In this document: positions 1-64,000 of the stretch, one piece after another
Position numbering within the stretch: position 1 is the stretch's first letter
How the letters are laid out: every line of letters begins with the position of its first letter
Assembly (NCBI RefSeq): GCF_002866065.1
Contig: NZ_LNJZ01000001.1
Coordinates: 1 to 64,000 of the forward strand
Direction of reading: 5' to 3'
From: Thiopseudomonas denitrificans
GTDB taxonomy: Bacteria > Pseudomonadota > Gammaproteobacteria > Pseudomonadales > Pseudomonadaceae
DNA: 64,000 bases
The notes under the pieces: generated by a model
The model's database searches: none
Told to the model about the DNA's origin: nothing
The model's input: the letters and a program-made list of their open reading frames with translations, nothing else
Program-made: the position numbers and the translations under genes

Positions 1-259
1 TGTGCGTAGATCATGATGAATGCCTTTTTTGTTGTGGAGACGCCCTTGGTGCAGCAATGCCTGTACCAACTATAAAAGCTGCTTTTGCGACCAAAGTATT
101 GTCTGACGACAGGCCGCACCAATACTGGCCGGTGCCGGGTGTGACCGGTTATCCGGCAAGGTATTTGTTATGTAAATGTCGACGGGGACTGGGTAAACTG
201 TTCAAAAACCGGCAAACCTGCCTGTGCAGGTGTTCATTTTTTCAACAGGAGTACTCCTT
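1..259. other. Non-coding upstream region of the AcoR-like gene
   Basis: No convincing gene is seen here. The stretch holds short inverted repeats (ACCGGTTATCCGG near 146; CCTGCCTGTGCAGG near 219) and ends in AGGAG at 247-251, the ribosome site of the following gene. A small reading frame at 57-299 overlaps that gene and has no family resemblance, so it is left out. Confidence 0.5.
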
Positions 260-1993
260 GTGGACGGCTTCCTGCCCGACAAACTTGATGACTCGCTGAT
301 AGACAGCTCATGGCGACGCAGCCAGGGCCACGGGCTGCGGGCCGGTAGCCAGGCTGATTTGCGTTATCTGAGTCGTGGCCAGCTCAATAGCCGCAAGCAG
401 CAATACCGGCAGGTGCTGGATCACCTGGAAGATTACACGGGTCTGTTCGAACGCTGGCCGGGCGGCAAGCAGAGCCGGCTGATTTTTGCCGACAGCACCG
501 GCTCTATTCTGCACAGCAGTGGTTGCCGGAGCTTTGGCAGCAAGGCCAGCCGCCTCATGCTGGAGCCGGGCGCCTGCTGGGAAGAGGCAGCCATGGGGAC
601 CAATGCCATTGGTACCGCGCTGTTCCGGCAGGCTGACATGCAGGTGCTGGGGGCGCAACACTTTCTGCAGGCCAACCATGGCATCAGCTGCAGTGCCAGT
701 CCGGTATTTGACCCGCATGGCCAGTTGCTGGGCGTGCTGGACATTTCCAGTGACAGAAGCCGGCACGGCCAGAGCATGATGCTGGGGGCGCGATTGCTGG
801 CGCTATGCGTTGAAAACGCATTGATCGCCGACCAGGCAGACACACACTGGTTGCTGAATCTGGCAGCTGTCGGTGTACACATGCAGCAACCCTGGTCCGG
901 GCTGGTGGCGCTAAATGAAGCGGGACAAGTCATAGGTGCCAACCGGATTGCCAGACAATGGTTGCCCGCCCTGCAGACGGAGCGCTTGCTGGCAGAGCTG
1001 GTACCTGGCCAGATTACCCGCTGGGGCAAGGGGAGTGCCTTGCTGACCCGCAAGGTTGCCGGGGGCAAGTCACGGCCCGCGCGGCTAGCCGGGCGGTTGC
1101 AGCCGGTAGCACAACCCGGCGTGGACTCCAGGGCGCTGGCATTGCTTAATGCTGGTATCAGCCTGCTGGTCCAGGGCGAGACCGGAGTGGGCAAGGATCA
1201 CCTGATACGCCAGTTGCATGCGCACAGTCAGCGCCGCAAGGGGCCGCTGGTGGCGGTCAATTGTGGAGCATTGCCGGCGGAGCTGGTCGAGGCCGAACTG
1301 TTCGGCTATCAGGCCGGGGCTTTCACCGGCAGTGATCGCAACGGTCGGCTGGGTTATGTGCGTGCCGCCGACAAGGGCATTCTTTTCCTTGACGAGGTTG
1401 GCGAGTTGCCGCTGACGGCGCAAACCCGGCTGCTGCGGGTATTACAGGAAAAAAGTGTCACTCCGGTAGGCAGCCATGTGGCTGAGCCGGTTGATTTTCA
1501 TGTGCTGGCTGCGACCAACCAGAATCTGCAGCAGATGGTGGCCGAGGGGCGTTTCCGGGAAGACCTGTATTACCGGATCAACGGATTTTTGTTGCAGTTG
1601 CCACCCCTGCGCGACTACGGCTTTACCGAGTTCTGTGCGCTGGCTGAGCGATTGCTGGCGCAAACCGCGAGCGCGCCAGTGATGAAGCCCGGCGAGCAGC
1701 TGTTGCAGCAGCTGTTTGCCTGCCCGTGGCCGGGCAACATCCGTCAGCTGAAACAGGCGCTGGAAGTGGCGGTGATACTGGCCGATGGCGCACCGCTGAC
1801 ACTTGAGCACTTTCCCGGCCTACAGCCGGCTGTGCGGCAGGACTCAACCGCAGGGGCGGTGCAGGGCAGCTTGCGGGAAAGAAACATCGCCCATGCCTTG
1901 CGTGTGCTCGACAGCCATCAGGGCAACGTCAGCGCCGCCGCCCGCGAGCTGGGCATCAGCCGCACCACGCTATACAGCTACATGAAAGAGTGA
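260..1993 (+). CDS. Sigma-54-dependent transcriptional activator, AcoR-like
   Basis: A predicted 577-residue enhancer-binding regulator that would activate RNA polymerase sigma-54 promoters after sensing a small molecule. The N-terminal part (about 40-195) is a GAF-like sensor with the AcoR-type GTNAIGTAL signature. The AAA+ domain follows, with Walker A GETGVGKD near 305, the sigma-54 contact motif GAFTG near 353 and Walker B ILFLDE near 373. A Fis-type helix-turn-helix (GNVSAAARELGISRTT) closes the protein. The GTG at 260 is preferred over the ATG at 224 because AGGAG sits 8 nt before it. AcoR relatives control acetoin or alcohol catabolism, but no such genes adjoin it here, so the inducer and target are unknown. 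The gene ends just before a REP pair. Confidence 0.85.
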   Translation: MDGFLPDKLDDSLIDSSWRRSQGHGLRAGSQADLRYLSRGQLNSRKQQYRQVLDHLEDYTGLFERWPGGKQSRLIFADSTGSILHSSGCRSFGSKASRLMLEPGACWEEAAMGTNAIGTALFRQADMQVLGAQHFLQANHGISCSASPVFDPHGQLLGVLDISSDRSRHGQSMMLGARLLALCVENALIADQADTHWLLNLAAVGVHMQQPWSGLVALNEAGQVIGANRIARQWLPALQTERLLAELVPGQITRWGKGSALLTRKVAGGKSRPARLAGRLQPVAQPGVDSRALALLNAGISLLVQGETGVGKDHLIRQLHAHSQRRKGPLVAVNCGALPAELVEAELFGYQAGAFTGSDRNGRLGYVRAADKGILFLDEVGELPLTAQTRLLRVLQEKSVTPVGSHVAEPVDFHVLAATNQNLQQMVAEGRFREDLYYRINGFLLQLPPLRDYGFTEFCALAERLLAQTASAPVMKPGEQLLQQLFACPWPGNIRQLKQALEVAVILADGAPLTLEHFPGLQPAVRQDSTAGAVQGSLRERNIAHALRVLDSHQGNVSAAARELGISRTTLYSYMKE

Positions 1994-2015
1994 GCGGTGT
2001 AGGTGTTGGCCCCCT

Positions 2016-2091
2016 GTAGGTCCGGATTTATCCGGACAGAGCCCGACAACGCCGGGCCACATGGATGTGTGTGCGAATAAATTCGCACCTT
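2016..2091. repeat. GTAG-type REP pair, cluster 1
   Basis: The element is used as the reference for the other clusters. A head hairpin begins GTAGG and holds an inverted repeat (2016-2038, arms GTCCGGAT and ATCCGGAC). A central CCGG hairpin follows (2041-2057, one mismatch). An inverted tail (2070-2091) has the core GTGCGAATAAATTCGCAC. Head and tail are inverted copies of one sequence with different arm bases. This cluster lies between the convergent AcoR-like gene and the DUF2782 gene. Confidence 0.85.
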
Positions 2092-2166
2092 GGGGCCGGG
2101 TTGCAGAATCCACATGTGCGCACAACAAAACGGCCAGGCACAGGCCCTGCAGGACCCCTCAAAGAC

Positions 2167-2454
2167 TTACCAGGAATAAATCTGCCAGGACGGGATGCGC
2201 AGCTCGGGCTTACCGGAGTGGATGAAGGCGTCCTCGCCATCGGCACGCACCAAAAAGTATGGTTTACCCTTTTCCGGGATGACCTTGACCGCATACAGAA
2301 AACCGTTGATGCGGTATTCCTCGATGGTTTTGTCGCCCTGCTGGGTAATGGTCACTTCCGGCTCGCCGGCCGGATTGTCATCTGCCGCCAGGGCGGGAGC
2401 GGTGTTGAATGCCAGCAGCATGGCCAGCAACAGTGATGAAAGAATATTACGCAT
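2167..2454 (-). CDS. Small secreted DUF2782-type protein
   Basis: A 95-residue protein of unknown function, with an N-terminal signal peptide of about 24 residues ending ALA-AD. The mature part has a short beta-rich look (EVTITQQGDKTIEEYRING, then PYFLVRADGEDAF). It resembles the DUF2782 proteins that sit next to polA in pseudomonads. The ATG at 2454 is chosen over upstream codons because GGAGGG precedes it at about 8 nt and because the signal peptide starts there. It diverges from polA across about 175 bp, so the two promoters share this gap. Export to the periplasm is inferred from the signal peptide only. Confidence 0.75.
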   Translation of the reverse strand: MRNILSSLLLAMLLAFNTAPALAADDNPAGEPEVTITQQGDKTIEEYRINGFLYAVKVIPEKGKPYFLVRADGEDAFIHSGKPELRIPSWQIYSW

Positions 2455-2629
2455 GGCAAAACCCTCCGGAGCGGCGAAAGCGCGACAGCCGGTGGCTGCC
2501 GGATGAAGGCGGGCAGGTCTGCACGCCGTGTTTCTAGTATAGTCTGCAACCAGCAGGCACGTCAGCAGCGTTTGTTTGCCGCACCCGCTGCGACTGCGCA
2601 CCTATTCAATACAAGGGGTCAAACTCAAG

Positions 2630-5359
2630 ATGTCGGATGCACCACTGGTTCTGGTTGATGGTTCTTCTTATCTGTATCGCGCCTACCACGCGCTGCCACC
2701 GCTGACGACATCGACGGGGCAGCCGACCGGTGCGGTCAAGGGCGTGCTCAACATGCTGCGCAGCCTGCGCAAGGATTATCCGGCCAGCGTCATAGTGGTG
2801 GTGTTCGATGCCAAGGGGCCAACCTTCCGCGACCACATGTTCGAGGAATACAAGGCCCAGCGCCCGCCGATGCCGGATGACCTGCGCAGCCAGATCGAAC
2901 CGCTGCACCAGTGCGTGCAGGCGCTGGGTTTCCCGCTGCTCTGCGTGGAAGGTGTGGAAGCGGACGACGTCATCGGTACCCTGGCGCTGCAGGGCGGCAA
3001 CAATGGCCAGCAGGTGGTGATCTCCACCGGCGACAAGGACATGGCCCAGCTGGTCACCGAACGGGTCACCCTGGTCAACACCATGTACCGCACCGCCACC
3101 GATATTGCCGCCGTGCACGAGAAATACGGTATTGGCCCCGAGCTGATCATCGATTTTCTCGCCCTGATGGGTGACAAGGCCGACAACATTCCGGGCGTGC
3201 CCGGGGTGGGCGAGAAGACCGCCACCGGCCTGCTGCAGGGGCTGGGTGACATGGATGCCATCTACGCCAATCTGGACAAGGTGGCGGAGCTGCCGATTCG
3301 TGGCGCGAAAAGCCTGGGTGCCAAACTGGAAGAACACCGCGATGTGGCCTATCTGTCACGTCAGCTAGCCACCATCAAGACCGATGTCGAGCTGGAAGGT
3401 TGCGCTGCCACACTGGCCATGCAACAGCCCGACTATGCGCAGCTGCGCGAGCTGTACCAGCAGATGGAATTCAGAAGCTGGTTGAACGAGGTGGAACAGG
3501 AAGCAGAAGAGGCCGGCGAACCGGTTGTAGCGGCTGAAGAACAGGCCGAGGCCAGCTACAGCACCTTGCTGGAATGGAGCGAGCTGGATGCCTGGCTGGA
3601 GCGTCTGCAGCAAGCGAAAATCTTCGCCTTTGATACCGAAACCACCAGCATCGATGCCCAGCAGGCGCAGCTGGTCGGCATGTCGTTTTCCATCAAGCCG
3701 GGCGAGGCCGCCTATTTGCCGCTGGCGCACAGCTACATGGGCGTGCCGCAGCAGCTGCCGTTCCAGGAAGCGCTGGAGCGCATGCGCCCGCTGCTGGAAA
3801 ACCCCGACATCATCAAGGTGTGCCAGAACGGCAAGTACGACATCAACGTGCTGTACCACCACGGCATCAGTCTGCAGGGCGTCCTGCACGACAGCATGCT
3901 GGCGTCCTATGTGCTCAACTCGACCGTCACGCGTCATAACATGGACGACCTGGCGCAGCACTATCTGAACCGCACCACCATCCCCTTTGAAAGCATTGCC
4001 GGCAAGGGTGCCAAACAGCTGACCTTCGACCAGCTGGACCTTGCGATGGCCGCACCCTATGCGGCGGAAGATGCCGACATCACACTGCAGCTGCACAGCG
4101 CCCTGCAGGAAAGACTGGACGAGATCCCGTCGCTGGCCAGCGTCTATCGCGATATCGAGATGCCGCTGATGCCGGTGCTGGCGCGTATCGAGCGTACCGG
4201 TGCGCTGGTCGATGCCAACCTGCTGGGTCGCCAGAGCCAGGAGCTGGGCGACAAGCTGACCGCCATCGAGCGCGAGGTGTTCGAGATCGCCGGCCAGCCA
4301 TTCAACCTGGCCTCGCCCAAGCAGCTGGGCGAAATTCTCTATGACAAGCTGGGCCTGCCGGTGCTGGCGAAAACCGCCAAGGGCCAGCCCAGCACCGCCG
4401 AAGCCGTGCTGCAACAATTGGCTGATGACGGCCATGAACTGCCGGTGCTGCTGATGGAATACCGCAGCCTGAGCAAGCTGAAAAGCACCTACACCGACCG
4501 CTTGCCCGAGCAGGTCAACCCGCGCACCGGCCGCATTCACACCAGCTACCACCAGGCGGTTACCGCCACCGGGCGGCTGTCATCCAGCGACCCCAACCTG
4601 CAGAACATTCCGGTGCGTACCGCCGAGGGGCGGCGTATTCGCCAGGCCTTCATCGCGCCGCCGGAGCACGTGCTGGTGTCGGCCGACTATTCGCAGATCG
4701 AGCTGCGCATCATGGCCCATCTGGCGCAGGACTCCGGCCTGCTGGAAGCCTTCCGTAACGACCGCGACGTTCACAAGGCCACCGCTGCCGAGGTGTTCGG
4801 CGTGCCGCTGGACGAGGTTTCCAGCGATCAGCGCCGCAACGCCAAGGCGATCAACTTCGGCCTGATCTACGGCATGAGCGCCCATGGCCTGGCCAAGCAG
4901 ATCGGCACCGACCGTGTGGAGGCGCAGGCCTACATCGACCGTTACTTCGTGCGCTATCCGGGCGTGCTCGACTACATGGAGCGCACCCGCAAGCAGGCCG
5001 CCGAGCTGGGCTATGTCGAAACCCTGTTTGGCCGCCGCCTCTACCTACCCGAGATCAAGGCGAAAAACCCGATGATCCGCCGCGCCGCCGAGCGCACCGC
5101 GATCAACGCGCCGATGCAGGGCAGTGCCGCCGACATCATCAAGCGGGCGATGATCGAGATCGATGCATGGCTGCAGGGCTCCGGCCTGCGCGCGCAAGTA
5201 GTGATGCAGGTGCATGACGAGCTGGTGCTGGAAGTGCATCGAGACGATGTCGAAAAGCTCAAGGAAGGCCTGATCCCGCGCATGAGCGCCGCAGCCGAGC
5301 TGGATGTGCCCCTGCTGGTGGAAGCCGGAGTTGGCAATAACTGGGACGAAGCCCACTGA
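2630..5359 (+). CDS. polA: DNA polymerase I
   Basis: Repair and Okazaki-fragment-processing DNA polymerase, 909 residues, close to the usual 928 of E. coli. The three expected parts are in order. The 5'-3' exonuclease comes first (about 1-290, opening [14 protein letters not shown]). The proofreading 3'-5' exonuclease keeps the FDTET acidic motif near 335. The polymerase domain has motif [10 protein letters not shown] (about 684), motif [15 protein letters not shown] (about 735) and motif C QVHDELV (about 861). The ATG at 2630 is selected by homology of the N-terminus; AAGGGG lies upstream. The 3' side carries a REP array and then an ErsA-like sRNA on the same strand, an arrangement parallel to polA-spf in E. 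coli. Confidence 0.97.
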
Positions 5360-5388
5360 CGTCCGGACAATTGGCATTCTGCGCTGTT

Positions 5389-5548
5389 GTAGGTGCGAAT
5401 TTATTCGCACAATTGCGCAGCGTGACCGGGTTTCTTGTGGGTGCGAATTTATTCGCACAATAGTGCAGGGTGGCCGGATTTCTTGTAGGTGCGAATTTAT
5501 TCGCACAATAGCGCCAGTTGTTCGTGTGCGAATGAATTCGCACCTACA
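5389..5548. repeat. REP array with 48-bp tandem units, cluster 2
   Basis: Three head hairpins in direct orientation (5389-5411, 5437-5459, 5485-5507) repeat at exactly 48 bp. An inverted tail follows (5525-5548). All three head cores are GTGCGAATTTATTCGCAC; the second starts GTGGG in place of GTAGG. The filler between heads is also repeated (ACCGGGTTTCTT and GCCGGATTTCTT), so the array grew by tandem duplication. It lies directly after polA. Confidence 0.9.
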
Positions 5549-5706
5549 GGTGTGGTGTTAAAACCGGCCTGCCCGTAATGCAACCCACCGCCATTTCGCT
5601 GTGACGGGAAGCGTGTTCAGGACAACGGTTTACAGGCCGGGCTTTGAATGTGCAGTTTTTCCGTGCCCGGGGTTTTCCGGCTATCTCAGTTTTTTGCAGA
5701 AAAATT

Positions 5707-5733
5707 GAACTTCTCCCGCCGGAGCTGTTCTCA
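5707..5733 (+). promoter_or_regulatory. AlgU (sigma-22/sigma-E)-type promoter of the ErsA-like sRNA
   Basis: GAACTT at 5707-5712, a 16-nt spacer and TCTCA at 5729-5733 match the AlgU/RpoE promoter pattern (GAACTT, 16-17 nt, TCTGA). It would start transcription near 5739-5741, just at the first hairpin of the predicted sRNA. P. aeruginosa ersA is reported to be AlgU-dependent. Confidence 0.65.
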
Positions 5734-5738
5734 TCTTG

Positions 5739-5874
5739 TGTCTGCTTCTGGCAGACAGTTCTCTCCGAACAGATGCGATGAGTTAAGTTGGCAGATCCGC
5801 AGTGTTTTCCCTGTCACTGCGATCCTTGAACTCCGGACCACGCCACTCCCCCGGCGGTATCCGGAGTTTTTTTT
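5739..5874 (+). ncRNA. ersA: ErsA-like regulatory sRNA
   Basis: A predicted sRNA of about 135 nt downstream of polA. ErsA of P. aeruginosa occupies the polA-engB gap, is about 132 nt and uses an AlgU promoter. The sequence folds into a GTCTGC/GCAGAC hairpin (5740-5756), a GTTC/GAAC hairpin exposing a UCUCC loop (5758-5770) and a GCAGTG/CACTGC hairpin with a UUUUCCCUGU loop (5799-5820). It ends in a strong terminator at 5829-5874. Pyrimidine-rich loops of this kind can pair with ribosome sites. Identity rests on position, promoter, length and fold; I cannot align it to the known sequence. The next gene is glcB, not engB. Confidence 0.65.
5829..5874 (+). terminator. Rho-independent terminator of the ErsA-like sRNA
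   Basis: Stem AACTCCGGA (5829-5837) and TCCGGAGTT (5860-5868) run into eight or so T residues. No coding gene ends here, which is what first marks the region as an RNA gene. Confidence 0.8.
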
Positions 5875-5934
5875 GCCTGTGTTGTGTACTTAAGTCGCAG
5901 CTCTTATTTATCCCTGTATTTTTCGCTTCGTTCA

Positions 5935-5960
5935 TGTAGTATGAAACACTTTGCACTACA
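5935..5960. promoter_or_regulatory. RccR-type operator upstream of glcB
   Basis: TGTAGT (5935-5940), 14 nt, ACTACA (5955-5960): the same half-sites and spacing as at pckA and rccR. It ends 52 bp before the glcB start. Reports on P. fluorescens RccR describe control of glcB and pckA through TGTAGT/ACTACA-type sites, so repression of glcB by the rccR product in this window is the natural reading. Confidence 0.75.
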
Positions 5961-6012
5961 TGGCTTCCCGGCCATGTTTTTTGAGGCTTTCATAGCAGTG
6001 AGTGAGGCAATA

Positions 6013-8190
6013 ATGACCGAACGCGTACAAGTAGGCGGCTTGCAAGTCGCCAAAGTCCTTTATGACTTCGTGAATGAACAGGCCATCCCCGGCACCGGCC
6101 TTGACGCCGGCAAGTTCTGGGAAGGTGCTGCACAGGTGTTCAAGGACCTGGCACCGAAAAATCGCGCCCTGCTGGAAAAACGTGACGCCTTGCAAGCAAA
6201 AATTGACGAGTGGCACCTGGCACGCAAAGGCCAGTCCCACGATGCAGCGGCATATAAAGCCTTCCTGCAAGAGATTGGATATTTGCTGCCAGAAGCAGCG
6301 GATTTCCAGGCCAGCACACAGAATGTTGACGAAGAAATTGCGAGCATGGCCGGCCCACAGCTGGTGGTTCCGGTAACCAACGCACGTTTTGCCCTGAACG
6401 CGGCCAACGCCCGCTGGGGTTCCCTGTATGACGCGCTGTACGGCACCGATGCCATCAGCGAGGAAGGTGGCGCTGAAGTCACCAAAGGCTACAACAAGGT
6501 GCGTGGCGACAAGGTCATCGCCTGGGGCCGCAACTTCCTGGATACCGCCGTGCCACTGGCTGCCGGCTCCCATGCCGATGCTGCCGGTTATCGCATCGAG
6601 GGCGGCAAACTGATCGTTGCCATGAAAGGCGGCAGCAACAGCGGCCTGCGCAACGATGCCCAGCTGATTGGCTATAACGGCGAAGCAGGTGCACCCACGT
6701 CCGTGCTGCTGAAGAACAACGGCCTGCACATCGAGATCCAGATCGATGCCAACAGCCCGATTGGCCAGACCGATGCCGCCGGCGTCAAGGACATCATCCT
6801 GGAAGCCGCCATCACCACCATCATCGACTGTGAAGACTCTGTCGCTGCCGTGGATGCCGACGACAAGACGCTGGTCTACCGCAACTGGCTGGGCCTGATG
6901 AAGGGCGATCTGGCCGAGAGCGTAACCAAGGGCGACAAGACCTTCACCCGCGCCATGAACCCGGATCGCGAATACACCGGCCTGAACGGCGATAAAGTTG
7001 TTCTGCATGGCCGCTCCCTGCTGTTTGTGCGTAATGTTGGCCACCTGATGACCAACCCGGCGATTCTCGACGAGCAGGGCAACGAGCTGCCCGAAGGCAT
7101 CATGGACGGGCTGTTCACCGGCCTGATTGCCCTGCACAACCTGAACGGCAACACCAGCCGTGCCAACAGCCGCAAAGGCAGCATGTACATCGTCAAGCCG
7201 AAGATGCACGGACCGGAAGAGGTCGCCTTCGCCAACGAGCTGTTTGCCCGTATCGAAGACGTGCTGGGCATGCAGCGCAATACCCTGAAAATGGGCATCA
7301 TGGACGAAGAGCGCCGCACCACCGTCAACCTGAAAGCCTGTATCGCTGCCGCCAAAGAGCGTGTGGTGTTCATCAATACCGGCTTCCTCGACCGTACCGG
7401 TGACGAAATCCATACCTCCATGGAAGCCGGTGCGATGGTGCGCAAGACCGCCATGCGTGGCGAGAAGTGGATTGCCACCTACGAAGACTGGAACGTGGAC
7501 GTTGGTCTGGCCACCGGCCTGCCCGGCAAGGCACAGATCGGTAAAGGCATGTGGGCCATGCCGGACCTGATGGCAGCCATGCTGGAGCAGAAGATCGGTC
7601 ACGTGAAGGCCGGTGCCAACACCGCCTGGGTTCCATCGCCGACTGCGGCCACCCTGCACGCCACCCACTACCACCAGTACGACGTGTTCGCCCTGCAGCA
7701 AGAGCTGAAGACGCGCCCGCACGCCAACCTGGACGACATCCTGACCATTCCGCTGGCCAAGGACACCAACTGGAGTGCCGAGGAAATCCGCAATGAGCTG
7801 GACAACAACGCGCAAGGCATCCTGGGTTACGTTGTACGCTGGGTCGAGCAGAGCGTCGGCTGTTCCAAGGTGCCGGACATCAACGATGTCGGCCTGATGG
7901 AAGACCGCGCCACCCTGCGCATTTCCAGCCAGCACATGGCCAACTGGCTGCGCCACGGTATCGTTACCGAAGAGCAGATTGTTGAAGCCATGAAGCGCAT
8001 GGCCGAGGTGGTTGACCGTCAGAACGCCGGTGACCCCGAGTACCGCAACATGGCGCCGAACTTCGACGACAGCATCGGCTTCCAGGCCGGTCTGGAGCTG
8101 GTTCTTGAAGGTCGCGCCCAGCCCAATGGCTACACCGAGCCGGTCCTGCACCGTCGCCGCCGCGAGTACAAGGCCAAAAACGGCCTGTAA
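6013..8190 (+). CDS. glcB: Malate synthase G
   Basis: Condenses glyoxylate with acetyl-CoA to malate, the second step of the glyoxylate shunt, in the cytoplasm. The 725-residue length is typical of the G form (E. coli 723). Recognisable stretches are [15 protein letters not shown] (the metal-binding Glu region near 275), [16 protein letters not shown] (the Arg region near 335) and [18 protein letters not shown] near 630, which holds the catalytic Asp. The start at 6013 matches the family N-terminus [18 protein letters not shown]; weak GAGG precedes it. An RccR-type operator upstream suggests shared control with pckA. A terminator follows. It stands alone, without aceA. Confidence 0.95.
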
Positions 8191-8214
8191 TCGCCGGTTG
8201 CACATGCAGTAATC

Positions 8215-8248
8215 AAAAGCCGCCCGCAGTAATGCCGGCGGCTTTTTT
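8215..8248 (+). terminator. Terminator of glcB
   Basis: AAAAGCCGCC (8215-8224) pairs with GGCGGCTTTT (8237-8246), followed by more T residues. It lies 24 bp after the glcB stop. Confidence 0.85.
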
Positions 8249-8269
8249 GTGCCCGTGCGCTTTGCACCT

Positions 8270-8346
8270 GTAGGTGCGAATTCATTCGCACATGCTCTTA
8301 TGCTGCCCGGCTGCGCCGGGCTTGTTCGAATAAATTCGAACCTACA
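8270..8346. repeat. GTAG-type REP pair, cluster 3
   Basis: Head 8270-8292 has core GTGCGAATTCATTCGCAC (loop TCA in place of TTA). The central hairpin GCCCGGC-TGC-GCCGGGC (8305-8321) is perfect. The tail 8323-8346 has core GTTCGAATAAATTCGAAC. Head arms use G:C and tail arms use T:A at the variable pair. Confidence 0.85.
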
Positions 8347-8478
8347 GATACTCCTCGTACAAAAGCCGGCATGATCCCTGGCGGCACCAATATGATTTCA
8401 AAGCCTTGCAACTTACGTCCAATGGGGCGCGCTTTCATTGATGCGTAGCATGTCGTCGTTATGCGTGGAGGAAAGCCA

Positions 8479-10419
8479 ATGAGCCGTCAGGATGCCTTTG
8501 CCAAGGCCGGTCGTGATGCTGTGCAACAAAACATTCAGGGTACGCTGGATTTTTTCCGGCAGTTTCCGCCGTTCGACGCCATGGAGCCCGCCGAACTCGG
8601 TCTGCTGGTAGAAAATTGCGTGCTGCGGTTTTATGCCCAGGGCGAGAGCGTGATCAGCCCGGCTGACGGCCCGGTCGAGCACCTGTACATCATCAAGCAG
8701 GGGCGGGTGTATGGCGAGCGTAGCAAGGGCCAGGACGTCGGTGACGAGACGATCTTCGAACTGGGTGTCGGCGAATGCTTCCCCATGGCCGCCTTGCTGG
8801 GTGAACGGGCGACACGCACCCTGCATACGGCGGACGAGGACACCTTCTGCTTTTTGCTGACCAAGGACGCCTTTGTCAAACTGATGTCACGTAGTGACAC
8901 CTTCCGTGATTTTTGTGTACGTGGCATCAGCAGCCTGCTCGACCAGGTCAACGTACAGGTACAGAACCGCGCAGCAGAATCCCTCGGTTCGCAGATTTCC
9001 ATGGATACACCACTGTCCCAGCTGTCATCGATGCGCGAGCCGGTCACCTGTCCGGCATCGACTCCGCTGCATGAAGCGGTCCAGACCATGCATGAAGCCC
9101 AGGTTGGCAGCATCATGATCGCCAACGAACTGCTACAGCCTCAGGGCATCTTCACCCTGCGTGATCTGCGCCGGGTGATTGCCGATCCCAATACCGACCT
9201 GCGCCAGCCGATGCAACAGGTCATGACCCCGAATCCGTTCAGCCTGTCACCGGACGCCACCGCTTTTGATGCCGCCCTGGCGATGACCGAGCGGCACATT
9301 GCCCATGTCTGTCTGGTGCGTGACGGCAAGCTGGTCGGCATGGTATCCGAGCGTGACCTGTTCTCGTTACGCCGGGTCGATCTGGTCAGTCTGGCCCGTA
9401 CCGTGCGTACCGCGCCCAGTCTGGAAAAGCTGGTGCAGATGCGCCAGGACGTGAAAGCGATGGTTGAGCGCATGATTGCCCATGGTGCCAGCCCCGAGCA
9501 GGTAACCCGGCTGATCACCCTGCTTAACGATCACACCAGCTGCCGGATCATCGAGCTAGTGCTGGAAAAACACGGCAACCCGGACATCAAATTCAGCTGG
9601 ATGGTGTTTGGCAGCGAGGGTCGCAAGGAACAGACCCTGCATACCGACCAGGACAATGGCATCCTGTTCGAGGCGGCCAGTATCGAAGAGGCCAATGCAA
9701 TCCGCCAGAAGCTGTTGCCGATCGCCCGCGAGATCAACGTGGCGCTGGATGATTGTGGTTTTACCCTGTGCCGGGGCAACTTCATGGCCGGCAATGCCGA
9801 GTTCTGCCTGTCACGCCGGGAGTGGCTGGTCCGTTACCAGAAAATGATGCGCGACGCGACCGCACAGAACATGCAGTTTGCCGGTGTGCACTTTGACCTG
9901 CGCTGTATTTGGGGGCCGGAGCAACCCTGTGTCGAGCTGCACCGCCAGGTGGTTGCCATGGTTGCCGCTGATAGCGTCTTCCAGCGTGTGCTGGCGGAAA
10001 GCGCCCTGCTCAACCGCCCGCCACTGGGCGGGCTGTTCCGCAATTTCACCCTGAGCAAGAAGGGTGCCGAAAAAGACAGCCTCGACCTCAAGGTCAAGGG
10101 GCTGGCACCCTTTGTCGAAAGCATGCGGGTGCTGGCCCTGAGCCAGGGTATCGAAGCCACCAGTACGCTGGAGCGCATCCGCCAGCTGGTGGGGCGTGGC
10201 ATCATCGACCGGCTGGATGGCGACGCTTATGCCGAAGCCTATCATTTCATCCAGCTGATCCGCATGCAGCAGCATCACCAGCAGGCAGCCCAGGGGCTGA
10301 CCTATAGCAACCTGATCTACCCGGACGAGCTCAACACTCTGGACCGCAGGATCTTGCGCGAGTCGTTCCGTCAGGCGCAGCGAATCCAGAACAGCCTGGC
10401 GCTCAGGTACCAGCTGTGA
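8479..10419 (+). CDS. cNMP-binding/CBS/DUF294 nucleotidyltransferase-like protein
   Basis: A 646-residue predicted signalling protein. An N-terminal cyclic-nucleotide-binding fold (about 15-135; SPADGPVEHLYIIKQGRVYG) is followed by two CBS domains (about 155-285). Next comes a DUF294 nucleotidyltransferase domain with the GlnD-like motif GSEGRKEQTLHTDQDNG near 377-393, and a C-terminal substrate-binding helical region. The two Asp residues in TDQD are the expected metal ligands, so the domain looks active. The ATG at 8479 is chosen for GGAGGAAAG 6-12 nt upstream. Its stop overlaps the exonuclease start (GTGA), so the pair is translationally coupled. The same pair lies near acetate uptake genes in P. 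aeruginosa. Target and nucleotide are unknown. Confidence 0.85.
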   Translation: MSRQDAFAKAGRDAVQQNIQGTLDFFRQFPPFDAMEPAELGLLVENCVLRFYAQGESVISPADGPVEHLYIIKQGRVYGERSKGQDVGDETIFELGVGECFPMAALLGERATRTLHTADEDTFCFLLTKDAFVKLMSRSDTFRDFCVRGISSLLDQVNVQVQNRAAESLGSQISMDTPLSQLSSMREPVTCPASTPLHEAVQTMHEAQVGSIMIANELLQPQGIFTLRDLRRVIADPNTDLRQPMQQVMTPNPFSLSPDATAFDAALAMTERHIAHVCLVRDGKLVGMVSERDLFSLRRVDLVSLARTVRTAPSLEKLVQMRQDVKAMVERMIAHGASPEQVTRLITLLNDHTSCRIIELVLEKHGNPDIKFSWMVFGSEGRKEQTLHTDQDNGILFEAASIEEANAIRQKLLPIAREINVALDDCGFTLCRGNFMAGNAEFCLSRREWLVRYQKMMRDATAQNMQFAGVHFDLRCIWGPEQPCVELHRQVVAMVAADSVFQRVLAESALLNRPPLGGLFRNFTLSKKGAEKDSLDLKVKGLAPFVESMRVLALSQGIEATSTLERIRQLVGRGIIDRLDGDAYAEAYHFIQLIRMQQHHQQAAQGLTYSNLIYPDELNTLDRRILRESFRQAQRIQNSLALRYQL

Positions 10420-11117
10420 GCCTGCTCAAGTGGTTGTTCCGTCGTCCCGAAGTCAACCAGCAGGACCAGCAGCGCTTGCAGGCATTGCCGGCGGCAGCGA
10501 TGCCGGGCGAGCAATTGTTGACGCAGCAGCGTTTTGTGGTGGTTGATCTTGAGGCGACCGGCCTGCATACCGGGCGGGACAAGATACTGTCGATTGGCGC
10601 GGTTACCGTAGAGCACAACGGCATCGCGATGGGCCAGCAGTTCGAGCGTACCCTCAAGCGCCGTGAGGTCAAGGTCAACGAGGCGGTGCTGATTCATCAG
10701 ATCGCGCCCAGCGAGCTGGCCACCGGCATTCGGCCCAAGACCGCACTGCTGGATTTTCTTGAATTTGTTGATGATTGCCCGCTGGTGGCGTTTCATGCCG
10801 GTTTTGACCAGCGTCTGCTGCAGCGGGAATTGAGGGACTTTTTTGGCTACAACTTCAAGCATCCCTTCTTTGATCTGGCCGAGGTTGCACCGCTGCTCAA
10901 TCCGGATCACTGCATGCGCCAGCCGCGCATGGATGACTGGATCGACTACTTCAAGCTGAACGTGATGCAAAGGCACAATGCAGCAGCGGATGCGTTGGCC
11001 ACCGCCGAATTGCTGCTGATTTTCATCAACCAGGCACAGAAACAGGGAATCCTGACCCTCAAGCAGCTGGACACAGCCTTGCATAACTGGCGCCGGCGCC
11101 AGGGCAGCAGCATGTAA
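10416..11117 (+). CDS. DnaQ-like 3'-5' exonuclease
   Basis: A 233-residue DEDDh exonuclease resembling the epsilon proofreading subunit, but encoded with the cNMP/CBS/DUF294 gene and not with a polymerase. Exo I is FVVVDLEATGLHTG (Asp43, Glu45), Exo II is in LVAFHAGFDQRLL, and Exo III is HNAAADALATA near 187. All catalytic residues are present. The GTG at 10416 overlaps the previous stop by 4 nt. What it degrades is unknown. The tight coupling suggests it works on, or limits, a nucleotide product connected with its partner, which is inference. RNase T-like or general DNA repair roles are alternatives. Confidence 0.85.
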   Translation: MSLLKWLFRRPEVNQQDQQRLQALPAAAMPGEQLLTQQRFVVVDLEATGLHTGRDKILSIGAVTVEHNGIAMGQQFERTLKRREVKVNEAVLIHQIAPSELATGIRPKTALLDFLEFVDDCPLVAFHAGFDQRLLQRELRDFFGYNFKHPFFDLAEVAPLLNPDHCMRQPRMDDWIDYFKLNVMQRHNAAADALATAELLLIFINQAQKQGILTLKQLDTALHNWRRRQGSSM

Positions 11118-11190
11118 TCAGCCTGTATTTTTTCTCCGGCCTGCCGATAACCTGATGCGAGAATGATATCAGGGCAATGCCCCAGAGGTT

Positions 11191-12315
11191 ATGGCAATGC
11201 ACATAGTTGCCAGTGACGGATTGCAGTTCCGTACCGAACATTCCAAGGTGTTTGGCCGCGAAGTCAGTGAAACGCTGGACTTCAGCAGCGGCAACCAGCG
11301 GATTCAATACCAGCGCCACGAGCGGGAAACCTTTGCCAGTGCCGAGTTGCGTGAAGCCTCGGTCAGTTTCGGCGAGCCGAAAATTTCGCGGCAGGCGCTT
11401 GAGCGCTATGCCGACAGCCTGCCAGCGGCTAGTGCCAGCACTGAAGAAGAAAATCTGCTTGATTTTGATCTGGATGAGGCCGAGCTGGGAAACCTGCGCC
11501 TGTTGTTGGCCGCTCTGGCACGGCTTAATGGCGAGTTTGAGCGCTTTGCCGGCATGTACGAAAGCGCCGTCAGCAGCCATCAGCTGGGAGCCTCACTGGG
11601 CTCTGCTGGCAGCACGGCAGCTGTTGCGCCTGCCGCACGGGGTGGTGCGCCAGGCGCATCCCTGAGCTACGACTACCACGTCACCCAATGGCAGGAAGAA
11701 CAGCTCAAATTCAGCGGCTCGGGGCAGGTAACCACCGCAGACGGCCGCACCATCGATATGAGCCTCGAGCTGCAGATGCAGCACAGCCAGTACAGTCACG
11801 AATCGGTCAGCATCCGCGCCGGTGCCCGCCTGCAGGACCCTCTGGTCATCAACTATGGTGGTAATGCCGTCGGCCTGACCAGCCAGACCATGCAGTTCGA
11901 TCTGGATGCCGATGGCCGCAAGGACACACTGGCGATGCTGGCCAATGGTAGCGCCTACCTTGCGCTGGACAAGAATGGCAATGGCAAGATTGACGATGGC
12001 CGTGAACTGTTTGGTGCCATCACCGGCAATGGCTTTACCGAGCTGGCTGGCCATGACGATGACGGCAACGGTTTCATCGACAGTGGTGATGCGGTATTCG
12101 AGAGCCTGAAATTGTGGATTCCCGACCAGAACGGCCAGGGCCGGCTGATCGGCCTGAAGGAAGCCGGCATCGGCGCACTGGCGCTAAAGCATGCCGAAGG
12201 CGGCTTTGACCTGATTGCCAATGGCGAGCTGCAGGGCCAGGTGCGTAGTACCGGGCTATTCCTCTTCGAAGACGGCCGGGTCGGCAGCATGCAGCAGATT
12301 GACCTTGTGATGTGA
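11191..12315 (+). CDS. EF-hand-like calcium-binding hypothetical protein
   Basis: A 374-residue protein of unknown function. The N-terminal half has no family I recognise (acidic, with an alanine/glycine-rich linker near 140-155). The C-terminal half carries three calcium-loop-like motifs: DLDADGRKDTLA (about 232), DKNGNGKIDDGREL (about 255) and DDDGNGFIDSGDAVF (about 290). They resemble VCBS/dockerin-type Asp-rich loops. No signal peptide or membrane segment is seen, so an extracellular fate would need a non-classical route. AGAGG lies just before the ATG at 11191; an ATG two codons later is also possible. It stands alone between the exonuclease gene and a REP cluster. Confidence 0.65.
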   Translation: MAMHIVASDGLQFRTEHSKVFGREVSETLDFSSGNQRIQYQRHERETFASAELREASVSFGEPKISRQALERYADSLPAASASTEEENLLDFDLDEAELGNLRLLLAALARLNGEFERFAGMYESAVSSHQLGASLGSAGSTAAVAPAARGGAPGASLSYDYHVTQWQEEQLKFSGSGQVTTADGRTIDMSLELQMQHSQYSHESVSIRAGARLQDPLVINYGGNAVGLTSQTMQFDLDADGRKDTLAMLANGSAYLALDKNGNGKIDDGRELFGAITGNGFTELAGHDDDGNGFIDSGDAVFESLKLWIPDQNGQGRLIGLKEAGIGALALKHAEGGFDLIANGELQGQVRSTGLFLFEDGRVGSMQQIDLVM

Positions 12316-12320
12316 GATCC

Positions 12321-12495
12321 GTAGGTGCGAATTTATTCGCACACCCGCACAACGTCATGTGTGCGAATGAATTCGCAGTTGCGTGCGGCTGCCGGGATAT
12401 TGTTGTAGGTACGAATTTATTCGTACATGAAAGCGGCTCGCCGGTACTGTGCGAAGGCGGCTCGCTGGTATTGTGCGAATGAATTCGCACCTACA
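12321..12495. repeat. Double REP cluster with a 24-bp tandem repeat, cluster 4
   Basis: Head 12321-12343 (GTGCGAAT arms) is followed by a decayed tail near 12359-12378 that lost its CACC end. A second head, 12405-12427, has core GTACGAATTTATTCGTAC, and a second tail lies at 12472-12495. Between the second head and tail a 24-bp unit beginning GCGGCTCG is repeated (12433-12456 and 12457-12480). Each unit ends in TGTGCGAA, the start of a tail, so a partial tail was duplicated. Confidence 0.85.
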
Positions 12496-12498
12496 TTT

Positions 12499-14067
12499 TT
12501 AGCCCCACTGTTCCATGTATTGGTCAAAATCCATCTGTGGCTCGGCCTCGATGGCCTGCTGGGCGGCGATGGAATCGGTTGCCAACTGGTGATAACGGGC
12601 CCGAATATCCTCGTCCAGCGGCATGCTGCGCAACCGGTCGGCATGCTCGCGGCTCAGTTGCAGGGCCAGCTCGGCAAAGCTGCAGTTGCGCTGGCGCATG
12701 TTTTCCAGCACCTGTGCCGAAGGCGTCAGGCTGGCATCGTCCAGTCGCGCCCGCAGCGGCGCCAGGCTCTGCACGTGCCCGTCGGTGCCATAGGCGCGGT
12801 CGAGCAGTTCGGCACAGGGCTGAATGGCATCCAGCAGCTGCTGTCCCCAGTCCGCCAGCGCCACTGGCTGGCCATTGTTGTCCACCAGTTGCAGGCCCGG
12901 CTCGCGGCCACGGTTGACCACATCCATGAAGTTCTGGCGGATCTGCGGGCAATCGTTGCCAGCCAGCAGCGGGCTGTCCTCCAGGGCGCAATACAGCAGG
13001 AAACTGTCCATGAAGCGTGCCTGCTCAAGGTCGATGCCCAGCGGCAGGAAGGGGTTGATGTCGACGCAGCGGGCTTCCACGTACTGGATGCCGCGCTTGA
13101 TCAGCGCCTCCACCGGACGCTCGTCACCCTCGGTGATGCGCTTGGGACGGATGGTCGAGTAGTACTCGTTCTCGATCTGCAGGATGTTGGTGTTGATCTG
13201 CTGCCACTGCCCGTCGGCATCATGGGTGCCCATGGCGACATAGCCGGGGTAGGGGGTGCTGACGGCCTTGAGCAGGCTGTCGGTGTAGTTCTGCAGGTTG
13301 TTGTAGCAGGGCGTGATGCCGGCCTGGGCGTTGCTCTGGTAGCCCAGATCGCTCATGCGCAGGCTGGTGGCCCAGGGCAGGTAGAAGGTCTCGTCATCGA
13401 AACGCTCGAGCTTGTGCCCGGGAATGTCGCGTACAAAACTGGCATCCACCGCCGGCGAGGCGCCGAACAGGTACATCAGCAGCCAGCTGTAGCGGCGGAA
13501 GTTGCGCGTCATGGCGATGTAGCGTTCGGACTGGTAGTCCTGCAGTGATTGCGCGTCACCGTCGGCCTGCTGCAGGCGCGCCCACAGCTGTTCGGGAATG
13601 GAGAAGTTGTAATGGATGCCGGCAATGCACTGCATGGTCTTGCCATAGCGCAGCGCCAGGCCGAGACGGTACAGATACTTGAATTTGCCAACCGTGGAGT
13701 CGCCATAACGGGCGATCGGGATATCCGCTTCCGGTGGCAGCCGGCAGGGCATCGACGGGCTCCACAGCAGCTCCTCACCCAGCACGCTGTGAGTGAAACG
13801 GTGGATCTGCTCCAGCTCGTCCAGTGTGGTGGCCGAGTCCGGATAGGCTTTGGTGATGAATTCAAGCAGGGGCTCGGCGTAGTCGGTGGTGATGCTGGCG
13901 TGGGTCAGGGTGGAGCCCAAGGCGGCCGGATGGCCGGTCAGGGCCAGATCGCCGTTGCCGGTCACGCGCAGGGATTCGCGCTCGATGCCATGCAGGCAGC
14001 CGCGCAGCAGTGGGGTGATGTCGCTTTGCTGCAGCAGCTGCAGACGCTGGGAATAGGTGGAATGCAA
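12499..14067 (-). CDS. gshA: Glutamate-cysteine ligase
   Basis: Joins glutamate and cysteine through the gamma-carboxyl with ATP, the first and limiting step of glutathione synthesis, in the cytoplasm. The 522-residue product matches the proteobacterial GshA type (about 518-530). It opens [16 protein letters not shown] and has [13 protein letters not shown] near 24, the ATP/Glu-binding region. FVRDIPGH, YEWGxR-like aromatic stretches and [15 protein letters not shown] in the middle and C-terminal part are also typical. The start at 14067 has GAGGAAG upstream. tex lies 73 bp upstream on the same strand with no terminator visible between them, so tex-gshA may be one transcript. Confidence 0.95.
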
Positions 14068-14140
14068 AGGAACTTCCTCGAATCACTACGGTGCCGGCTG
14101 CCACTGTACCAGCGAAGTGCTGCAGTGACAGCCGTGGCGG

Positions 14141-16459
14141 TTATTTTTTCTTGATTTTTCCGGCGTTGGCGAACAGTGAGGCCATGGTGCCGCCACCACT
14201 GTTTTTGTCGCTGGCGGGACGTGTGCGCGGGCTCTCGTTGCGCTGCCGGTTCTCGCGGGGAGGTCGCTGTGACGGGCTGTTGCGCGACTCGCCGGGCTCG
14301 TCCGACAGGCGCATGCTCAGAGCGATGCGTTTGCGTGGAATGTCCACCTCCATCACCCTGACCTTGACGATGTCGCCGGCCTTGACCACCGTGTGCGGGT
14401 CCTGCACGAAGCGGTCAGCCAGAGCCGAGATATGTACCAGACCGTCCTGATGCACGCCGATATCGACAAAGGCACCGAAGTTGGTGACGTTGGTGACCAC
14501 GCCCTCCAGCAGCATGCCGGGCTTCAGGTCTTTCAGATCCTCGACGCCATCCTGGAAGGCGGCGGTCTTGAACTCGGGGCGCGGGTCGCGGCCGGGCTTG
14601 TCCAGCTCGGCCAGAATGTCGGTGACGGTGGGCAGGCCGAAGCTTTCGTCAGTGAACCGTTTTGGATCGAGCTGCTTCAGAAACGCCGAATCGCCAATCA
14701 GCGAACGGATGTCACGCCCGGTATCCTCGGCAATGCGCTTGACCAGCGGATAGGCTTCCGGGTGCACGGCGGAGGCATCCAGCGGGTTGCTGCCGTTCAT
14801 CACGCGCAAAAAGCCCGCCGCCTGCTCAAAGGTCTTTTCGCCCAGCCGGGGCACCTTTTTCAGCTGGCTGCGGCTGGTGAAAGCGCCGTTGGCATCGCGA
14901 AACTCCACTATATTGTTGGCCAGTGTGCTGTTCAGACCGGAAATACGGGTCAGCAGCGCCGCCGAGGCGGTGTTCACATCTACCCCCACGGCGTTCACAC
15001 AGTCCTCCACCGTGGCATCCAGCGACCGGGCCAGCTGCACCTGTGACACATCGTGCTGGTACTGGCCTACACCAATGGATTTGGGGTCGATCTTGACCAG
15101 CTCGGCCAGCGGATCTTGCAGGCGACGGCCAATGGACACCGCACCGCGCAGCGAAACGTCCAGCTCGGGAAATTCCTTCGCCGCCAGCTCGGAAGCGGAA
15201 TACACCGAAGCTCCAGCCTCGCTGACCATGATTTTCTGCATGCGTAGCTGCGGCATGCCCTTGACCAGTTCGCCCGCCAGTTTGTCGGTTTCGCGGCTGG
15301 CGGTACCGTTGCCGATGGCGATTAGCTCCACCTGATGCTGCTGGCACAGTGCGCCCAGCGTAGCCAGACTCTGGTTCCACTTGTTCTGGGGTGCATGGGG
15401 GAAAATGGTATCGGTGGCCAGCAGCTTGCCGGTCTCGTCCATCACCGCCACCTTGCAGCCGGTACGCAGGCCGGGGTCGAGCGCCAAAGTGCGGCGTGGA
15501 CCAGCTGGGGCGGCCAGCAACAGGTCGTGCAGGTTACGGGCGAATACGCTAATGGCTTCGGTCTCGGCCTGCTCGCGCAGGCTGCCGAACAGGTCGGTTT
15601 CCAGATGGGTGGACAGCTTGATGCGCCAGGTCCAGCGCACCACCTCGGCCAGCCAGGCATCGGCGGGACGGCCGTGGTTCTCGATACCAAACTGTTTGGC
15701 GACCATCGCTTCACAGGGATGCATGATGGCGTCCGGCTCGCCCAGTACCAGCGACAGGCTGAGGATGCCCTCGTTGCGGCCACGGAACATCGCCAGCGCG
15801 CGGTGTGATGGCACCGACTTGAGCGGCTCGTCATGCTCGAAATAGTCGGCAAATTTGGCACCTTCCTGCTCCTTGCCGGTAGCCACACGGCTGCTCAGCC
15901 TGGCATCGCTGTGCAAGGTGTTGCGCAGGCGCTCCAGCAGATCGGCGTCCTCGGCAAAGCGCTCCATCAGGATGTACTTGGCACCTTCCAGCACGGCTTT
16001 CACATCGGCAAAGCCGTTGTCGGGCTGGATGAAGCGTTCGGCTTCGGTCTCGGGGTGCAGGGTCGGGTCGGCAAACAACGCATCGGCCAGCTCGCCCAGA
16101 CCGGCTTCCAGCGCGATCTGGCCCTTGGTACGACGCTTTTTCTTGTAGGGCAGGTAAAGGTCTTCCAGGCGCACCTTGGTGTCGGCGGCAAGAATGTCGT
16201 TTTTCAGCCCGGGGGTCAGCTTGCCCTGCTCGTCGATGCTGGCCAGAATGCTGACGCGGCGTTCTTCCAGTTCGCGCAGGTAGCGCAGCCGCTCTTCCAG
16301 CGTGCGCAGCTGGGTATCGTCCAGGCTGCCGGTGACTTCTTTGCGGTAACGGGCGATGAAGGGCACGGTCGAGCCTTCGTCCAGCAATGCTACTGCGGCG
16401 GCCACATTGCGGGTGACCACGCCCAGCTCTTCGGCGATTTTGGCATTGATGTCGAGCAT
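14141..16459 (-). CDS. tex: Transcription accessory protein Tex
   Basis: A 772-residue nucleic-acid-binding protein acting with transcription; in other bacteria it affects toxin expression and transcription-complex recycling. It has the N-terminal Tex helical region ([14 protein letters not shown]), an YqgF-like RNase-H fold ([16 protein letters not shown]), helix-hairpin-helix repeats ([17 protein letters not shown]) and a C-terminal S1 RNA-binding domain ([26 protein letters not shown]). A basic, low-complexity tail ([12 protein letters not shown]) ends it. The ATG at 16459 is chosen for the conserved N-terminus; upstream in-frame codons would add 49 unlikely residues. It diverges from ompR. 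Confidence 0.95.
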
Positions 16460-16740
16460 GAAAAACCTGTGTGTCAGAACGAAACCGGCAATTATAGGCC
16501 AGCCCCGGGGTTTTGAGTAGCAACAACCGGGGCCGGGCAGTTTGCGCAGGGTGGCAACCGGCGGGGCACCCGGGTGACTCAATCGATGCTCCGGGCGAGT
16601 GGACATGAGCCATTTACCGGCCTGTAAGATTTGCTAACAAAGGTTGCTGCCGGACACTGCCTGTTTGCAGGCATAATTGTTCCTTTTATAGCCGGAAGGC
16701 CGGACGATTTGCGGGCTGGCAGTACTATTGAGGGCGTAAC

Positions 16741-17457
16741 ATGAGCGACGGTGAAAAAATCCTGATCGTGGATGACGATGCACGTTTGCGCGGTTTGCTG
16801 GAGCGCTTTCTGGACGAGCATGGTTATCGTGTGCGCAGCGTCGAGAATGTAGGGCAAATGGAACGCATCCTGCAGCGCGAACACTTCAATCTGCTGGTGC
16901 TGGACCTGATGCTGCCCGATGAGGACGGGCTCTCCGCCTGCCGCCGTTTGCGCGCATCCGGCAACCGCATTCCGGTCATCATGCTGACTGCCCGGGGTGA
17001 TGAGTCCAGCCGTATCGAGGGGCTGGAGCTTGGTGCTGACGACTATCTGGCCAAGCCGTTCAACCCCCGCGAGCTGCTGGCACGAATCCGCGCCGTGTTG
17101 CGACGGCTGGAGAACGACGTGCCGGGCGCGCCGACCACCAGCGAGCAGGAAGTCACCTTTGGCGAATACCGGCTGTCGCTGTCCACACGCGAACTGCACA
17201 AGGGTGATGACTCCCCCTACATGTTGACCACTGGCGAATTTGCCGTACTCAAGGTGCTGGTGCAGCACCCGCGTGAAACCCTGAGCCGTGATAAACTGAT
17301 GAACCTGGCGCGCGGCCGCGAATGGGATGCGCTGGAGCGCTCGATTGACGTGCAGATTTCCCGTCTGCGCCGGGTCATCGAGCCCGACCCTTCAAGGCCG
17401 CGCTATATCCAGACTGTCTGGGGCGCGGGCTATGTCTTTGTGCCCGACGGAGACTGA
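16741..17457 (+). CDS. ompR: Response regulator OmpR
   Basis: A 238-residue DNA-binding response regulator, partner of EnvZ, answering osmotic or envelope conditions. The receiver domain has the acidic pair near 11-13 (IVDDDA), the phosphorylated Asp55 in LLVLDLMLPDEDG, the switch Thr in MLTARG and the conserved Lys in YLAKPFNP. The C-terminal winged helix has RVIEPDPSRPRYIQTVWGAGYVF, typical of OmpR/PhoB. GAGGG sits about 6 nt before the ATG. The envZ start follows after 3 nt, so the two are co-transcribed. The target genes in this organism are not visible here. Confidence 0.95.
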   Translation: MSDGEKILIVDDDARLRGLLERFLDEHGYRVRSVENVGQMERILQREHFNLLVLDLMLPDEDGLSACRRLRASGNRIPVIMLTARGDESSRIEGLELGADDYLAKPFNPRELLARIRAVLRRLENDVPGAPTTSEQEVTFGEYRLSLSTRELHKGDDSPYMLTTGEFAVLKVLVQHPRETLSRDKLMNLARGREWDALERSIDVQISRLRRVIEPDPSRPRYIQTVWGAGYVFVPDGD

Positions 17458-17460
17458 CCC

Positions 17461-18813
17461 TTGGTCGTCTGGTATCCGCGCAGTTTCTTTGGTCGCCTGC
17501 TTGGCATGGTGTTGCTGGCGGTGCTGTTTTCCAAGGCGCTGACGCTGATCTATCTGCTGCTCAATGATGATGTGCTGGTTGACCGGCAATACAGTCATGG
17601 TGCGGCCCTGACCCTGCGCGCCTACTGGGCGGCACCGGCCAGCGAACAGCAGGGCGTGGCCGAGGCTGCCGGCTTGCAGCTGGTGCGTGAGCACCATGTG
17701 CCGGAAGGCGAGCGGCAATGGCCCTATAGCGATATTTTCATTGAGCAGATGAAGGCCGAGCTGGGCGAGGACACGCGTGTACGCATCAGCGTGCAGACGC
17801 CGCCCTCGTTGTATGTCAATGCGCCTTCGCTGGGGCCGGACTGGATCCGCATTCCCCTGTATCCGCACCCGTTGCGCGGCCAGCGTTTGTGGAACCTGTT
17901 TGGCTGGTTTCTCGGCATCGGCGTGTTGTCCACCGCGGCGGCCTGGCTGTTTGTGCGCCAGTTCAGTGCGCCACTCAAGCGGCTGGTGATCGTGGCCCGG
18001 CAATTCGGTGAGGGGCGCAGCGTGCGCTTGCCGGTGGAGGCCGATACCGCCAGCGAGATGGCCGAGGTGTATCACGCCTTCAACCAGATGACCGACAACA
18101 TCGAGCAGTCCAACCGCGAGCGCGAACTGATGCTGGCCGGCATCTCCCATGACTTGCGCACCCCTTTGACCCGCATGCGGCTGGCTCTGGCGCTGCTGGG
18201 CGAGGAAAGCGAACTGGCGCGCGACATGGTTCACGACATCGAGGACATGGACGCAATCCTGGAGCAGTTTTTGGCTTTCATCCGTGACGGTCGTGACGAG
18301 GCCAGCCAGGTCTGCGACCTGAGCGCACTGGTGCGGGAGGTGGTGCAGCCCTATCACCAGCAGGGTTACGATATCGGGCTGCAGTTGCAGGACGGCATCA
18401 CTGCGCCGCTGCGCCGCCTGTCGTTCAAGCGCATGCTGGTCAATCTGATCGAAAATGCCATTCGTTATGGCGGCTCGCGAATGCATATCACCCTTGTTGT
18501 GGACCACCAGGATTCATCCGGTCAGGCCGTGCTGACTGTACGTGATACCGGGCCGGGCATTGCCTCAAGCGATCTGTCGGGCATCTTCAATCCGTTCATC
18601 CGTGGCGACCAGGCCCGCGGCGGGCAGGGTGCGGGTCTGGGGCTGGCCATTGTGGAGCGTATTATCCGTTTGCATGCGGGGCATATCGAATTGCGCAACC
18701 ATCCGGCCGGAGGGCTTGAAGTGCAGGTCAGCCTGCCACTTGAAAACCGGCAGCAGCGGCCCAAGCTCAGGTACAAGCCAAAACCGGCAAAGAAATGGAA
18801 ACGTAATGGATAA
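17461..18813 (+). CDS. envZ: Sensor histidine kinase EnvZ
   Basis: A 450-residue inner-membrane kinase that phosphorylates OmpR. Membrane segments flank a periplasmic part: about 9-30 (GRLLGMVLLAVLFSKALTLIYLL) and about 140-162 (LWNLFGWFLGIGVLSTAAAW). A HAMP domain leads to the dimerisation helix with phospho-His near 230 (AGISHDLRTPLTRMR). The ATPase has N-box NLIENAIRYGG, G1 VRDTGPGI and G2 GAGLGLAI. Translation probably starts at TTG 17461, since GGAG lies 8 nt upstream inside the ompR end. The 3' end is a basic tail (KLRYKPKPAKKWKRNG) and overlaps hslR by 8 nt. Confidence 0.93.
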   Translation: MVVWYPRSFFGRLLGMVLLAVLFSKALTLIYLLLNDDVLVDRQYSHGAALTLRAYWAAPASEQQGVAEAAGLQLVREHHVPEGERQWPYSDIFIEQMKAELGEDTRVRISVQTPPSLYVNAPSLGPDWIRIPLYPHPLRGQRLWNLFGWFLGIGVLSTAAAWLFVRQFSAPLKRLVIVARQFGEGRSVRLPVEADTASEMAEVYHAFNQMTDNIEQSNRERELMLAGISHDLRTPLTRMRLALALLGEESELARDMVHDIEDMDAILEQFLAFIRDGRDEASQVCDLSALVREVVQPYHQQGYDIGLQLQDGITAPLRRLSFKRMLVNLIENAIRYGGSRMHITLVVDHQDSSGQAVLTVRDTGPGIASSDLSGIFNPFIRGDQARGGQGAGLGLAIVERIIRLHAGHIELRNHPAGGLEVQVSLPLENRQQRPKLRYKPKPAKKWKRNG

Positions 18814-19183
18814 GGTTCGTATCGACAAATGGCTCTGGGCCGCCCGCTTTTTCAAGACCCGCAACCTGGCTAAAACCGCCATTGAGGGCGGCAAGGTGCA
18901 TTGCCGTGGTGAGCGCTGCAAGCCGGCCCGTGACCTGCGCATTGGTGACGAGCTGCAGATCCGCTGCGGCTACGACCTGCGTACCGTGGTGGTCGAGGCG
19001 CTGAGCGAGGTGCGCCGAGGTGCACCGGAGGCGCAACTGCTTTACCGTGAAACCGAGGACAGCATCCGCAAGCGCGAAGAGGAAGCGCAATTGCGCAAGG
19101 CCGGAGCCCTCGGTATCCAGACCGACGGTCGTCCCAACAAGAAACAGCGCCGCCAGCTTGATCAGTGGCTTGACCAGTGTTGA
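18806..19183 (+). CDS. hslR: Heat shock protein 15 (Hsp15), S4-domain RNA-binding protein
   Basis: A 125-residue protein that in E. coli binds 50S subunits carrying a stalled nascent chain and helps recycle them. The S4 RNA-binding domain is at the N-terminus (MDKVRIDKWLWAARFFKTRN), and the C-terminal tail is basic and helical (REEEAQLRKAG, GRPNKKQRRQLDQWL). The ATG at 18806 lies inside the end of envZ (8-nt overlap), with only a weak GGAAA upstream, so it is likely translated by coupling. The order ompR-envZ-hslR followed by hslO is as in P. aeruginosa. Confidence 0.93.
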   Translation: MDKVRIDKWLWAARFFKTRNLAKTAIEGGKVHCRGERCKPARDLRIGDELQIRCGYDLRTVVVEALSEVRRGAPEAQLLYRETEDSIRKREEEAQLRKAGALGIQTDGRPNKKQRRQLDQWLDQC

Positions 19184-19196
19184 ATGACTGACAACT

Positions 19197-19310
19197 GTAG
19201 GTTCGAATTTATTCGAACAAATCAGGCTGTTGTCAGGCCCACACCTATTTAAACAAGCCGCATATCGTCAGGGGTACAGCGTTTCATGTGCGAATAAATT
19301 CGCACCTACA
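19197..19310. repeat. GTAG-type REP pair, cluster 5
   Basis: Head 19197-19219 has core GTTCGAATTTATTCGAAC. Tail 19287-19310 has core GTGCGAATAAATTCGCAC. The spacer is 67 bp and has no clear central CCGG hairpin. It fills the hslR-hslO gap. Confidence 0.85.
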
Positions 19311-19375
19311 TATAATTCATGTCCCGGCACTGTACGCACCCGTTTTTTATATCAAAACTATTCTCCAGGTACCCC

Positions 19376-20269
19376 ATGACTGACACCGACTTCACCCAGC
19401 GTTTCATCTTCGACAACCACGATGCCCGTGGCGAACTGGCCACCCTGGAACAAAGCTACGCCCATGTGCTGGCCAAGCACGACTACCCGGAACCGGTGGC
19501 GATCCTGCTCGGTGAACTGATGGCCGCCGCCGCATTGCTGGTCGGCAGCCTCAAGTTTGACGGCCTGCTCACCCTGCAGGTACGCGGCGAGGGGCCCCTG
19601 TCGTTGCTGGTGGTCGAATGCTCCAGCGAGCGCGAAATTCGTGGGCTGGCCCGTTATGACGCAGGCCGTATCGAAATCGGCGCAACCCTGCAGGAACTGA
19701 TGCCCAGCGGCGTGCTGGCCATGACCATTGATCCGGCCGGCGGCCAGCGCTACCAGGGGCTGGTTGCCCTCGACGGAGACAGCCTGGCCGACTGCCTGAA
19801 TGCCTACTTTGCCAGCTCCGAACAGCTGGAGAGCCGTTTCATCCTGCATGCCGACGGTCGCCGTGCCCGTGGTTTCCTGCTGCAACAGCTGCCGGTCGCA
19901 CAGGTGCCGCAGGGCGAACAGCGCGAAGCCAGCTGGCAGCACCTTACCACCCTGGCCCAGACCCTGAGTGCGGAAGAGCTGCTGGGGCTCGACAACATCA
20001 CAATTCTGCACCGGCTGTACCATGAAGAGCAGGTGCGGCTATTTGACGCGCAAGGCGTCAGCTTCAGTTGCAGCTGCTCGCGCGAGCGCTCACAAAACGC
20101 ACTGCTCAGCCTCGGTGAGCAGGATGTTCTGGCTCTGCTGGAGGAGCAAAACGGCCAGATCGAAATGGACTGCCAGTTCTGCAACCAGCGTTATCATTTC
20201 AGCGGCGATGATATTCGCCGGATCTTTGGCCTGGATCACAGGAATGATGGTTTATCTACCGTGCATTAA
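19376..20269 (+). CDS. hslO: Redox-regulated chaperone Hsp33
   Basis: A 297-residue cytoplasmic holdase activated by oxidation and heat. The C-terminal zinc switch is complete: CSCS near 238-241 and CQFC near 270-273 give the CXC...CXXC set, whose oxidation releases zinc and unfolds the linker. The N-terminal domain opens [19 protein letters not shown], as in the family. The ATG at 19376 has AGG upstream. It lies 102 bp before pckA, with a REP cluster separating it from hslR. Confidence 0.95.
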
Positions 20270-20310
20270 TTAAAAAGCTCAGGCATAATAAGCGGATCTT
20301 TTTTTAACCT

Positions 20311-20336
20311 TGTAGTGTTTTGTGCGAAGCACTACA
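20311..20336. promoter_or_regulatory. RccR-type operator upstream of pckA
   Basis: TGTAGT (20311-20316), 14 nt, ACTACA (20331-20336), with the outer pair extended to TGTAGTG and CACTACA. It ends 35 bp before the pckA start. Half-sites and spacing are identical to the glcB and rccR sites. Confidence 0.78.
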
Positions 20337-20371
20337 TTTTTGAACAAACGGCGGGGCCGTTGGGGATCGAC

Positions 20372-21913
20372 ATGACGCAAGCAAACATCAATGTGTACAC
20401 TGACATCAGTGCTGCTGAACTTATTGAACAGGCCGTTCAGCGCGGTGAGGGCAAGCTGGCCGACAACGGCTCGCTGGTGGTGGAAACCGGTCACCGCACC
20501 GGCCGCTCCCCGGCCGACCGCTTCATCGTCAAGGAGCCCAGCACCGAAGCGCAGATCTCCTGGGGTGCGGTCAACCGCCCGGTCGAGCCGACAGTGTTCG
20601 ACGCCCTGTGGGAGCGTGTCCAGGCCTATGTTGCCGAGCGCGACAGCTTCGTTTCCCATGTACATGTAGGTTCCGATCCCCGCTACTACCTGCCGGTCAA
20701 GATGACCACCACCACTGCCTGGCACAACCTGTTCGGCCGCTGCCTGTTCATCACTCCCGAGCAGTACAACCCGTCCAGCAAGTCCGAGTGGCAGATCATC
20801 AACGCGCCGTTCTTCGAGTGCGTGCCCGAGCGTGACGGCACCAACTCCGACGGCACCGTCATGATCAACTTTGCTGCCAAGAAAGTCCTGATCGCCGGCA
20901 TGCGTTACGCCGGTGAAATGAAGAAGTCCATGTTCTCCGTGCAAAACTTCCTGCTGCCAGAGCAGGACGTACTGCCCATGCACTGCGCCGCCAACGTTGG
21001 CGAAGACGGTGATACCACCCTGTTCTTCGGCCTGTCCGGCACCGGTAAAACCACCCTGTCCGCCGACGAAAGCCGCTACCTGATTGGTGACGACGAGCAC
21101 GGCTGGGGTGTTGGCACCGTATTCAACATCGAGGGCGGCTGCTACGCCAAGTGCATCGACCTGTCCGAGAAAAACGAGCCGGTCATCTGGAAAGCCATCA
21201 AGTTTGGCGCCGTGCTGGAAAACGTCGTACTCAACGACAAGCGCACGCCTGATTACAAGGACGACAGCCTGACCCAGAACACCCGTGCCGCCTACCCGCT
21301 GGCCAACGTGGAAAAGGTCACGGCCGAAAACCGTGCCGGCGAGCCCAACGCCATCATCTTCCTGACCTGCGACCTGACCGGCGTACTGCCTCCGGTGTCC
21401 ATCCTCAACAACGAGCAGGCGGCCTACCACTTCCTGTCCGGTTACACCGCATTGGTCGGCTCTACCGAAATGGGTTCCGGCGGCGGCATCAAGTCCACCT
21501 TCTCCACCTGCTTCGGTGCGCCTTTCTTCCCGCGTCCTGCCGGTGTCTACGCCGAGCTGCTGATCAAGCGCATCAACGCCTTCGGCTCCAAGGTGTATCT
21601 GGTCAACACCGGCTGGACCGGTGGCGGCTATGGTGTCGGCAAGCGTTTCGACATCCCGACCACCCGTGGCGTGATTGCCGCCATCCAGAGTGGCGCCATC
21701 GCCAATGCCGAAACCGAGCACCTGGACATCATCAACCTGGACGTGCCAACAGCCGTTCCCGGTGTCGAGACCAACCTGCTCAACCCGCGCAACACCTGGG
21801 CTGACAAGGATGCCTACGACGCGGCTGCCAAAGAACTGGCCGGCAAGTTCATCGAGAACTTCAAGAAGTTCGAGGTGTCCGACGCCATCCGCACAGCAGG
21901 TCCCAAGCTGTAA
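20372..21913 (+). CDS. pckA: Phosphoenolpyruvate carboxykinase (ATP)
   Basis: Converts oxaloacetate and ATP to phosphoenolpyruvate, the entry to gluconeogenesis. The product has 513 residues and is the ATP-dependent type. It has the substrate-loop region [11 protein letters not shown], the P-loop [13 protein letters not shown] near 230, the metal-binding DDEHGWG just after it, and the C-terminal adenine loop [15 protein letters not shown]. The ATG at 20372 fits the family start; GGGG precedes it. An RccR-type operator in the promoter region ties it to glcB and to the regulator gene 330 bp downstream. A terminator follows. Confidence 0.96.
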
Positions 21914-21928
21914 CAGCTGACGACTGCC

Positions 21929-21956
21929 AAAAAACCGCTCTCCGGGGCGGTTTTTT
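21929..21956 (+). terminator. Terminator of pckA
   Basis: AAAAAACCGC (21929-21938) and GCGGTTTTTT (21947-21956) form a short stem with a T run, 16 bp after the pckA stop. Confidence 0.85.
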
Positions 21957-21992
21957 GTGCCAGTCACAAAAGCTGCTTCGGTGCATTTTACC

Positions 21993-22127
21993 GTAGGTTC
22001 GAATTTATTCGAACATGAAAGCGATCCGCGAGTTTTGCAATAAAGGGGTCAGGTGCATTTTACAGAGGAAATATGTACCTGACCCTTTAATTGCAGATGC
22101 TGCTGTGCGAATAAATTCGCACCTACA
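21993..22127. repeat. GTAG-type REP pair with a nested element, cluster 6
   Basis: Head 21993-22015 has core GTTCGAATTTATTCGAAC and tail 22104-22127 has core GTGCGAATAAATTCGCAC. A different palindromic element (22041-22090) sits between them, which makes this pair longer than most. Confidence 0.85.
22041..22090. repeat. AAAGGGGTCAGGT palindrome, copy 1
   Basis: About 50 bp: TAAAGGGGTCAGGTGCATTT on the left and TGTACCTGACCCTTTAA on the right, with an A/T-rich middle. The left arm has one extra G. The second copy is at 27051-27104. Elements of this pattern are widespread in gammaproteobacteria and are often discussed with REP-associated (IS200-like) transposases, from memory. This copy is inserted inside a GTAG-type REP pair. 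Confidence 0.8.
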
Positions 22128-22187
22128 GTTGGGTCCGTCATTCTGAACATTTCTTCCCTGTCACCTTTTCCAAGCGGGACGCGTCCA

Positions 22188-22213
22188 TGTAGTGTAAAAT
22201 CCATGCCACTACA
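22188..22213. promoter_or_regulatory. RccR-type operator upstream of rccR (autoregulation)
   Basis: TGTAGT (22188-22193), 14 nt, ACTACA (22208-22213), ending 27 bp before the regulator start. The position implies that the regulator represses its own gene. Confidence 0.75.
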
Positions 22214-22240
22214 GCCAGGCAGCCTAATTGAGAGAGCAGA

Positions 22241-23122
22241 GTGAACCTGTTAAACCACATCAAGGAAACCCGTCCGGAACTGCGCAAGTCAGAGCTGAAA
22301 GTCGCCGAGTATGTGCTCTGCGAGCCGGCTTTGGTGATGCATAGCTCCATGGCGGATGTTGCCCAGGCTGTGGGCGTCAGCGAACCGACCATCGTGCGCT
22401 TCTGTCGTGCCATTGGCTGTCAGGGTTTCCAGGACCTGAAACTCAAGCTGGCACAAAGCCTGGTGGCCGGTGCCAGCTTCGGTCAGTTTGCCATTCACGA
22501 GGAAGATCGGGTCGCCGATGTCGCCCTGAAGATCTTCGATACCACCCTGCATACCCTGATCGATGTGCGTGAGAGCCTGGACACCAGCGCGCTGGAGCAG
22601 GCGATCAGCATGATCGCGGCCGCGCCACGGGTCGAGTTCTATGGTTTTGGCGCTTCGGGCGCAGTGGCGGCGGATGCCCAGCACAAGTTTTTCCGCCTGT
22701 TGTTGACGGCGGCGGCCTACAGCGACCCGCACATGCAGGCGATGTCGGCGGTGACGCTGACGGAAGGCGATGTCGCCATCTGCATTTCCCAGTCCGGCCG
22801 CTCCCGCGACCTGCTGACCACCGCCAACCTGGTGCGTGAAACCGGTGCCGGCCTGATCACCCTGTGCCCCAGCCAGACCCCGCTGGCCGAGCTGGCTACT
22901 GTCAACCTGGCGATCGACGTGCAGGAAGATACCGAGATCTACACCCCGCTGACCTCGCGCATCGCCCACTTGGTGGTGATTGATGTGCTGGCCATGGGTG
23001 TGGCCATGGCGCGCGGACCGGATCTGGTTGATCATCTGAAAAGCGTCAAGCGCAGTCTGCGCAGCTTGCGCCTGTCACCCAAGGCTGCTGCCCGCCCGAT
23101 TGGTGACAAAGCAGACCAGTAA
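22241..23122 (+). CDS. rccR: RpiR-family regulator, RccR type
   Basis: A 293-residue regulator with an N-terminal RpiR helix-turn-helix (SSMADVAQAVGVSEPTIVRFCRAIGCQGFQDLKLKLAQ, about 33-70) and a C-terminal SIS sugar-phosphate-binding domain (FYGFGASGAVAADAQHKF; CISQSGRSRDLLTTA). RpiR proteins respond to sugar phosphates; RccR of P. fluorescens senses KDPG and controls glcB, pckA and pyruvate genes. HexR is the close alternative, but its operator is different, and the three TGTAGT-N14-ACTACA sites at glcB, pckA and this gene favour RccR. The start is GTG 22241 with GAGAG upstream. It follows pckA by about 330 bp. Confidence 0.8.
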   Translation: MNLLNHIKETRPELRKSELKVAEYVLCEPALVMHSSMADVAQAVGVSEPTIVRFCRAIGCQGFQDLKLKLAQSLVAGASFGQFAIHEEDRVADVALKIFDTTLHTLIDVRESLDTSALEQAISMIAAAPRVEFYGFGASGAVAADAQHKFFRLLLTAAAYSDPHMQAMSAVTLTEGDVAICISQSGRSRDLLTTANLVRETGAGLITLCPSQTPLAELATVNLAIDVQEDTEIYTPLTSRIAHLVVIDVLAMGVAMARGPDLVDHLKSVKRSLRSLRLSPKAAARPIGDKADQ

Positions 23123-23167
23123 AGGAAGGGTGGACCCTGCGCTGCGCGCCGGGTGAGACATTGAGCT

Positions 23168-23229
23168 GTAGGTGCGAATTTATTCGCACAGCCGCGCCAG
23201 AGATCCAATGTCCGAATAAATTCGAACAG
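23168..23229. repeat. GTAG-type REP pair with decayed tail, cluster 7
   Basis: Head 23168-23190 is standard (GTGCGAAT arms). The tail near 23209-23229 reads TGTCCGAATAAATTCGAACA: the arm pair no longer matches and the CCTACA end is gone, so this copy is eroding. Confidence 0.8.
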
Positions 23230-23511
23230 AAGCGGTCACAACAGATATTTGGTTGCGAAGCGATACGTCAAATAACCATCCAGTACTGAGTTTGGCGCAG
23301 TCGCAGACTCTATAGTCACCTGCCAGCAGTAAGCCAGCTAACCCCTTTGTCGGCTTTATTTCCCTGCCATAGCTTCCAAAAAATGACCAAAAGTGGCACT
23401 ATCGCACCTCTATTTTATGCATGCATACCGGCCAGTTGCCTTTTATCCGCGCAAACTGGCCCGGGCCCGGTACGCTAAACGCCTGACCGGGCCGTTTTGA
23501 CGAGGTCATTT
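23230..23511. other. Non-coding promoter region of the amino acid ABC operon
   Basis: About 280 bp with no gene. It is A/T-richer than its surroundings, includes an ATGCATGCAT palindrome near 23418 and two short CCGGGCCCGG-like repeats near 23460-23490. It presumably holds the promoter of the transporter operon; I could not fix a -35/-10 pair. Confidence 0.45.
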
Positions 23512-24303
23512 ATGACGCAATCCACTCCGGCCGCGGCTACACCGGCCCTGGAAGTGCGCGATCTGCACAAAAGCTATGGCGATCTTGAGGTCATCAAGGG
23601 TATATCGCTGGCTGCCCACGACGGCGATGTCATTTCCATCCTGGGTTCGTCCGGTTCGGGCAAATCCACCTTCCTGCGCTGCCTGAATCTGCTGGAAAAC
23701 CCGCACAAGGGCCAGATTTTCTTCTCTGGCGAAGAGTTGCAGCTGAAAGCCGACAAGACCGGCGCGCTGCAAGCCGTGCGCAACGAACAGATCAACCGCC
23801 TGCGCACCCAGGTCGGTTTCGTGTTCCAGAACTTCAACCTCTGGCCGCACATGACAGTGCTCGACAACATCATCGAGGCACCGCGCCGGGTACTGGGCCA
23901 GAGCAAGGCCGAGGCCATCGCGACCGCAGAGGCCCTGCTGGCCAAGGTCGGTATTGCCGACAAGCGCCACAACTATCCCAACCAGCTGTCCGGCGGCCAG
24001 CAGCAGCGTGCGGCCATTGCCCGTACGCTGGCCATGCAGCCCAAGGTCATCCTGTTTGACGAGCCCACCTCGGCACTCGACCCGGAAATGGTCCAGGAAG
24101 TGCTGGGCGTTATTCGTGGTCTGGCCGACGAAGGCTGCACCATGCTGCTGGTCACCCACGAGCTGAGCTTTGCCCGCCAGGTATCCAGCCAGATAATGTT
24201 CTTTCATCAGGGACGGATTGAAGAGCAAGGCACACCCGAAGAGGTGTTCGAACGGCCGCAATCCGAGCGTTGCCGTCAATTTATGTCCAGTCACTACCTG
24301 TGA
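23512..24303 (+). CDS. Amino acid ABC transporter ATP-binding protein (HisP/AotP type)
   Basis: A 263-residue ATPase that drives uptake of a polar, probably basic, amino acid. Walker A is GSSGSGKST (about 44), the Q-loop region is VFQNFNLWPHMT, the signature is LSGGQQQRAAIAR, Walker B is VILFDEPTSALDPE and the switch His is in VTHELSFA. The insertion QLKADKTGALQAVRNEQINRLRTQ is like HisP and AotP. The ATG at 23512 has GAGG 5 nt upstream. It is the first gene of the operon, 10 bp before the binding-protein gene. Confidence 0.93.
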   Translation: MTQSTPAAATPALEVRDLHKSYGDLEVIKGISLAAHDGDVISILGSSGSGKSTFLRCLNLLENPHKGQIFFSGEELQLKADKTGALQAVRNEQINRLRTQVGFVFQNFNLWPHMTVLDNIIEAPRRVLGQSKAEAIATAEALLAKVGIADKRHNYPNQLSGGQQQRAAIARTLAMQPKVILFDEPTSALDPEMVQEVLGVIRGLADEGCTMLLVTHELSFARQVSSQIMFFHQGRIEEQGTPEEVFERPQSERCRQFMSSHYL

Positions 24304-24313
24304 GGTCTGACCC

Positions 24314-25069
24314 ATGAAAAACTACAAGAAAATCCTTCTCGCAGCTGCCACCAGCCTGGCTTTGAGCACCGGTGCCATGGCCGCCGACAAACTGCGCATC
24401 GGTACCGAGGGTGCCTATCCTCCGTTTAACCTGCTGGATGCCAACGGCCAGGCCGTGGGTTTTGACCTGGATATTGCCCAGGCGCTGTGCGACAAGATGG
24501 GCGCCGAGTGTTCGGTAGTCCTGTCCGACTGGGACGGCATCATCCCGGCCCTGAACGCCAAGAAATTCGACTTCCTGGTCGCTTCCATGTCGATCACCGA
24601 AGAGCGCAAGATGGCCGTCGATTTCACCGACCGCTACTACAGCAACGGACTGCAATTCATCGCGCCGAAAAGCGTCGACTTCAAGGTTGACGCCGCCAGT
24701 CTGAAAGGCAAGGTGATCGGTGCCCAGCGTGCCACCATCGCCGGCAACTGGCTGGAAGACAACCACGGCCGCAACGTTTCCATCAAGTTGTACGATACCA
24801 ACGAAAACGCCTACCTGGACCTGGCTGCCGGCCGTCTGGACGGTGTACTGGCTGACAAGTTCGTCAACTGGGAATGGCTGGAAAGCGACGCCGGTAAAGA
24901 CTTCGAGTTCAAGGGTGATCCTGTGTTTGAAGACGACGAAATCGCCATTGCCGTACGCAAGGGCAACAAGCAGCTGGTCGAGCGCCTGAACAAGGCCCTG
25001 CAGGAAATCCGTGAAGACGGTACCTACAAGCAGATCAACGACAAGTACTTCCCGTTCGATATTTACTGA
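24314..25069 (+). CDS. Periplasmic basic amino acid binding protein
   Basis: A 251-residue solute-binding protein with a signal peptide of about 23 residues ending AMA-AD. The mature protein shows the family-3 pattern: LRIGTEGAYPPFNLLDANGQAVGFDLDIAQALCDKMGAEC, then DWDGIIPALNAKKFDFLVASMSITEERKMAVDFTDRYY. These contact regions resemble lysine/arginine/ornithine- and histidine-binding proteins (ArgT, HisJ, AotJ). Exact substrate is not decided by sequence. The two permease genes follow only after a 309-bp REP-filled gap, unusual for such operons. Confidence 0.9.
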   Translation: MKNYKKILLAAATSLALSTGAMAADKLRIGTEGAYPPFNLLDANGQAVGFDLDIAQALCDKMGAECSVVLSDWDGIIPALNAKKFDFLVASMSITEERKMAVDFTDRYYSNGLQFIAPKSVDFKVDAASLKGKVIGAQRATIAGNWLEDNHGRNVSIKLYDTNENAYLDLAAGRLDGVLADKFVNWEWLESDAGKDFEFKGDPVFEDDEIAIAVRKGNKQLVERLNKALQEIREDGTYKQINDKYFPFDIY

Positions 25070-25105
25070 TCGGGCAGGGTTGTCGCTCTACAGACTTTAA
25101 AACCT

Positions 25106-25274
25106 GTAGGTGCGAATTCATTCGCACAAAAGACGGCGGTAATGTGCGAATGAATTCGCACCTACGCTAATCTGTCAGAGTGGGGAACGAGCGGCATGGC
25201 ATTGGCGTTACCCTGTAGGTGCGAATTTATTCGCACAAAAAATGACGGTAATGTACGAATGAATTCCACCTATA
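25106..25274. repeat. Duplicated REP pair inside the ABC operon, cluster 8
   Basis: Two whole pairs repeat at 109 bp: head 25106-25128 with tail 25143-25165, and head 25215-25237 with tail 25252-25274. Flanks are also duplicated (GACGGTAATGT inside; TAATCTG after). The second tail is damaged (GAATTCCACCTATA), so it is the eroding copy. The block occupies the gap between the binding-protein and permease genes. Confidence 0.9.
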
Positions 25275-25378
25275 TTAATCTGCCGCCCTGCGTGAAAACG
25301 CAGGGCCCATAAAATGCAAAACGACAAAACACCAATTTTTATCAACACCCATACGACCCTGCCGAAAATATTTTCCAC

Positions 25379-26074
25379 ATGATTTTTGATTTACACGGTT
25401 TTGGCCCCGCCTTGCTGGCCGGAACCTGGATGACCATCAAGCTGGCGCTAGCCTCCCTTGTGGTGGGCCTGATCCTCGGCCTGCTGGGTGCCCTGGCCAA
25501 AACCTCCCCCTATCGGGCGCTGCGCTGGCTGGGTGACGCCTATTCCACCCTGGTGCGCGGCGTGCCCGAGCTGCTCTGGGTATTGCTCATCTATTACGGC
25601 TCGGTCGGTACCGTGCAGGCATTTGGCGAAATGATCGGCCAGCCCGAGCTGGAACTGAGCCCCTTTGCCGCCGGCGTGCTGGCGCTGGGCCTGTGTTTTG
25701 GCTCCTACGCTACCGAAGTGTTCCGTGGTGCCCTGTTGTCGATCCCGCGTGGCCAACGCGAAGCCGGCCTGGCGCTGGGCCTGTCACGCAAGCGCATCCT
25801 CTGGCAGCTGGTACTGCCGCAGATGTGGCGCGTCGCCCTGCCAGGTCTGGGTAACCTCTACATGATCCTGATGAAAGACACCGCACTGGTCTCGGTGATC
25901 GGCCTCAATGAAGTCATGCGTCAGACACAGATTGCTGTCACCGCCTCCAAGCAGCCGTTCACCTTCTTCATGGTTGCCGCCATCATCTATTTGAGCCTGA
26001 CCGTGCTCAGCATGCTGGCGCTGCAATGGTTCGAGCGCCGTGCCAACCGTGGCTTCAGCAGGAGCAGGGCATGA
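25379..26074 (+). CDS. Amino acid ABC transporter permease (HisQ/AotQ type)
   Basis: A 231-residue inner-membrane permease with about five hydrophobic segments (for example WMTIKLALASLVVGLILGLLGAL near 17-40). The ATPase-contact EAA loop is SIPRGQREAGLALGLSRKRILWQLVLPQ. The ATG at 25379 has no good ribosome site upstream; it is kept because the family N-terminus fits. The stop overlaps the next start (ATGA), so both permeases are coupled. Separation from the upstream transporter genes by 309 bp of repeats may lower or uncouple its expression. Confidence 0.9.
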   Translation: MIFDLHGFGPALLAGTWMTIKLALASLVVGLILGLLGALAKTSPYRALRWLGDAYSTLVRGVPELLWVLLIYYGSVGTVQAFGEMIGQPELELSPFAAGVLALGLCFGSYATEVFRGALLSIPRGQREAGLALGLSRKRILWQLVLPQMWRVALPGLGNLYMILMKDTALVSVIGLNEVMRQTQIAVTASKQPFTFFMVAAIIYLSLTVLSMLALQWFERRANRGFSRSRA

Positions 26075-26760
26075 ACTGGGAACTGATCTGGAAATACCTG
26101 CCCAAGCTGGGCGAGGGTGCCTGGCTCACGCTGGAACTGGTCGGCATCGCCGTGGTGGTCGGCCTGGTACTGGCCATTCCGCTGGGCCTGGCCCGCACCT
26201 CACGCCACTGGTACGTGCAAGCTGTGCCTTACAGCTATATCTTCTTCTTCCGTGGGACACCGCTGCTGCTGCAGCTGTTCCTGGTGTACTACGGACTGGC
26301 CCAGTTTGACGCCATCCGTCAGGGCCCACTCTGGCCCTACCTGCGTGACCCCTACTGGTGTGCGCTGATCGCCATGACCATGCACACCTCGGCCTACATC
26401 GCCGAGATCATCCGTGGCGCCATCCAGTCGGTGCCGACCGGTGAAGTGGAAGCGGCCCGTGCACTGGGCATGTCGCGCCTGCAAACCGTCTGGCACATCG
26501 TTCTGCCACGGGCGGCGCGCATCGGCCTGCCGGCCTACAGCAACGAAGTGATCCTGATGCTCAAGGCCAGCTCGCTGGCCAGTACCGTCACCCTGCTGGA
26601 ACTGACCGGCATGGCGCGCACCATCATCGCCCGCACCTACATGCCGGTAGAAATCTTCTTCGCCGCCGGCCTGTTTTATCTGGTCATGACCTTCATCCTA
26701 GTACAGATCTTCCGCCTGCTGGAACGCTGGCTGCGCGTAGACATGCTGCAGGGTCGTTGA
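26071..26760 (+). CDS. Amino acid ABC transporter permease (HisM/AotM type)
   Basis: A 229-residue second permease of the importer. It starts MNWELIWKYLPKLGEGAWLTLELVGIAVVVGLVLAIPLGLAR, has the EAA loop SVPTGEVEAARALGMSRLQTVWHIVLPRA, and ends in a hydrophobic segment followed by RWLRVDML. AGGAGCAGGG precedes the ATG at 26071, which overlaps the previous stop by 4 nt. It is the last transporter gene; the AotO-like gene found with aotJQMP in P. aeruginosa is absent. Confidence 0.92.
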   Translation: MNWELIWKYLPKLGEGAWLTLELVGIAVVVGLVLAIPLGLARTSRHWYVQAVPYSYIFFFRGTPLLLQLFLVYYGLAQFDAIRQGPLWPYLRDPYWCALIAMTMHTSAYIAEIIRGAIQSVPTGEVEAARALGMSRLQTVWHIVLPRAARIGLPAYSNEVILMLKASSLASTVTLLELTGMARTIIARTYMPVEIFFAAGLFYLVMTFILVQIFRLLERWLRVDMLQGR

Positions 26761-26775
26761 TGCTCCACCCAAAAT

Positions 26776-26833
26776 GTAGGTGCGAATTTATTCGCACAAA
26801 CCGTACTCATGTACGAATAAATTCGTACCTACA
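26776..26833. repeat. GTAG-type REP pair, cluster 9
   Basis: Head 26776-26798 has core GTGCGAATTTATTCGCAC; tail 26810-26833 has core GTACGAATAAATTCGTAC. The spacer is only 11 bp, the shortest in the window. The tail ends 6 bp before the methyltransferase start. Confidence 0.85.
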
Positions 26834-26838
26834 GAAAA

Positions 26839-28047
26839 ATGCAGCAGACAACTGAGCAACTCGACGAGCGCTTCACCGCCCTCGACCAGCTCCTGCTCGA
26901 CCACCAATCCCTGTGGCACAACCAGCCCTTCACCCAGCAAACCCTGGCCTGGGAAGCTGACCTCCCAGAACTATCCGCCTGGCTACGCGCACAGAGCCTC
27001 GAACACGCCGAACAGCACCAGCTGGAGCCATGGAAAGCATTAAAGGCACCATTAAAGGGGTCAGGTACATTTTTCGCAGAAAATATATACCTGACCCCTT
27101 TAATGCAGCTACCCCGCCATCCAGTCAAGCGACTCCCCGAAGCCATGTCCCGCGGCATTCCGGGTCGTAAATGGCAACAGATAGAAGCCTTCGCCGCCTG
27201 CCTGCCGCCACACTGGCAAGGCAGCCGCTGGCTCGACTGGTGTGCCGGCAAGGGCCACCTGGGCCGCCGACTGGCCTGGCCAAACGACTGCCTGTGCTGC
27301 ATTGAACACGATGCCCAGCTGATCAAGGACGGCCAGCAGCTCAGCGAGCAATGGCAGGTACAGGCCAGTCACCAGCACTGCGATGCCCTCAGCGAGCAGG
27401 CCATTTCTCACCTGGCCACCAGTGACACCTGGACAGCACTGCATGCCTGTGGCGACCTGCACACCAGCTTGCTACGGCACACAACAGGGCAGGGCGTACG
27501 CCGGCTGGCCATTGCCCCCTGCTGTTATAACCGTATCCGTGCCGGCCACTACCAGCCGCTATCCGCTCAAGGCAAGGCGTCCAAACTGCGGCTGGACCGC
27601 ACCATGCTCGGCTTGCCACTGCAAGCTACAGTCACCGCCGGCGCAGCCGAAGTACGCAAGCGCAACCGCAACATGGCCTGGCGGCTGGGCTTTGATCTGC
27701 TGCAGCGTCAGTGGCGCGATGTGGACGAATACTTGCCAGTACCCTCGATGGCCAACCGCTGGCAGCACGACAACTTTGCCGGCTGGTGCCAAGCCGCCGC
27801 CGAACTCAAAGGTATCGAAACCAAACCGGTAAGCGACTGGCGGGCAGCAGAACAGGCTGGATGGCAGCGACTGGCCGAAGTGCGCAACCTTGAACTGGTA
27901 CAAGGCCTGTTCCGCCGACCGCTGGAGCTATGGCTGCTGTTCGACATGGCCTTGCTCCTGCAAGAGCAGGGCTTTTCCGTACAGCTGGGCGAATTCTGCC
28001 CGCAGGAACTGACTCCAAGAAACCTGCTATTGCTCGCAGAAAGATAG
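26839..28047 (+). CDS. SAM-dependent methyltransferase-like protein with an in-frame repeat insertion
   Basis: A 402-residue protein with a Rossmann methyltransferase core in the middle. WLDWCAGKGHLGRRLAW (about 133-150) is the SAM motif, ALHACGDLHTSLL (about 200-212) follows, and IAPCCYNRIR is typical of the GSTCD/Methyltransf_32-like group. Substrate unknown. Residues 71-89 (LKGSGTFFAENIYLTPLM) come from a 54-bp AAAGGGGTCAGGT palindrome at 27051-27104. Removing those 54 bp would give KAPQLPRHPVKR and keep the frame. The insert sits in the linker before the core, so the enzyme may still fold. The ATG at 26839 follows a REP tail and lacks a clear ribosome site; the true start could be further in. 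Confidence 0.75.
   Translation: MQQTTEQLDERFTALDQLLLDHQSLWHNQPFTQQTLAWEADLPELSAWLRAQSLEHAEQHQLEPWKALKAPLKGSGTFFAENIYLTPLMQLPRHPVKRLPEAMSRGIPGRKWQQIEAFAACLPPHWQGSRWLDWCAGKGHLGRRLAWPNDCLCCIEHDAQLIKDGQQLSEQWQVQASHQHCDALSEQAISHLATSDTWTALHACGDLHTSLLRHTTGQGVRRLAIAPCCYNRIRAGHYQPLSAQGKASKLRLDRTMLGLPLQATVTAGAAEVRKRNRNMAWRLGFDLLQRQWRDVDEYLPVPSMANRWQHDNFAGWCQAAAELKGIETKPVSDWRAAEQAGWQRLAEVRNLELVQGLFRRPLELWLLFDMALLLQEQGFSVQLGEFCPQELTPRNLLLLAER
27051..27104. repeat. AAAGGGGTCAGGT palindrome, copy 2, inside a CDS
   Basis: Perfect 17-bp arms ATTAAAGGGGTCAGGTA (27051-27067) and TACCTGACCCCTTTAAT (27088-27104) around an A/T-rich 20-bp centre. Its 54-bp length is a multiple of three. Just upstream GCATTAAAGG (27037-27046) mirrors CCTTTAATGC (27097-27106), and ATTAAAGG is repeated, perhaps a trace of the insertion event. 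Confidence 0.9.
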
Positions 28048-28075
28048 AGGTAATAAAGGGACAGTCGCTGCTCCT

Positions 28076-28139
28076 GTAGGTACGAATTTATTCGTACATG
28101 AGGTAACGCCGGCGCTGTGCGAATAAATTCGCACCTACA
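28076..28139. repeat. GTAG-type REP pair beside the IS, cluster 10
   Basis: Head 28076-28098 has core GTACGAATTTATTCGTAC; tail 28116-28139 has core GTGCGAATAAATTCGCAC. The last two bases of the tail belong to the target duplication of the adjoining insertion sequence. Confidence 0.85.
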
Positions 28140-28147
28140 TCCCACCC

Positions 28148-29384
28148 CAGGGCAATCGCATGAAAGTAGCGAAGGGTGAAGAAACTGCCCGCAGGAGGTG
28201 AAAACCGGTGTAATGTCCCGTTTTTTACCGGGATGCCGCGATGCAACAGGAAGAAAGGCTGAGCCTGTCAGAGGTATTTGTCACGGTCGATGATCCACGC
28301 CAGTCAGGCAAGGTGGAGCACGATCTGGTGGAGTTGCTGGTGGTTGCTGTCAGTGCGGTACTTTCAGGAGCAGATACCTTTGTGGAAATCGAGGAGTGGG
28401 CCACGGAGAAGCTGCCGTGGTTGCGCCAACACTTGAAACTCGCCCATGGCATTGCCTCGCACGACACGTTTGCACGGGTCTTCAGCCTGATTGATCCGGA
28501 ACAGTTCGAGGCTGCGTTCCGCCGCTGGGTGGTCTCAATTCTGCCGGTCCTTGATGCCCAGGTGGTGGCTATAGACGGCAAGACCAGTCGACGATCGGGC
28601 AAGGCCAATAGCGCGCCTTTACATCTGGTCAGTGCGTTTGCCGCTGGTGCCAACCTGGTACTGGGTCAGCGGGCTGTAGCAAAAAAATCCAATGAGAAGA
28701 CCACGATTCCTGAATTGCTGGCAGTGCTCTCGCTGCAGGGCTGCATCGTCACACTCGATGCCATGGGTACCCAGGCCAACATCGCTCAGGCGATCCGTGA
28801 TCGAGGTGCGGACTATGTGCTGGCGGTCAAGGATAACCAGCCAACGCTGGCTGACGCGATCCGGGATTTCTTCGTGCTGTTCAAGCAAGCCCCGCAACAC
28901 ACGCCTCACACGATGTCGGAGACAGTAGAAAAGAATCACGGCCGCCTGGAAATACGCCGTTGCTACGCTTTCGACGCCCTGCAGTGCCTGCCGCGCAAGG
29001 AGCAGTGGCCGGATCTGGCCTCATTCGTGGTCATCGAGTCTGAGCGATCAATACAGAACAAAACCAGTATCGAACAGCGTCTGTATATCAGCAGCCTGCC
29101 AGCTCAGGCTGAACGCATTGCCACTGCAATCCGCCAGCACTGGTCTGTCGAAAACAACCTGCACTGGTGCATGGACGTGGTCTTTGCCGATGACCAGATG
29201 CGCGCAAGGACTGATCATGCCGGCCACAACATGGCGCTACTCAAGCAACTTGCCCTGAACTTGCTGAGAACTGACCCTACCGCCAGAAAGGGAAGCCTTA
29301 AGACCAAACGCCTCATCGCCGCGACCTCCGATACCTATCGCGCCGCACTGCTTGGCCTGAGCTGACTTTCATGCGATTGCCCTG
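28148..29384 (+). mobile_element. Intact ISAs1-family insertion sequence
   Basis: A 1237-bp element bounded by perfect 20-bp inverted repeats: CAGGGCAATCGCATGAAAGT at 28148-28167 and its complement at 29365-29384. It is flanked by a 10-bp direct repeat CATCCCACCC (28138-28147 and 29385-29394), the expected target duplication. Length, end structure and 8-10-bp duplication fit ISAs1. Perfect ends and duplication indicate a recent insertion. It landed at the outer edge of a REP tail and 9 bp before the -35 box of tRNA-Thr. Confidence 0.95.
28241..29365 (+). CDS. ISAs1-family transposase
   Basis: A 374-residue DDE transposase that would move the surrounding element. The N-terminal DDE_Tnp_1-associated region reads LVELLVVAVSAVLSGADTFVEIEEWA. 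Catalytic regions are VVAIDGKTSRRS near 110 (first Asp), VTLDAMGTQ near 170 (second Asp) and WSVENNLHWCMDVVF near 302 (Glu). No frameshift or stop interrupts it, so it is probably functional. The stop overlaps the first base of the right inverted repeat. A small CCCG/CGGG hairpin lies just before the ATG at 28241. Confidence 0.95.
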   Translation: MQQEERLSLSEVFVTVDDPRQSGKVEHDLVELLVVAVSAVLSGADTFVEIEEWATEKLPWLRQHLKLAHGIASHDTFARVFSLIDPEQFEAAFRRWVVSILPVLDAQVVAIDGKTSRRSGKANSAPLHLVSAFAAGANLVLGQRAVAKKSNEKTTIPELLAVLSLQGCIVTLDAMGTQANIAQAIRDRGADYVLAVKDNQPTLADAIRDFFVLFKQAPQHTPHTMSETVEKNHGRLEIRRCYAFDALQCLPRKEQWPDLASFVVIESERSIQNKTSIEQRLYISSLPAQAERIATAIRQHWSVENNLHWCMDVVFADDQMRARTDHAGHNMALLKQLALNLLRTDPTARKGSLKTKRLIAATSDTYRAALLGLS

Positions 29385-29403
29385 CATCCCACCCAAACAG
29401 GCC

Positions 29404-29431
29404 TTTACAAGATAAAATCTGCCGCTATAAT
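29404..29431 (+). promoter_or_regulatory. Promoter of tRNA-Thr
   Basis: TTTACA (29404-29409), 16-nt spacer, TATAAT (29426-29431), followed by a GC-rich GCGC stretch, typical of stable RNA promoters. The IS target duplication ends only 9 bp upstream of the -35 box. Confidence 0.75.
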
Positions 29432-29441
29432 GGCGCACATT

Positions 29442-29517
<76 letters not shown>

Positions 29518-29524
29518 TAACATC

Positions 29525-29553
29525 AAAAGGCTCGCAGAATTGCGGGCCTTTTT
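29525..29553. terminator. Terminator of tRNA-Thr, possibly bidirectional
   Basis: AAAAGGCTCGC (29525-29535) pairs with GCGGGCCTTTTT (29542-29553). A/T runs on both sides mean it may also end the convergent peptidase gene, whose stop is at 29558. Confidence 0.75.
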
Positions 29554-29557
29554 GTTT

Positions 29558-30466
29558 TTACAGTTTCGTTCCTGCCTTGAATGTATCGCACTGTGCCATA
29601 TCTCCGCTATCAAACCCGCGCTTGAACCAGCGCATGCGCTGTTCCGATGTGCCGTGAGTGAAGCTGTCGGGAGTGACGGTACCGGTGGCCTGTTTTTGCA
29701 GGCGGTCGTCGCCGATTGCGGCGGCTGCGTTCAGGGCTTGTTGCATTTCGCCCGGGGCGAGCATTTGGCGATGGCGGTCAGCATGATGGCCCCAGACACC
29801 GGCGAAACAGTCGGCCTGTAGCTCCTGGCGTACAGATAGCTGGTTTTGCTGTGCTTTGGACAGGCCCTGTTGGGCCTTGCGTACTTCGGCAGAAATGCCG
29901 GTGATGGTCTGGATGTGGTGGCCGACCTCGTGGGCGATCACGTAGGCCTGGGCGAAGTCGCCGGGTGCTTTGTAGCGGGTTTTCAGGTCGTGGTAGAACG
30001 ACAGGTCGATGTAGACCTTGCGGTCGGCCGGGCAGTAGAAGGGGCCGACGGCGGCGCTGGCCGAACCACAGGCAGACTGCACATGGCCACTGAACAGCAC
30101 CAGGGTTGGTGCCGGGTAGCGCTGGCCCTGTTTGGCGAAGATCTCTGTCCAGGTGTCTTCGGTGTCGGCCAGGATTACCGAGACGAATTCGCCCAGACGC
30201 TGCTGTTCTGCACTCAGCTGGGCCGGTGTGCTGCTGGTGCTGACCTGTTCGCCGGTCAGTAGCGGCATCAGGTCGATGCCGAGCATGCGTGCGCCAAAGA
30301 AGGCCAGTACGCCCAGCAACAGCAGGGTACGGCCGCCTTTGGTTTTGAGCAGTACCGGTAGTAGGCGCATGGCGATGCCGCCGCCCATGGCGGCATTGAT
30401 TGGTGAGCTTTTTTGGCCGCGACGGTCATCCACGTTGTCGCTACGGCGACGGTCTTCCCAGCGCAT
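29558..30466 (-). CDS. Neutral zinc metallopeptidase (YpfJ family)
   Basis: A 302-residue predicted membrane-anchored peptidase. It has a basic N-terminus (MRWEDRRRSDNVDDRRG), one transmembrane segment (RTLLLLGVLAFFGARMLGI, about 45-63) and a large extracytoplasmic domain. The zinc motif is HEVGHH in AQAYVIAHEVGHHIQTITGI near 195, with ELQADCFAGVWGHHA downstream as the third-ligand region. CGSASAAVGPFYCP is also typical of the family. Substrates are unknown. The ATG at 30466 has AGGAG 7 nt upstream; upstream in-frame codons read through a REP and are rejected. Confidence 0.9.
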   Translation of the reverse strand: MRWEDRRRSDNVDDRRGQKSSPINAAMGGGIAMRLLPVLLKTKGGRTLLLLGVLAFFGARMLGIDLMPLLTGEQVSTSSTPAQLSAEQQRLGEFVSVILADTEDTWTEIFAKQGQRYPAPTLVLFSGHVQSACGSASAAVGPFYCPADRKVYIDLSFYHDLKTRYKAPGDFAQAYVIAHEVGHHIQTITGISAEVRKAQQGLSKAQQNQLSVRQELQADCFAGVWGHHADRHRQMLAPGEMQQALNAAAAIGDDRLQKQATGTVTPDSFTHGTSEQRMRWFKRGFDSGDMAQCDTFKAGTKL

Positions 30467-30551
30467 ATGGTGTCTCCTGTTTATGTGGACCCTGCGACTA
30501 CGCTTCACTTCGCGCAGGATGACAGTGCTGGTACAGTTCAGCGTTGCACAT

Positions 30552-30627
30552 GTAGGTCCGAATTTATTCGGACAGGCCCGGCAAGGCCGGGCTGCATATA
30601 CCATGTTCGAATAAATTCGAACCTACA
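30552..30627. repeat. GTAG-type REP pair, cluster 11
   Basis: Head 30552-30574 has core GTCCGAATTTATTCGGAC. A perfect central hairpin GCCCGGC-AAG-GCCGGGC lies at 30576-30592. Tail 30604-30627 has core GTTCGAATAAATTCGAAC. Confidence 0.88.
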
Positions 30628-30644
30628 GAAGCGCATATAAAAAC

Positions 30645-30703
30645 GTTGTGCGAAGGGGCTTGCCTCTGAGAAAACCTGTGTCTTCTATCGGGGGCAAGCC
30701 CCC
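30645..30703. repeat. GGGGCTTGCC repeat pair
   Basis: A second repeat family. TGTGCGAAGGGGCTTGCC begins near 30647 and continues CTCTGAGAAA. A related GGGGGCAAGCCCCC palindrome lies at 30690-30703 in opposite sense. A matching copy, also just outside a GTAG-type pair, is at 33715-33747 on the other strand. Confidence 0.75.
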
Positions 30704-30764
30704 TCATACAAAAGCAAGTCCTTCATACAACAGGCAGCACGAGCCAGCGAGTCGTATGTGTTTG

Positions 30765-31421
30765 TTAGTCTTCTTCGATAACCATGTCTTCCGGCAGTTC
30801 GGGCTCGATCAGTTGTAGCCAGGCGGCCAGCTGATCGTAGGCTTCGTCGGTGCCGATGCGCTTGGTGGCGGAAAACAGCTGGATGCCGGCAATGTCGCCC
30901 CACTCATCCTGCAGCTGCTTGCGGGTTTTCTGCAGGGCGCTGCGACCGGCGCCGGGCGTCAGTTTGTCGCATTTGGTCAGCAGGACATGCACTGGCATGC
31001 CGGCGCCTTTGGCCCAGTCCAGCATCATGCGGTCGAAGGGGCTGAAGGGGTGACGGATGTCCATCATCAGCACCACGCCGGTCAGACAGTCGCGCCGGCT
31101 CAGGTAGGCTTCCAGGTGCTTCTGCCAGTGCTGTTTGAGCGGAATCGGCACCTTGGCGTAGCCGTAGCCAGGCAAGTCGACCAGCCGGCGCTGCTCATCC
31201 AGGCTGAAGAAGTTGAGCAGCTGGGTGCGCCCGGGAGTTTTCGAGGTGCGAGCCAGGCTGGCACGGGTCAATGTATTGATCGCGCTGGATTTGCCCGAGT
31301 TGGAACGGCCGACAAAGGCGACCTCAAGGCCCTCGTCCGGCGGGCACTGTTCAACCTTGGCGGCGCTGATCAGGAATTGCGCCTTTTGACACAGGCCGGG
31401 AAGCGGGTTTTTTTGCTGCAT
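30765..31421 (-). CDS. engB: Ribosome biogenesis GTPase EngB (YihA/YsxC)
   Basis: A 218-residue GTPase needed for assembly of the 50S ribosomal subunit. G1 is GRSNSGKSS near 38, G3 DLPGYGYA near 87, G4 TKCDK near 153 and G5 FSATKRIG near 187. The C-terminal extension is acidic ([13 protein letters not shown]). GGAGA precedes the ATG at 31421. It diverges from cytochrome c4, as in Pseudomonas, but its usual other neighbour, ersA-polA, is far away in this genome. Confidence 0.96.
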
Positions 31422-31455
31422 GACATCTCCAAGTGATTTTGATCATCCCAGAACG

Positions 31456-31484
31456 TTTCAGTTTTATGGCTGGCAGTATATAAT
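31456..31484 (+). promoter_or_regulatory. Possible promoter of the cytochrome c4 gene
   Basis: TATAAT at 31479-31484 with a weak -35 (TTTCAG, 31456-31461) at 17-nt spacing, about 160 bp upstream of the gene. Reasonable -10, poor -35. Confidence 0.4.
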
Positions 31485-31647
31485 GCCGCCAATTTTGTGC
31501 ATACATTGCATCGTATTGGCCTACACATTGGGTTTTGTAGGGTTTATGCTGATAGCTGCATGATTACGTGCCGGGCAGGACAGGATGACACAGAGCGACC
31601 GTATCTGCCCCGGATAAATTTACTTTTGCCGTTGTTGGAATGAGCTG

Positions 31648-32256
31648 ATGAACAAACTAGTCGTAAGTCTGCTGCTGAGCCTGGGCATTACTGGCCTTGC
31701 GCATGCGGCCGGTGATGCAGAAGCCGGAAAAAACAAGATCCTGATGTGCCAGGCCTGTCACGGTGCTGATGGTAATACCACGTTGATGCCGACCTATCCG
31801 AAGCTTGGCGGCCAGGGTGCGAACTACCTGTTCAAACAGATGCTGGACATCAAGACTGGCGAACGTCCGGTCGTGGAAATGACCGGCATGCTGGATGCGA
31901 TGTCGGATCAGGACATGAAAGACATCGCGGCATGGTATGCCAGCCAGAAAGGCACTACCGGCTACGCCGACCCCGAGCTGGCCGAGCGTGGTGAAGCATT
32001 GTTCCGTGGCGGCAAGCTGGCTGATGGCATGCCTGCCTGTAGCGGTTGTCACTCGCCTGATGGTGCCGGCCTCGATCTGGCCCGGTATCCCAAGCTGAGC
32101 GGCCAGCATGCCGACTATATTGCCAAGCAGCTGACCGACTTCCGCGAAGGCGACCGTTACAATGACGGTGATGCCATGACCATGCGTGATGTGGCTGAAA
32201 AGCTGAGCAACAAGGACATCAAGGCGCTGGCGAGCTACATTCAGGGCCTGCACTGA
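31648..32256 (+). CDS. Dihaem cytochrome c4
   Basis: A 202-residue periplasmic electron carrier feeding terminal oxidases. The signal peptide is about 20 residues (GLAHA-AG). Two c-type haem sites are seen, CQACH near 34 and CSGCH near 131, each with a downstream Met ligand region (MTGMLDAMSDQDM; NDGDAMTMRDVAEKLSNKDIKALA). The two halves are clearly similar, as expected for c4. GGAATGAG precedes the ATG at 31648. It corresponds to the cc4 gene that flanks engB in pseudomonads. A terminator follows. Confidence 0.94.
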   Translation: MNKLVVSLLLSLGITGLAHAAGDAEAGKNKILMCQACHGADGNTTLMPTYPKLGGQGANYLFKQMLDIKTGERPVVEMTGMLDAMSDQDMKDIAAWYASQKGTTGYADPELAERGEALFRGGKLADGMPACSGCHSPDGAGLDLARYPKLSGQHADYIAKQLTDFREGDRYNDGDAMTMRDVAEKLSNKDIKALASYIQGLH

Positions 32257-32277
32257 CCCGGGCTGTCAACCGCAGAC

Positions 32278-32311
32278 AAAACGCCACCGCGCAGTTGCCG
32301 GTGGCGTTTTT
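32278..32311 (+). terminator. Terminator of the cytochrome c4 gene
   Basis: AAAACGCCACC (32278-32288) and GGTGGCGTTTTT (32300-32311) form a strong stem with a T run, 22 bp after the stop. Confidence 0.85.
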
Positions 32312-32409
32312 CGTTGTAAAACTGATTGCAGACAAGTTTGGCCAACCACCGATAGCCAGCTTGGTGTATGGTTGACCCCGTTAGTGGGATATTAAATAAG
32401 GAGCTCACC

Positions 32410-33600
32410 ATGCAGCTGATGGACAGGTCCAAGGCACTGGGCATTACGCCTTTTTTGCGTCTGGGATTTCGACCTTTCTTCTTCTTCGGCGTGCTGCTGG
32501 CAATGCTGGCAGTTCCTGTCTGGGTAATGGCGTTGACCGGGCATGTCGAGTCCTGGCAGCCGGTTGGAGGCTGGCTGGCCTGGCACCGACATGAGTTGCT
32601 GTTCGGCTTTGCCGGTGCCATCGTTGCCGGCTTTTTGCTGACCGCAGTCCAGACCTGGACCGGAGTGCCCGGCCTGTCGGGCAAGCTTTTGCTCGGGTTG
32701 ACGGTGATCTGGCTACTGGCTCGCCTGAGCTGGCTGGCCGGCATGCCGCTGGGCTGGGTGATCCTGTTCAATGGTCTGTTCATGCCGCTGGTGGCGTTGC
32801 AAATGGCGCGCAGCGTCTGGCCGGTACGTCAGGTGCGCAACTATCCGCTGGTGGTGGTGCTGGTCGCCCTGTCGTTGCTGGAGTTGCTGGTGCTGTATGG
32901 TGTGGCCAAGGGTGATGATGCCCTGCAGCGTCAGGGTGTATTGGGCGGTGTCTGGGCGGTAGGCGCACTGATGAGCATTATTGGTGGCCGGGTCATTCCG
33001 TTTTTCACCCAGCGCGGTTTGCTGCGCCCCAGGCAGGTTGCACCGATCAACTGGCTGGAGCAGGCCTTGCAGTTGGGCACGGCGGTAATCATCCTGTCTT
33101 TTGCCGCAGGCTGGGCGCTTGAGCGCAATGCCTTTCTGGGCGTGATTTTCATTGCCATGGGTGTCGGGCACGGTGTGCGCGTGGGACGCTGGCATGATGC
33201 CGGGCTGTGGAAGGTGCCGCTACTGTGGTCGCTGCACCTTGCCTACTACTGGTTTGTGGTGGCGTTTCTGGCCATGGGGCTGTGGCATCTTGAGTGGATC
33301 GACAACTTCAGCGTGGCGGTACACGCGTTGACGGTTGGCGGCATGGCGGGCCTGATTCTTGGAATGATTGCCCGCGTCACTCTGGGCCATACCGGACGCA
33401 TGCTGAATCCGCCAAAAGCGATGGTGATCGGTTTTGCCATCTTCAACGCTGGCGCGCTGTTCCGGGTGTTCGGGGTGGGCGTGGCTTACATCGGCTTTTT
33501 GTGGCTGGCCGCGTTGTGCTGGTTTGTTGCGCTGCTGATCTATCTGGTCAATTACGGCCCGATGTTGTGGAAGGCGCGCGTGGATGGGGCGCCGGGTTAG
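32410..33600 (+). CDS. NnrS family membrane protein
   Basis: A 396-residue inner-membrane protein with about twelve hydrophobic segments. NnrS proteins are haem/copper membrane proteins tied to nitric oxide stress relief in denitrifiers. The family opening LRLGFRPFFFFGVLLAMLAVPVWVM, the WHRHELLFGFAGAIVAGFLLTAVQTWTG segment with its conserved His pair and GGRVIPFFTQRG are all present. Late His/Gly motifs VHALTVGGMAGLILGMIARVTLGHTGR complete the match. AAGGAG lies 6 nt before the ATG at 32410. No nitrite or nitric oxide reductase genes adjoin it, so here it may act as a general NO tolerance factor. Confidence 0.92.
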   Translation: MQLMDRSKALGITPFLRLGFRPFFFFGVLLAMLAVPVWVMALTGHVESWQPVGGWLAWHRHELLFGFAGAIVAGFLLTAVQTWTGVPGLSGKLLLGLTVIWLLARLSWLAGMPLGWVILFNGLFMPLVALQMARSVWPVRQVRNYPLVVVLVALSLLELLVLYGVAKGDDALQRQGVLGGVWAVGALMSIIGGRVIPFFTQRGLLRPRQVAPINWLEQALQLGTAVIILSFAAGWALERNAFLGVIFIAMGVGHGVRVGRWHDAGLWKVPLLWSLHLAYYWFVVAFLAMGLWHLEWIDNFSVAVHALTVGGMAGLILGMIARVTLGHTGRMLNPPKAMVIGFAIFNAGALFRVFGVGVAYIGFLWLAALCWFVALLIYLVNYGPMLWKARVDGAPG

Positions 33601-33620
33601 TGGTTGGCTGTTTATGTTTT

Positions 33621-33696
33621 GTAGGTCCGAATTTATTCGGACAGCCCGGGCAAGGTCGTGCGGCGGTGTGGATGTGCGAATGAATTCGCACCCACA
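33621..33696. repeat. GTAG-type REP pair, cluster 12
   Basis: Head 33621-33643 has core GTCCGAATTTATTCGGAC. The central CCGG hairpin is present but decayed (GCCCGGGCAAGGTCGTGC). Tail 33673-33696 has core GTGCGAATGAATTCGCAC and ends CCCACA in place of CCTACA. Confidence 0.85.
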
Positions 33697-33714
33697 GTTG
33701 GTGTTTTGCAGGAA

Positions 33715-33747
33715 GAGGCTTTCTCAGGGGCAAGCCCCTTCGCACAA
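33715..33747 (-). repeat. GGGGCTTGCC repeat, single copy
   Basis: On the minus strand it reads TTGTGCGAAGGGGCTTGCCC then CTGAGAAAGCC, nearly identical to 30645-30677. Like that copy it lies within 20 bp of a GTAG-type tail. Confidence 0.75.
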
Positions 33748-34023
33748 TCAGCTTTGCGGCTGCGTGTAGCATCAGGGCTTCATGCAGCCATCACGCAAAC
33801 ATGAAGGAGTATCGGCCAGCCAACAGGATGGGCTGGCGGCAGGGAACAGGGGGCGAAATCGACCTTTGTATAGCTGTTAAAAACTGGTGGGGCCCTAGAA
33901 TGGAAAAATAAGCAGCGTCCTGTCCGGAGCACAACCCCCGAACGGCACGCATCATCGGCCTATCAGGCTGGTGGGCAAGTGCGGCACAAACTCATATGAA
34001 CCGTATTTTTTGAGGTGATTTTC
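33748..34023. other. Non-coding upstream region of the CoA transferase gene
   Basis: About 275 bp without a gene. It contains a GCCAGCC/GGGCTGGC hairpin (33816-33838) and A/T-rich stretches, but I could not settle on a promoter. It has no RccR-type site. Confidence 0.4.
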
Positions 34024-35538
34024 ATGACGCAGGATTTGAGCAAGTTCATTCGTAAACCCGAGTTTCTGGAGAAGGTGGTATCTGCAGAAGAGGCGGCATC
34101 CTGGATTGATGACGGCATGACGCTGGGCATGAGTGGCTTCACCCTGTTCGGTGAACCGAAAGAGTTCCCGATGGCTCTGGCCGAGCGCGGCAAGAAAGAG
34201 AAGTTCAAGGTCAACCTGTTCACCGGTGCCTCCATGGGCCCTGCTGCTGACGGCTCCATGGCCGAAGCCGGCATCATCAACCTGCGCTTCCCGTACAACG
34301 CCAACCCCATCCTGCGCAAGCAGATCAACGAAGGCGAAGCGTTCTACATTGACCAGCACCTGTCCCACAACGCGGAATACGTGCGTCAGGGTGTGCTGCC
34401 ACGCATCGACTACGCGATCATTGAAGCCGCTGCCATCACCGAAGACGGCGACATCATCCCGACCGGTTCCGTGGGCAACTCCCCAATCTACGTCGAGACC
34501 GCCAAACACGTCATCATCGAAGTGAACGTGTCCGCGCCTGCCGCCTATGAAGGCATGCACGACATCTATATCCCCGGTCCTGCCGGTGAAAACGCCCGTT
34601 GCGACATTCCGCTGTGTGAAATCAGCCAGCGCATCGGCACCAAGGGCATCAAGGTAGACCCTGCCAAGGTGCGCGGTATCGTGATCTCCAGCCAGCCAGA
34701 CATTCCGTCCCCGCTGTTCGAGCCAAACGAGGAAACCCAGCAGATTGCCGACAACCTGCTGCACTTCCTGCACGAGGAAGTACGCAAGGGTCGTCTGCCA
34801 AACAACCTGGCTCCGCTGCAGTCTGGTGTCGGCTCCGTGGCCAACGCGGTTCTGAACGGCATGCAGAAATCCGGCTTCAAGGATGTCATTGTTGCATCCG
34901 AAGTACTGCAGGATGGCGTGTTCGACCTGATTGATGCTGGCGTGGTCAAGTTCGCTGCCGGTACCGCCCTGTCGCTGTCCAAAAAGCGCGTCGATACCCT
35001 GGCCGAAGACCTGGAGAAGTACGCTGGCAAGGTAATCTTCCGTCCGCAGGAAATCTCCAACCACCCCGAGCTGATCCGTCGTCTGGGCGTGATCTCTTTC
35101 AACACTGCGCTGGAAATCGATATCTACGGCAACATCAACTCCACCCACGTCAGCGGTACCCACATGATGAACGGTATCGGCGGCTCCGGCGACTTCGCCC
35201 GTAACGCCCGTATCACCATGTTCGTGACTGCGTCCACCGCCAAAAACGGCGCGATCTCTTCGATCGTTCCTTTCGTCACCCATGTTGACCACACCAACCA
35301 CGACGTTGACGTGATCATCACCGAACAGGGCTACGCCGACCTGCGTGGTCTGGCTCCTCGTCAGGCTGCCGAAGCGATCATCGAGAACTGCATGCACCCA
35401 AGCTACAAGCAGCAGGCCCGTGATTACTTCGAGGAAGCCAAAGCCAAGCGCGGCGGTCACACCCCGCACCTGCTGGACAAGGCCTTCTCCTGGCACATCA
35501 ACCTGGCCGAGAAGGGCACCATGAAGCTGGACGACTAA
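34024..35538 (+). CDS. Acetyl-CoA hydrolase/transferase family (succinate:acetate CoA-transferase-like)
   Basis: A 504-residue family-I-like CoA transferase that would move CoA between acetyl- or propionyl-CoA and succinate. The catalytic Glu is probably near residue 292 in VIVASEVLQDGVFDLIDAG, matching Glu294 of the AarC/SucCoA type by position. The oxyanion and CoA-binding stretches MSGFTLFGEPKEFPMALAER, NGIGGSGDFARNARITMF and ITEQGYADLRGLAPRQAAE are intact. This length and motif set separates it from the two-subunit AtoDA type. The ATG at 34024 has GAGGTGA upstream. A strong terminator follows; the gene is monocistronic. Role in acetate or propionate metabolism is inference. Confidence 0.88.
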   Translation: MTQDLSKFIRKPEFLEKVVSAEEAASWIDDGMTLGMSGFTLFGEPKEFPMALAERGKKEKFKVNLFTGASMGPAADGSMAEAGIINLRFPYNANPILRKQINEGEAFYIDQHLSHNAEYVRQGVLPRIDYAIIEAAAITEDGDIIPTGSVGNSPIYVETAKHVIIEVNVSAPAAYEGMHDIYIPGPAGENARCDIPLCEISQRIGTKGIKVDPAKVRGIVISSQPDIPSPLFEPNEETQQIADNLLHFLHEEVRKGRLPNNLAPLQSGVGSVANAVLNGMQKSGFKDVIVASEVLQDGVFDLIDAGVVKFAAGTALSLSKKRVDTLAEDLEKYAGKVIFRPQEISNHPELIRRLGVISFNTALEIDIYGNINSTHVSGTHMMNGIGGSGDFARNARITMFVTASTAKNGAISSIVPFVTHVDHTNHDVDVIITEQGYADLRGLAPRQAAEAIIENCMHPSYKQQARDYFEEAKAKRGGHTPHLLDKAFSWHINLAEKGTMKLDD

Positions 35539-35562
35539 AACCGGTTTTGTGACGTGATAAAG

Positions 35563-35595
35563 AGAAGGGCTTCCGCAAGGAAGCCCTTCTTGTTT
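35563..35595 (+). terminator. Terminator of the CoA transferase gene
   Basis: A 12-bp perfect stem AGAAGGGCTTCC (35563-35574) with AACG-like tetraloop GCAA and GGAAGCCCTTCT (35579-35590), then TGTTT. Confidence 0.88.
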
Positions 35596-35643
35596 GTGGG
35601 CTGTTTTATCGTTGTGCGTCTAATTAACGAAATCACATGCATC

Positions 35644-35711
35644 TGTAGGTGCGAATTTATTCGCACACCTGCTGTAGTGATGGTTTTTGTACGAATGAAT
35701 TCGCACATACG
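35644..35711. repeat. GTAG-type REP pair with decayed tail, cluster 13
   Basis: Head 35644-35666 is standard. The tail 35688-35711 reads GTACGAATGAATTCGCAC, so one arm carries A where the other demands G; it ends CATACG. This copy has lost its matched pair. Confidence 0.8.
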
Positions 35712-35736
35712 GCCAACCCCTACTGATGGGTGTTTT

Positions 35737-35808
35737 GTAGATTCGAATTTATTCGAACAAGCCGGGCAAAAGCGGGTAGTAGTGGGGATGTGCGAATAAA
35801 TTCGCACG
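35737..35808. repeat. GTAG-type REP pair, cluster 14
   Basis: Head 35737-35759 begins GTAGATTCG (G to A change) with core ATTCGAATTTATTCGAAC. A CCGG-like middle (GCCGGGCAAAAGCGGG) follows, then tail 35789-35808 with core GTGCGAATAAATTCGCAC lacking the CCTACA end. It ends 8 bp from the ppk stop. Confidence 0.82.
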
Positions 35809-35815
35809 AGCGGTT

Positions 35816-37924
35816 TCAGGTTTCTATCAGCGGCAGGCCCAGCTTGTCCTGCAGGCGTTGCTGGGCATGGCATGGCTTTTCATCAGGTTGCGGTTGCAGG
35901 CGTACATAGCTGCCGTCGCTCTGCAATAGCCAGGCATGGGTATTGTCACGCAGGTATTGCCCCAGCTCTTTCTTGACTCGTCTGATCATTTTTGCGTCCG
36001 TCAGCGGAAAGCAGGCTTCAATACGCTTGTCGAGGTTACGCTCCATCCAGTCGGCGCTGGCCAGAAACAGCTTTTCTTCGCCGCCGCTATTGAGAAAGTA
36101 ATACACCCGGCTGTGCTCCAGCTGACGACCGATGATCGAGCGTACCTGGATGTTGTCGGAAATGCCGGAAATGCCGGGGCGCAGGCAACACATGCCGCGC
36201 ACAATCAGGTCGATCCGTACACCGGCCTGGCTGGCACGGTACAGCGCACGGATGATTTTGTCGTCGGTCAGGGCGTTAACCTTGATCACGATGTGGGACG
36301 GCAGGCCGGCCAGCGCGTTGCTTTCTTCCTGGATGATCATTTCGTTCAGGGCGTGACGCAGGGTAAAGGGTGCATGCAGCATGCAGTGCATCGCTTTGGC
36401 CTTGCCCATGCCAACCAGCTGGTTGAACAGGCTGGAGATGTCTTCGCACAGTTCGCGGTTACCGGTGAGCAGGCTGTAGTCGGTGTACAGCCGGGCGTTG
36501 CCGGCGTGGTAGTTACCGGTACCCAGATGTGCGTAGCGTACCAGTGTGTCCTGTTCGCGGCGCAACACCAGGGCGAGTTTGGCGTGGGTCTTGAAACCGA
36601 GCATGCCATAGATGACCACGGCACCGGCGGCTTGCAGGCGGCTGGCCAGAGCGAGGTTGGACTCTTCGTCAAAGCGGGCGCGCAGTTCGATGACGACGGT
36701 CACCTCTTTGCCGTTGCGGGCAGCCTCGACCAGCGCATCGACAATTTCCGAGTCAGCGCCGGAGCGATACAGGGTCTGTTTGATGGCCAGTACCGCCGGG
36801 TCCTGGGCAGCGCGACGCAGAAAATCGATCACCGGGGTAAAGGATTCGTAGGGGTGATAGAGCAGTACGTCCTGCCGGGCGATGGCCTGGAACAGGCTTT
36901 CGGACTTGAGCAGCGCCTTGGGGATGGCGGGTGTGAAAGGCACAAAACGCAGGTGCGGATGGCTGGTAAGCTCGGTAATGGCAAACAGGCGGGTCAGGTT
37001 GACCGGCCCGTTCACCAGGTACAGCTCGTCCGGGCCGAGATTGAATTGTTGCAGCAGATATTCAACCAGGTGTGGCGGACAGTTGTCGGCAACTTCCAGG
37101 CGTACCGCGTCACCAAAACGCCGGGCGTAGAGTTCGCCGCGCAGGGCGCTGGCCAGGTCGGCAACATCGTCAACCTCCATCGACAGGTCGGCGTTGCGGG
37201 TGAGGCGAAACTGGTAGCAACTCTTGACGCTCATGCCGTGAAACAGGTCATCGGCATGGGCATGGATCATGGATGACAGGAATACATGCTGCACGCCGCC
37301 GCTGGTCAGCTCGTCGGGAATGCGGATCAGGCGTGGCAGACTGCGCGGGGCCGGCAGGATGGCCAGCCCGGAGTCACGACCGAAGGCATCAACCCCTTCC
37401 AGCTCGACGATGAAGTTGAGGCTCTTGTTGGCCAGCAGCGGGAAGGGATGGGCCGAGTCCAGGCCGATGGGCGTGACCACTGGCGCGACCTCGGCGTTGA
37501 AAAACTCGGCAACCCAGTTGCGGATGGCTGGCGTCCAGTAACGCCGGCGCACGAAACGGATACCTTCTTCGGCCAGTGCCGGCAGCAGGGTCTGGTTGAG
37601 AATGTGGTACTGGCGCTCGACCTGTTCATGCACGATTTCGGCAATCCGGGCCAGTGCCTGCTGGGGCTGGATACCGTCGGCGTCAATGCGCGGGCGCGAA
37701 TAGGCCACCTGGCGCTTGAGGCCGGCTACCCTGATTTCAAAGAACTCGTCCATGTTGCTGGAGAAGATCAGCAGGAATTTCAGCCGCTCCAGCAGTGGCA
37801 CCGATTCGTCGAGTGCCTGCTCCAGCACACGGATGTTGAATTGCAGCTGGGACAGCTCACGGTTGATGTACAGACTGCTGTCATCCAGGGCGATGCTGGC
37901 GGGGGCGGGGCTGTCTGGCTGCAT
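35816..37924 (-). CDS. ppk: Polyphosphate kinase 1
   Basis: Makes long-chain polyphosphate from ATP, at the inner face of the membrane. 702 residues, the usual PPK1 length. It opens with [19 protein letters not shown] and [16 protein letters not shown]. The catalytic domains have [22 protein letters not shown] near 435-456, which holds the phosphorylated His region, and [36 protein letters not shown] with the second conserved His. AGGAC precedes the ATG at 37924. It runs with hemB upstream on the same strand, as in P. aeruginosa, but a REP-filled 190-bp gap separates them. Confidence 0.96.
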
Positions 37925-38012
37925 GTTGATTTGTCCTGTAGCTGCTGGAAATCACCGCATCAGACGCGGTGATGACGTATTTGACGGTGATGAGACTGCA
38001 GATTACATACCT

Positions 38013-38107
38013 GTAGGTACGAATTTGTTTGTACAAAAAATGCCCATATATCAAAGGTGCGAATAAATTGGCAGCACATCAAATGTGCGAATAAATTCGC
38101 ACCTACA
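38013..38107. repeat. Degenerate REP cluster 15
   Basis: Head 38013-38035 is mutated (GTACGAATTTGTTTGTAC). A damaged tail at 38056-38073 (GTGCGAATAAATTGGC) is followed by a sound tail at 38084-38107. The two tails carry the same ATCAAA leader, so one arose by local duplication. Confidence 0.82.
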
Positions 38108-38114
38108 GGAGGAG

Positions 38115-39131
<1,017 letters not shown>

Positions 39132-39306
39132 CTAGTGTTACGGTGCGTAGCGGGCAGGCACCGAGAAAAGACCTGTCTATTTAACCACAAACAACGAATA
39201 TTTCCTTGCATGTGGCGCATCCTCTGGTATCATTTGCGCCCTTGTCGTGTGCGGTATTCAACAATGGGGTTGGATGGCGGCACAATTTCATATTTGAGGA
39301 CACACC

Positions 39307-39519
39307 ATGAAAGCTGATATTCACCCAAATTATGCCGACATTAGCGCTACCTGCAGCTGCGGTAATGTCATCAAGACCCGTTCTACCCTGGCACAAGACA
39401 TCAGCATCGATGTTTGTTCCGAATGCCACCCTTTCTACACCGGCAAGCAAAAAGTGCTGGACGTTGGTGGCCGCATCGACCGCTTCAAACAGCGTTTTGG
39501 CGGTTTTGCCAGCAAGTAA
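39307..39519 (+). CDS. rpmE: 50S ribosomal protein L31, zinc-binding form
   Basis: A 70-residue ribosomal protein. Cys16, Cys18, Cys37 and Cys40 (CSC and CSEC) form the zinc site, so this is the C+ type used in zinc-replete cells. GAGGA precedes the ATG. A strong terminator follows; the gene is a single unit, as in most pseudomonads. Confidence 0.97.
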
Positions 39520-39533
39520 GCAACTGTGTTATC

Positions 39534-39563
39534 AAAAAAGCGCCTTCATCGGGCGCTTTTTTT
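39534..39563 (+). terminator. Terminator of rpmE
   Basis: AAAAAAGCGCC (39534-39544) and GGCGCTTTTTTT form a compact stem with loop TTCATC and a T run. Confidence 0.87.
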
Positions 39564-39705
39564 ATGTCCGGACAGTCGTTGGCAGGCTTATTGTCGCACT
39601 TGTCGGGACGTCCTATCTTGCGTATGCTCATTACCCTAAAAATAAAGGAACGGCTGCCAGCGTGTCAGCCAGCTCCACCCTCTTTTTTCTAGTGGAACGC
39701 CCATC

Positions 39706-40974
39706 ATGTCAGACCTTAAAGCTGCAGCCCTCGAGTACCATATGTCGCCACGCCCAGGCAAAACCAGCGTCGAGCTGACCAAGCCGACGTCCAGTGCCCG
39801 CGACCTGGCGCTGGCCTACAGTCCGGGTGTGGCCGAGCCGGTGCGCGAAATTGCCGATGATCCTGCGCTGGCCTACAAGTACACCAACAAGGGTAACCTG
39901 GTGGCCGTGGTCTCCGATGGCACGGCGGTGCTGGGGCTGGGTGATACCGGTCCGCTGGCTTCAAAGCCGGTCATGGAAGGCAAGGCGGTACTGTTCAAGC
40001 GCTTTGCCGGAGTTGATGTGTTCGACATCGAGGTGGCATCGGAGAGCCCGCAGGCGTTCATCGATACCGTGCGCCGTATTTCCATCACTTTCGGCGGCAT
40101 CAACCTGGAAGACATCAAGGCGCCCGAGTGTTTTGACATTGAGCGCGCGCTGATCGAGCAGTGTGATATCCCGGTGTTTCACGACGACCAGCACGGTACT
40201 GCCATTGTGACTGCGGCCGGCATGCTCAATGCGCTGGATATTGCCGGTAAAAAACTTGAGGATGCGAAAATTGTCTGTTTGGGGGCGGGTGCGGCAGCCA
40301 CTGCCTGCATGAAACTCCTGATCAGTCTGGGTGCGAAGCTGGAAAATATCTATATGGTTGACCGCAAGGGAGTCATCCATAGTGGTCGTGACGATCTCAA
40401 CCAGTACAAGGCGGCTTTTGCACATGCCACTGACCAGCACACGCTGGAGCAGGCGATGGAGGGGGCCGACGTGTTCGTCGGCTTGTCCGGACCGAACTTG
40501 CTGAGCGCCGAGAACCTCAAGCGCATGGCCGACAACCCGATCGTCTTTGCCTCGTCCAACCCCGATCCGGAAATCCGCCCCGAGCTGGCGCATGCGACGC
40601 GCTCTGATGTCATCATGGCGACCGGGCGTTCAGATTATCCGAACCAGGTCAATAACGTCCTGTGTTTCCCCTTCATTTTCCGTGGTGCCCTGGATGTGCG
40701 GGCGACCCGTATCAACGAAGAAATGAAGATTGCAGCCGTCCATGCTGTTCGCGAACTGGCGAAGCTGCCGTGTCCGGCGGAAGTCTGTGCCGCTTATGGC
40801 CTGGAGAAGCTGGAGTTTGGTCGCAACTACATTCTGCCCAAGCCGATAGATTCTCGCTTGATCACCCTGGTTGCTGATGCTGTTGCCCGCGCTGCGATTG
40901 ATAGCGGTGTAGCCACGCTGCCTTATCCGGAAAACTATCCGCTGCAGTCGGTTGATGATGTGTTCAAGTTCTGA
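39706..40974 (+). CDS. maeB: NADP-dependent malic enzyme, short form
   Basis: Oxidatively decarboxylates malate to pyruvate. 422 residues: it has the malic and NAD-binding domains but not the C-terminal phosphotransacetylase-like domain of the 759-residue E. coli MaeB. Metal and substrate residues are in PECFDIERALIEQCDIPVFHDDQHGTAIV, and the nucleotide loop is IVCLGAGAAATACMKLL. P. aeruginosa has the same short form beside ponA. The start at 39706 follows an A/T-rich leader with a weak ribosome site. It converges on ponA across a perfect 63-bp palindrome. Confidence 0.94.
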   Translation: MSDLKAAALEYHMSPRPGKTSVELTKPTSSARDLALAYSPGVAEPVREIADDPALAYKYTNKGNLVAVVSDGTAVLGLGDTGPLASKPVMEGKAVLFKRFAGVDVFDIEVASESPQAFIDTVRRISITFGGINLEDIKAPECFDIERALIEQCDIPVFHDDQHGTAIVTAAGMLNALDIAGKKLEDAKIVCLGAGAAATACMKLLISLGAKLENIYMVDRKGVIHSGRDDLNQYKAAFAHATDQHTLEQAMEGADVFVGLSGPNLLSAENLKRMADNPIVFASSNPDPEIRPELAHATRSDVIMATGRSDYPNQVNNVLCFPFIFRGALDVRATRINEEMKIAAVHAVRELAKLPCPAEVCAAYGLEKLEFGRNYILPKPIDSRLITLVADAVARAAIDSGVATLPYPENYPLQSVDDVFKF

Positions 40975-40975
40975 C

Positions 40976-41038
40976 GGCGCATTCAACGGGCAACAAAAAA
41001 CCGGCATTGCCGGTTTTTTGTTGCCCGTTGAATGCGCC
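40976..41038. terminator. Perfect 63-bp palindrome, bidirectional terminator of maeB and ponA
   Basis: Two 31-bp arms (40976-41006 and 41008-41038) are exact complements around a single T. The core CCGGCATTGCCGG with flanking A6 and T6 is an ordinary bidirectional terminator; the outer 18 bp on each side (GGCGCATTCAACGGGCAAC) extend the match to the full gap. The right arm touches the ponA stop codon, and the left begins 1 bp after maeB. Confidence 0.95.
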
Positions 41039-43428
41039 TAGAACAGGTCGAACAGGTTGTCTTGAGGAGTCTGCGCGGGTGCTTCTCCACTGTCCTGGCC
41101 GAAGTCGAAGACCGGGCTGAATTCGTCCATGCGTGGGGGCGTATCCTCCTGCTTGAACAGCTCGAAGTAGCTGTTGGCGCTGTTGGCGGAGGCCAGTCTG
41201 CCACTTTCACGGTCAACCCGCAAAACGCTCAGGCCACGCGGCTCGGGCTGGTTGCTGGCCGGTGAGTCGGCCAGCGCCTGGCCCATGTAGTCAACCCAGA
41301 TCGGCAATGAGATGGTGGCGCCGTATTCGCGCCGGCCGAGGGTTTCCGGCTGATCGAAGCCGGCCCAGACCGAGGTCAGCAGGCTGTAATTGTAGCCGAT
41401 GAACCAGCTGTCAAAGGAGTCGTTGGTGGTACCGGTCTTGCCGGCCAGGTCGGTGCGCTTCAGGCTCAGGGCGCGACGGCCGGTGCCGTGCTTGATCACG
41501 TCCTTGAGGATATCTGTCATGAGGTAGGCGGTGCGCTCGTCGATCACCGCTTCGGCCAGTACCGGCTTGCTGTCGGGGTCGTCCGTCTTGCGGGTCTGGG
41601 CCAGTTGCGGGGTGACGGCCGGGCTGGCTGCATAGATGGTGCGCTCGTCCCGGTCACTGATGCTCTGGATGATGTAAGGGTCAACCTTGTAGCCGCCGTT
41701 GGCGAACACTGCCCAGGCTATGGTCAGGTCGATGGGAGTCAGGGTCGCCGAGCCAAGCGATAGTGACAGATTGGGCGGCAGGTCGGTTTTTTTCAGGCCG
41801 AAGTGGCTGATGTAATCACGGGTGTAGGGGATGCCAATATCCTGCAGGATCCGGATGGACACCATATTGCGTGAGCGATACAGGCCTTCGCGCAAGCGGA
41901 TCGGGCCGAGGAAGTTGTTGTCGGAGTTTTTTGGCCGCCAGACTTCTTTCATGCCGGCTTCAAAGATTTCGATGGGTGCGTCATTGATCAGGGTCGCCGG
42001 AGTGTAGCCTGCATCCAGTGCTGCGCTGTAAATGAACGGCTTGAAGCTTGAGCCGGGCTGACGCTGTGCCTGGGTGGCCCGGTTGTAGTGGCTGTGCTCG
42101 AAGGACAGGCCGCCGACCAGCGCGCGAATGGCTCCGTCATGGGGATTGAGGGATACCAGTGAAGCCTGGATTTTCGGCAGCTGGGAGAAGGCCAGTTTGC
42201 CATCTGCGCCTTGCTCAACGCGAATCAGGTCGCCGACGCTGGCGACAGCGGCGGGATTGCGTGGTGACGCGCCACGACTGGAGTTGCTGAGGAAAGGAGC
42301 TGCCCAGCGCATGCTTTGCCAGTCAACATGCTCTTCGCTGCCGTCGGCCAGCATGACAAAAATCCCGTCGCTGGCCACCGCACTGACAATGGCCGGAATG
42401 AACTGGTTGATGCGTTTGGTGTTGCGCAGCGCGCTTTGCCAGTCGCCGCGTTTTTCTATCCTGGCTTCCGGTCCGCGATAACCGTGGCGCCGGTCATAGT
42501 CGGTGAGGCCACGAAAAACTGCCTGCTGGGCATGGTTTTGCAGGTCGGCGGGTACGGTGGTACGCACATTGAGGCCGTCGGTGTAGGCATCGCTGCCGTA
42601 CCGGTTGATCATTTCAAGGCGTACCATCTCCGCGACATAGGGGGCATAGACATCGGGGCTTTTGATGTGTAGCTTGGCATCCTGTTCGGCATTTACCGCT
42701 TCTTCGTACTGCTGCTGGTCGATGTGCCCGAGCCTCAGCATGCGACCGAGAATCCAGTCGCGCCGCTCCATGCTGCGTGCAGGGTTGGCAAGCGGGTTAT
42801 AGCGCGAAGGCGCTTTCGGCAAGCCGGCGAGCATGGCCATTTGTGCCAGGCTTAGATCTTTTATTGACTTGCCGTAATACACGTTGGCTGCCGCTTCGAT
42901 ACCATAGGCGCGGTTGCCCAGGTAGATCTTGTTGACGTACAACTCAAGGATTTCGTTTTTGCTCAGTTCACGCTCGATTTGCAGGGCCAGAAGGATTTCA
43001 TTGGCCTTGCGGGAAAAACTGCGCTCACTGGTCAAAAAGAAGTTTTTCGCCACCTGCATGGTGATGGTGCTGCCGCCAGTCTGGATACGACCAGTCTTGA
43101 CCAGCTGGGCTGCTGCCCGCAAAAGGCTGCCTGGATCAACGCCATGGTGTTTAGTGAAGTTGTCGTCTTCTGCTGACAGCAAAGCATTGATAAAATCCTG
43201 CGGGACTTCATCAAAGCGGATCGGAGTGCGGCGCATTTCGCCAAACTCCTCGATAAGCTGGTCGTCTTCGCTGTAGACTCGCAAAGGCATCTGTAGTTCC
43301 ACGTGACGCAGCGATTCGACAGATGGCAAATTGGGGCTGAGATAGAGGTAGGCACCTGCCAAACTGAGTACTACTCCGCAAATTAAAGCAATGGCTAGCG
43401 CGAACAGGGACTTTACGACGAGTATCAA
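41038..43428 (-). CDS. ponA: Penicillin-binding protein 1A
   Basis: Bifunctional peptidoglycan synthase, anchored in the inner membrane: transglycosylase then transpeptidase. 796 residues from TTG 43428, chosen because GGAATAAA precedes it and MILVVKSLFALAIALICGVVLSLAGAYLYL then aligns with the family start. An ATG at 43500 would add 24 residues. Transglycosylase motifs: EDDNFTKHHGVDP, GGSTITMQVAKN, ILELYVNKIYLGNRAYG. Transpeptidase motifs: active Ser in QPGSSFKPF, SRN in YRSRNMVS, and KTGTT near the C-terminus. It diverges from pilM, as in P. aeruginosa. Confidence 0.94.
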   Translation of the reverse strand: MILVVKSLFALAIALICGVVLSLAGAYLYLSPNLPSVESLRHVELQMPLRVYSEDDQLIEEFGEMRRTPIRFDEVPQDFINALLSAEDDNFTKHHGVDPGSLLRAAAQLVKTGRIQTGGSTITMQVAKNFFLTSERSFSRKANEILLALQIERELSKNEILELYVNKIYLGNRAYGIEAAANVYYGKSIKDLSLAQMAMLAGLPKAPSRYNPLANPARSMERRDWILGRMLRLGHIDQQQYEEAVNAEQDAKLHIKSPDVYAPYVAEMVRLEMINRYGSDAYTDGLNVRTTVPADLQNHAQQAVFRGLTDYDRRHGYRGPEARIEKRGDWQSALRNTKRINQFIPAIVSAVASDGIFVMLADGSEEHVDWQSMRWAAPFLSNSSRGASPRNPAAVASVGDLIRVEQGADGKLAFSQLPKIQASLVSLNPHDGAIRALVGGLSFEHSHYNRATQAQRQPGSSFKPFIYSAALDAGYTPATLINDAPIEIFEAGMKEVWRPKNSDNNFLGPIRLREGLYRSRNMVSIRILQDIGIPYTRDYISHFGLKKTDLPPNLSLSLGSATLTPIDLTIAWAVFANGGYKVDPYIIQSISDRDERTIYAASPAVTPQLAQTRKTDDPDSKPVLAEAVIDERTAYLMTDILKDVIKHGTGRRALSLKRTDLAGKTGTTNDSFDSWFIGYNYSLLTSVWAGFDQPETLGRREYGATISLPIWVDYMGQALADSPASNQPEPRGLSVLRVDRESGRLASANSANSYFELFKQEDTPPRMDEFSPVFDFGQDSGEAPAQTPQDNLFDLF

Positions 43429-43583
43429 GGTAGATTTATTCCCAATAAAAATGAATGGGTTAGAGGGGCTAGGGGTGCGAGATACAAAATTACGGCACAT
43501 TATAAGCGCTTTTTTTGTCCGGAAGCCATTTGCGATTCGGCTCAGAGTGGTATTTAATGTGGATAACCATAAAACGTCTGTAA

Positions 43584-44671
<1,088 letters not shown>

Positions 44672-44672
<1 letters not shown>

Positions 44673-45256
44673 TGGCACGTATAAACCTATTGCCCTGGCG
44701 GGAACAGCTGAGGGAACAACGCAAGCAACAGTTCATCGCGACACTGGTGGGCGTGTTATTGCTGGGGGCGGCGGTAGTTTTTCTGGCCGACCAGGCATTC
44801 AACCACATGATTGACCAGCAGCGGGCACGCAATAATTTCATTCGCCAGGAAATCACGGCGCTTGATGCCCGCATCAAGGAAATCAGCGAGCTGCGCAAGA
44901 AACGCCAGGAGCTGATCGATCGTACCAAGGTGATCCAGGATCTGCAGGGTAACCGCCCGATCGTGTCTCGCGTGTTTGACCAGCTGGTGCGTACCATACC
45001 GGACGGGGTTTTCTTCACTTCGGTGAAAATGACCGGCAAGAATGTCGCCATTGAAGGAACTGCTGAAAGTAATAACTTGATTTCCAGCCTGATGCGCAAC
45101 CAGGATGCTTCGGACTGGCTGGCTGCGCCGAATCTGGCGGAAGTCAAGACGGTTGAGGCCCGTGAGGCGGACGGCCAGGAGCTGAGCAAGTTCCGTTTGT
45201 CGGTGCAGCAAACCAAGCCTGCCGATGAGGAACAAGGACAAGGAGCACGGCAATGA
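44672..45256 (+). CDS. pilN: Type IV pilus assembly protein PilN
   Basis: A 194-residue inner-membrane protein. The cytoplasmic N-terminus MARINLLPWRE carries the INLLP motif that docks in PilM. One transmembrane helix (about 22-42, FIATLVGVLLLGAAVVFLA) leads to a coiled coil (about 50-90) and a periplasmic ferredoxin-like domain that pairs with PilO. GAGGAG precedes the ATG. It overlaps pilM by 1 nt and pilO by 4 nt. Confidence 0.95.
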
Positions 45257-45876
45257 GCCTGAAAGATTCGCTGAAAAGCCTCAACGAGATCGACTTCAAC
45301 GATTTGGATCTCAATAATCTTGGCTCATGGCCTGCTCCGGTCAAGGTCATCAGCGCCATTTTGTTGCTGGTCATTGTTCTGGTGGCCGGCTACTTCATGC
45401 ACGTGCAGGACTTGCAGGACGAGCTGACCCGCCAGCAGGCCGAAGAAGTCACACTCAAGCAGCAGTTCGAGTCCAAGGTGCGCCAGGCGGCGAACCTCGA
45501 AGCCTACAAGGAGCAGATGGTGCTGATGGAGGCGTCGTTTGACAAGCTGTTGCGCCAGCTGCCCAGTGACACCGAGGTGCCGGGCTTGCTGGAAGATATT
45601 ACCAGCGCAGGTCTGAATTCAGGGCTGGAGTTCGAGGAAATCAGATTGCTGCAGGAAGTGGCACAGCAGTTCTATATCGAGCTGCCAATCCAGATCAAGG
45701 TCGTGGGTGGCTATCATGAGCTGGCGACCTTTGTCAGCGCGGTGGCCAGCATGCCGCGAATCGTGACATTGCACGACTTCCAGATCGTACCGGACAAGAG
45801 TGGCAGTGCTTCACGCCTGGCAATGAATATCCAGGTTAAAACTTACCGTTATAACGATCAGGGACAGGCACGATGA
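45253..45876 (+). CDS. pilO: Type IV pilus assembly protein PilO
   Basis: A 207-residue partner of PilN. One transmembrane helix (about 35-54, VKVISAILLLVIVLVAGYFM) is followed by a coiled coil (DLQDELTRQQAEEVTLKQQFESKVRQAANLE) and the periplasmic domain (ELPIQIKVVGGYHELATFVSAVASMPRIVTLHDF). It starts at ATG 45253, overlapping pilN by ATGA, and ends with the same 4-nt overlap into pilP, so the three are translated in a coupled way. Confidence 0.95.
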   Translation: MSLKDSLKSLNEIDFNDLDLNNLGSWPAPVKVISAILLLVIVLVAGYFMHVQDLQDELTRQQAEEVTLKQQFESKVRQAANLEAYKEQMVLMEASFDKLLRQLPSDTEVPGLLEDITSAGLNSGLEFEEIRLLQEVAQQFYIELPIQIKVVGGYHELATFVSAVASMPRIVTLHDFQIVPDKSGSASRLAMNIQVKTYRYNDQGQAR

Positions 45877-46397
45877 AAAAGATCATTCGTCTGGGCTTGC
45901 TGGCCATGTTGGGCGCCGGCGTGGCTGGCTGTGACGGCTCCTATGCGGATTTGCAGGCATACATGGACGAGGTGCGCGCGCAGCCGCGCGGCAGGATCGA
46001 GCCCATGCCCAAAGAGGTCGTTTACGAGCCTTTCACTTACAAGGCGTCCGGCTTGCGCAGTCCGTTCCAGCCTCCGATGAAGCTTGAACTGGCCCGGCAG
46101 GAGCGGGGGCGCAGTGATATCAGACCGGATGAAACCAGGATCAAGGAGTTTCTTGAAGGATTCAATCTGGAAAGTTTTGTGATGGTCGGTACCCTGGCCA
46201 ACAAGGGGGGATCCTTTGCCCTGATGCGTGGTGGCGATGGCGTGCATCGCGTACGTGTCGGCGATTACATGGGGCGTAATCACGGGCGGATCGTTTCAAT
46301 TACGGCGGATGCTGTAGAAGTGGTGGAGCTTGTGCCGGATGGTGAGGGTGGCTGGCTGGAGCGGCCGCGTACCCTGGCCCTGAAGGAGCGCTCGTAA
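45873..46397 (+). CDS. pilP: Type IV pilus lipoprotein PilP
   Basis: A 174-residue lipoprotein linking PilNO to the PilQ secretin. The signal MKKIIRLGLLAMLGAGVAGC ends in a lipobox with Cys20. The rest has the proline-rich linker and the HR domain (LEGFNLESFVMVGTLANKGGSFALMRGGDGVHRVRVGDYMG) that contacts PilQ. The start overlaps pilO by 4 nt. Confidence 0.94.
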   Translation: MKKIIRLGLLAMLGAGVAGCDGSYADLQAYMDEVRAQPRGRIEPMPKEVVYEPFTYKASGLRSPFQPPMKLELARQERGRSDIRPDETRIKEFLEGFNLESFVMVGTLANKGGSFALMRGGDGVHRVRVGDYMGRNHGRIVSITADAVEVVELVPDGEGGWLERPRTLALKERS

Positions 46398-46408
46398 GGT
46401 GAAACACT

Positions 46409-48475
46409 ATGCTTAAGATTAACTGGAAAAAACAACGGAACTGGACCATGAAAACTCAACTATTGTCACGTGCGCTGGCAACCCTGATGGCGGTAAGTGC
46501 ACCGGCCATTCTTGCCGCAGACCTGAATGCGCTTGATGTTGCCAGCTTGCCGGGTGACAGGGTCGAGCTGAAACTTACCTTTGACGAGCCGGTCGACCTG
46601 CCGCGCGGCTATACCATTGAACAGCCGGCCCGCATCGCGCTGGACCTGCCGGGGGTCAGCAACAAGCTCAAAAGCAAGCACCAGGAGCTGGGCTCGGGCA
46701 ATGCCCGCAGTGTGACCGTGGTCGAGGCCAAGGAACGCACCAGGGTCATCATCAACCTGACCAATTTGACCGGTTACAATACCCGGGCAGAAGGCAATAA
46801 TCTGTATGTCGTGGTTGGCGATGGCGTGGCCCGCAACGAGGCCCAGGCACCCGCCCAGGTGACCCGACAAGCTTCGGCACCTGCTCGTCGTGCGGTACAG
46901 AATATCGATTTCCAGCGTGGTGAGCAGGGTGAAGGCAACGTGGTGATTGATCTGAGCGCCACCGCTGGCAGCCCGAGTATCCAGGAGCGCGGCAACCGCA
47001 TCGAGCTGAATTTCCCGAAAACCGCATTGCCTGACGAGTTGCGTGTCCGCCTTGACGTGAAAGATTTTGCCACGCCGGTGAACTTCATCAGTGCGACCGA
47101 AAAGGCTGGTGGTACTGCCATTGTCATCGAGTCGGCAGGAGACTTCGATTATCTGGCCTATCAGACCGACAACCGCATGACCGTCAGCGTCAAGCCGATG
47201 AGCAAGCAGGAAAAGGAAAAGCGTGATGCCGACCGCTTCACCTATACCGGCGAAAAGCTATCGCTCAACTTCCAGGATATTGACGTGCGTTCGGTCCTGC
47301 AGCTGATTGCCGACTTCACGGACCTCAATCTGGTGGCCAGTGATACGGTCCAGGGCAACATTACCCTGCGCCTGCAGAATGTTCCCTGGGATCAGGCGTT
47401 GGAGCTGGTGCTGAAGACCAAGGGTCTGGCCCAGCGCAAGGTGGGCAACGTCTTGCTGGTCGCACCGGCTGACGAAATTGCCGCCCGTGAGCGCCAGGAA
47501 CTGGAGGCCCAGCAGCAAATTGCCGAACTGGCCCCGCTGCGTCGCGAGCTGATCCAGGTCAACTATGCCAAGGCATCGCAGATCGCCGCCCTGTTCCAGT
47601 CGGTCACCAGCGGCCAGGACTCGGCAGACCGTGGTTCGGTCACTGTGGATGACCGTACCAACAGCATCATCGCCTATCAGACCCAGGAACGCCTGGACGA
47701 ACTGCGCCGTGTAGTGGCCCAGCTGGATATTCCGGTCCGTCAGGTGATGATCGAGGCGCGGATTGTCGAAGCGGATGTCAACTACGACAAGGAGCTTGGT
47801 GTGCGCTGGGGTGGCAGCATGGGCCGTTCGGCTGGCAGCACTGCCAGTACCCGCTGGAGTGCCAATGGTGCGTTGGCCGGCAACAACTTTGTCGACCTGG
47901 GTGCCACCGGGGCTACCTCGGGTATCGGCATCGGTTTCCTGACCAACCATGTCTTGCTTGACCTGCAGCTGTCGGCGATGGAAAAGACCGGTCATGGCGA
48001 GGTGGTTTCCCAGCCCAAGGTGGTCACCTCCGACAAGGAAACTGCCAAGATCATGAAGGGTGCCGAGGTTCCCTATCAGGAAGCCAGCTCCAGTGGTTCG
48101 ACCAGCACATCCTTCAAGGAAGCTGCCCTGTCGCTGGAAGTGACTCCGCAGATCACACCGGACAACCGCATCATCATGGACGTCAAGGTAACCAAGGACG
48201 AGCCTGATTTCGCCAATGCGCTGGACGGCGTGCCGCCGATCAAGAAAAACGAGGTCAACGCAAAGGTTCTGGTATCCGACGGCGAGACCATCGTGATTGG
48301 CGGCGTGTTCTCCAACCAGCAGCAGCGTTCGGTCGAGAAGGTGCCGTTCCTGGGTGACGTGCCGGTTATCGGCCGCCTGTTCAAGCGCAACCTGGTCAGC
48401 GATACCAAGTCCGAATTGCTGGTCTTCATCACGCCGCGCATCCTGGCCAACCAGGCTGTTAGCCTGAATCATTGA
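46409..48475 (+). CDS. pilQ: Type IV pilus secretin PilQ
   Basis: A 688-residue outer-membrane secretin through which the pilus exits. A signal peptide ends SAPAILA-AD. Two AMIN domains (about 45-290) bind peptidoglycan; then come STN and N-domains ([48 protein letters not shown]) and the C-terminal secretin ([41 protein letters not shown]). ATG 46409 has AAGGTGA upstream; the ATG at 46448 gives a cleaner signal peptide and is a fair alternative. The stop overlaps aroK. Confidence 0.95.
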
Positions 48476-48987
48476 TGCGCCAGCGCAACCTGACCCTGGT
48501 CGGTCCGATGGGTGCCGGTAAAAGCACCATCGGCCGGCTATTGGCCAAAGAGCTGGGGCTGCTCTTCCAGGACTCGGACCGGATTATTGAAGAGCGCACC
48601 GGCGCCGGTATTCCGCTGATTTTCGAGCTGGAGGGCGAAGCCGGATTCCGCGAGCGCGAGCAGCTGGTCATCGGCGAGCTGATGCAACAGCGGGGGATGG
48701 TTCTGGCTACTGGTGGCGGTGCCGTGCTTAGGCCGGAAAATCGTGCGGCTCTGGCCGCCGGCAGCCTGGTGATTTATCTGCATGCATCGGTTGAGCACCA
48801 GCTGGAACGCACGGCACGGGATCGCAACCGGCCATTGTTGCAGACTGAAAACCCCGGGCAGGTGCTGCAGGACTTGCTGGCGGTGCGTGAGCCTCTTTAC
48901 CGTGAAATAGCCGACATCATCATCGAGACTGATACCCGGCCGCCGCGCATGGTGGTACAGGAAATCCTGGCACAACTTGATTTGTAA
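48475..48987 (+). CDS. aroK: Shikimate kinase
   Basis: Phosphorylates shikimate at the 3-hydroxyl, step five of chorismate synthesis. 170 residues. P-loop [16 protein letters not shown] near 9, shikimate residues in [14 protein letters not shown] and [12 protein letters not shown], and lid Arg in RDRNRPLL. The ATG at 48475 overlaps the pilQ stop by 1 nt (TGATG); a TTG one codon earlier is possible. pilQ-aroK-aroB linkage is conserved in gammaproteobacteria. Confidence 0.95.
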
Positions 48988-49038
48988 AGCTGCAGCTGTG
49001 ATTATCAGTGGCTTGATTTGTCCCTTACGGTAACTCCC

Positions 49039-50136
49039 ATGCGAACCCTCACCGTTGATCTGGCTGAACGCAGCTATCCCATTCATATCGGAGCCGGCAT
49101 TCTGGAGAATCCGGAGCTGTTCGGCCCGCATCTGCAAAGCCGCAAGGTGGCCATTGTCAGCAACACCACTGTCGCGCCCCTGTATCTGGAGCGTGTGCGT
49201 AATGCCCTGCGCGGACACGAACTGACCGAAATCATTCTGCCGGATGGCGAGGCGTACAAGGACTGGCCGACCCTGCAGATGATTTTTGACGGGCTGCTGA
49301 AGGACCGGCATGACCGCAAGACCACCCTGATTGCCCTGGGTGGTGGAGTGACCGGAGACATGACCGGTTTTGCTGCCGCCTGTTATCAGCGCGGGGTGGG
49401 CTTTATCCAGGTGCCGACTACCCTGTTGTCGCAAGTGGATTCGTCGGTGGGTGGCAAAACCGGCATCAACCACCCGCTGGGCAAAAACATGATCGGGGCT
49501 TTTTACCAGCCCAAAGCGGTAATCATCGATACCGCGACATTGACGACCCTGCCGCCAAGAGAATTGGCCGCCGGGCTGGCCGAAGTGATCAAGTATGGCC
49601 TGATCTGTGATGCGGATTTCCTCGGGTGGCTTGAGCGCCACATGCAGGATCTGAACCGGCTTGAACCTGAAGCCCTCACCGAAGCGATAGAGCGCTCCTG
49701 TCAGGCCAAGGCTCGTGTTGTGGCGGAAGACGAGCGAGAGTCCGGTATTCGCGCCATCCTCAATCTGGGGCATACATTCGGGCATGCGATTGAAACCGAG
49801 ATGGGCTATGGCAACTGGCTGCATGGCGAGGCGGTCGCGGCAGGCACCGTCATGGCCCTGCACATGTCGCAGCAGCTGGGCTGGATTACCGATGAGGCTG
49901 TCCGGCGTGCAGTAGCACTGCTGAAGCAGGCAAAGCTGCCGGTAGTGCCACCTGCCGGCATGCAAGCGGCTGATTTTCTGCGGCATATGGCGGTTGACAA
50001 GAAGGCACTGGACGGCCAGATCCGGCTGGTGCTGCTGGAACGAATCGGTGAGGCGCTGGTGACTGCAGATTACCCTGCCGCGTTGCTTGCAGCAGTGCTG
50101 CAGGCCGACTATGAAACGCTGACAGCCGCGTGTTGA
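49039..50136 (+). CDS. aroB: 3-dehydroquinate synthase
   Basis: Cyclises DAHP to 3-dehydroquinate, step two of the shikimate route; uses NAD and zinc. 365 residues. NAD region [22 protein letters not shown], active-site [22 protein letters not shown], and zinc ligands in [19 protein letters not shown] and HGEAVAAGT are all intact. The ATG at 49039 fits the family start; the ribosome site is weak. It follows aroK by 51 bp. Confidence 0.95.
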
Positions 50137-50154
50137 ACAGGTAGAGCCCTGAGT

Positions 50155-51699
50155 ATGGATATCCGACAGGACAATGGCGCTTTTGCCGCTCATTTTGGTC
50201 TGCAACACAACCCGTTTGCCGCTGCCAGCAGCTTCCAGTTCTACAAGCCCCGGCGCCGGGTTGTGCTCGAACAGCTGATCCATTTTTCCCGTTACAGCGA
50301 ACTGGTTTTGGCTGTGACCGGCCCCTGGGGCAGTGGCAAGACCGTGCTGCGGCATGCGATGGCCGCTGCGGGCAAGGAATCCGTGCTGAGTGTAGTGGTA
50401 TCGGCATTGAAAAGTGGCGATGCTGCAGGCATTGCTCAGCAGATCGCATATGCCCTGCAGATCACCCATGCAGATATCATGGGCTTGTTGCATGCCGTTG
50501 AGCAGTCAGTGCTGGCCGGCAAGGATGTGCACTTGCTGGTTGATGACGCAGAGGCGCTGGATGCGTCGGCCCTGCTGCTGCTGCAGCGGCTTGCGTCCGG
50601 CAACGGGCGAGCCCGCTGCAAGGTGTTCCTGTTTGGCGAGCCGGCCTTGCAGAGCATGCTGCAGGACATGGCCGGTGCAGATGGCGGAGCAGACTACCAT
50701 TTGATCGAACTCGAGCCCTGGACTGTCGAAGAGGCTGAAGGTTATGTGCAGCAGCGCTTGCAGTCTGCCGGGCGCGGCCTTGACCTGTTCACTGGCCAGG
50801 AGCTGGGCGCCCTGCTCGAGCGGGGACTGGGCTGGCCGGGAGTGATCAACCAGCAGGCGCAGGAGTTGCTGCTGGAGCGGCTGTCCGCCGACGAGCGGTC
50901 CAAACCGGCTGCTGCCCCCCTGCAGCGCGGAAAAGCTGTTTTGCCTTACCGTCACCTGGTGGCACTGCTGGTGGTTACATTTCTGTTCATCTTTGCCTGG
51001 TATCAGCTGGATGACAGCAAGGACAAACCAGACCGGGCCGGCCTGACGGAGCCAGTCAGCACCAGCCCCGGACAGAAAGGGCCGACAGCGCAGAAACGCG
51101 TCATGCTGGACTTGCCGGCCAGCGAACCTGCCGCCGCATCCCGGCCGGCTCTGCAGCCGCAACAGGTTGCTGTTGAGCGGCAAGCGGCACTGGTACCACC
51201 GCCACCACCGGTTGAGGAGCCGGTGACGGCTGTACCAGAGCCGGTCGTGGCCGCGCCTGTACCGCCCCCCGCACCTCAGGTTGCTGCCGCGCAACAGGTT
51301 CCCGAAACCCCGGCAGCGCCTCCTGCAGTGCAACCTGAGCCGGCCAGAGCACCGGCAAAACCGGCCGAGCCGCCCAAGCCCAAGGTGGCAGCTGCAGTCG
51401 CCGAGCGTCGGGCGGCTACTGCCGACAACTGGTACGCCGCGCAGCCGGCGCAAGGCTATACGCTACAGCTGTTCGCCACTGCCAGTGAACAGAATGCGCG
51501 CCAGTTTGTGCAGGCCAACGGTAACCAGTTTCACTACTTCCGCAAGGTGCATCAGGGGCAGCAGCTGTTTGTTGTCACCCATGGCCGTTTTGACAATGCG
51601 ACTGCTGCGAAGGCTGCCATTGAGCGCTTGCCCGAGTCGCTACGCCGGAACAAGCCCTGGCCGCGCACGTTTGCCAGCATCCGGCAGGAAATGCGCTAA
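50155..51699 (+). CDS. AAA+ ATPase with SPOR domain (DamX-like)
   Basis: A 514-residue inner-membrane protein. The N-terminal ExeA/GspA-like AAA+ domain has Walker A GPWGSGKT near 58 and Walker B VHLLVDDAEAL near 123. One transmembrane helix (LVALLVVTFLFIFAWYQL, about 266-283) leads to a long proline/alanine-rich periplasmic linker. A C-terminal SPOR domain follows (GYTLQLFATASEQNARQFVQANG, about 437-500) that binds denuded peptidoglycan at division sites. E. coli DamX has the same downstream-of-aroB position and SPOR end. Here the ATPase motifs look complete. A division-linked role is inferred. Confidence 0.85.
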   Translation: MDIRQDNGAFAAHFGLQHNPFAAASSFQFYKPRRRVVLEQLIHFSRYSELVLAVTGPWGSGKTVLRHAMAAAGKESVLSVVVSALKSGDAAGIAQQIAYALQITHADIMGLLHAVEQSVLAGKDVHLLVDDAEALDASALLLLQRLASGNGRARCKVFLFGEPALQSMLQDMAGADGGADYHLIELEPWTVEEAEGYVQQRLQSAGRGLDLFTGQELGALLERGLGWPGVINQQAQELLLERLSADERSKPAAAPLQRGKAVLPYRHLVALLVVTFLFIFAWYQLDDSKDKPDRAGLTEPVSTSPGQKGPTAQKRVMLDLPASEPAAASRPALQPQQVAVERQAALVPPPPPVEEPVTAVPEPVVAAPVPPPAPQVAAAQQVPETPAAPPAVQPEPARAPAKPAEPPKPKVAAAVAERRAATADNWYAAQPAQGYTLQLFATASEQNARQFVQANGNQFHYFRKVHQGQQLFVVTHGRFDNATAAKAAIERLPESLRRNKPWPRTFASIRQEMR

Positions 51700-51732
51700 C
51701 CGGATACCTTTGCGTCAGACCAGATACCACCG

Positions 51733-51758
51733 TGGCCATATCAGCCATGGCCATTTTT
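51733..51758 (+). terminator. Terminator of the DamX-like gene
   Basis: TGGCCAT (51733-51739) and ATGGCCA (51747-51753) with a T run, 33 bp after the stop and just before the next ribosome site. Confidence 0.7.
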
Positions 51759-51772
51759 TGTGGAGAAGCAGG

Positions 51773-52129
51773 ATGTTGCGTAAGTTTTTTGTGCTGTTGC
51801 CGCTGATGTTGACCGGAAATGCCCTGGCCGGTGAGTATCTGCGTGATCAGGCCGAGGTTGAAGCCCTGCTCAAGGGGGCCACTCTGGACGGGACCTATTT
51901 GCGCACCCATTCGGATTACAGGCTGGTATTCCGTGCGGACGGCACGCTGGAGGATGGCCGTGAGGCAGGCGCGCGCTGGTGGGTCAGCGAGCAGGGGCAA
52001 TATTGCCGTGAGTGGTTGAGCGGCCCGCTGGCCGGCAACGAGGGCTGCATGGACCTGCGCCTCGATGACGGGCGTATCCAGCTGTTCTTTGACGGCAGGC
52101 AGGTTGCTGAAGGTGTTTTGCGCCACTAG
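51773..52129 (+). CDS. Small secreted hypothetical protein
   Basis: A 118-residue protein with a signal peptide (MLRKFFVLLPLMLTGNALA-GE). The mature part has a single repeated-strand look (LKGATLDGTYLRTHSDYRLVFRADGTLEDG; DLRLDDGRIQLFFDGRQVAEG) and two cysteines (YCREW, EGCMDL) that could form a disulphide. I do not recognise the family; it suggests a small beta-barrel periplasmic protein. GGAGAAG precedes the ATG. Its last 4 nt overlap the end of the convergent TetR gene. Confidence 0.75.
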   Translation: MLRKFFVLLPLMLTGNALAGEYLRDQAEVEALLKGATLDGTYLRTHSDYRLVFRADGTLEDGREAGARWWVSEQGQYCREWLSGPLAGNEGCMDLRLDDGRIQLFFDGRQVAEGVLRH

Positions 52130-52797
52130 TGGCTGGTTGACTCGGAGCTGGTCAAGGCGGAGCAGGGTTGTGCCGGCGAGCTGTCCCAGTTGCCGAACAT
52201 GCCGCTGAGCAGGATATCGAGATAGGGCTGGATATTGCTGGCGTCGAGCAGGTGCGGGTCGCGCAGCCAGTCACTGAGCAGGCCGACAAAGAGCGAATGC
52301 AGTGTCACTGCGGCCATGCGCGGGCTGATGCCCGGCCGCAGCTGTGCGGTTACGTGTGGTTCGGCAAACAGTGCGGTGCACAGGTCGATGAATTCGTTGA
52401 TGAAGACCTCGTGCTGCTGCTCGGCTTCGAGCATTTCGTCGGTGAACTCACACCGGCGCAACAGAATGGTGAAGATCTGCCGTTTGCTCGGCTCGCGCAC
52501 CAGGGTAGCCATGGCTTCGGTGCACAGGTTGCGCAGGCCGACAATGGGGTTTTCCGGATCACACAGCTTGACCCGCTGTGCGATCAGCTCGGCGGGCAGG
52601 CGCACCTGGCTGAGCATGGCATGGAACAGGTCAGCCTTGTTCTTGAAATGCCAGTACACCGCACCACGGGTCACGCCTGCCTGCCGGGCGATTTGCTCCA
52701 GTGAAGTGTGCGCCACCCCTTGCCGCAGAAACAGGGTCTCGGCGGCTTCCAGGATGGCGGAGCGGGTCTTGTCGGCGTCTTGTTTGGTTCTGCGCAT
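52126..52797 (-). CDS. TetR-family regulator (AcrR/TtgR-like)
   Basis: A 223-residue repressor. The N-terminal helix-turn-helix is SLEQIARQAGVTRGAVYWHFKNKADLFHAM (about 34-63), and the C-terminal part resembles the efflux-regulator group (CEFTDEMLEAEQQHEVFINEFIDLC). No efflux genes adjoin it, so its usual partner operon is missing or elsewhere. The start at 52797 lacks a good ribosome site. It converges on the small secreted protein. Confidence 0.85.
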   Translation of the reverse strand: MRRTKQDADKTRSAILEAAETLFLRQGVAHTSLEQIARQAGVTRGAVYWHFKNKADLFHAMLSQVRLPAELIAQRVKLCDPENPIVGLRNLCTEAMATLVREPSKRQIFTILLRRCEFTDEMLEAEQQHEVFINEFIDLCTALFAEPHVTAQLRPGISPRMAAVTLHSLFVGLLSDWLRDPHLLDASNIQPYLDILLSGMFGNWDSSPAQPCSALTSSESTSH

Positions 52798-52905
52798 GGT
52801 CTGCTGTGTGTCAACGGAGTTATGCCAAGTTTACCGCTTGTCGCGTCAGCTTTGCACTTGCCAGGCCGGTTGTGACAGCGAATCAAACAAATTTTGCGAA
52901 AAGCC

Positions 52906-52933
52906 TTGACGGCAATCGAATGTCTGGTAATAT
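52906..52933 (+). promoter_or_regulatory. Promoter of the tRNA Asn-Pro-Lys operon
   Basis: TTGACG (52906-52911), 16-nt spacer, TAATAT (52928-52933), then a GC-rich discriminator AGCGCGCC, as expected for growth-rate-controlled stable RNA promoters. Confidence 0.78.
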
Positions 52934-52983
52934 AGCGCGCCATCAGCAGGCAACAACGCAACAAGGTTGCTTGATGATTCAGT

Positions 52984-53059
52984 TCCGCGATAGCTCAGTC
53001 GGCAGAGCACACGACTGTTAATCGTTAGGTCCCTGGTTCGAGCCCAGGTCGCGGAGCCA
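52984..53059 (+). tRNA. tRNA-Asn (anticodon GTT)
   Basis: A 76-nt gene with CCA. Acceptor TCCGCGA pairs with TCGCGGA; the anticodon arm ACGAC-TGTTAAT-CGTT exposes GTT; the T arm has GTTCGAGCC. First of three tRNAs in one transcript. Confidence 0.97.
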
Positions 53060-53064
53060 AATTT

Positions 53065-53141
53065 CGGGGTATAGCGCAGTCCGGTAGCGCGCCTGCTTTG
53101 GGAGCAGGATGTCGGGAGTTCGAATCTCTCTACCCCGACCA
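53065..53141 (+). tRNA. tRNA-Pro (anticodon TGG)
   Basis: A 77-nt gene with CCA. Acceptor CGGGGTA pairs with TACCCCG; the anticodon stem CCTGC/GCAGG exposes TGG. It lies 5 bp after tRNA-Asn. Confidence 0.97.
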
Positions 53142-53146
53142 TATAT

Positions 53147-53221
53147 GGGTCGTTAGCTCAGCGGTAGAGCAGTTGGCTTTTAACCAATTGGTCGCAGGTT
53201 CGAACCCCGCACGACCCACCA
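53147..53221 (+). tRNA. tRNA-Lys (anticodon TTT)
   Basis: A 75-nt gene with CCA. Acceptor GGGTCGT pairs with ACGACCC; the anticodon stem TTGG/CCAA exposes TTT. It lies 5 bp after tRNA-Pro. Confidence 0.97.
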
Positions 53222-53227
53222 TACAAG

Positions 53228-53260
53228 AAACGCCCAGTACATAGTGCTGGGCGTTTTTTT
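53228..53260 (+). terminator. Terminator of the tRNA operon
   Basis: AAACGCCCAG (53228-53237) and CTGGGCGTTT (53247-53256) with seven T residues, directly after tRNA-Lys. Confidence 0.9.
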
Positions 53261-53295
53261 ATGTTCAATAAAGGGGCGCAGGCTCGCCTGTCGCT

Positions 53296-53359
53296 GTAGG
53301 TGCGAATTTATTCGCACAAAACCGGGCGTGTAATTTTTGCGAATAAATTCGCACCTACA
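53296..53359. repeat. GTAG-type REP pair, cluster 16
   Basis: Head 53296-53318 has core GTGCGAATTTATTCGCAC; tail 53336-53359 has core TTGCGAATAAATTCGCAC with the outermost pair lost. It lies between the tRNA terminator and the ispA stop. Confidence 0.85.
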
Positions 53360-53369
53360 GAGAGCGGAC

Positions 53370-54272
53370 TCAGTGTGAGCGTTGCACGATGTAGTCGGCC
53401 AGCTGTCGCAGGATGTCGGCCTTGTCGTCAAAAACCTCCAGTGCCTGCAGGGCGTCGTTGCGCAACTGCCCGGCATAGGTGCGGGCCTGTTCCAGACCCA
53501 GCAGGGCCGGATAGGTGGACTTGTCGTGCTGCAAGTCGCTGCCTTGCTGCTTGCCCAGGGTTTCCGTATTGCTGACCACATCAAGAATGTCGTCCTGCAC
53601 CTGGAACGCCAGGCCGATGGCATCGGCATAGCGGGTCAGGGCAGCCAGTGCGCGGTCATCGGCCCGGCCGCTGGCCAGAGCGCCCAGCTGTACGCTGGCG
53701 CTGATCAGGGCGCCGGTCTTGTGCCGGTGCATGCGCTCGAGATGAGACTGGTCGACACGCTGGCCGGTAGCGGCGAGATCTATCGCCTGTCCGCCGACCA
53801 TGCCGGCGGCGCCGGAAGCGCGGGCCAGGAGCCTGATCATCTGCAGGCGGTTGCTGTCGTCAGCCGGAGCCAGCTTGTCATCACTGAGCACTTCGAAAGC
53901 CAGGGTTTGCAGGGCATCACCGGCAAGGATGGCACTGGCCTCGTCGAAAGCGATATGAGTGGTGGGTTGTCCGCGTCTCAGATTGTCGTCATCCATGGCC
54001 GGCAAGTCGTCGTGCACCAGCGAGTAGGCATGAATGAGCTCGACGGCGCAGGCCGGGGCGATGGCGTCCTGTGCCTGGCCTTCGAGAGCCAGGCAGCTGG
54101 CCATGACCAGTAGCGGGCGAACCCGTTTGCCACCATTCATCACGCTATAGCGCATGGCCTGGTAAAGGCGCTGCATGTCGGGATGGGGGGCGACAAACAT
54201 CTGCTCCAGTGCCGGATTGATGTGTTTGTCACAGAATGTCTGGAAACGGTGCAGCTCAGAAGGGAATGTCAT
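53370..54272 (-). CDS. ispA: (2E,6E)-farnesyl diphosphate synthase
   Basis: Makes farnesyl diphosphate from IPP and DMAPP/GPP for quinones and cell-wall lipid carriers. 300 residues. The aspartate-rich motifs are LVHDDLPAMDDD near 82 and FQVDDILD near 220; the KRVRP substrate region is GGKRVRPLLV. The ATG at 54272 lies inside the end of xseB (17-nt overlap), so the two are coupled. dxs, usually the next gene in this operon, is absent; a REP pair and the tRNA terminator follow. Confidence 0.95.
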   Translation of the reverse strand: MTFPSELHRFQTFCDKHINPALEQMFVAPHPDMQRLYQAMRYSVMNGGKRVRPLLVMASCLALEGQAQDAIAPACAVELIHAYSLVHDDLPAMDDDNLRRGQPTTHIAFDEASAILAGDALQTLAFEVLSDDKLAPADDSNRLQMIRLLARASGAAGMVGGQAIDLAATGQRVDQSHLERMHRHKTGALISASVQLGALASGRADDRALAALTRYADAIGLAFQVQDDILDVVSNTETLGKQQGSDLQHDKSTYPALLGLEQARTYAGQLRNDALQALEVFDDKADILRQLADYIVQRSH

Positions 54273-54534
54273 CGGATTTGCTACCGGTGCGGCTTGGGGA
54301 AACATCATCCTGCAGAGGTGCTTCCTGCAGTTCACCATTCTGCTCCAGCAACATGGTGATGCGTTGCCGGGCATTATCAAGGGCTTGCTGGCAATCGCGG
54401 GTAAGCCCGATGCCTTTTTCAAACGCCTGCAGTGCTTCATCCAGGCCCAGGTCGCCGCTTTCCAGCTGCTCGACAGTGGCTTGCAGGGTGTTGAGTGACT
54501 GTTCAAAATCAAAAGGCTGTTTCTTGGTGGTCAT
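54256..54534 (-). CDS. xseB: Exodeoxyribonuclease VII small subunit
   Basis: A 92-residue helical subunit of exonuclease VII, which degrades single-stranded DNA with XseA. The family core DFEQSLNTLQATVEQLESGDLGLDEALQAFEKGIGLTRDCQQAL is complete. It is longer than E. coli XseB (80) by an acidic tail. Its stop lies within ispA. Confidence 0.95.
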   Translation of the reverse strand: MTTKKQPFDFEQSLNTLQATVEQLESGDLGLDEALQAFEKGIGLTRDCQQALDNARQRITMLLEQNGELQEAPLQDDVSPSRTGSKSDDIPF

Positions 54535-54560
54535 GCCGGCTGCCTGTCAATGATCTGTAT

Positions 54561-54586
54561 GAAAAAGCCGGCAACTGGGCCGGCTT
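54561..54586 (-). terminator. Terminator of ppa
   Basis: On the minus strand GCCGGC, loop CCAGTT, GCCGGC and a T run, 12-37 bp after the ppa stop. It separates ppa from xseB-ispA. Confidence 0.8.
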
Positions 54587-54597
54587 TTGTCTGGCGG

Positions 54598-55125
54598 TTA
54601 CTTGCCGAATGCGGCAACAGCCCTGGTGATGGCGTCGCGGGCGGCGGCGGCATTGTCCCAGCCTTCCACCTTGACCCACTTGCCTTTTTCCAGGTCCTTG
54701 TAGTTCTCGAAGAAATGCTTGATCTGCTCCAGCAGCAGTGCGGGCAGGTCGGTGTATTCGTGAATGTCGTTGTACAGCTGGGTCAGCTTTTCGTGGGGAA
54801 CGGCAATTAGCTTGGCATCGCCACCGGCTTCGTCGGTCATGTTCAGCACACCGACGGCGCGGGCGCGAATCACGGAGCCCGGAGCAACCGGATAGGGTGT
54901 TACCACCAGCACATCCAGCGGGTCGCCGTCATCGGCCAGGGTGTTGGGGATGAAGCCGTAGTTGGCCGGGTAGAACATCGGGGTGGCCATGAAACGGTCA
55001 ACCATCAGGCAGTCGATTTCGGTGTCGACTTCGTACTTGATGGGTGCGTGGTTGGCAGGAATTTCGATGATGACGTTGATGTCGCCAGGCAGGTCTTTGC
55101 CGGCAGGAACCTTGCTGTAGCTCAT
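54598..55125 (-). CDS. ppa: Inorganic pyrophosphatase
   Basis: Hydrolyses pyrophosphate to phosphate and pulls biosynthetic reactions forward. 175 residues, exactly the E. coli length, family I. Metal-site motif DGDPLDVLV near 65-73 and KYEVD near 29 are intact. The ATG at 55125 matches the family start [13 protein letters not shown]; the ribosome site is poor. Next gene upstream on the other strand is mpl, which diverges. Confidence 0.96.
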
Positions 55126-55318
55126 GAGGGAGTCCGTGTCTGAGTAAAATGTGCCGGAATTATAATGGCAGCCACGGTTAAAGACAAAGGCTCTCTGGCC
55201 ATGCCGCTGGCTGTATGTGAGGCGGCCGACATGTTGCGCACAGCCAAACAATAAAAACTCGGGTAGACTTGAAACGACTGCCGCAGGCTTTCATTTTTGC
55301 ATGCTGATAGAGACAAAC

Positions 55319-56677
55319 ATGACCAAACACATCCACATATTGGGTATCTGCGGAACCTTCATGGGCTCGCTGGCGATACTGGCCAAGCAGCTGGGTTACC
55401 GGGTTACCGGCTCCGACGCCAATGTATACCCGCCGATGAGTACCCAGCTTGAGCAGCAGGGCATCGGTCTGATGCAAGGCTATCTGCCGGAACACCTGCA
55501 GCCTGCACCGGACCTGGTGGTGATCGGCAATGCCCTGTCGCGCGGTAACCCGGCAGTGGAGCATGTGCTGAACTCCGGCCTGGCCTATGTGTCCGGCCCG
55601 CAATGGCTGGCCGAGCATGTCCTGCAGGGAAAATGGGTGCTGGCGGTGGCCGGAACCCATGGCAAGACCACCACCTCGAGCATGCTGGCCTGGATCCTGG
55701 AGCATGCCGGCATGCAGCCGGGCTTCCTGATCGGCGGTGTGCCGCAGAATTTTGGTGTATCGGCGCGGCTGGGTGAAACGGATTTTTTCGTGGTCGAGGC
55801 CGATGAATATGACAGCGCTTTCTTCGACAAGCGCTCCAAGTTTGTCCATTACCGGCCGCGCACGCTGGTGATGAACAATATGGAGTTTGATCATGCCGAC
55901 ATCTTTGCCGATCTGGCGGCGATCCAGACCCAGTTTCATCACCTGCTGCGCACCGTGCCCGGTAACGGGCTGGTGATCCATCCGCAAGCTGATACCGCGC
56001 TGCAACAAACCCTTGAGCGCGGTTGCTGGACGGAGCGCCAGACCACCGGCGCGCAGGGTCAGTGGCGCGCGCAGCGGCACTGTGCTGATGGCAGCGACTT
56101 CAGCGTGATGCATGAGGGCATTGAGCAGGGGCGGGTGCAGTGGGGCCTGACGGGAGAGCACAATGTGGCCAATGCGCTGGCAGCCATTGCCGCTGCACGG
56201 CATGTTGGCGTTTTGCCGGAGCAGGCGGCCGCAGCGCTGTCACAGTTTGGCAGCGTCAAGCGGCGCATGGAGTTGCTGGCGGACAGCCGGGGCGTGCGCC
56301 TGTATGACGATTTCGCCCATCATCCGACGGCCATTGCCACTACTCTGGAGGGGTTGCGCAACCAGGTGGGAGACGAGCAGATCATTGCCGTGATCGAACC
56401 CCGTTCCAACTCGATGAAGCTTGGTGCCCACCGTGAGGGGCTGGCCCCGTCAACCGCAGCGGCCGACCAGGTGCTCTGGTTTGCTCCGCCGGGTTTGGGC
56501 TGGGACTTGGCCGCTGCGGTGCAGGATGCTCCGGTACCGACGCAGGTGCTGAATGATGTGGACGCCATTGTTGCCGAGGTGTTGCGTTTGCGCCGGCCGG
56601 GTACTCATGTGGTGCTGATGAGCAACGGGGGCTTTGCCGGCTTGCCGCAACGTCTCAGGTACGAGCTGGAGGGCTGA
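55319..56677 (+). CDS. mpl: UDP-MurNAc:L-alanyl-gamma-D-glutamyl-meso-DAP ligase
   Basis: Recycles the murein tripeptide by ligating it to UDP-MurNAc. 452 residues. The Mur ligase P-loop is AGTHGKTTTSSMLAW near 109; metal and substrate residues lie in FVVEADEYDSAFFD and NNMEFDHADIF; the C-terminal FDFAHHP-like stretch is LYDDFAHHPTAI. MurC is excluded by the N-terminus KHIHILGICGTFMGSLAILAKQLGYRVTGSD. ATG 55319 follows AGAGA. ubiX begins 2 nt after its stop. Confidence 0.95.
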   Translation: MTKHIHILGICGTFMGSLAILAKQLGYRVTGSDANVYPPMSTQLEQQGIGLMQGYLPEHLQPAPDLVVIGNALSRGNPAVEHVLNSGLAYVSGPQWLAEHVLQGKWVLAVAGTHGKTTTSSMLAWILEHAGMQPGFLIGGVPQNFGVSARLGETDFFVVEADEYDSAFFDKRSKFVHYRPRTLVMNNMEFDHADIFADLAAIQTQFHHLLRTVPGNGLVIHPQADTALQQTLERGCWTERQTTGAQGQWRAQRHCADGSDFSVMHEGIEQGRVQWGLTGEHNVANALAAIAAARHVGVLPEQAAAALSQFGSVKRRMELLADSRGVRLYDDFAHHPTAIATTLEGLRNQVGDEQIIAVIEPRSNSMKLGAHREGLAPSTAAADQVLWFAPPGLGWDLAAAVQDAPVPTQVLNDVDAIVAEVLRLRRPGTHVVLMSNGGFAGLPQRLRYELEG

Positions 56678-56678
56678 G

Positions 56679-57290
56679 ATGAGTGGTCCGCAACAAGTCA
56701 CCCTGGCCATGACCGGTGCTTCCGGTGCCCTGTATGGCCTGCGCTTGCTGGACTGCCTGGTGCAGGAAGAGCGCGAGGTGCATTTTCTGGTCTCGAAGGC
56801 GGCATTGCTGGTGGCAGCCACCGAGACCGATGTCCGCCTGCCGCCACGGGCGCAGGACATGCAGCATTTTCTGACCGAATACACCGGCGCGGCCGATGGG
56901 CAGATCCGGGTGCATGGCCTGGAGGACTGGATGGCGCCGGTGGCGTCCGGCTCGGGTGCGCCGGCGGCGATGGTGGTGGTGCCCTGTTCCATGGGAACCT
57001 TGTCGGCGATTGCCACGGGCGCGAGCAACAACCTGATCGAGCGTGCAGCCGACGTGGCACTGAAAGAGCGTCGCCAGCTGATTCTGGTACCGCGCGAGGC
57101 ACCGTTTTCCAGCATTCACCTGGAAAACATGCTCAAGCTGAGTCAGGCCGGTGCCGTGATTCTGCCGGCTTCGCCGGGTTTCTATCACCAGCCGGAGTCG
57201 GTGGATGACCTGGTCGATTTCGTTGTCGCCCGCATCCTCAACCTGCTGCAGGTCCCGCAGGACATGCTGCCGAGGTGGGGGGAGGGGTAG
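56679..57290 (+). CDS. ubiX: Flavin prenyltransferase UbiX
   Basis: Attaches a dimethylallyl group to FMN to make the prenylated cofactor of UbiD decarboxylase in ubiquinone synthesis. 203 residues. FMN region MTGASGALYGLRLL near 9 and VVPCSMGTLSAIATGASNNLIERAADVALKERRQLILVPRE near 105-145 are typical. GGAGGG lies 6 nt before ATG 56679. It is co-transcribed with mpl. Confidence 0.95.
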   Translation: MSGPQQVTLAMTGASGALYGLRLLDCLVQEEREVHFLVSKAALLVAATETDVRLPPRAQDMQHFLTEYTGAADGQIRVHGLEDWMAPVASGSGAPAAMVVVPCSMGTLSAIATGASNNLIERAADVALKERRQLILVPREAPFSSIHLENMLKLSQAGAVILPASPGFYHQPESVDDLVDFVVARILNLLQVPQDMLPRWGEG

Positions 57291-57388
57291 GTTTTTGTTA
57301 CGTGCTGCGTGTGTTTTGGTTTCATGCAGATGGTTCCGGAGTGTTGGTCACTTCGCACTGGGTTGGGGTGGAGAGATGATGCCGACCT

Positions 57389-57466
57389 GTAGGTCCGGAT
57401 TTATCCGGACAAACCCGGCAACGCCGGGTAGCTAGAGGGAGGTGTGCGAATAAATTCGCACCTGCA
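57389..57466. repeat. GTAG-type REP pair, cluster 17
   Basis: Head 57389-57411 has core GTCCGGATTTATCCGGAC, the doubly changed arm seen also in cluster 1. Central hairpin ACCCGGC-AAC-GCCGGGT (57413-57429) is perfect and has an A:T outer pair where other copies have G:C. Tail 57443-57466 has core GTGCGAATAAATTCGCAC and ends CCTGCA. Confidence 0.88.
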
Positions 57467-57579
57467 GCTGTCTGGTGCATGTATACGATTGCGGCGTGTT
57501 TGTTCTACCCTTGGTCCGCTGATACTTGCAGCTAGCCAGCAAAAAACATCCTGACCTGTGCATGCCGCGTCGCTTCCAG

Positions 57580-57585
57580 TATAAT
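57580..57585 (+). promoter_or_regulatory. Likely -10 box of purE
   Basis: A consensus TATAAT at 57580-57585, 114 bp upstream of purE. No good -35 is at the right spacing (TGTGCA at 17 nt), so an activator or extended element may be needed. Confidence 0.5.
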
Positions 57586-57602
57586 GGCAGCTTTATTTTC
57601 GC

Positions 57603-57679
57603 AACCACGCTACCGGAAAACAGGATGCCCATGATTTTCGGGCGTGGTTTATTGTTTGGGCTGTAACACAGGCAGCCAA
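57603..57679 (+). promoter_or_regulatory. Structured leader of purE
   Basis: The predicted 5' leader holds a hairpin with arms AACCACGC (57603-57610) and GCGTGGTT (57642-57649), extended inside by CCGGAAAA/TTTTCGGG with one mismatch. A smaller GGCTG/CAGCC hairpin follows (57659-57677). I do not match it to a known riboswitch class. Confidence 0.35.
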
Positions 57680-57698
57680 CCCGCAAGAGGCATAGCAG

Positions 57699-58190
57699 AT
57701 GAGCGCACTGGTCGGCGTCATCATGGGGTCCAAATCAGACTGGTCCACCATGAGCCACACCGTAGAAACCCTTGAAGCCCTTGGCATTCCCCATGAAGTG
57801 CAGGTGGTCTCTGCCCACCGCACGCCGGACCTGCTGTTTGCCTATGCCGAACAGGCCCATGAGCGGGGCATCCGGGTGATCATCGCCGGTGCCGGCGGTG
57901 CCGCCCATTTGCCAGGCATGTGTGCTTCCAAGACCCATCTGCCGGTGCTGGGCGTGCCGGTGCAGTCTTCCATGCTGTCGGGTGTCGATTCGCTACTGTC
58001 GATCGTGCAGATGCCGGCTGGCGTGCCGGTGGGTACCCTGTCGATTGGACGGGCCGGTGCCGTCAACGCTGCGCTGTTGGCGGCCAGCATGCTGTCGGCG
58101 GATAACGAAGCCATCCGCAACGCGCTGCTCGGCTACCGCGAGCAGCAGACGCAAAACGTACTGGACAATCCCGACCCGCGCGAGGCCTGA
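57699..58190 (+). CDS. purE: N5-carboxyaminoimidazole ribonucleotide mutase
   Basis: Converts N5-CAIR to CAIR in purine synthesis. 163 residues, class I. Motifs [35 protein letters not shown] and [28 protein letters not shown] are intact. The ATG at 57699 lies after GAGGC at 57687-57691. purK starts immediately after its stop. Confidence 0.96.
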
Positions 58191-59282
58191 ATGATGAAAG
58201 TCGGTGTGATTGGTGGCGGCCAGCTTGGCCGCATGCTGGCATTGGCCGGCACGCCGCTGGGCATGGAATTCAGCTTTCTTGATCCGGCGGACGATGCCTG
58301 CGCCGCTCCGGTCGGCAAACACCTGCATGCCGCCTACGATGCGCAGGCCGAGCTGCAGCAGCTGGCGCAGAGCATGGATGTGGTCACTTTCGAGTTCGAG
58401 AACGTACCCGCTGAGGCGGTGGCCTATCTGGCGCAGCATGTGCCGGTGTTTCCCAATGCGGAATCCCTGCGCGTCGCCCGTGATCGTCTTAATGAGAAAT
58501 CCATGTTCCGCGAGCTGGACATTCCGGTTACCGCCTTTGCCAATGTCGAGTCGCAGCAGCAGCTCGACGAGGCGGTGGCAGCCATGGGTCTGCCCGCCAT
58601 TCTGAAAACCCGCACCCTGGGTTACGATGGCAAGGGCCAGAAAGTCCTGCGTAGTACCGATGATGTGGCCGGTGCCCATGCCGAGCTGGGTGGCGTGCCC
58701 TGCTTGCTGGAAGGCTTTGTCAATTTTACCGGCGAAGTCTCGGTAATTGCCGTACGTGGCCGGGATGGTGAAATTGCCTGCTATCCGCTGGCGCACAACA
58801 CGCACAAGGACGGTATCCTTGAGCTGTCGGTGGCCAGCGACAACCACCCGCAGCAGGCGCTGGCCGAAGACTATGCCCGTCGCGTGCTGGAAAAGCTGGA
58901 TTATGTCGGTGCGCTGGGCTTCGAATTTTTCGAGGTGGACGGCGGCCTGATGGCCAACGAGATCGCGCCGCGGGTGCATAACTCCGGTCACTGGACCATT
59001 GAGGGTGCCGAGTGCAGCCAGTTCGAGAATCATCTGCGAGCCATTGCCGGTTTGCCGCTGGGCAGTACCGCACTGGTCGGGCGCAGTGCGATGGTCAATT
59101 GCATTGGCCGAATGCCCGCCAATGCGCAGGTGATGCCGCTGGCCGATGTCCACGTGCACAATTACGGCAAGGCGGAGAAACCGGGGCGCAAGGTAGGCCA
59201 TATCACGCTGCGCAGCCAGACGGAAGAACGGTTGCGCCAGGCTATCGAGAGCACACGCAGGCTGTTGTCTGGCCTCGAATAG
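58191..59282 (+). CDS. purK: N5-carboxyaminoimidazole ribonucleotide synthase
   Basis: Carboxylates AIR with bicarbonate and ATP to give N5-CAIR for PurE. 363 residues, ATP-grasp fold. GVIGGGQLGRMLALAG at the start, ATP-site KTRTLGYDGKGQ near 142, LLEGFVNFTGEVSVIAVRG and EIAPRVHNSGHWTIEG near 261 are all typical. It abuts purE without a gap (TGAATG; a second ATG follows at once). Confidence 0.96.
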   Translation: MMKVGVIGGGQLGRMLALAGTPLGMEFSFLDPADDACAAPVGKHLHAAYDAQAELQQLAQSMDVVTFEFENVPAEAVAYLAQHVPVFPNAESLRVARDRLNEKSMFRELDIPVTAFANVESQQQLDEAVAAMGLPAILKTRTLGYDGKGQKVLRSTDDVAGAHAELGGVPCLLEGFVNFTGEVSVIAVRGRDGEIACYPLAHNTHKDGILELSVASDNHPQQALAEDYARRVLEKLDYVGALGFEFFEVDGGLMANEIAPRVHNSGHWTIEGAECSQFENHLRAIAGLPLGSTALVGRSAMVNCIGRMPANAQVMPLADVHVHNYGKAEKPGRKVGHITLRSQTEERLRQAIESTRRLLSGLE

Positions 59283-59330
59283 GAAAATTTGCACGCCGGG
59301 CATGGCATGAACCCGGCTGCAGGTGAGCAC

Positions 59331-60536
59331 ATGCTGAAAAAAATTCCCGTATCCCGGGTCATCCTGGGCATGTATGTTCACGAACTCTGTGGTTCGTGGA
59401 TGGATCATCCGTTCTGGAAAAGCGGCTTTGTCCTTGACGATCCGCATGATCTGGAACGTCTGCAGAAAAGCTCGGTCACCGAAATCTGGATTGATCCATC
59501 CAGAGGGCTGGATACCATTGAGGGTGAAACCAGCGAGCAGGCCAGTGCGCGCAGCGAGCTGGTGCTGCGCGAGGTGGCACAAAAGCCGGTGAAAGAGAAC
59601 ATTGCTGACGAGCTGCGCCGGGCGACGAAAATTTACGAGCGCAGCAAGGAAGCTGTCACCAGCATGTTCAACGAAGTGCGCATGGGGCAGGCCATCAACA
59701 GCGAGCAGACCCAGATGGTGGTCACCGAGATCACCCAGTCGGTGCTGCGGCACCCCAATGCCCTGCTCAGTATTGTGCGCATCAAGCAGGCCGATGAGTA
59801 CACCTACATGCACTCGGTGGCGGTCAGTGCCCTGATGATCGCACTGGCACGCCAGCTTGATTTCGGTGACGAGGAAGTGCACGAAGCCGGGATGGCCGGC
59901 CTGCTGCATGACGTCGGCAAGATGGCAATTGATGATGCCATCCTCAACAAGCCCGGCAGCCTGACCGATGACGAGTTTGACCAGATCAAGCGCCACCCCG
60001 AATTTGCCGTGCGCTACCTGCAAAAAGGCAGCGAGCCCATTTCCCGGGCAGTGCTGGAAGCCTGTTATTCACACCATGAAAAAATCGATGGCAGTGGCTA
60101 CCCCCGGGGCCTCAAGGATGAGCAGATCAGCATTCTGTCGCGCATGGCTGCGGTGTGTGACGTGTACGATGCGCTGACCTCCGACCGGCCGTACAAAATG
60201 GGCTGGGGGCCGTCGGAGACGATCCAGCGCATGGCCCAGTGGAATGGTCATTTCGATGCACGGATTTTTCAGGCGTTTGTCCGCAGCGTCGGCATTTACC
60301 CGATTGGCTCGCTGGTCAGGCTGAAAAGTGGCCGGCTGGCGGTGGTCATCGAACAGAACGAAAAATCCTTGCTGGTTCCCAGGGTCAAGGTGTTCTATTC
60401 CACCCGTTCCAACATGCATATCGAGCGTGAAGTGGTCAATCTGGCAGCACCGCATTGCAGTGACGCGATTGCCGCCCGTGAATCCAGGGAAGACTGGGAC
60501 TTCAAGGATCTCGATGAGCTGTGGCGGGAACAGTAA
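59331..60536 (+). CDS. HD-GYP domain protein with DUF3391
   Basis: A 401-residue probable cyclic-di-GMP phosphodiesterase. The N-terminal DUF3391 part reads [23 protein letters not shown]. The HD-GYP domain has [29 protein letters not shown] and [14 protein letters not shown], with the HD pair and GYP signature intact, so the enzyme looks active. It would lower cyclic-di-GMP and so promote motility. ATG 59331 is preferred for AGGTGA upstream; ATG 59307 is an alternative. It lies between purK and rpe in one direction. Confidence 0.9.
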
Positions 60537-60556
60537 AATTTCAGTGTGAGGTATTC

Positions 60557-61231
60557 ATGCAACCCTTTGTTATTGCTCCATCCATTTTGTCTGCAGACTT
60601 TGCCCGGCTGGGCGAGGACGTCGACCGGGTCCTGGCGGCCGGTGCCGATTTTGTCCACTTCGACGTGATGGACAACCACTATGTGCCGAACCTGACCATC
60701 GGCCCGATGGTGTGCAGCGCGTTGCGCAAGTATGGAGTGACAGCGCCCATCGACGTCCACCTGATGGTCAGCCCGGTGGACCGCATCATCGGTGATTTCA
60801 TCGACGCCGGTGCCAGTTACATCACCTTTCATCCCGAAGCCTCCGCGCACGTCGATCGCTCGTTGCAGCTGATCCGTGATGGCGGCTGCAAAGCCGGCCT
60901 GGTATTCAACCCGGCCTCGTCGCTGGAGGTGCTCAAATATGTACTGGACAAGGTGGACATGGTGCTGTTGATGAGCGTCAACCCCGGTTTTGGCGGTCAA
61001 AAATTCATCCCCGGCACCCTCGAAAAACTGCGTGAGGCCCGTGCGCTGATCGATGCCAGCGGCCGTGACATCCGGCTGGAAGTGGATGGTGGCGTCAATG
61101 TGCAGAACATCCGCGCGATTGCCGAAGCAGGAGCCGATACCTTTGTTGCCGGTTCGGCGATTTTCAATACGCCGGACTACAGCCAGGTAATTGCACAGAT
61201 GCGTGACGAACTGGCACAGGCATGCTCATGA
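60557..61231 (+). CDS. rpe: Ribulose-phosphate 3-epimerase
   Basis: Interconverts ribulose-5-phosphate and xylulose-5-phosphate. 224 residues, TIM barrel. Metal and catalytic residues are in [56 protein letters not shown] and [14 protein letters not shown] lies 6 nt before ATG 60557. gph starts within its stop (ATGA overlap). Confidence 0.96.
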
Positions 61232-61914
61232 AGGCGTTACACCGGCTGTATGAAGGGAATTTGCCACAATTGGTGATGTTCGACCTGGATGGCACGCTGG
61301 TTGATTCGGTGCCTGATCTGGCGGTGGCCGTTGACGATATGCTGCTGCAACTGGGCCGGACCCCGGCGGGAGTCGGGCGTGTACGGCACTGGGTCGGCAA
61401 CGGTGCCATGGTGCTGGTGCGCCGGGCTCTGGCGGGTGGCATGGAGCATTCCGTAGTCGATGACGCCGAGGCTGAGGCGGCGCTGCCGCTATTCATGGAA
61501 GCTTACGCCAATGCCAACGGCCACACCGTGCGCTATCCCGGCGTGCTGGAATGCCTGCAGGCGTTGCGTGCCGCTGGTGTGCGGCTGGCGCTGATCACCA
61601 ACAAGCCGGAACGCTTCATTCCCGATTTGTTGCGCGAGCAGCAGCTGGACGGCTTTTTCAGCTGGATTGTCGGTGGTGACACATTGCCGCGCCGCAAGCC
61701 CGAGCCGGACGGCTTGCTGTGGGTGATGCAGCAGGCTGGTGTTACGGCCGCGCACAGCCTGTTTGTCGGTGATTCGCGCAATGACATTCTCGCCGCCCGC
61801 GCCGCCGGTGTGGCGTGTGCCGCATTGACCTACGGTTACAATCATGGCGAGGATATCGCCCTGCACCAGCCCGATCTGATCATCGATAATCTGCAGGAGC
61901 TGGTGGCTGGTTGA
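61228..61914 (+). CDS. gph: Phosphoglycolate phosphatase
   Basis: HAD-family phosphatase that removes 2-phosphoglycolate arising in DNA repair and metabolism. 228 residues. Motif I is [15 protein letters not shown] (nucleophile Asp near 18), motif [11 protein letters not shown], motif [12 protein letters not shown] and motif [21 protein letters not shown] 61228 gives the classic 4-nt overlap with rpe; an ATG two codons earlier is possible. rpe-gph-trpE order is as in P. aeruginosa. Confidence 0.94.
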
Positions 61915-62163
61915 GGCCGCCGGGCTGGTCCCGGCACCACAGCCACATTGCCACTTGCGTGCCAGGCAGCGCTGCGTTAAGGTTTGACAACCCAAAACTC
62001 AACAAAGGTTCTTTGTGGTGAACACAGACAACCCGGCTTCAACACCCGTCTGCTTTACGGTCTGGCACCGCTGGCGCTGCTGCGCCTGATATCTTCCCCT
62101 GTCGCTCCGGCGACCCGTCCCCCTGTGCATTCTCTTTTGCCACCTCAACTTGAGGCTTTTGCC

Positions 62164-63636
62164 ATGACCGAAGAACAGTTTTTGCAGCTGGCCGCCCAAG
62201 GCTATAACCGTATCCCGCTGTCGCGCCAGACCCTGGCCGACTTCGATACCCCCCTGTCGATTTACCTGAAACTGGCCGATGCGCCCTGGTCCTATCTGCT
62301 TGAGTCGGTCCAGGGCGGCGAGAAGTGGGGGCGTTACTCGATTATCGGTCTGCCCAGCCGCACCCGCCTGAGCGTGACCGGCAAGCAGGTCAGTATCATG
62401 GATGGCGAACAACTGCTGGAGCAGCACGAGTGTGAGGACCCGCTGGCGTTTGTCGAGGAGTTCAAGGAGCGGTATCGCGTGGCCGGGTTGCCCGGGCTGC
62501 CCCGCTTCAATGGCGGTCTGGTTGGCTATTTTTCCTACGATACCGTGCGTTATGTCACGCCGGAGGTGGCGGATTGCCCCAATCCCGATCCGCTGGCGAC
62601 ACCGGACATCCTGTTGTTGGTATCCGAAGCGGTGGTGGTGTTTGATAACCTGGCCGGCACCCTGCACCTGATCGTGCTTGCCGACCCGCAGCAGCCGGAT
62701 GCCTATGCCAATGGCATGGCGCAGCTGGACCGGCTCGGCGAGAGCCTGCGTCAGCCACTGACCCCGCGCCCAGGGGTTGACCTGAGCCAGTCACAGTTGC
62801 CCGAGCCGGCTTTCGAGTCCAGTTTCAGTCGTGAAGCCTTTGAGCGTGCGGTTGAGCATATCCGGCAAGACATCGCCGCCGGCGACAGTTTGCAGGTGGT
62901 GATTTCGCAGCGCATGTCGGTGGATTTCAAGGCTGCGCCGATCGACCTGTACCGTGCGCTGCGCTGCTTCAACCCGACCCCTTACATGTATTTCTTCAAT
63001 CTTGACGGCTTCCATGTGGTTGGCAGCTCGCCGGAAGTGCTGGTGCGGGTTGATGACGGGCAGGTCACCGTGCGGCCGATTGCCGGGACCCGTCCGCGTG
63101 GTGCCACCGAGGAGCTGGACCTGGCGCTGGAGCGCGAACTGCTGGCTGACCGCAAGGAGTTGTCCGAGCACGAGATGCTGATCGACCTGGGCTGTGATGA
63201 TGTGGCGCTGGTGGCTGATCCGGCAAGCGTGCAGGTCACCGAGCGCATGGTGATCGAGCGTTATTCCAACGTCATGCATATCGTGTCCAACGTCACCGGC
63301 AGGCTGCGCCCGGAACTGACCGCCATGGATGCGCTGAAAGCCATCCTGCCAGCGGGAACCCTGTCTGGCGCACCCAAGGTTCGCGCCCTGCAGCTGATCG
63401 ACCAGCTGGAACCGGTCAAGCGCGGTATTTATGGCGGTGCCGTCGGTTACTGGGCATGGAACGGTAACATGGACATGGCAATTGCCATCCGTACGGCCAT
63501 CATCAAGGACCGGGTTTTGCATGTGCAGGCCGGAGCAGGCATAGTGGCCGACTCGAAGCCGGCCAATGAATGGGAAGAAACCCTCAACAAGCGCCGGGCC
63601 ATGTTCAAGGCGGTGGCACTGGCGCAGGGGGAGTGA
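62164..63636 (+). CDS. trpE: Anthranilate synthase component I
   Basis: Makes anthranilate from chorismate with TrpG, the first step of tryptophan synthesis. 490 residues. N-terminal feedback-site region [18 protein letters not shown] holds the LLES element for tryptophan binding. The catalytic part has [72 protein letters not shown] and [13 protein letters not shown] 62164 is chosen for TTGAGG upstream and the family start [18 protein letters not shown]. The 249-bp leader has no Trp-rich peptide that I can see. trpG is not in the window. Confidence 0.96.
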
Positions 63637-63673
63637 TTTTTTTGGCGTGAAACCAGGTTGTGGATATGTGTTG

Positions 63674-63781
63674 GCGTCAGCGGGGTACAGGCTCCGCAGG
63701 GGCGCTGCAAGTACATCCATGTAAGCTCCCTGTCGCCATCCATGGCGACAAAGCCCTGCTCCACCTGCACCCCGCTGACGC
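63674..63781. repeat. Hairpin cluster with ATCCAT core, part 1
   Basis: Outer 13-bp arms GCGTCAGCGGGGT (63674-63686) and ACCCCGCTGACGC (63769-63781) enclose two smaller palindromes: TACATCCATGTA (63712-63723) and TGTCGCCATCCATGGCGACA (63731-63750). The two inner stems differ but share the core ATCCAT. It lies about 37 bp after trpE and may end that transcript. Confidence 0.8.
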
Positions 63782-63887
63782 TACAAGCTCCGTGCATTGG
63801 GCAGCTTTCACGCCGTGGGGTGGGAGGGGAAGGTGGTGGCGGCTGGCGCGATGTTTCAGGCGCGTCCGGCAGGGTGGAGTAAAGCGT

Positions 63888-63967
63888 GGGCGGCATGGAT
63901 GCCGCCCTTGAGCCTACAAGGCAGTTTTTTGCTCCTGCAAAAACTGCATTTCCGCCATCCATGGCGG
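63888..63967. repeat. Hairpin cluster with ATCCAT core, part 2
   Basis: Three palindromes: GGGCGGCATGGATGCCGCCC (63888-63907; its complement has the ATCCAT core), GCAGTTTTT/AAAAACTGC (63921-63947) and CCGCCATCCATGGCGG (63952-63967). No gene is seen from 63637 to the window end. Confidence 0.75.
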
Positions 63968-64000
63968 CCAGATGTACTTGCGGCGGCTTTACGTAACCCT

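Follow-up and report, generated by a model that had tools for sequence, protein, structure and literature searches.

The closest described relatives of the RNA considered here are small RNAs encoded beside polA. ErsA of Pseudomonas (Pseudomon-1, Rfam RF01719), a regulatory RNA induced under envelope stress, lies after polA on the same strand, behind an AlgU-type promoter motif, and has a core that includes GUUGGCAGA, a middle hairpin and a terminator with a C-rich loop and a U tail; all of these recur in the locus described below. According to the portions of the literature available, ErsA of P. aeruginosa is sigma-22 dependent and represses algC together with Hfq (PMC7565897, PMC8395346, PMC6321483), and represses oprD with Hfq as well (PMC7264166). 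The available text of PMC5819304 reports an effect on amrZ that is Hfq-independent, predicts that ErsA nucleotides 26-56 bind the amrZ mRNA, and states that changing both amrZ sites abolished ErsA binding in vitro.

Part of a review (PMC8395346) states that ErsA was originally recognised as a functional orthologue of Spot 42, and Spot 42 (spf) of E. coli is likewise placed after polA in the account given by PMC3771888. That account describes sX13 of Xanthomonas as a further RNA after polA, with three stem-loops that have C-rich loops, as in the present RNA; as far as a comparison by description goes, sX13 differs in being reported as Hfq-independent with homologues only in the Xanthomonadaceae (PMC3771888, in the part available). 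The same source notes small RNAs of the polA locus in Xanthomonas, E. coli and the alphaproteobacteria and asks about other bacteria (PMC3771888, in part). We found no paper in the open-licence literature, within the portions available, that draws a wider link between the polA loci of ErsA, sX13 and Spot 42; the nearest are PMC3771888 and a review (PMC10306973).

The window is a stretch of 64,000 nucleotides of Thiopseudomonas denitrificans (contig NZ_LNJZ01000001.1, positions 1 to 64,000), in which the initial annotation had proposed an ErsA-like small RNA after polA. The position of the RNA relative to polA is as for ErsA, with both on the + strand. The features discussed are as follows.

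2576-5359, + strand: polA, DNA polymerase I (NCBIfam TIGR00593, 956.5 bits, cut-off 600)
5393-5543, + strand: four REP-like palindromes GTGCGAATNNATTCGCAC separating polA from the RNA (pattern search)
5707-5733, + strand: AlgU/sigma-E type promoter motif GAACTT-N16-TCTCA (pattern count against shuffles; copies in the same genus)
5739-5874, + strand: putative ersA-like small RNA gene, start placed from the promoter and end from the T run (RF01719, model R1, fold z-score)
5739-5757, + strand: 5' hairpin of 8 pairs (predicted fold; placed like the first hairpin of ErsA, sequence unlike)
5758-5770, + strand: small hairpin with loop UCUCC at 5762-5766 (predicted fold)
5780-5796, + strand: conserved core GAGUUAAGUUGGCAGAU (alignment with ErsA; counterpart of the published target-binding stretch)
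5794-5824, + strand: middle hairpin with pyrimidine-rich loop UUUUCCCUGU (predicted fold; compensatory changes in helix 4)
5828-5874, + strand: intrinsic terminator with C-rich loop ACUCCCCC and eight T at 5867-5874 (fold; compensatory changes in helices 5 and 6)
5932-6012, + strand: conserved glcB leader with palindrome ATGTAGTAT-N10-GCACTACAT, the palindrome at 5932-5960 (genome pattern search, fetched loci)
6013-8190, + strand: glcB, malate synthase G (NCBIfam TIGR01345, 1212.4 bits, cut-off 989.15)
30798-31421, - strand: engB (GTPase YihA/YsxC), the usual other neighbour of ErsA (TIGR03598, 233.8 bits, cut-off 124.45; tblastn with PA7 EngB, 72%)

Similarity to ErsA in a covariance search had been named beforehand as one of the points on which the reading would stand or fall, and it is found with two models. 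The Rfam model RF01719 matches 5773-5882 at 44.9 bits. This falls short of the gathering score of 50 bits, so that a default Rfam scan of the window omits ErsA and, by Rfam's own cut-off, the RNA is not a member of the family. The shortfall is common in the genus, where the other genomes score 63.7 (G001), 40.1 (G003) and 34.0 bits (G002); only G001 passes, and the threshold thus misses the RNA in three of the four genomes. At E below 1e-4, RF01719 has a match in 45 of 47 genomes of the family (G000-G046). Over the organism's own genome (2.84 Mb) it gives two matches, the window RNA being the better (E 1.8e-7) and the other standing at E 8.5. With the limit set at E 10, some match turns up in 13 of 14 control genomes as well, none above the cut-off, and a stricter search leaves a match in 2 of the 14, so weak RF01719 matches mean little.

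The second model, R1, was built from 26 hand-picked ErsA sequences of other Pseudomonadaceae genera, with the window's own genus held out. Near-duplicates, two sequences from outside the family (L127 and L128) and several rows from within it, including the diverged L119, L120 and L121, were also left out, and the diverged and held-out rows are still recovered. R1 matches the window RNA at 47.8 bits (E 1.2e-7 in 825,159 bases from 97 sources) over model positions 1-137; the match covers 5749-5882, and the first 10 nt of the RNA lie outside it. In the organism's own genome the window RNA is again the best match (E 4.1e-7), the next having E 0.19. Among the 80 best polA loci fetched, R1 has a match downstream of polA in 77. 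The three without one are L099, L070, which ends 225 nt after polA, and L110, from a Marinobacter metagenome-assembled genome. L099 is from Pseudomonas helleri, where no R1 match is seen in the 4 kb after polA (position 4594 onward).

The window RNA is thus very probably a diverged orthologue of ErsA, judged from sequence comparison: the orthology rests on the genus-mate above the cut-off, on a gene order in common with Denitrificimonas, and on the held-out model. The competing interpretation is that it is a C-rich-loop small RNA that sits after polA and is not ErsA by descent but a polA-linked RNA in its own right, as sX13 of Xanthomonas is described to be, its likeness arising from the C-rich loops and the terminator. 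The Rfam score below threshold fits this, as does the fact that the terminator supplies part of any match, and C-rich-loop RNAs after polA are also found in other gammaproteobacterial families (28 class-level loci at 29.7-45.8 bits with model R3, described below). Against it, the core GUUGGCAGA is retained in the window and in three genus-mates and is absent from the 18 class-level RNAs checked; G001, whose PolA tail is 85% identical, passes the Rfam cut-off; and in Denitrificimonas a clear ErsA (90.3 bits) stands in the same polA-ersA-glcB order. Descent from something other than ErsA is therefore unlikely, being already largely refuted by the genus-mate above the cut-off.

Other RNA families give little in this region. 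Spot 42 is not among the seven Rfam matches up to E 10 in 5400-6100, and no Rfam family named sX13 appears in the Rfam scans of the window or of the order-level and class-level loci. The anti-hemB family (RF02837), known from Burkholderia, matches the window weakly (18.2 bits, E 0.12, cut-off 49.5) compared with its matches in class-level loci, which reach 58.4 bits.

The AlgU-type promoter proposed after polA is confirmed as a motif at 5707-5733, with GAACTT at 5707-5712, a spacer of 16 nt and TCTCA at 5729-5733; it begins 347 nt from the end of polA. One copy of the strict pattern GAACTTN{16,17}TCTSA is present in the 64 kb of the window, where 0.06 are expected, and 5 of 100 shuffles contain it; the loose pattern GAACTTN{15,18}TCWNA likewise has one copy, for 0.33 expected, with 28 of 100 shuffles containing it. 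Since shuffles also yield the pattern, the motif alone is weak evidence, and it is the same place in three genus-mates that carries weight: GAACTT-N16-TCTGA stands upstream of the RNA in all three same-genus genomes searched. A sigma-22 (AlgU) promoter motif is among the features of ErsA, and the motif, as predicted from sequence, is present here. Across the family, a loose GAAC..-N16/17-TC promoter, which lies outside the model, is found just upstream of the R1 match in all 77 polA loci that have one; a stricter pattern is absent from 4 of 46 ErsA rows. The -10 element is TCAGA in 70 of the 77, from which TCTCA in the window deviates. A generic scan finds no sigma-70 type promoter in 5360-6015.

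These promoters bear on the view that the hairpins are simply the 3' end, or terminator region, of the polA transcript and have no promoter of their own. RNAs derived from 3' untranslated regions are a known kind, and polA is on the same strand. The promoter motif stands at the right distance in the 77 R1-matching polA loci (by the loose pattern) and in the three genus-mates, however, and four REP-like elements lie between polA and the RNA, so that this origin is very unlikely. The REP-like palindrome GTGCGAATNNATTCGCAC is present in 25 copies in the window with no more than one mismatch (2071-57461), compared to a mean of 0.00 in shuffles, and the repeats may be the cause of the long gap between polA and the RNA.

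The sequence 5739-5875 folds at -51.6 kcal/mol (z -4.14), and none of 200 shuffles is as stable. Between its predicted start at 5739-5740 and the end of the T run, the RNA has the length of about 135 nt originally proposed. Of the three hairpins and a terminator that had been described, the terminator stands, and the hairpin count does not: the predicted fold contains four good hairpins with a weak fifth between them. The terminator hairpin proper covers 5828-5869 and is followed by T to 5874, which is the expected Hfq-binding tail; this terminator is missing from the list of a generic scan. The stem of the small hairpin at 5758-5770 shows no conservation in the alignment with genus-mates. Its loop sequence UCUCC was placed by eye in the region of the GCUCC of ErsA, and the model alignment places it differently.

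Two-sided changes are seen in 21 of 27 base pairs in an alignment of 20 sequences including the window, with 95.8% of cells paired, and none of 500 shuffles is as good; the result is favoured by the procedure, since the model guided the alignment and was itself built with 16 of the 20 rows. Slid controls reach 31-60% paired. The stems of the middle hairpin and the terminator are, on this comparison of sequences, maintained through compensatory changes.

The core GAGUUAAGUUGGCAGAU at 5780-5796 corresponds to GUGUUUAGUGUUGGCAGAU of ErsA and, in the model alignment, is two bases shorter; within it GUUGGCAGA is identical in all four members of the genus aligned. When nucleotides 26-56 of ErsA are mapped onto the window core by counting from the probable start, GUUGGCAGAU of the target-binding stretch of P. 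aeruginosa is retained and the remainder is changed. The window RNA thus differs from ErsA in its 5' hairpin, in UCUCC for GCUCC, in its -10 TCTCA and in the shorter core, as well as in the replacement of engB by glcB, in the REP-like repeats of the gap, and in scoring 44.9 bits against a cut-off of 50.

An open reading frame of 81 codons (5648-5893) overlaps the RNA and is judged non-coding, since several insertions and deletions set the same-genus sequences apart from it.

The initial annotation had engB lost as a neighbour, and it is indeed not adjacent, lying about 25 kb from the RNA, but it is not gone from the genome, having moved to 30798-31421. The absence of engB beside ErsA is not unique to the window. 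The glcB gene is a new neighbour relative to Pseudomonas, as had been suggested, but not one particular to this organism: by tblastn with glcB and PolA the order polA-ersA-glcB is also present in the genus-mates G001 and G002 (L113 and L114), and by tblastn in Denitrificimonas caeni and near relatives (L036, L029, L033, L024 and L025). The contig of the third genus-mate stops shortly beyond the RNA.

The glcB gene seems to have control of its own. The palindrome ATGTAGTAT-N10-GCACTACAT in its leader is present as a pattern in 26 of 57 genomes, including the organism's own. Of 12 loci fetched for it, seven have glcB directly downstream; glcB was not found in the other five. In five of the seven, glcB and its palindrome are on a different contig from ErsA. 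The arms are 14 nt apart in the window's genus and in Denitrificimonas, and the palindrome is likely to be an operator of glcB. Because it precedes glcB also where ErsA is on another contig, glcB and the RNA are probably separate units. A terminator-like hairpin followed by a T run (window 5958-5977) shares sequence with the right arm of the palindrome. The genus-mate L113 has a compensatory change in this hairpin, and an attenuator of glcB at 5958-5977 is possible.

The RNA itself might be thought a leader or attenuator of glcB, as it lies directly upstream of it on the same strand. Its strong terminator nevertheless ends 138 nt before the glcB start, glcB has its own palindrome, kept in five genomes where ErsA is on another contig, and among the 80 polA loci engB is within the fetched stretch in 60 (some of the other 20 stretches end early) whereas glcB is found in 2. 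A role for the RNA as glcB leader is extremely unlikely.

Returning to the ErsA reading, the genome encodes the expected machinery. AlgU/RpoE is present (TIGR02939, 315 bits, cut-off 236) and is immediately followed by an RseA_N (MucA-like) protein (39 bits, cut-off 24); the latter scores 45 bits with the RseA equivalog model, below the cut-off of 263. GAACTT-N16-TCAAT stands upstream of algU in this genome, which fits an autoregulated AlgU gene, as expected. Hfq is encoded (101 bits, cut-off 27), and there are four OprD-domain matches (OprD-type porins). An AlgC-like mutase is recognised from its PGM domain and from an ArgB-like gene directly downstream, although the mutase reaches no NCBIfam equivalog cut-off; the ArgB-like protein, incomplete at the end of the locus, scores 144.9 bits (cut-off 151.3). 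Hosts of ErsA likewise have AlgU/RpoE, a MucA-like protein, Hfq and an AlgC-like mutase. Taken together, the covariance searches, synteny with polA, the promoter motif and the encoded AlgU/RpoE, MucA-like protein and Hfq support the ErsA-like reading.

A mode of action can be proposed in which envelope stress leads the MucA-like anti-sigma factor to free AlgU, and RNA polymerase with AlgU would start at about 5740 and stop at the terminator to give an RNA of about 135 nt. Hfq would bind the U tail, and UCUCC with the GAGUUAAGUUGGCAGAU stretch would pair with mRNAs around their translation starts, and so alter how envelope and exopolysaccharide genes are translated. The dependence on AlgU and on Hfq, like the mode of action, is inferred by analogy with P. 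aeruginosa, and the window RNA is probably an AlgU-driven and Hfq-assisted antisense RNA on that analogy.

Candidate targets were compared by folding duplexes between the core and translation starts, a method that ignores accessibility, with 70 starts from the window as background. Starts tried include algC (the long form and three internal starts), those in the four OprD loci, glcB and others. The duplexes with algC and oprD-type starts have energies within the background range, accessibility being ignored. By the same duplex folding, blind to accessibility, background starts are as strong as hfq in 36 of 68 cases, algU and mucA in 31 of 68 each, and glcB in 61 of 68; no target stood out among the starts of real genes. 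A 106-aa open reading frame in the hfq locus, on the strand opposite hfq, forms a stronger duplex than all 70 background starts and was set aside as a chance reading frame. Five short sequences complementary to the core and the UCUCC region have no occurrence in the window other than on the antisense strand of the RNA gene.

If the assignment is right, a small-genome genus of the Pseudomonadaceae also has this known stress-response RNA, in a diverged form. The window copy is itself ordinary; of more interest is that such RNAs recur at the polA-engB spot. Searched over 390 genomes of the order, R1 matches 35 at E 0.01, and 17 of these lie outside the family; the remaining 355 are without a match under strict filters, so that only a minority of the order is seen to carry such an RNA. 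In 12 of the 17 matches outside the family we find both the core (CUCC...GUGUUUAGUGUUGRY) and a GAAC-type promoter, a pattern with a background of 59 in 2752 tiles of 85 nt from the order-level loci. The RNA lies directly after polA (68-426 nt) in 9 of these 12 loci; of the other three, two lack PolA within the sequence fetched and one is on a contig that stops too early. None of the 12 scanned reaches the Rfam cut-off, and at a laxer limit two give RF01719 at 36.5-40.7 bits. Common descent of these 12 RNAs with ErsA is likely from their sequences, because they have the same core, the same promoter motif and mostly the same place.

Four genomes of another family each carry two ErsA-like RNAs in tandem, spaced by about 200 nt and both preceded by a GAACTT promoter motif of their own. 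These tandem RNAs after polA are located as follows.

L166, 4164-4660
L167, 3806-4152
L168, 3302-3645
L169, 3406-3737

L166 also has a weak third copy (24.5 bits), before which no such promoter motif is seen. The five order-level matches L173, L175, L176, L178 and L180 have neither promoter nor core and were set aside as likely chance (5 of 17). A model R2, based on a simple alignment across several families, retained no more than 5 base pairs and was abandoned.

A broader model, R3, was made from a model-guided alignment and run over 369 genomes of the class. It matches 67 of them at E 0.01, most weakly and many through the terminator part only, and since R3 is loose its matches were judged by position beside polA, which lies outside the model, for the 28 best-scoring loci outside the family. 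In 15 of these 28 an RNA lies 78-444 nt after polA on the same strand, and engB is on its far side in all 15. The loci with C-rich-loop RNAs in the polA-engB gap are these.

L200, L201, L202
L205, L206, L207, L208
L211, L213
L215, L216, L217
L222, L223, L227

PolA is absent from the stretch examined in 12 of the 28, and the match in L226, at 1051 nt from polA, is counted as non-adjacent. When a fairly strict GAAC promoter pattern is applied to the 480 nt that follow polA, 8 of the 16 class-level loci with PolA contain it. None of the 18 class-level RNAs checked has the exact core GUUGGCAGA, and one of them has a shorter GUUGGUA. Rfam cut-offs are reached in 2 of 20 class-level loci scanned, both for anti-hemB (RF02837), and one of these (L206) is in the polA-engB gap; at a laxer limit five loci all give anti-hemB at 34.0-43.7 bits, and three of them RF01719 at 29.5-35 bits as well. 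The class-level RNAs have the same place and a similar architecture with no common core, and their common descent is unproven.

The set of similar RNAs at the polA spot is thus wider than ErsA and largely unannotated. A possible scenario, which we hold tentatively, is that the polA-engB gap is the old home of a single lineage of small RNAs, controlled by envelope stress and bearing C-rich loops, which would be older than the split of the Pseudomonadales from other Gammaproteobacteria. Its descendants would be ErsA, the order-level RNAs (some in tandem), the unannotated RNAs with C-rich loops that follow polA in other families, and perhaps anti-hemB and sX13. In the lineage of the window, engB would have moved and glcB replaced it, the RNA staying with polA. 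If the RNAs do share ancestry, one chromosomal spot could be used to find stress-related small RNAs in many unstudied bacteria.

Elsewhere in the window, we note that the Rfam family asponA (RF02812), an antisense RNA of ponA, has a match at 43156-43449 with 125.3 bits, above its cut-off of 113.
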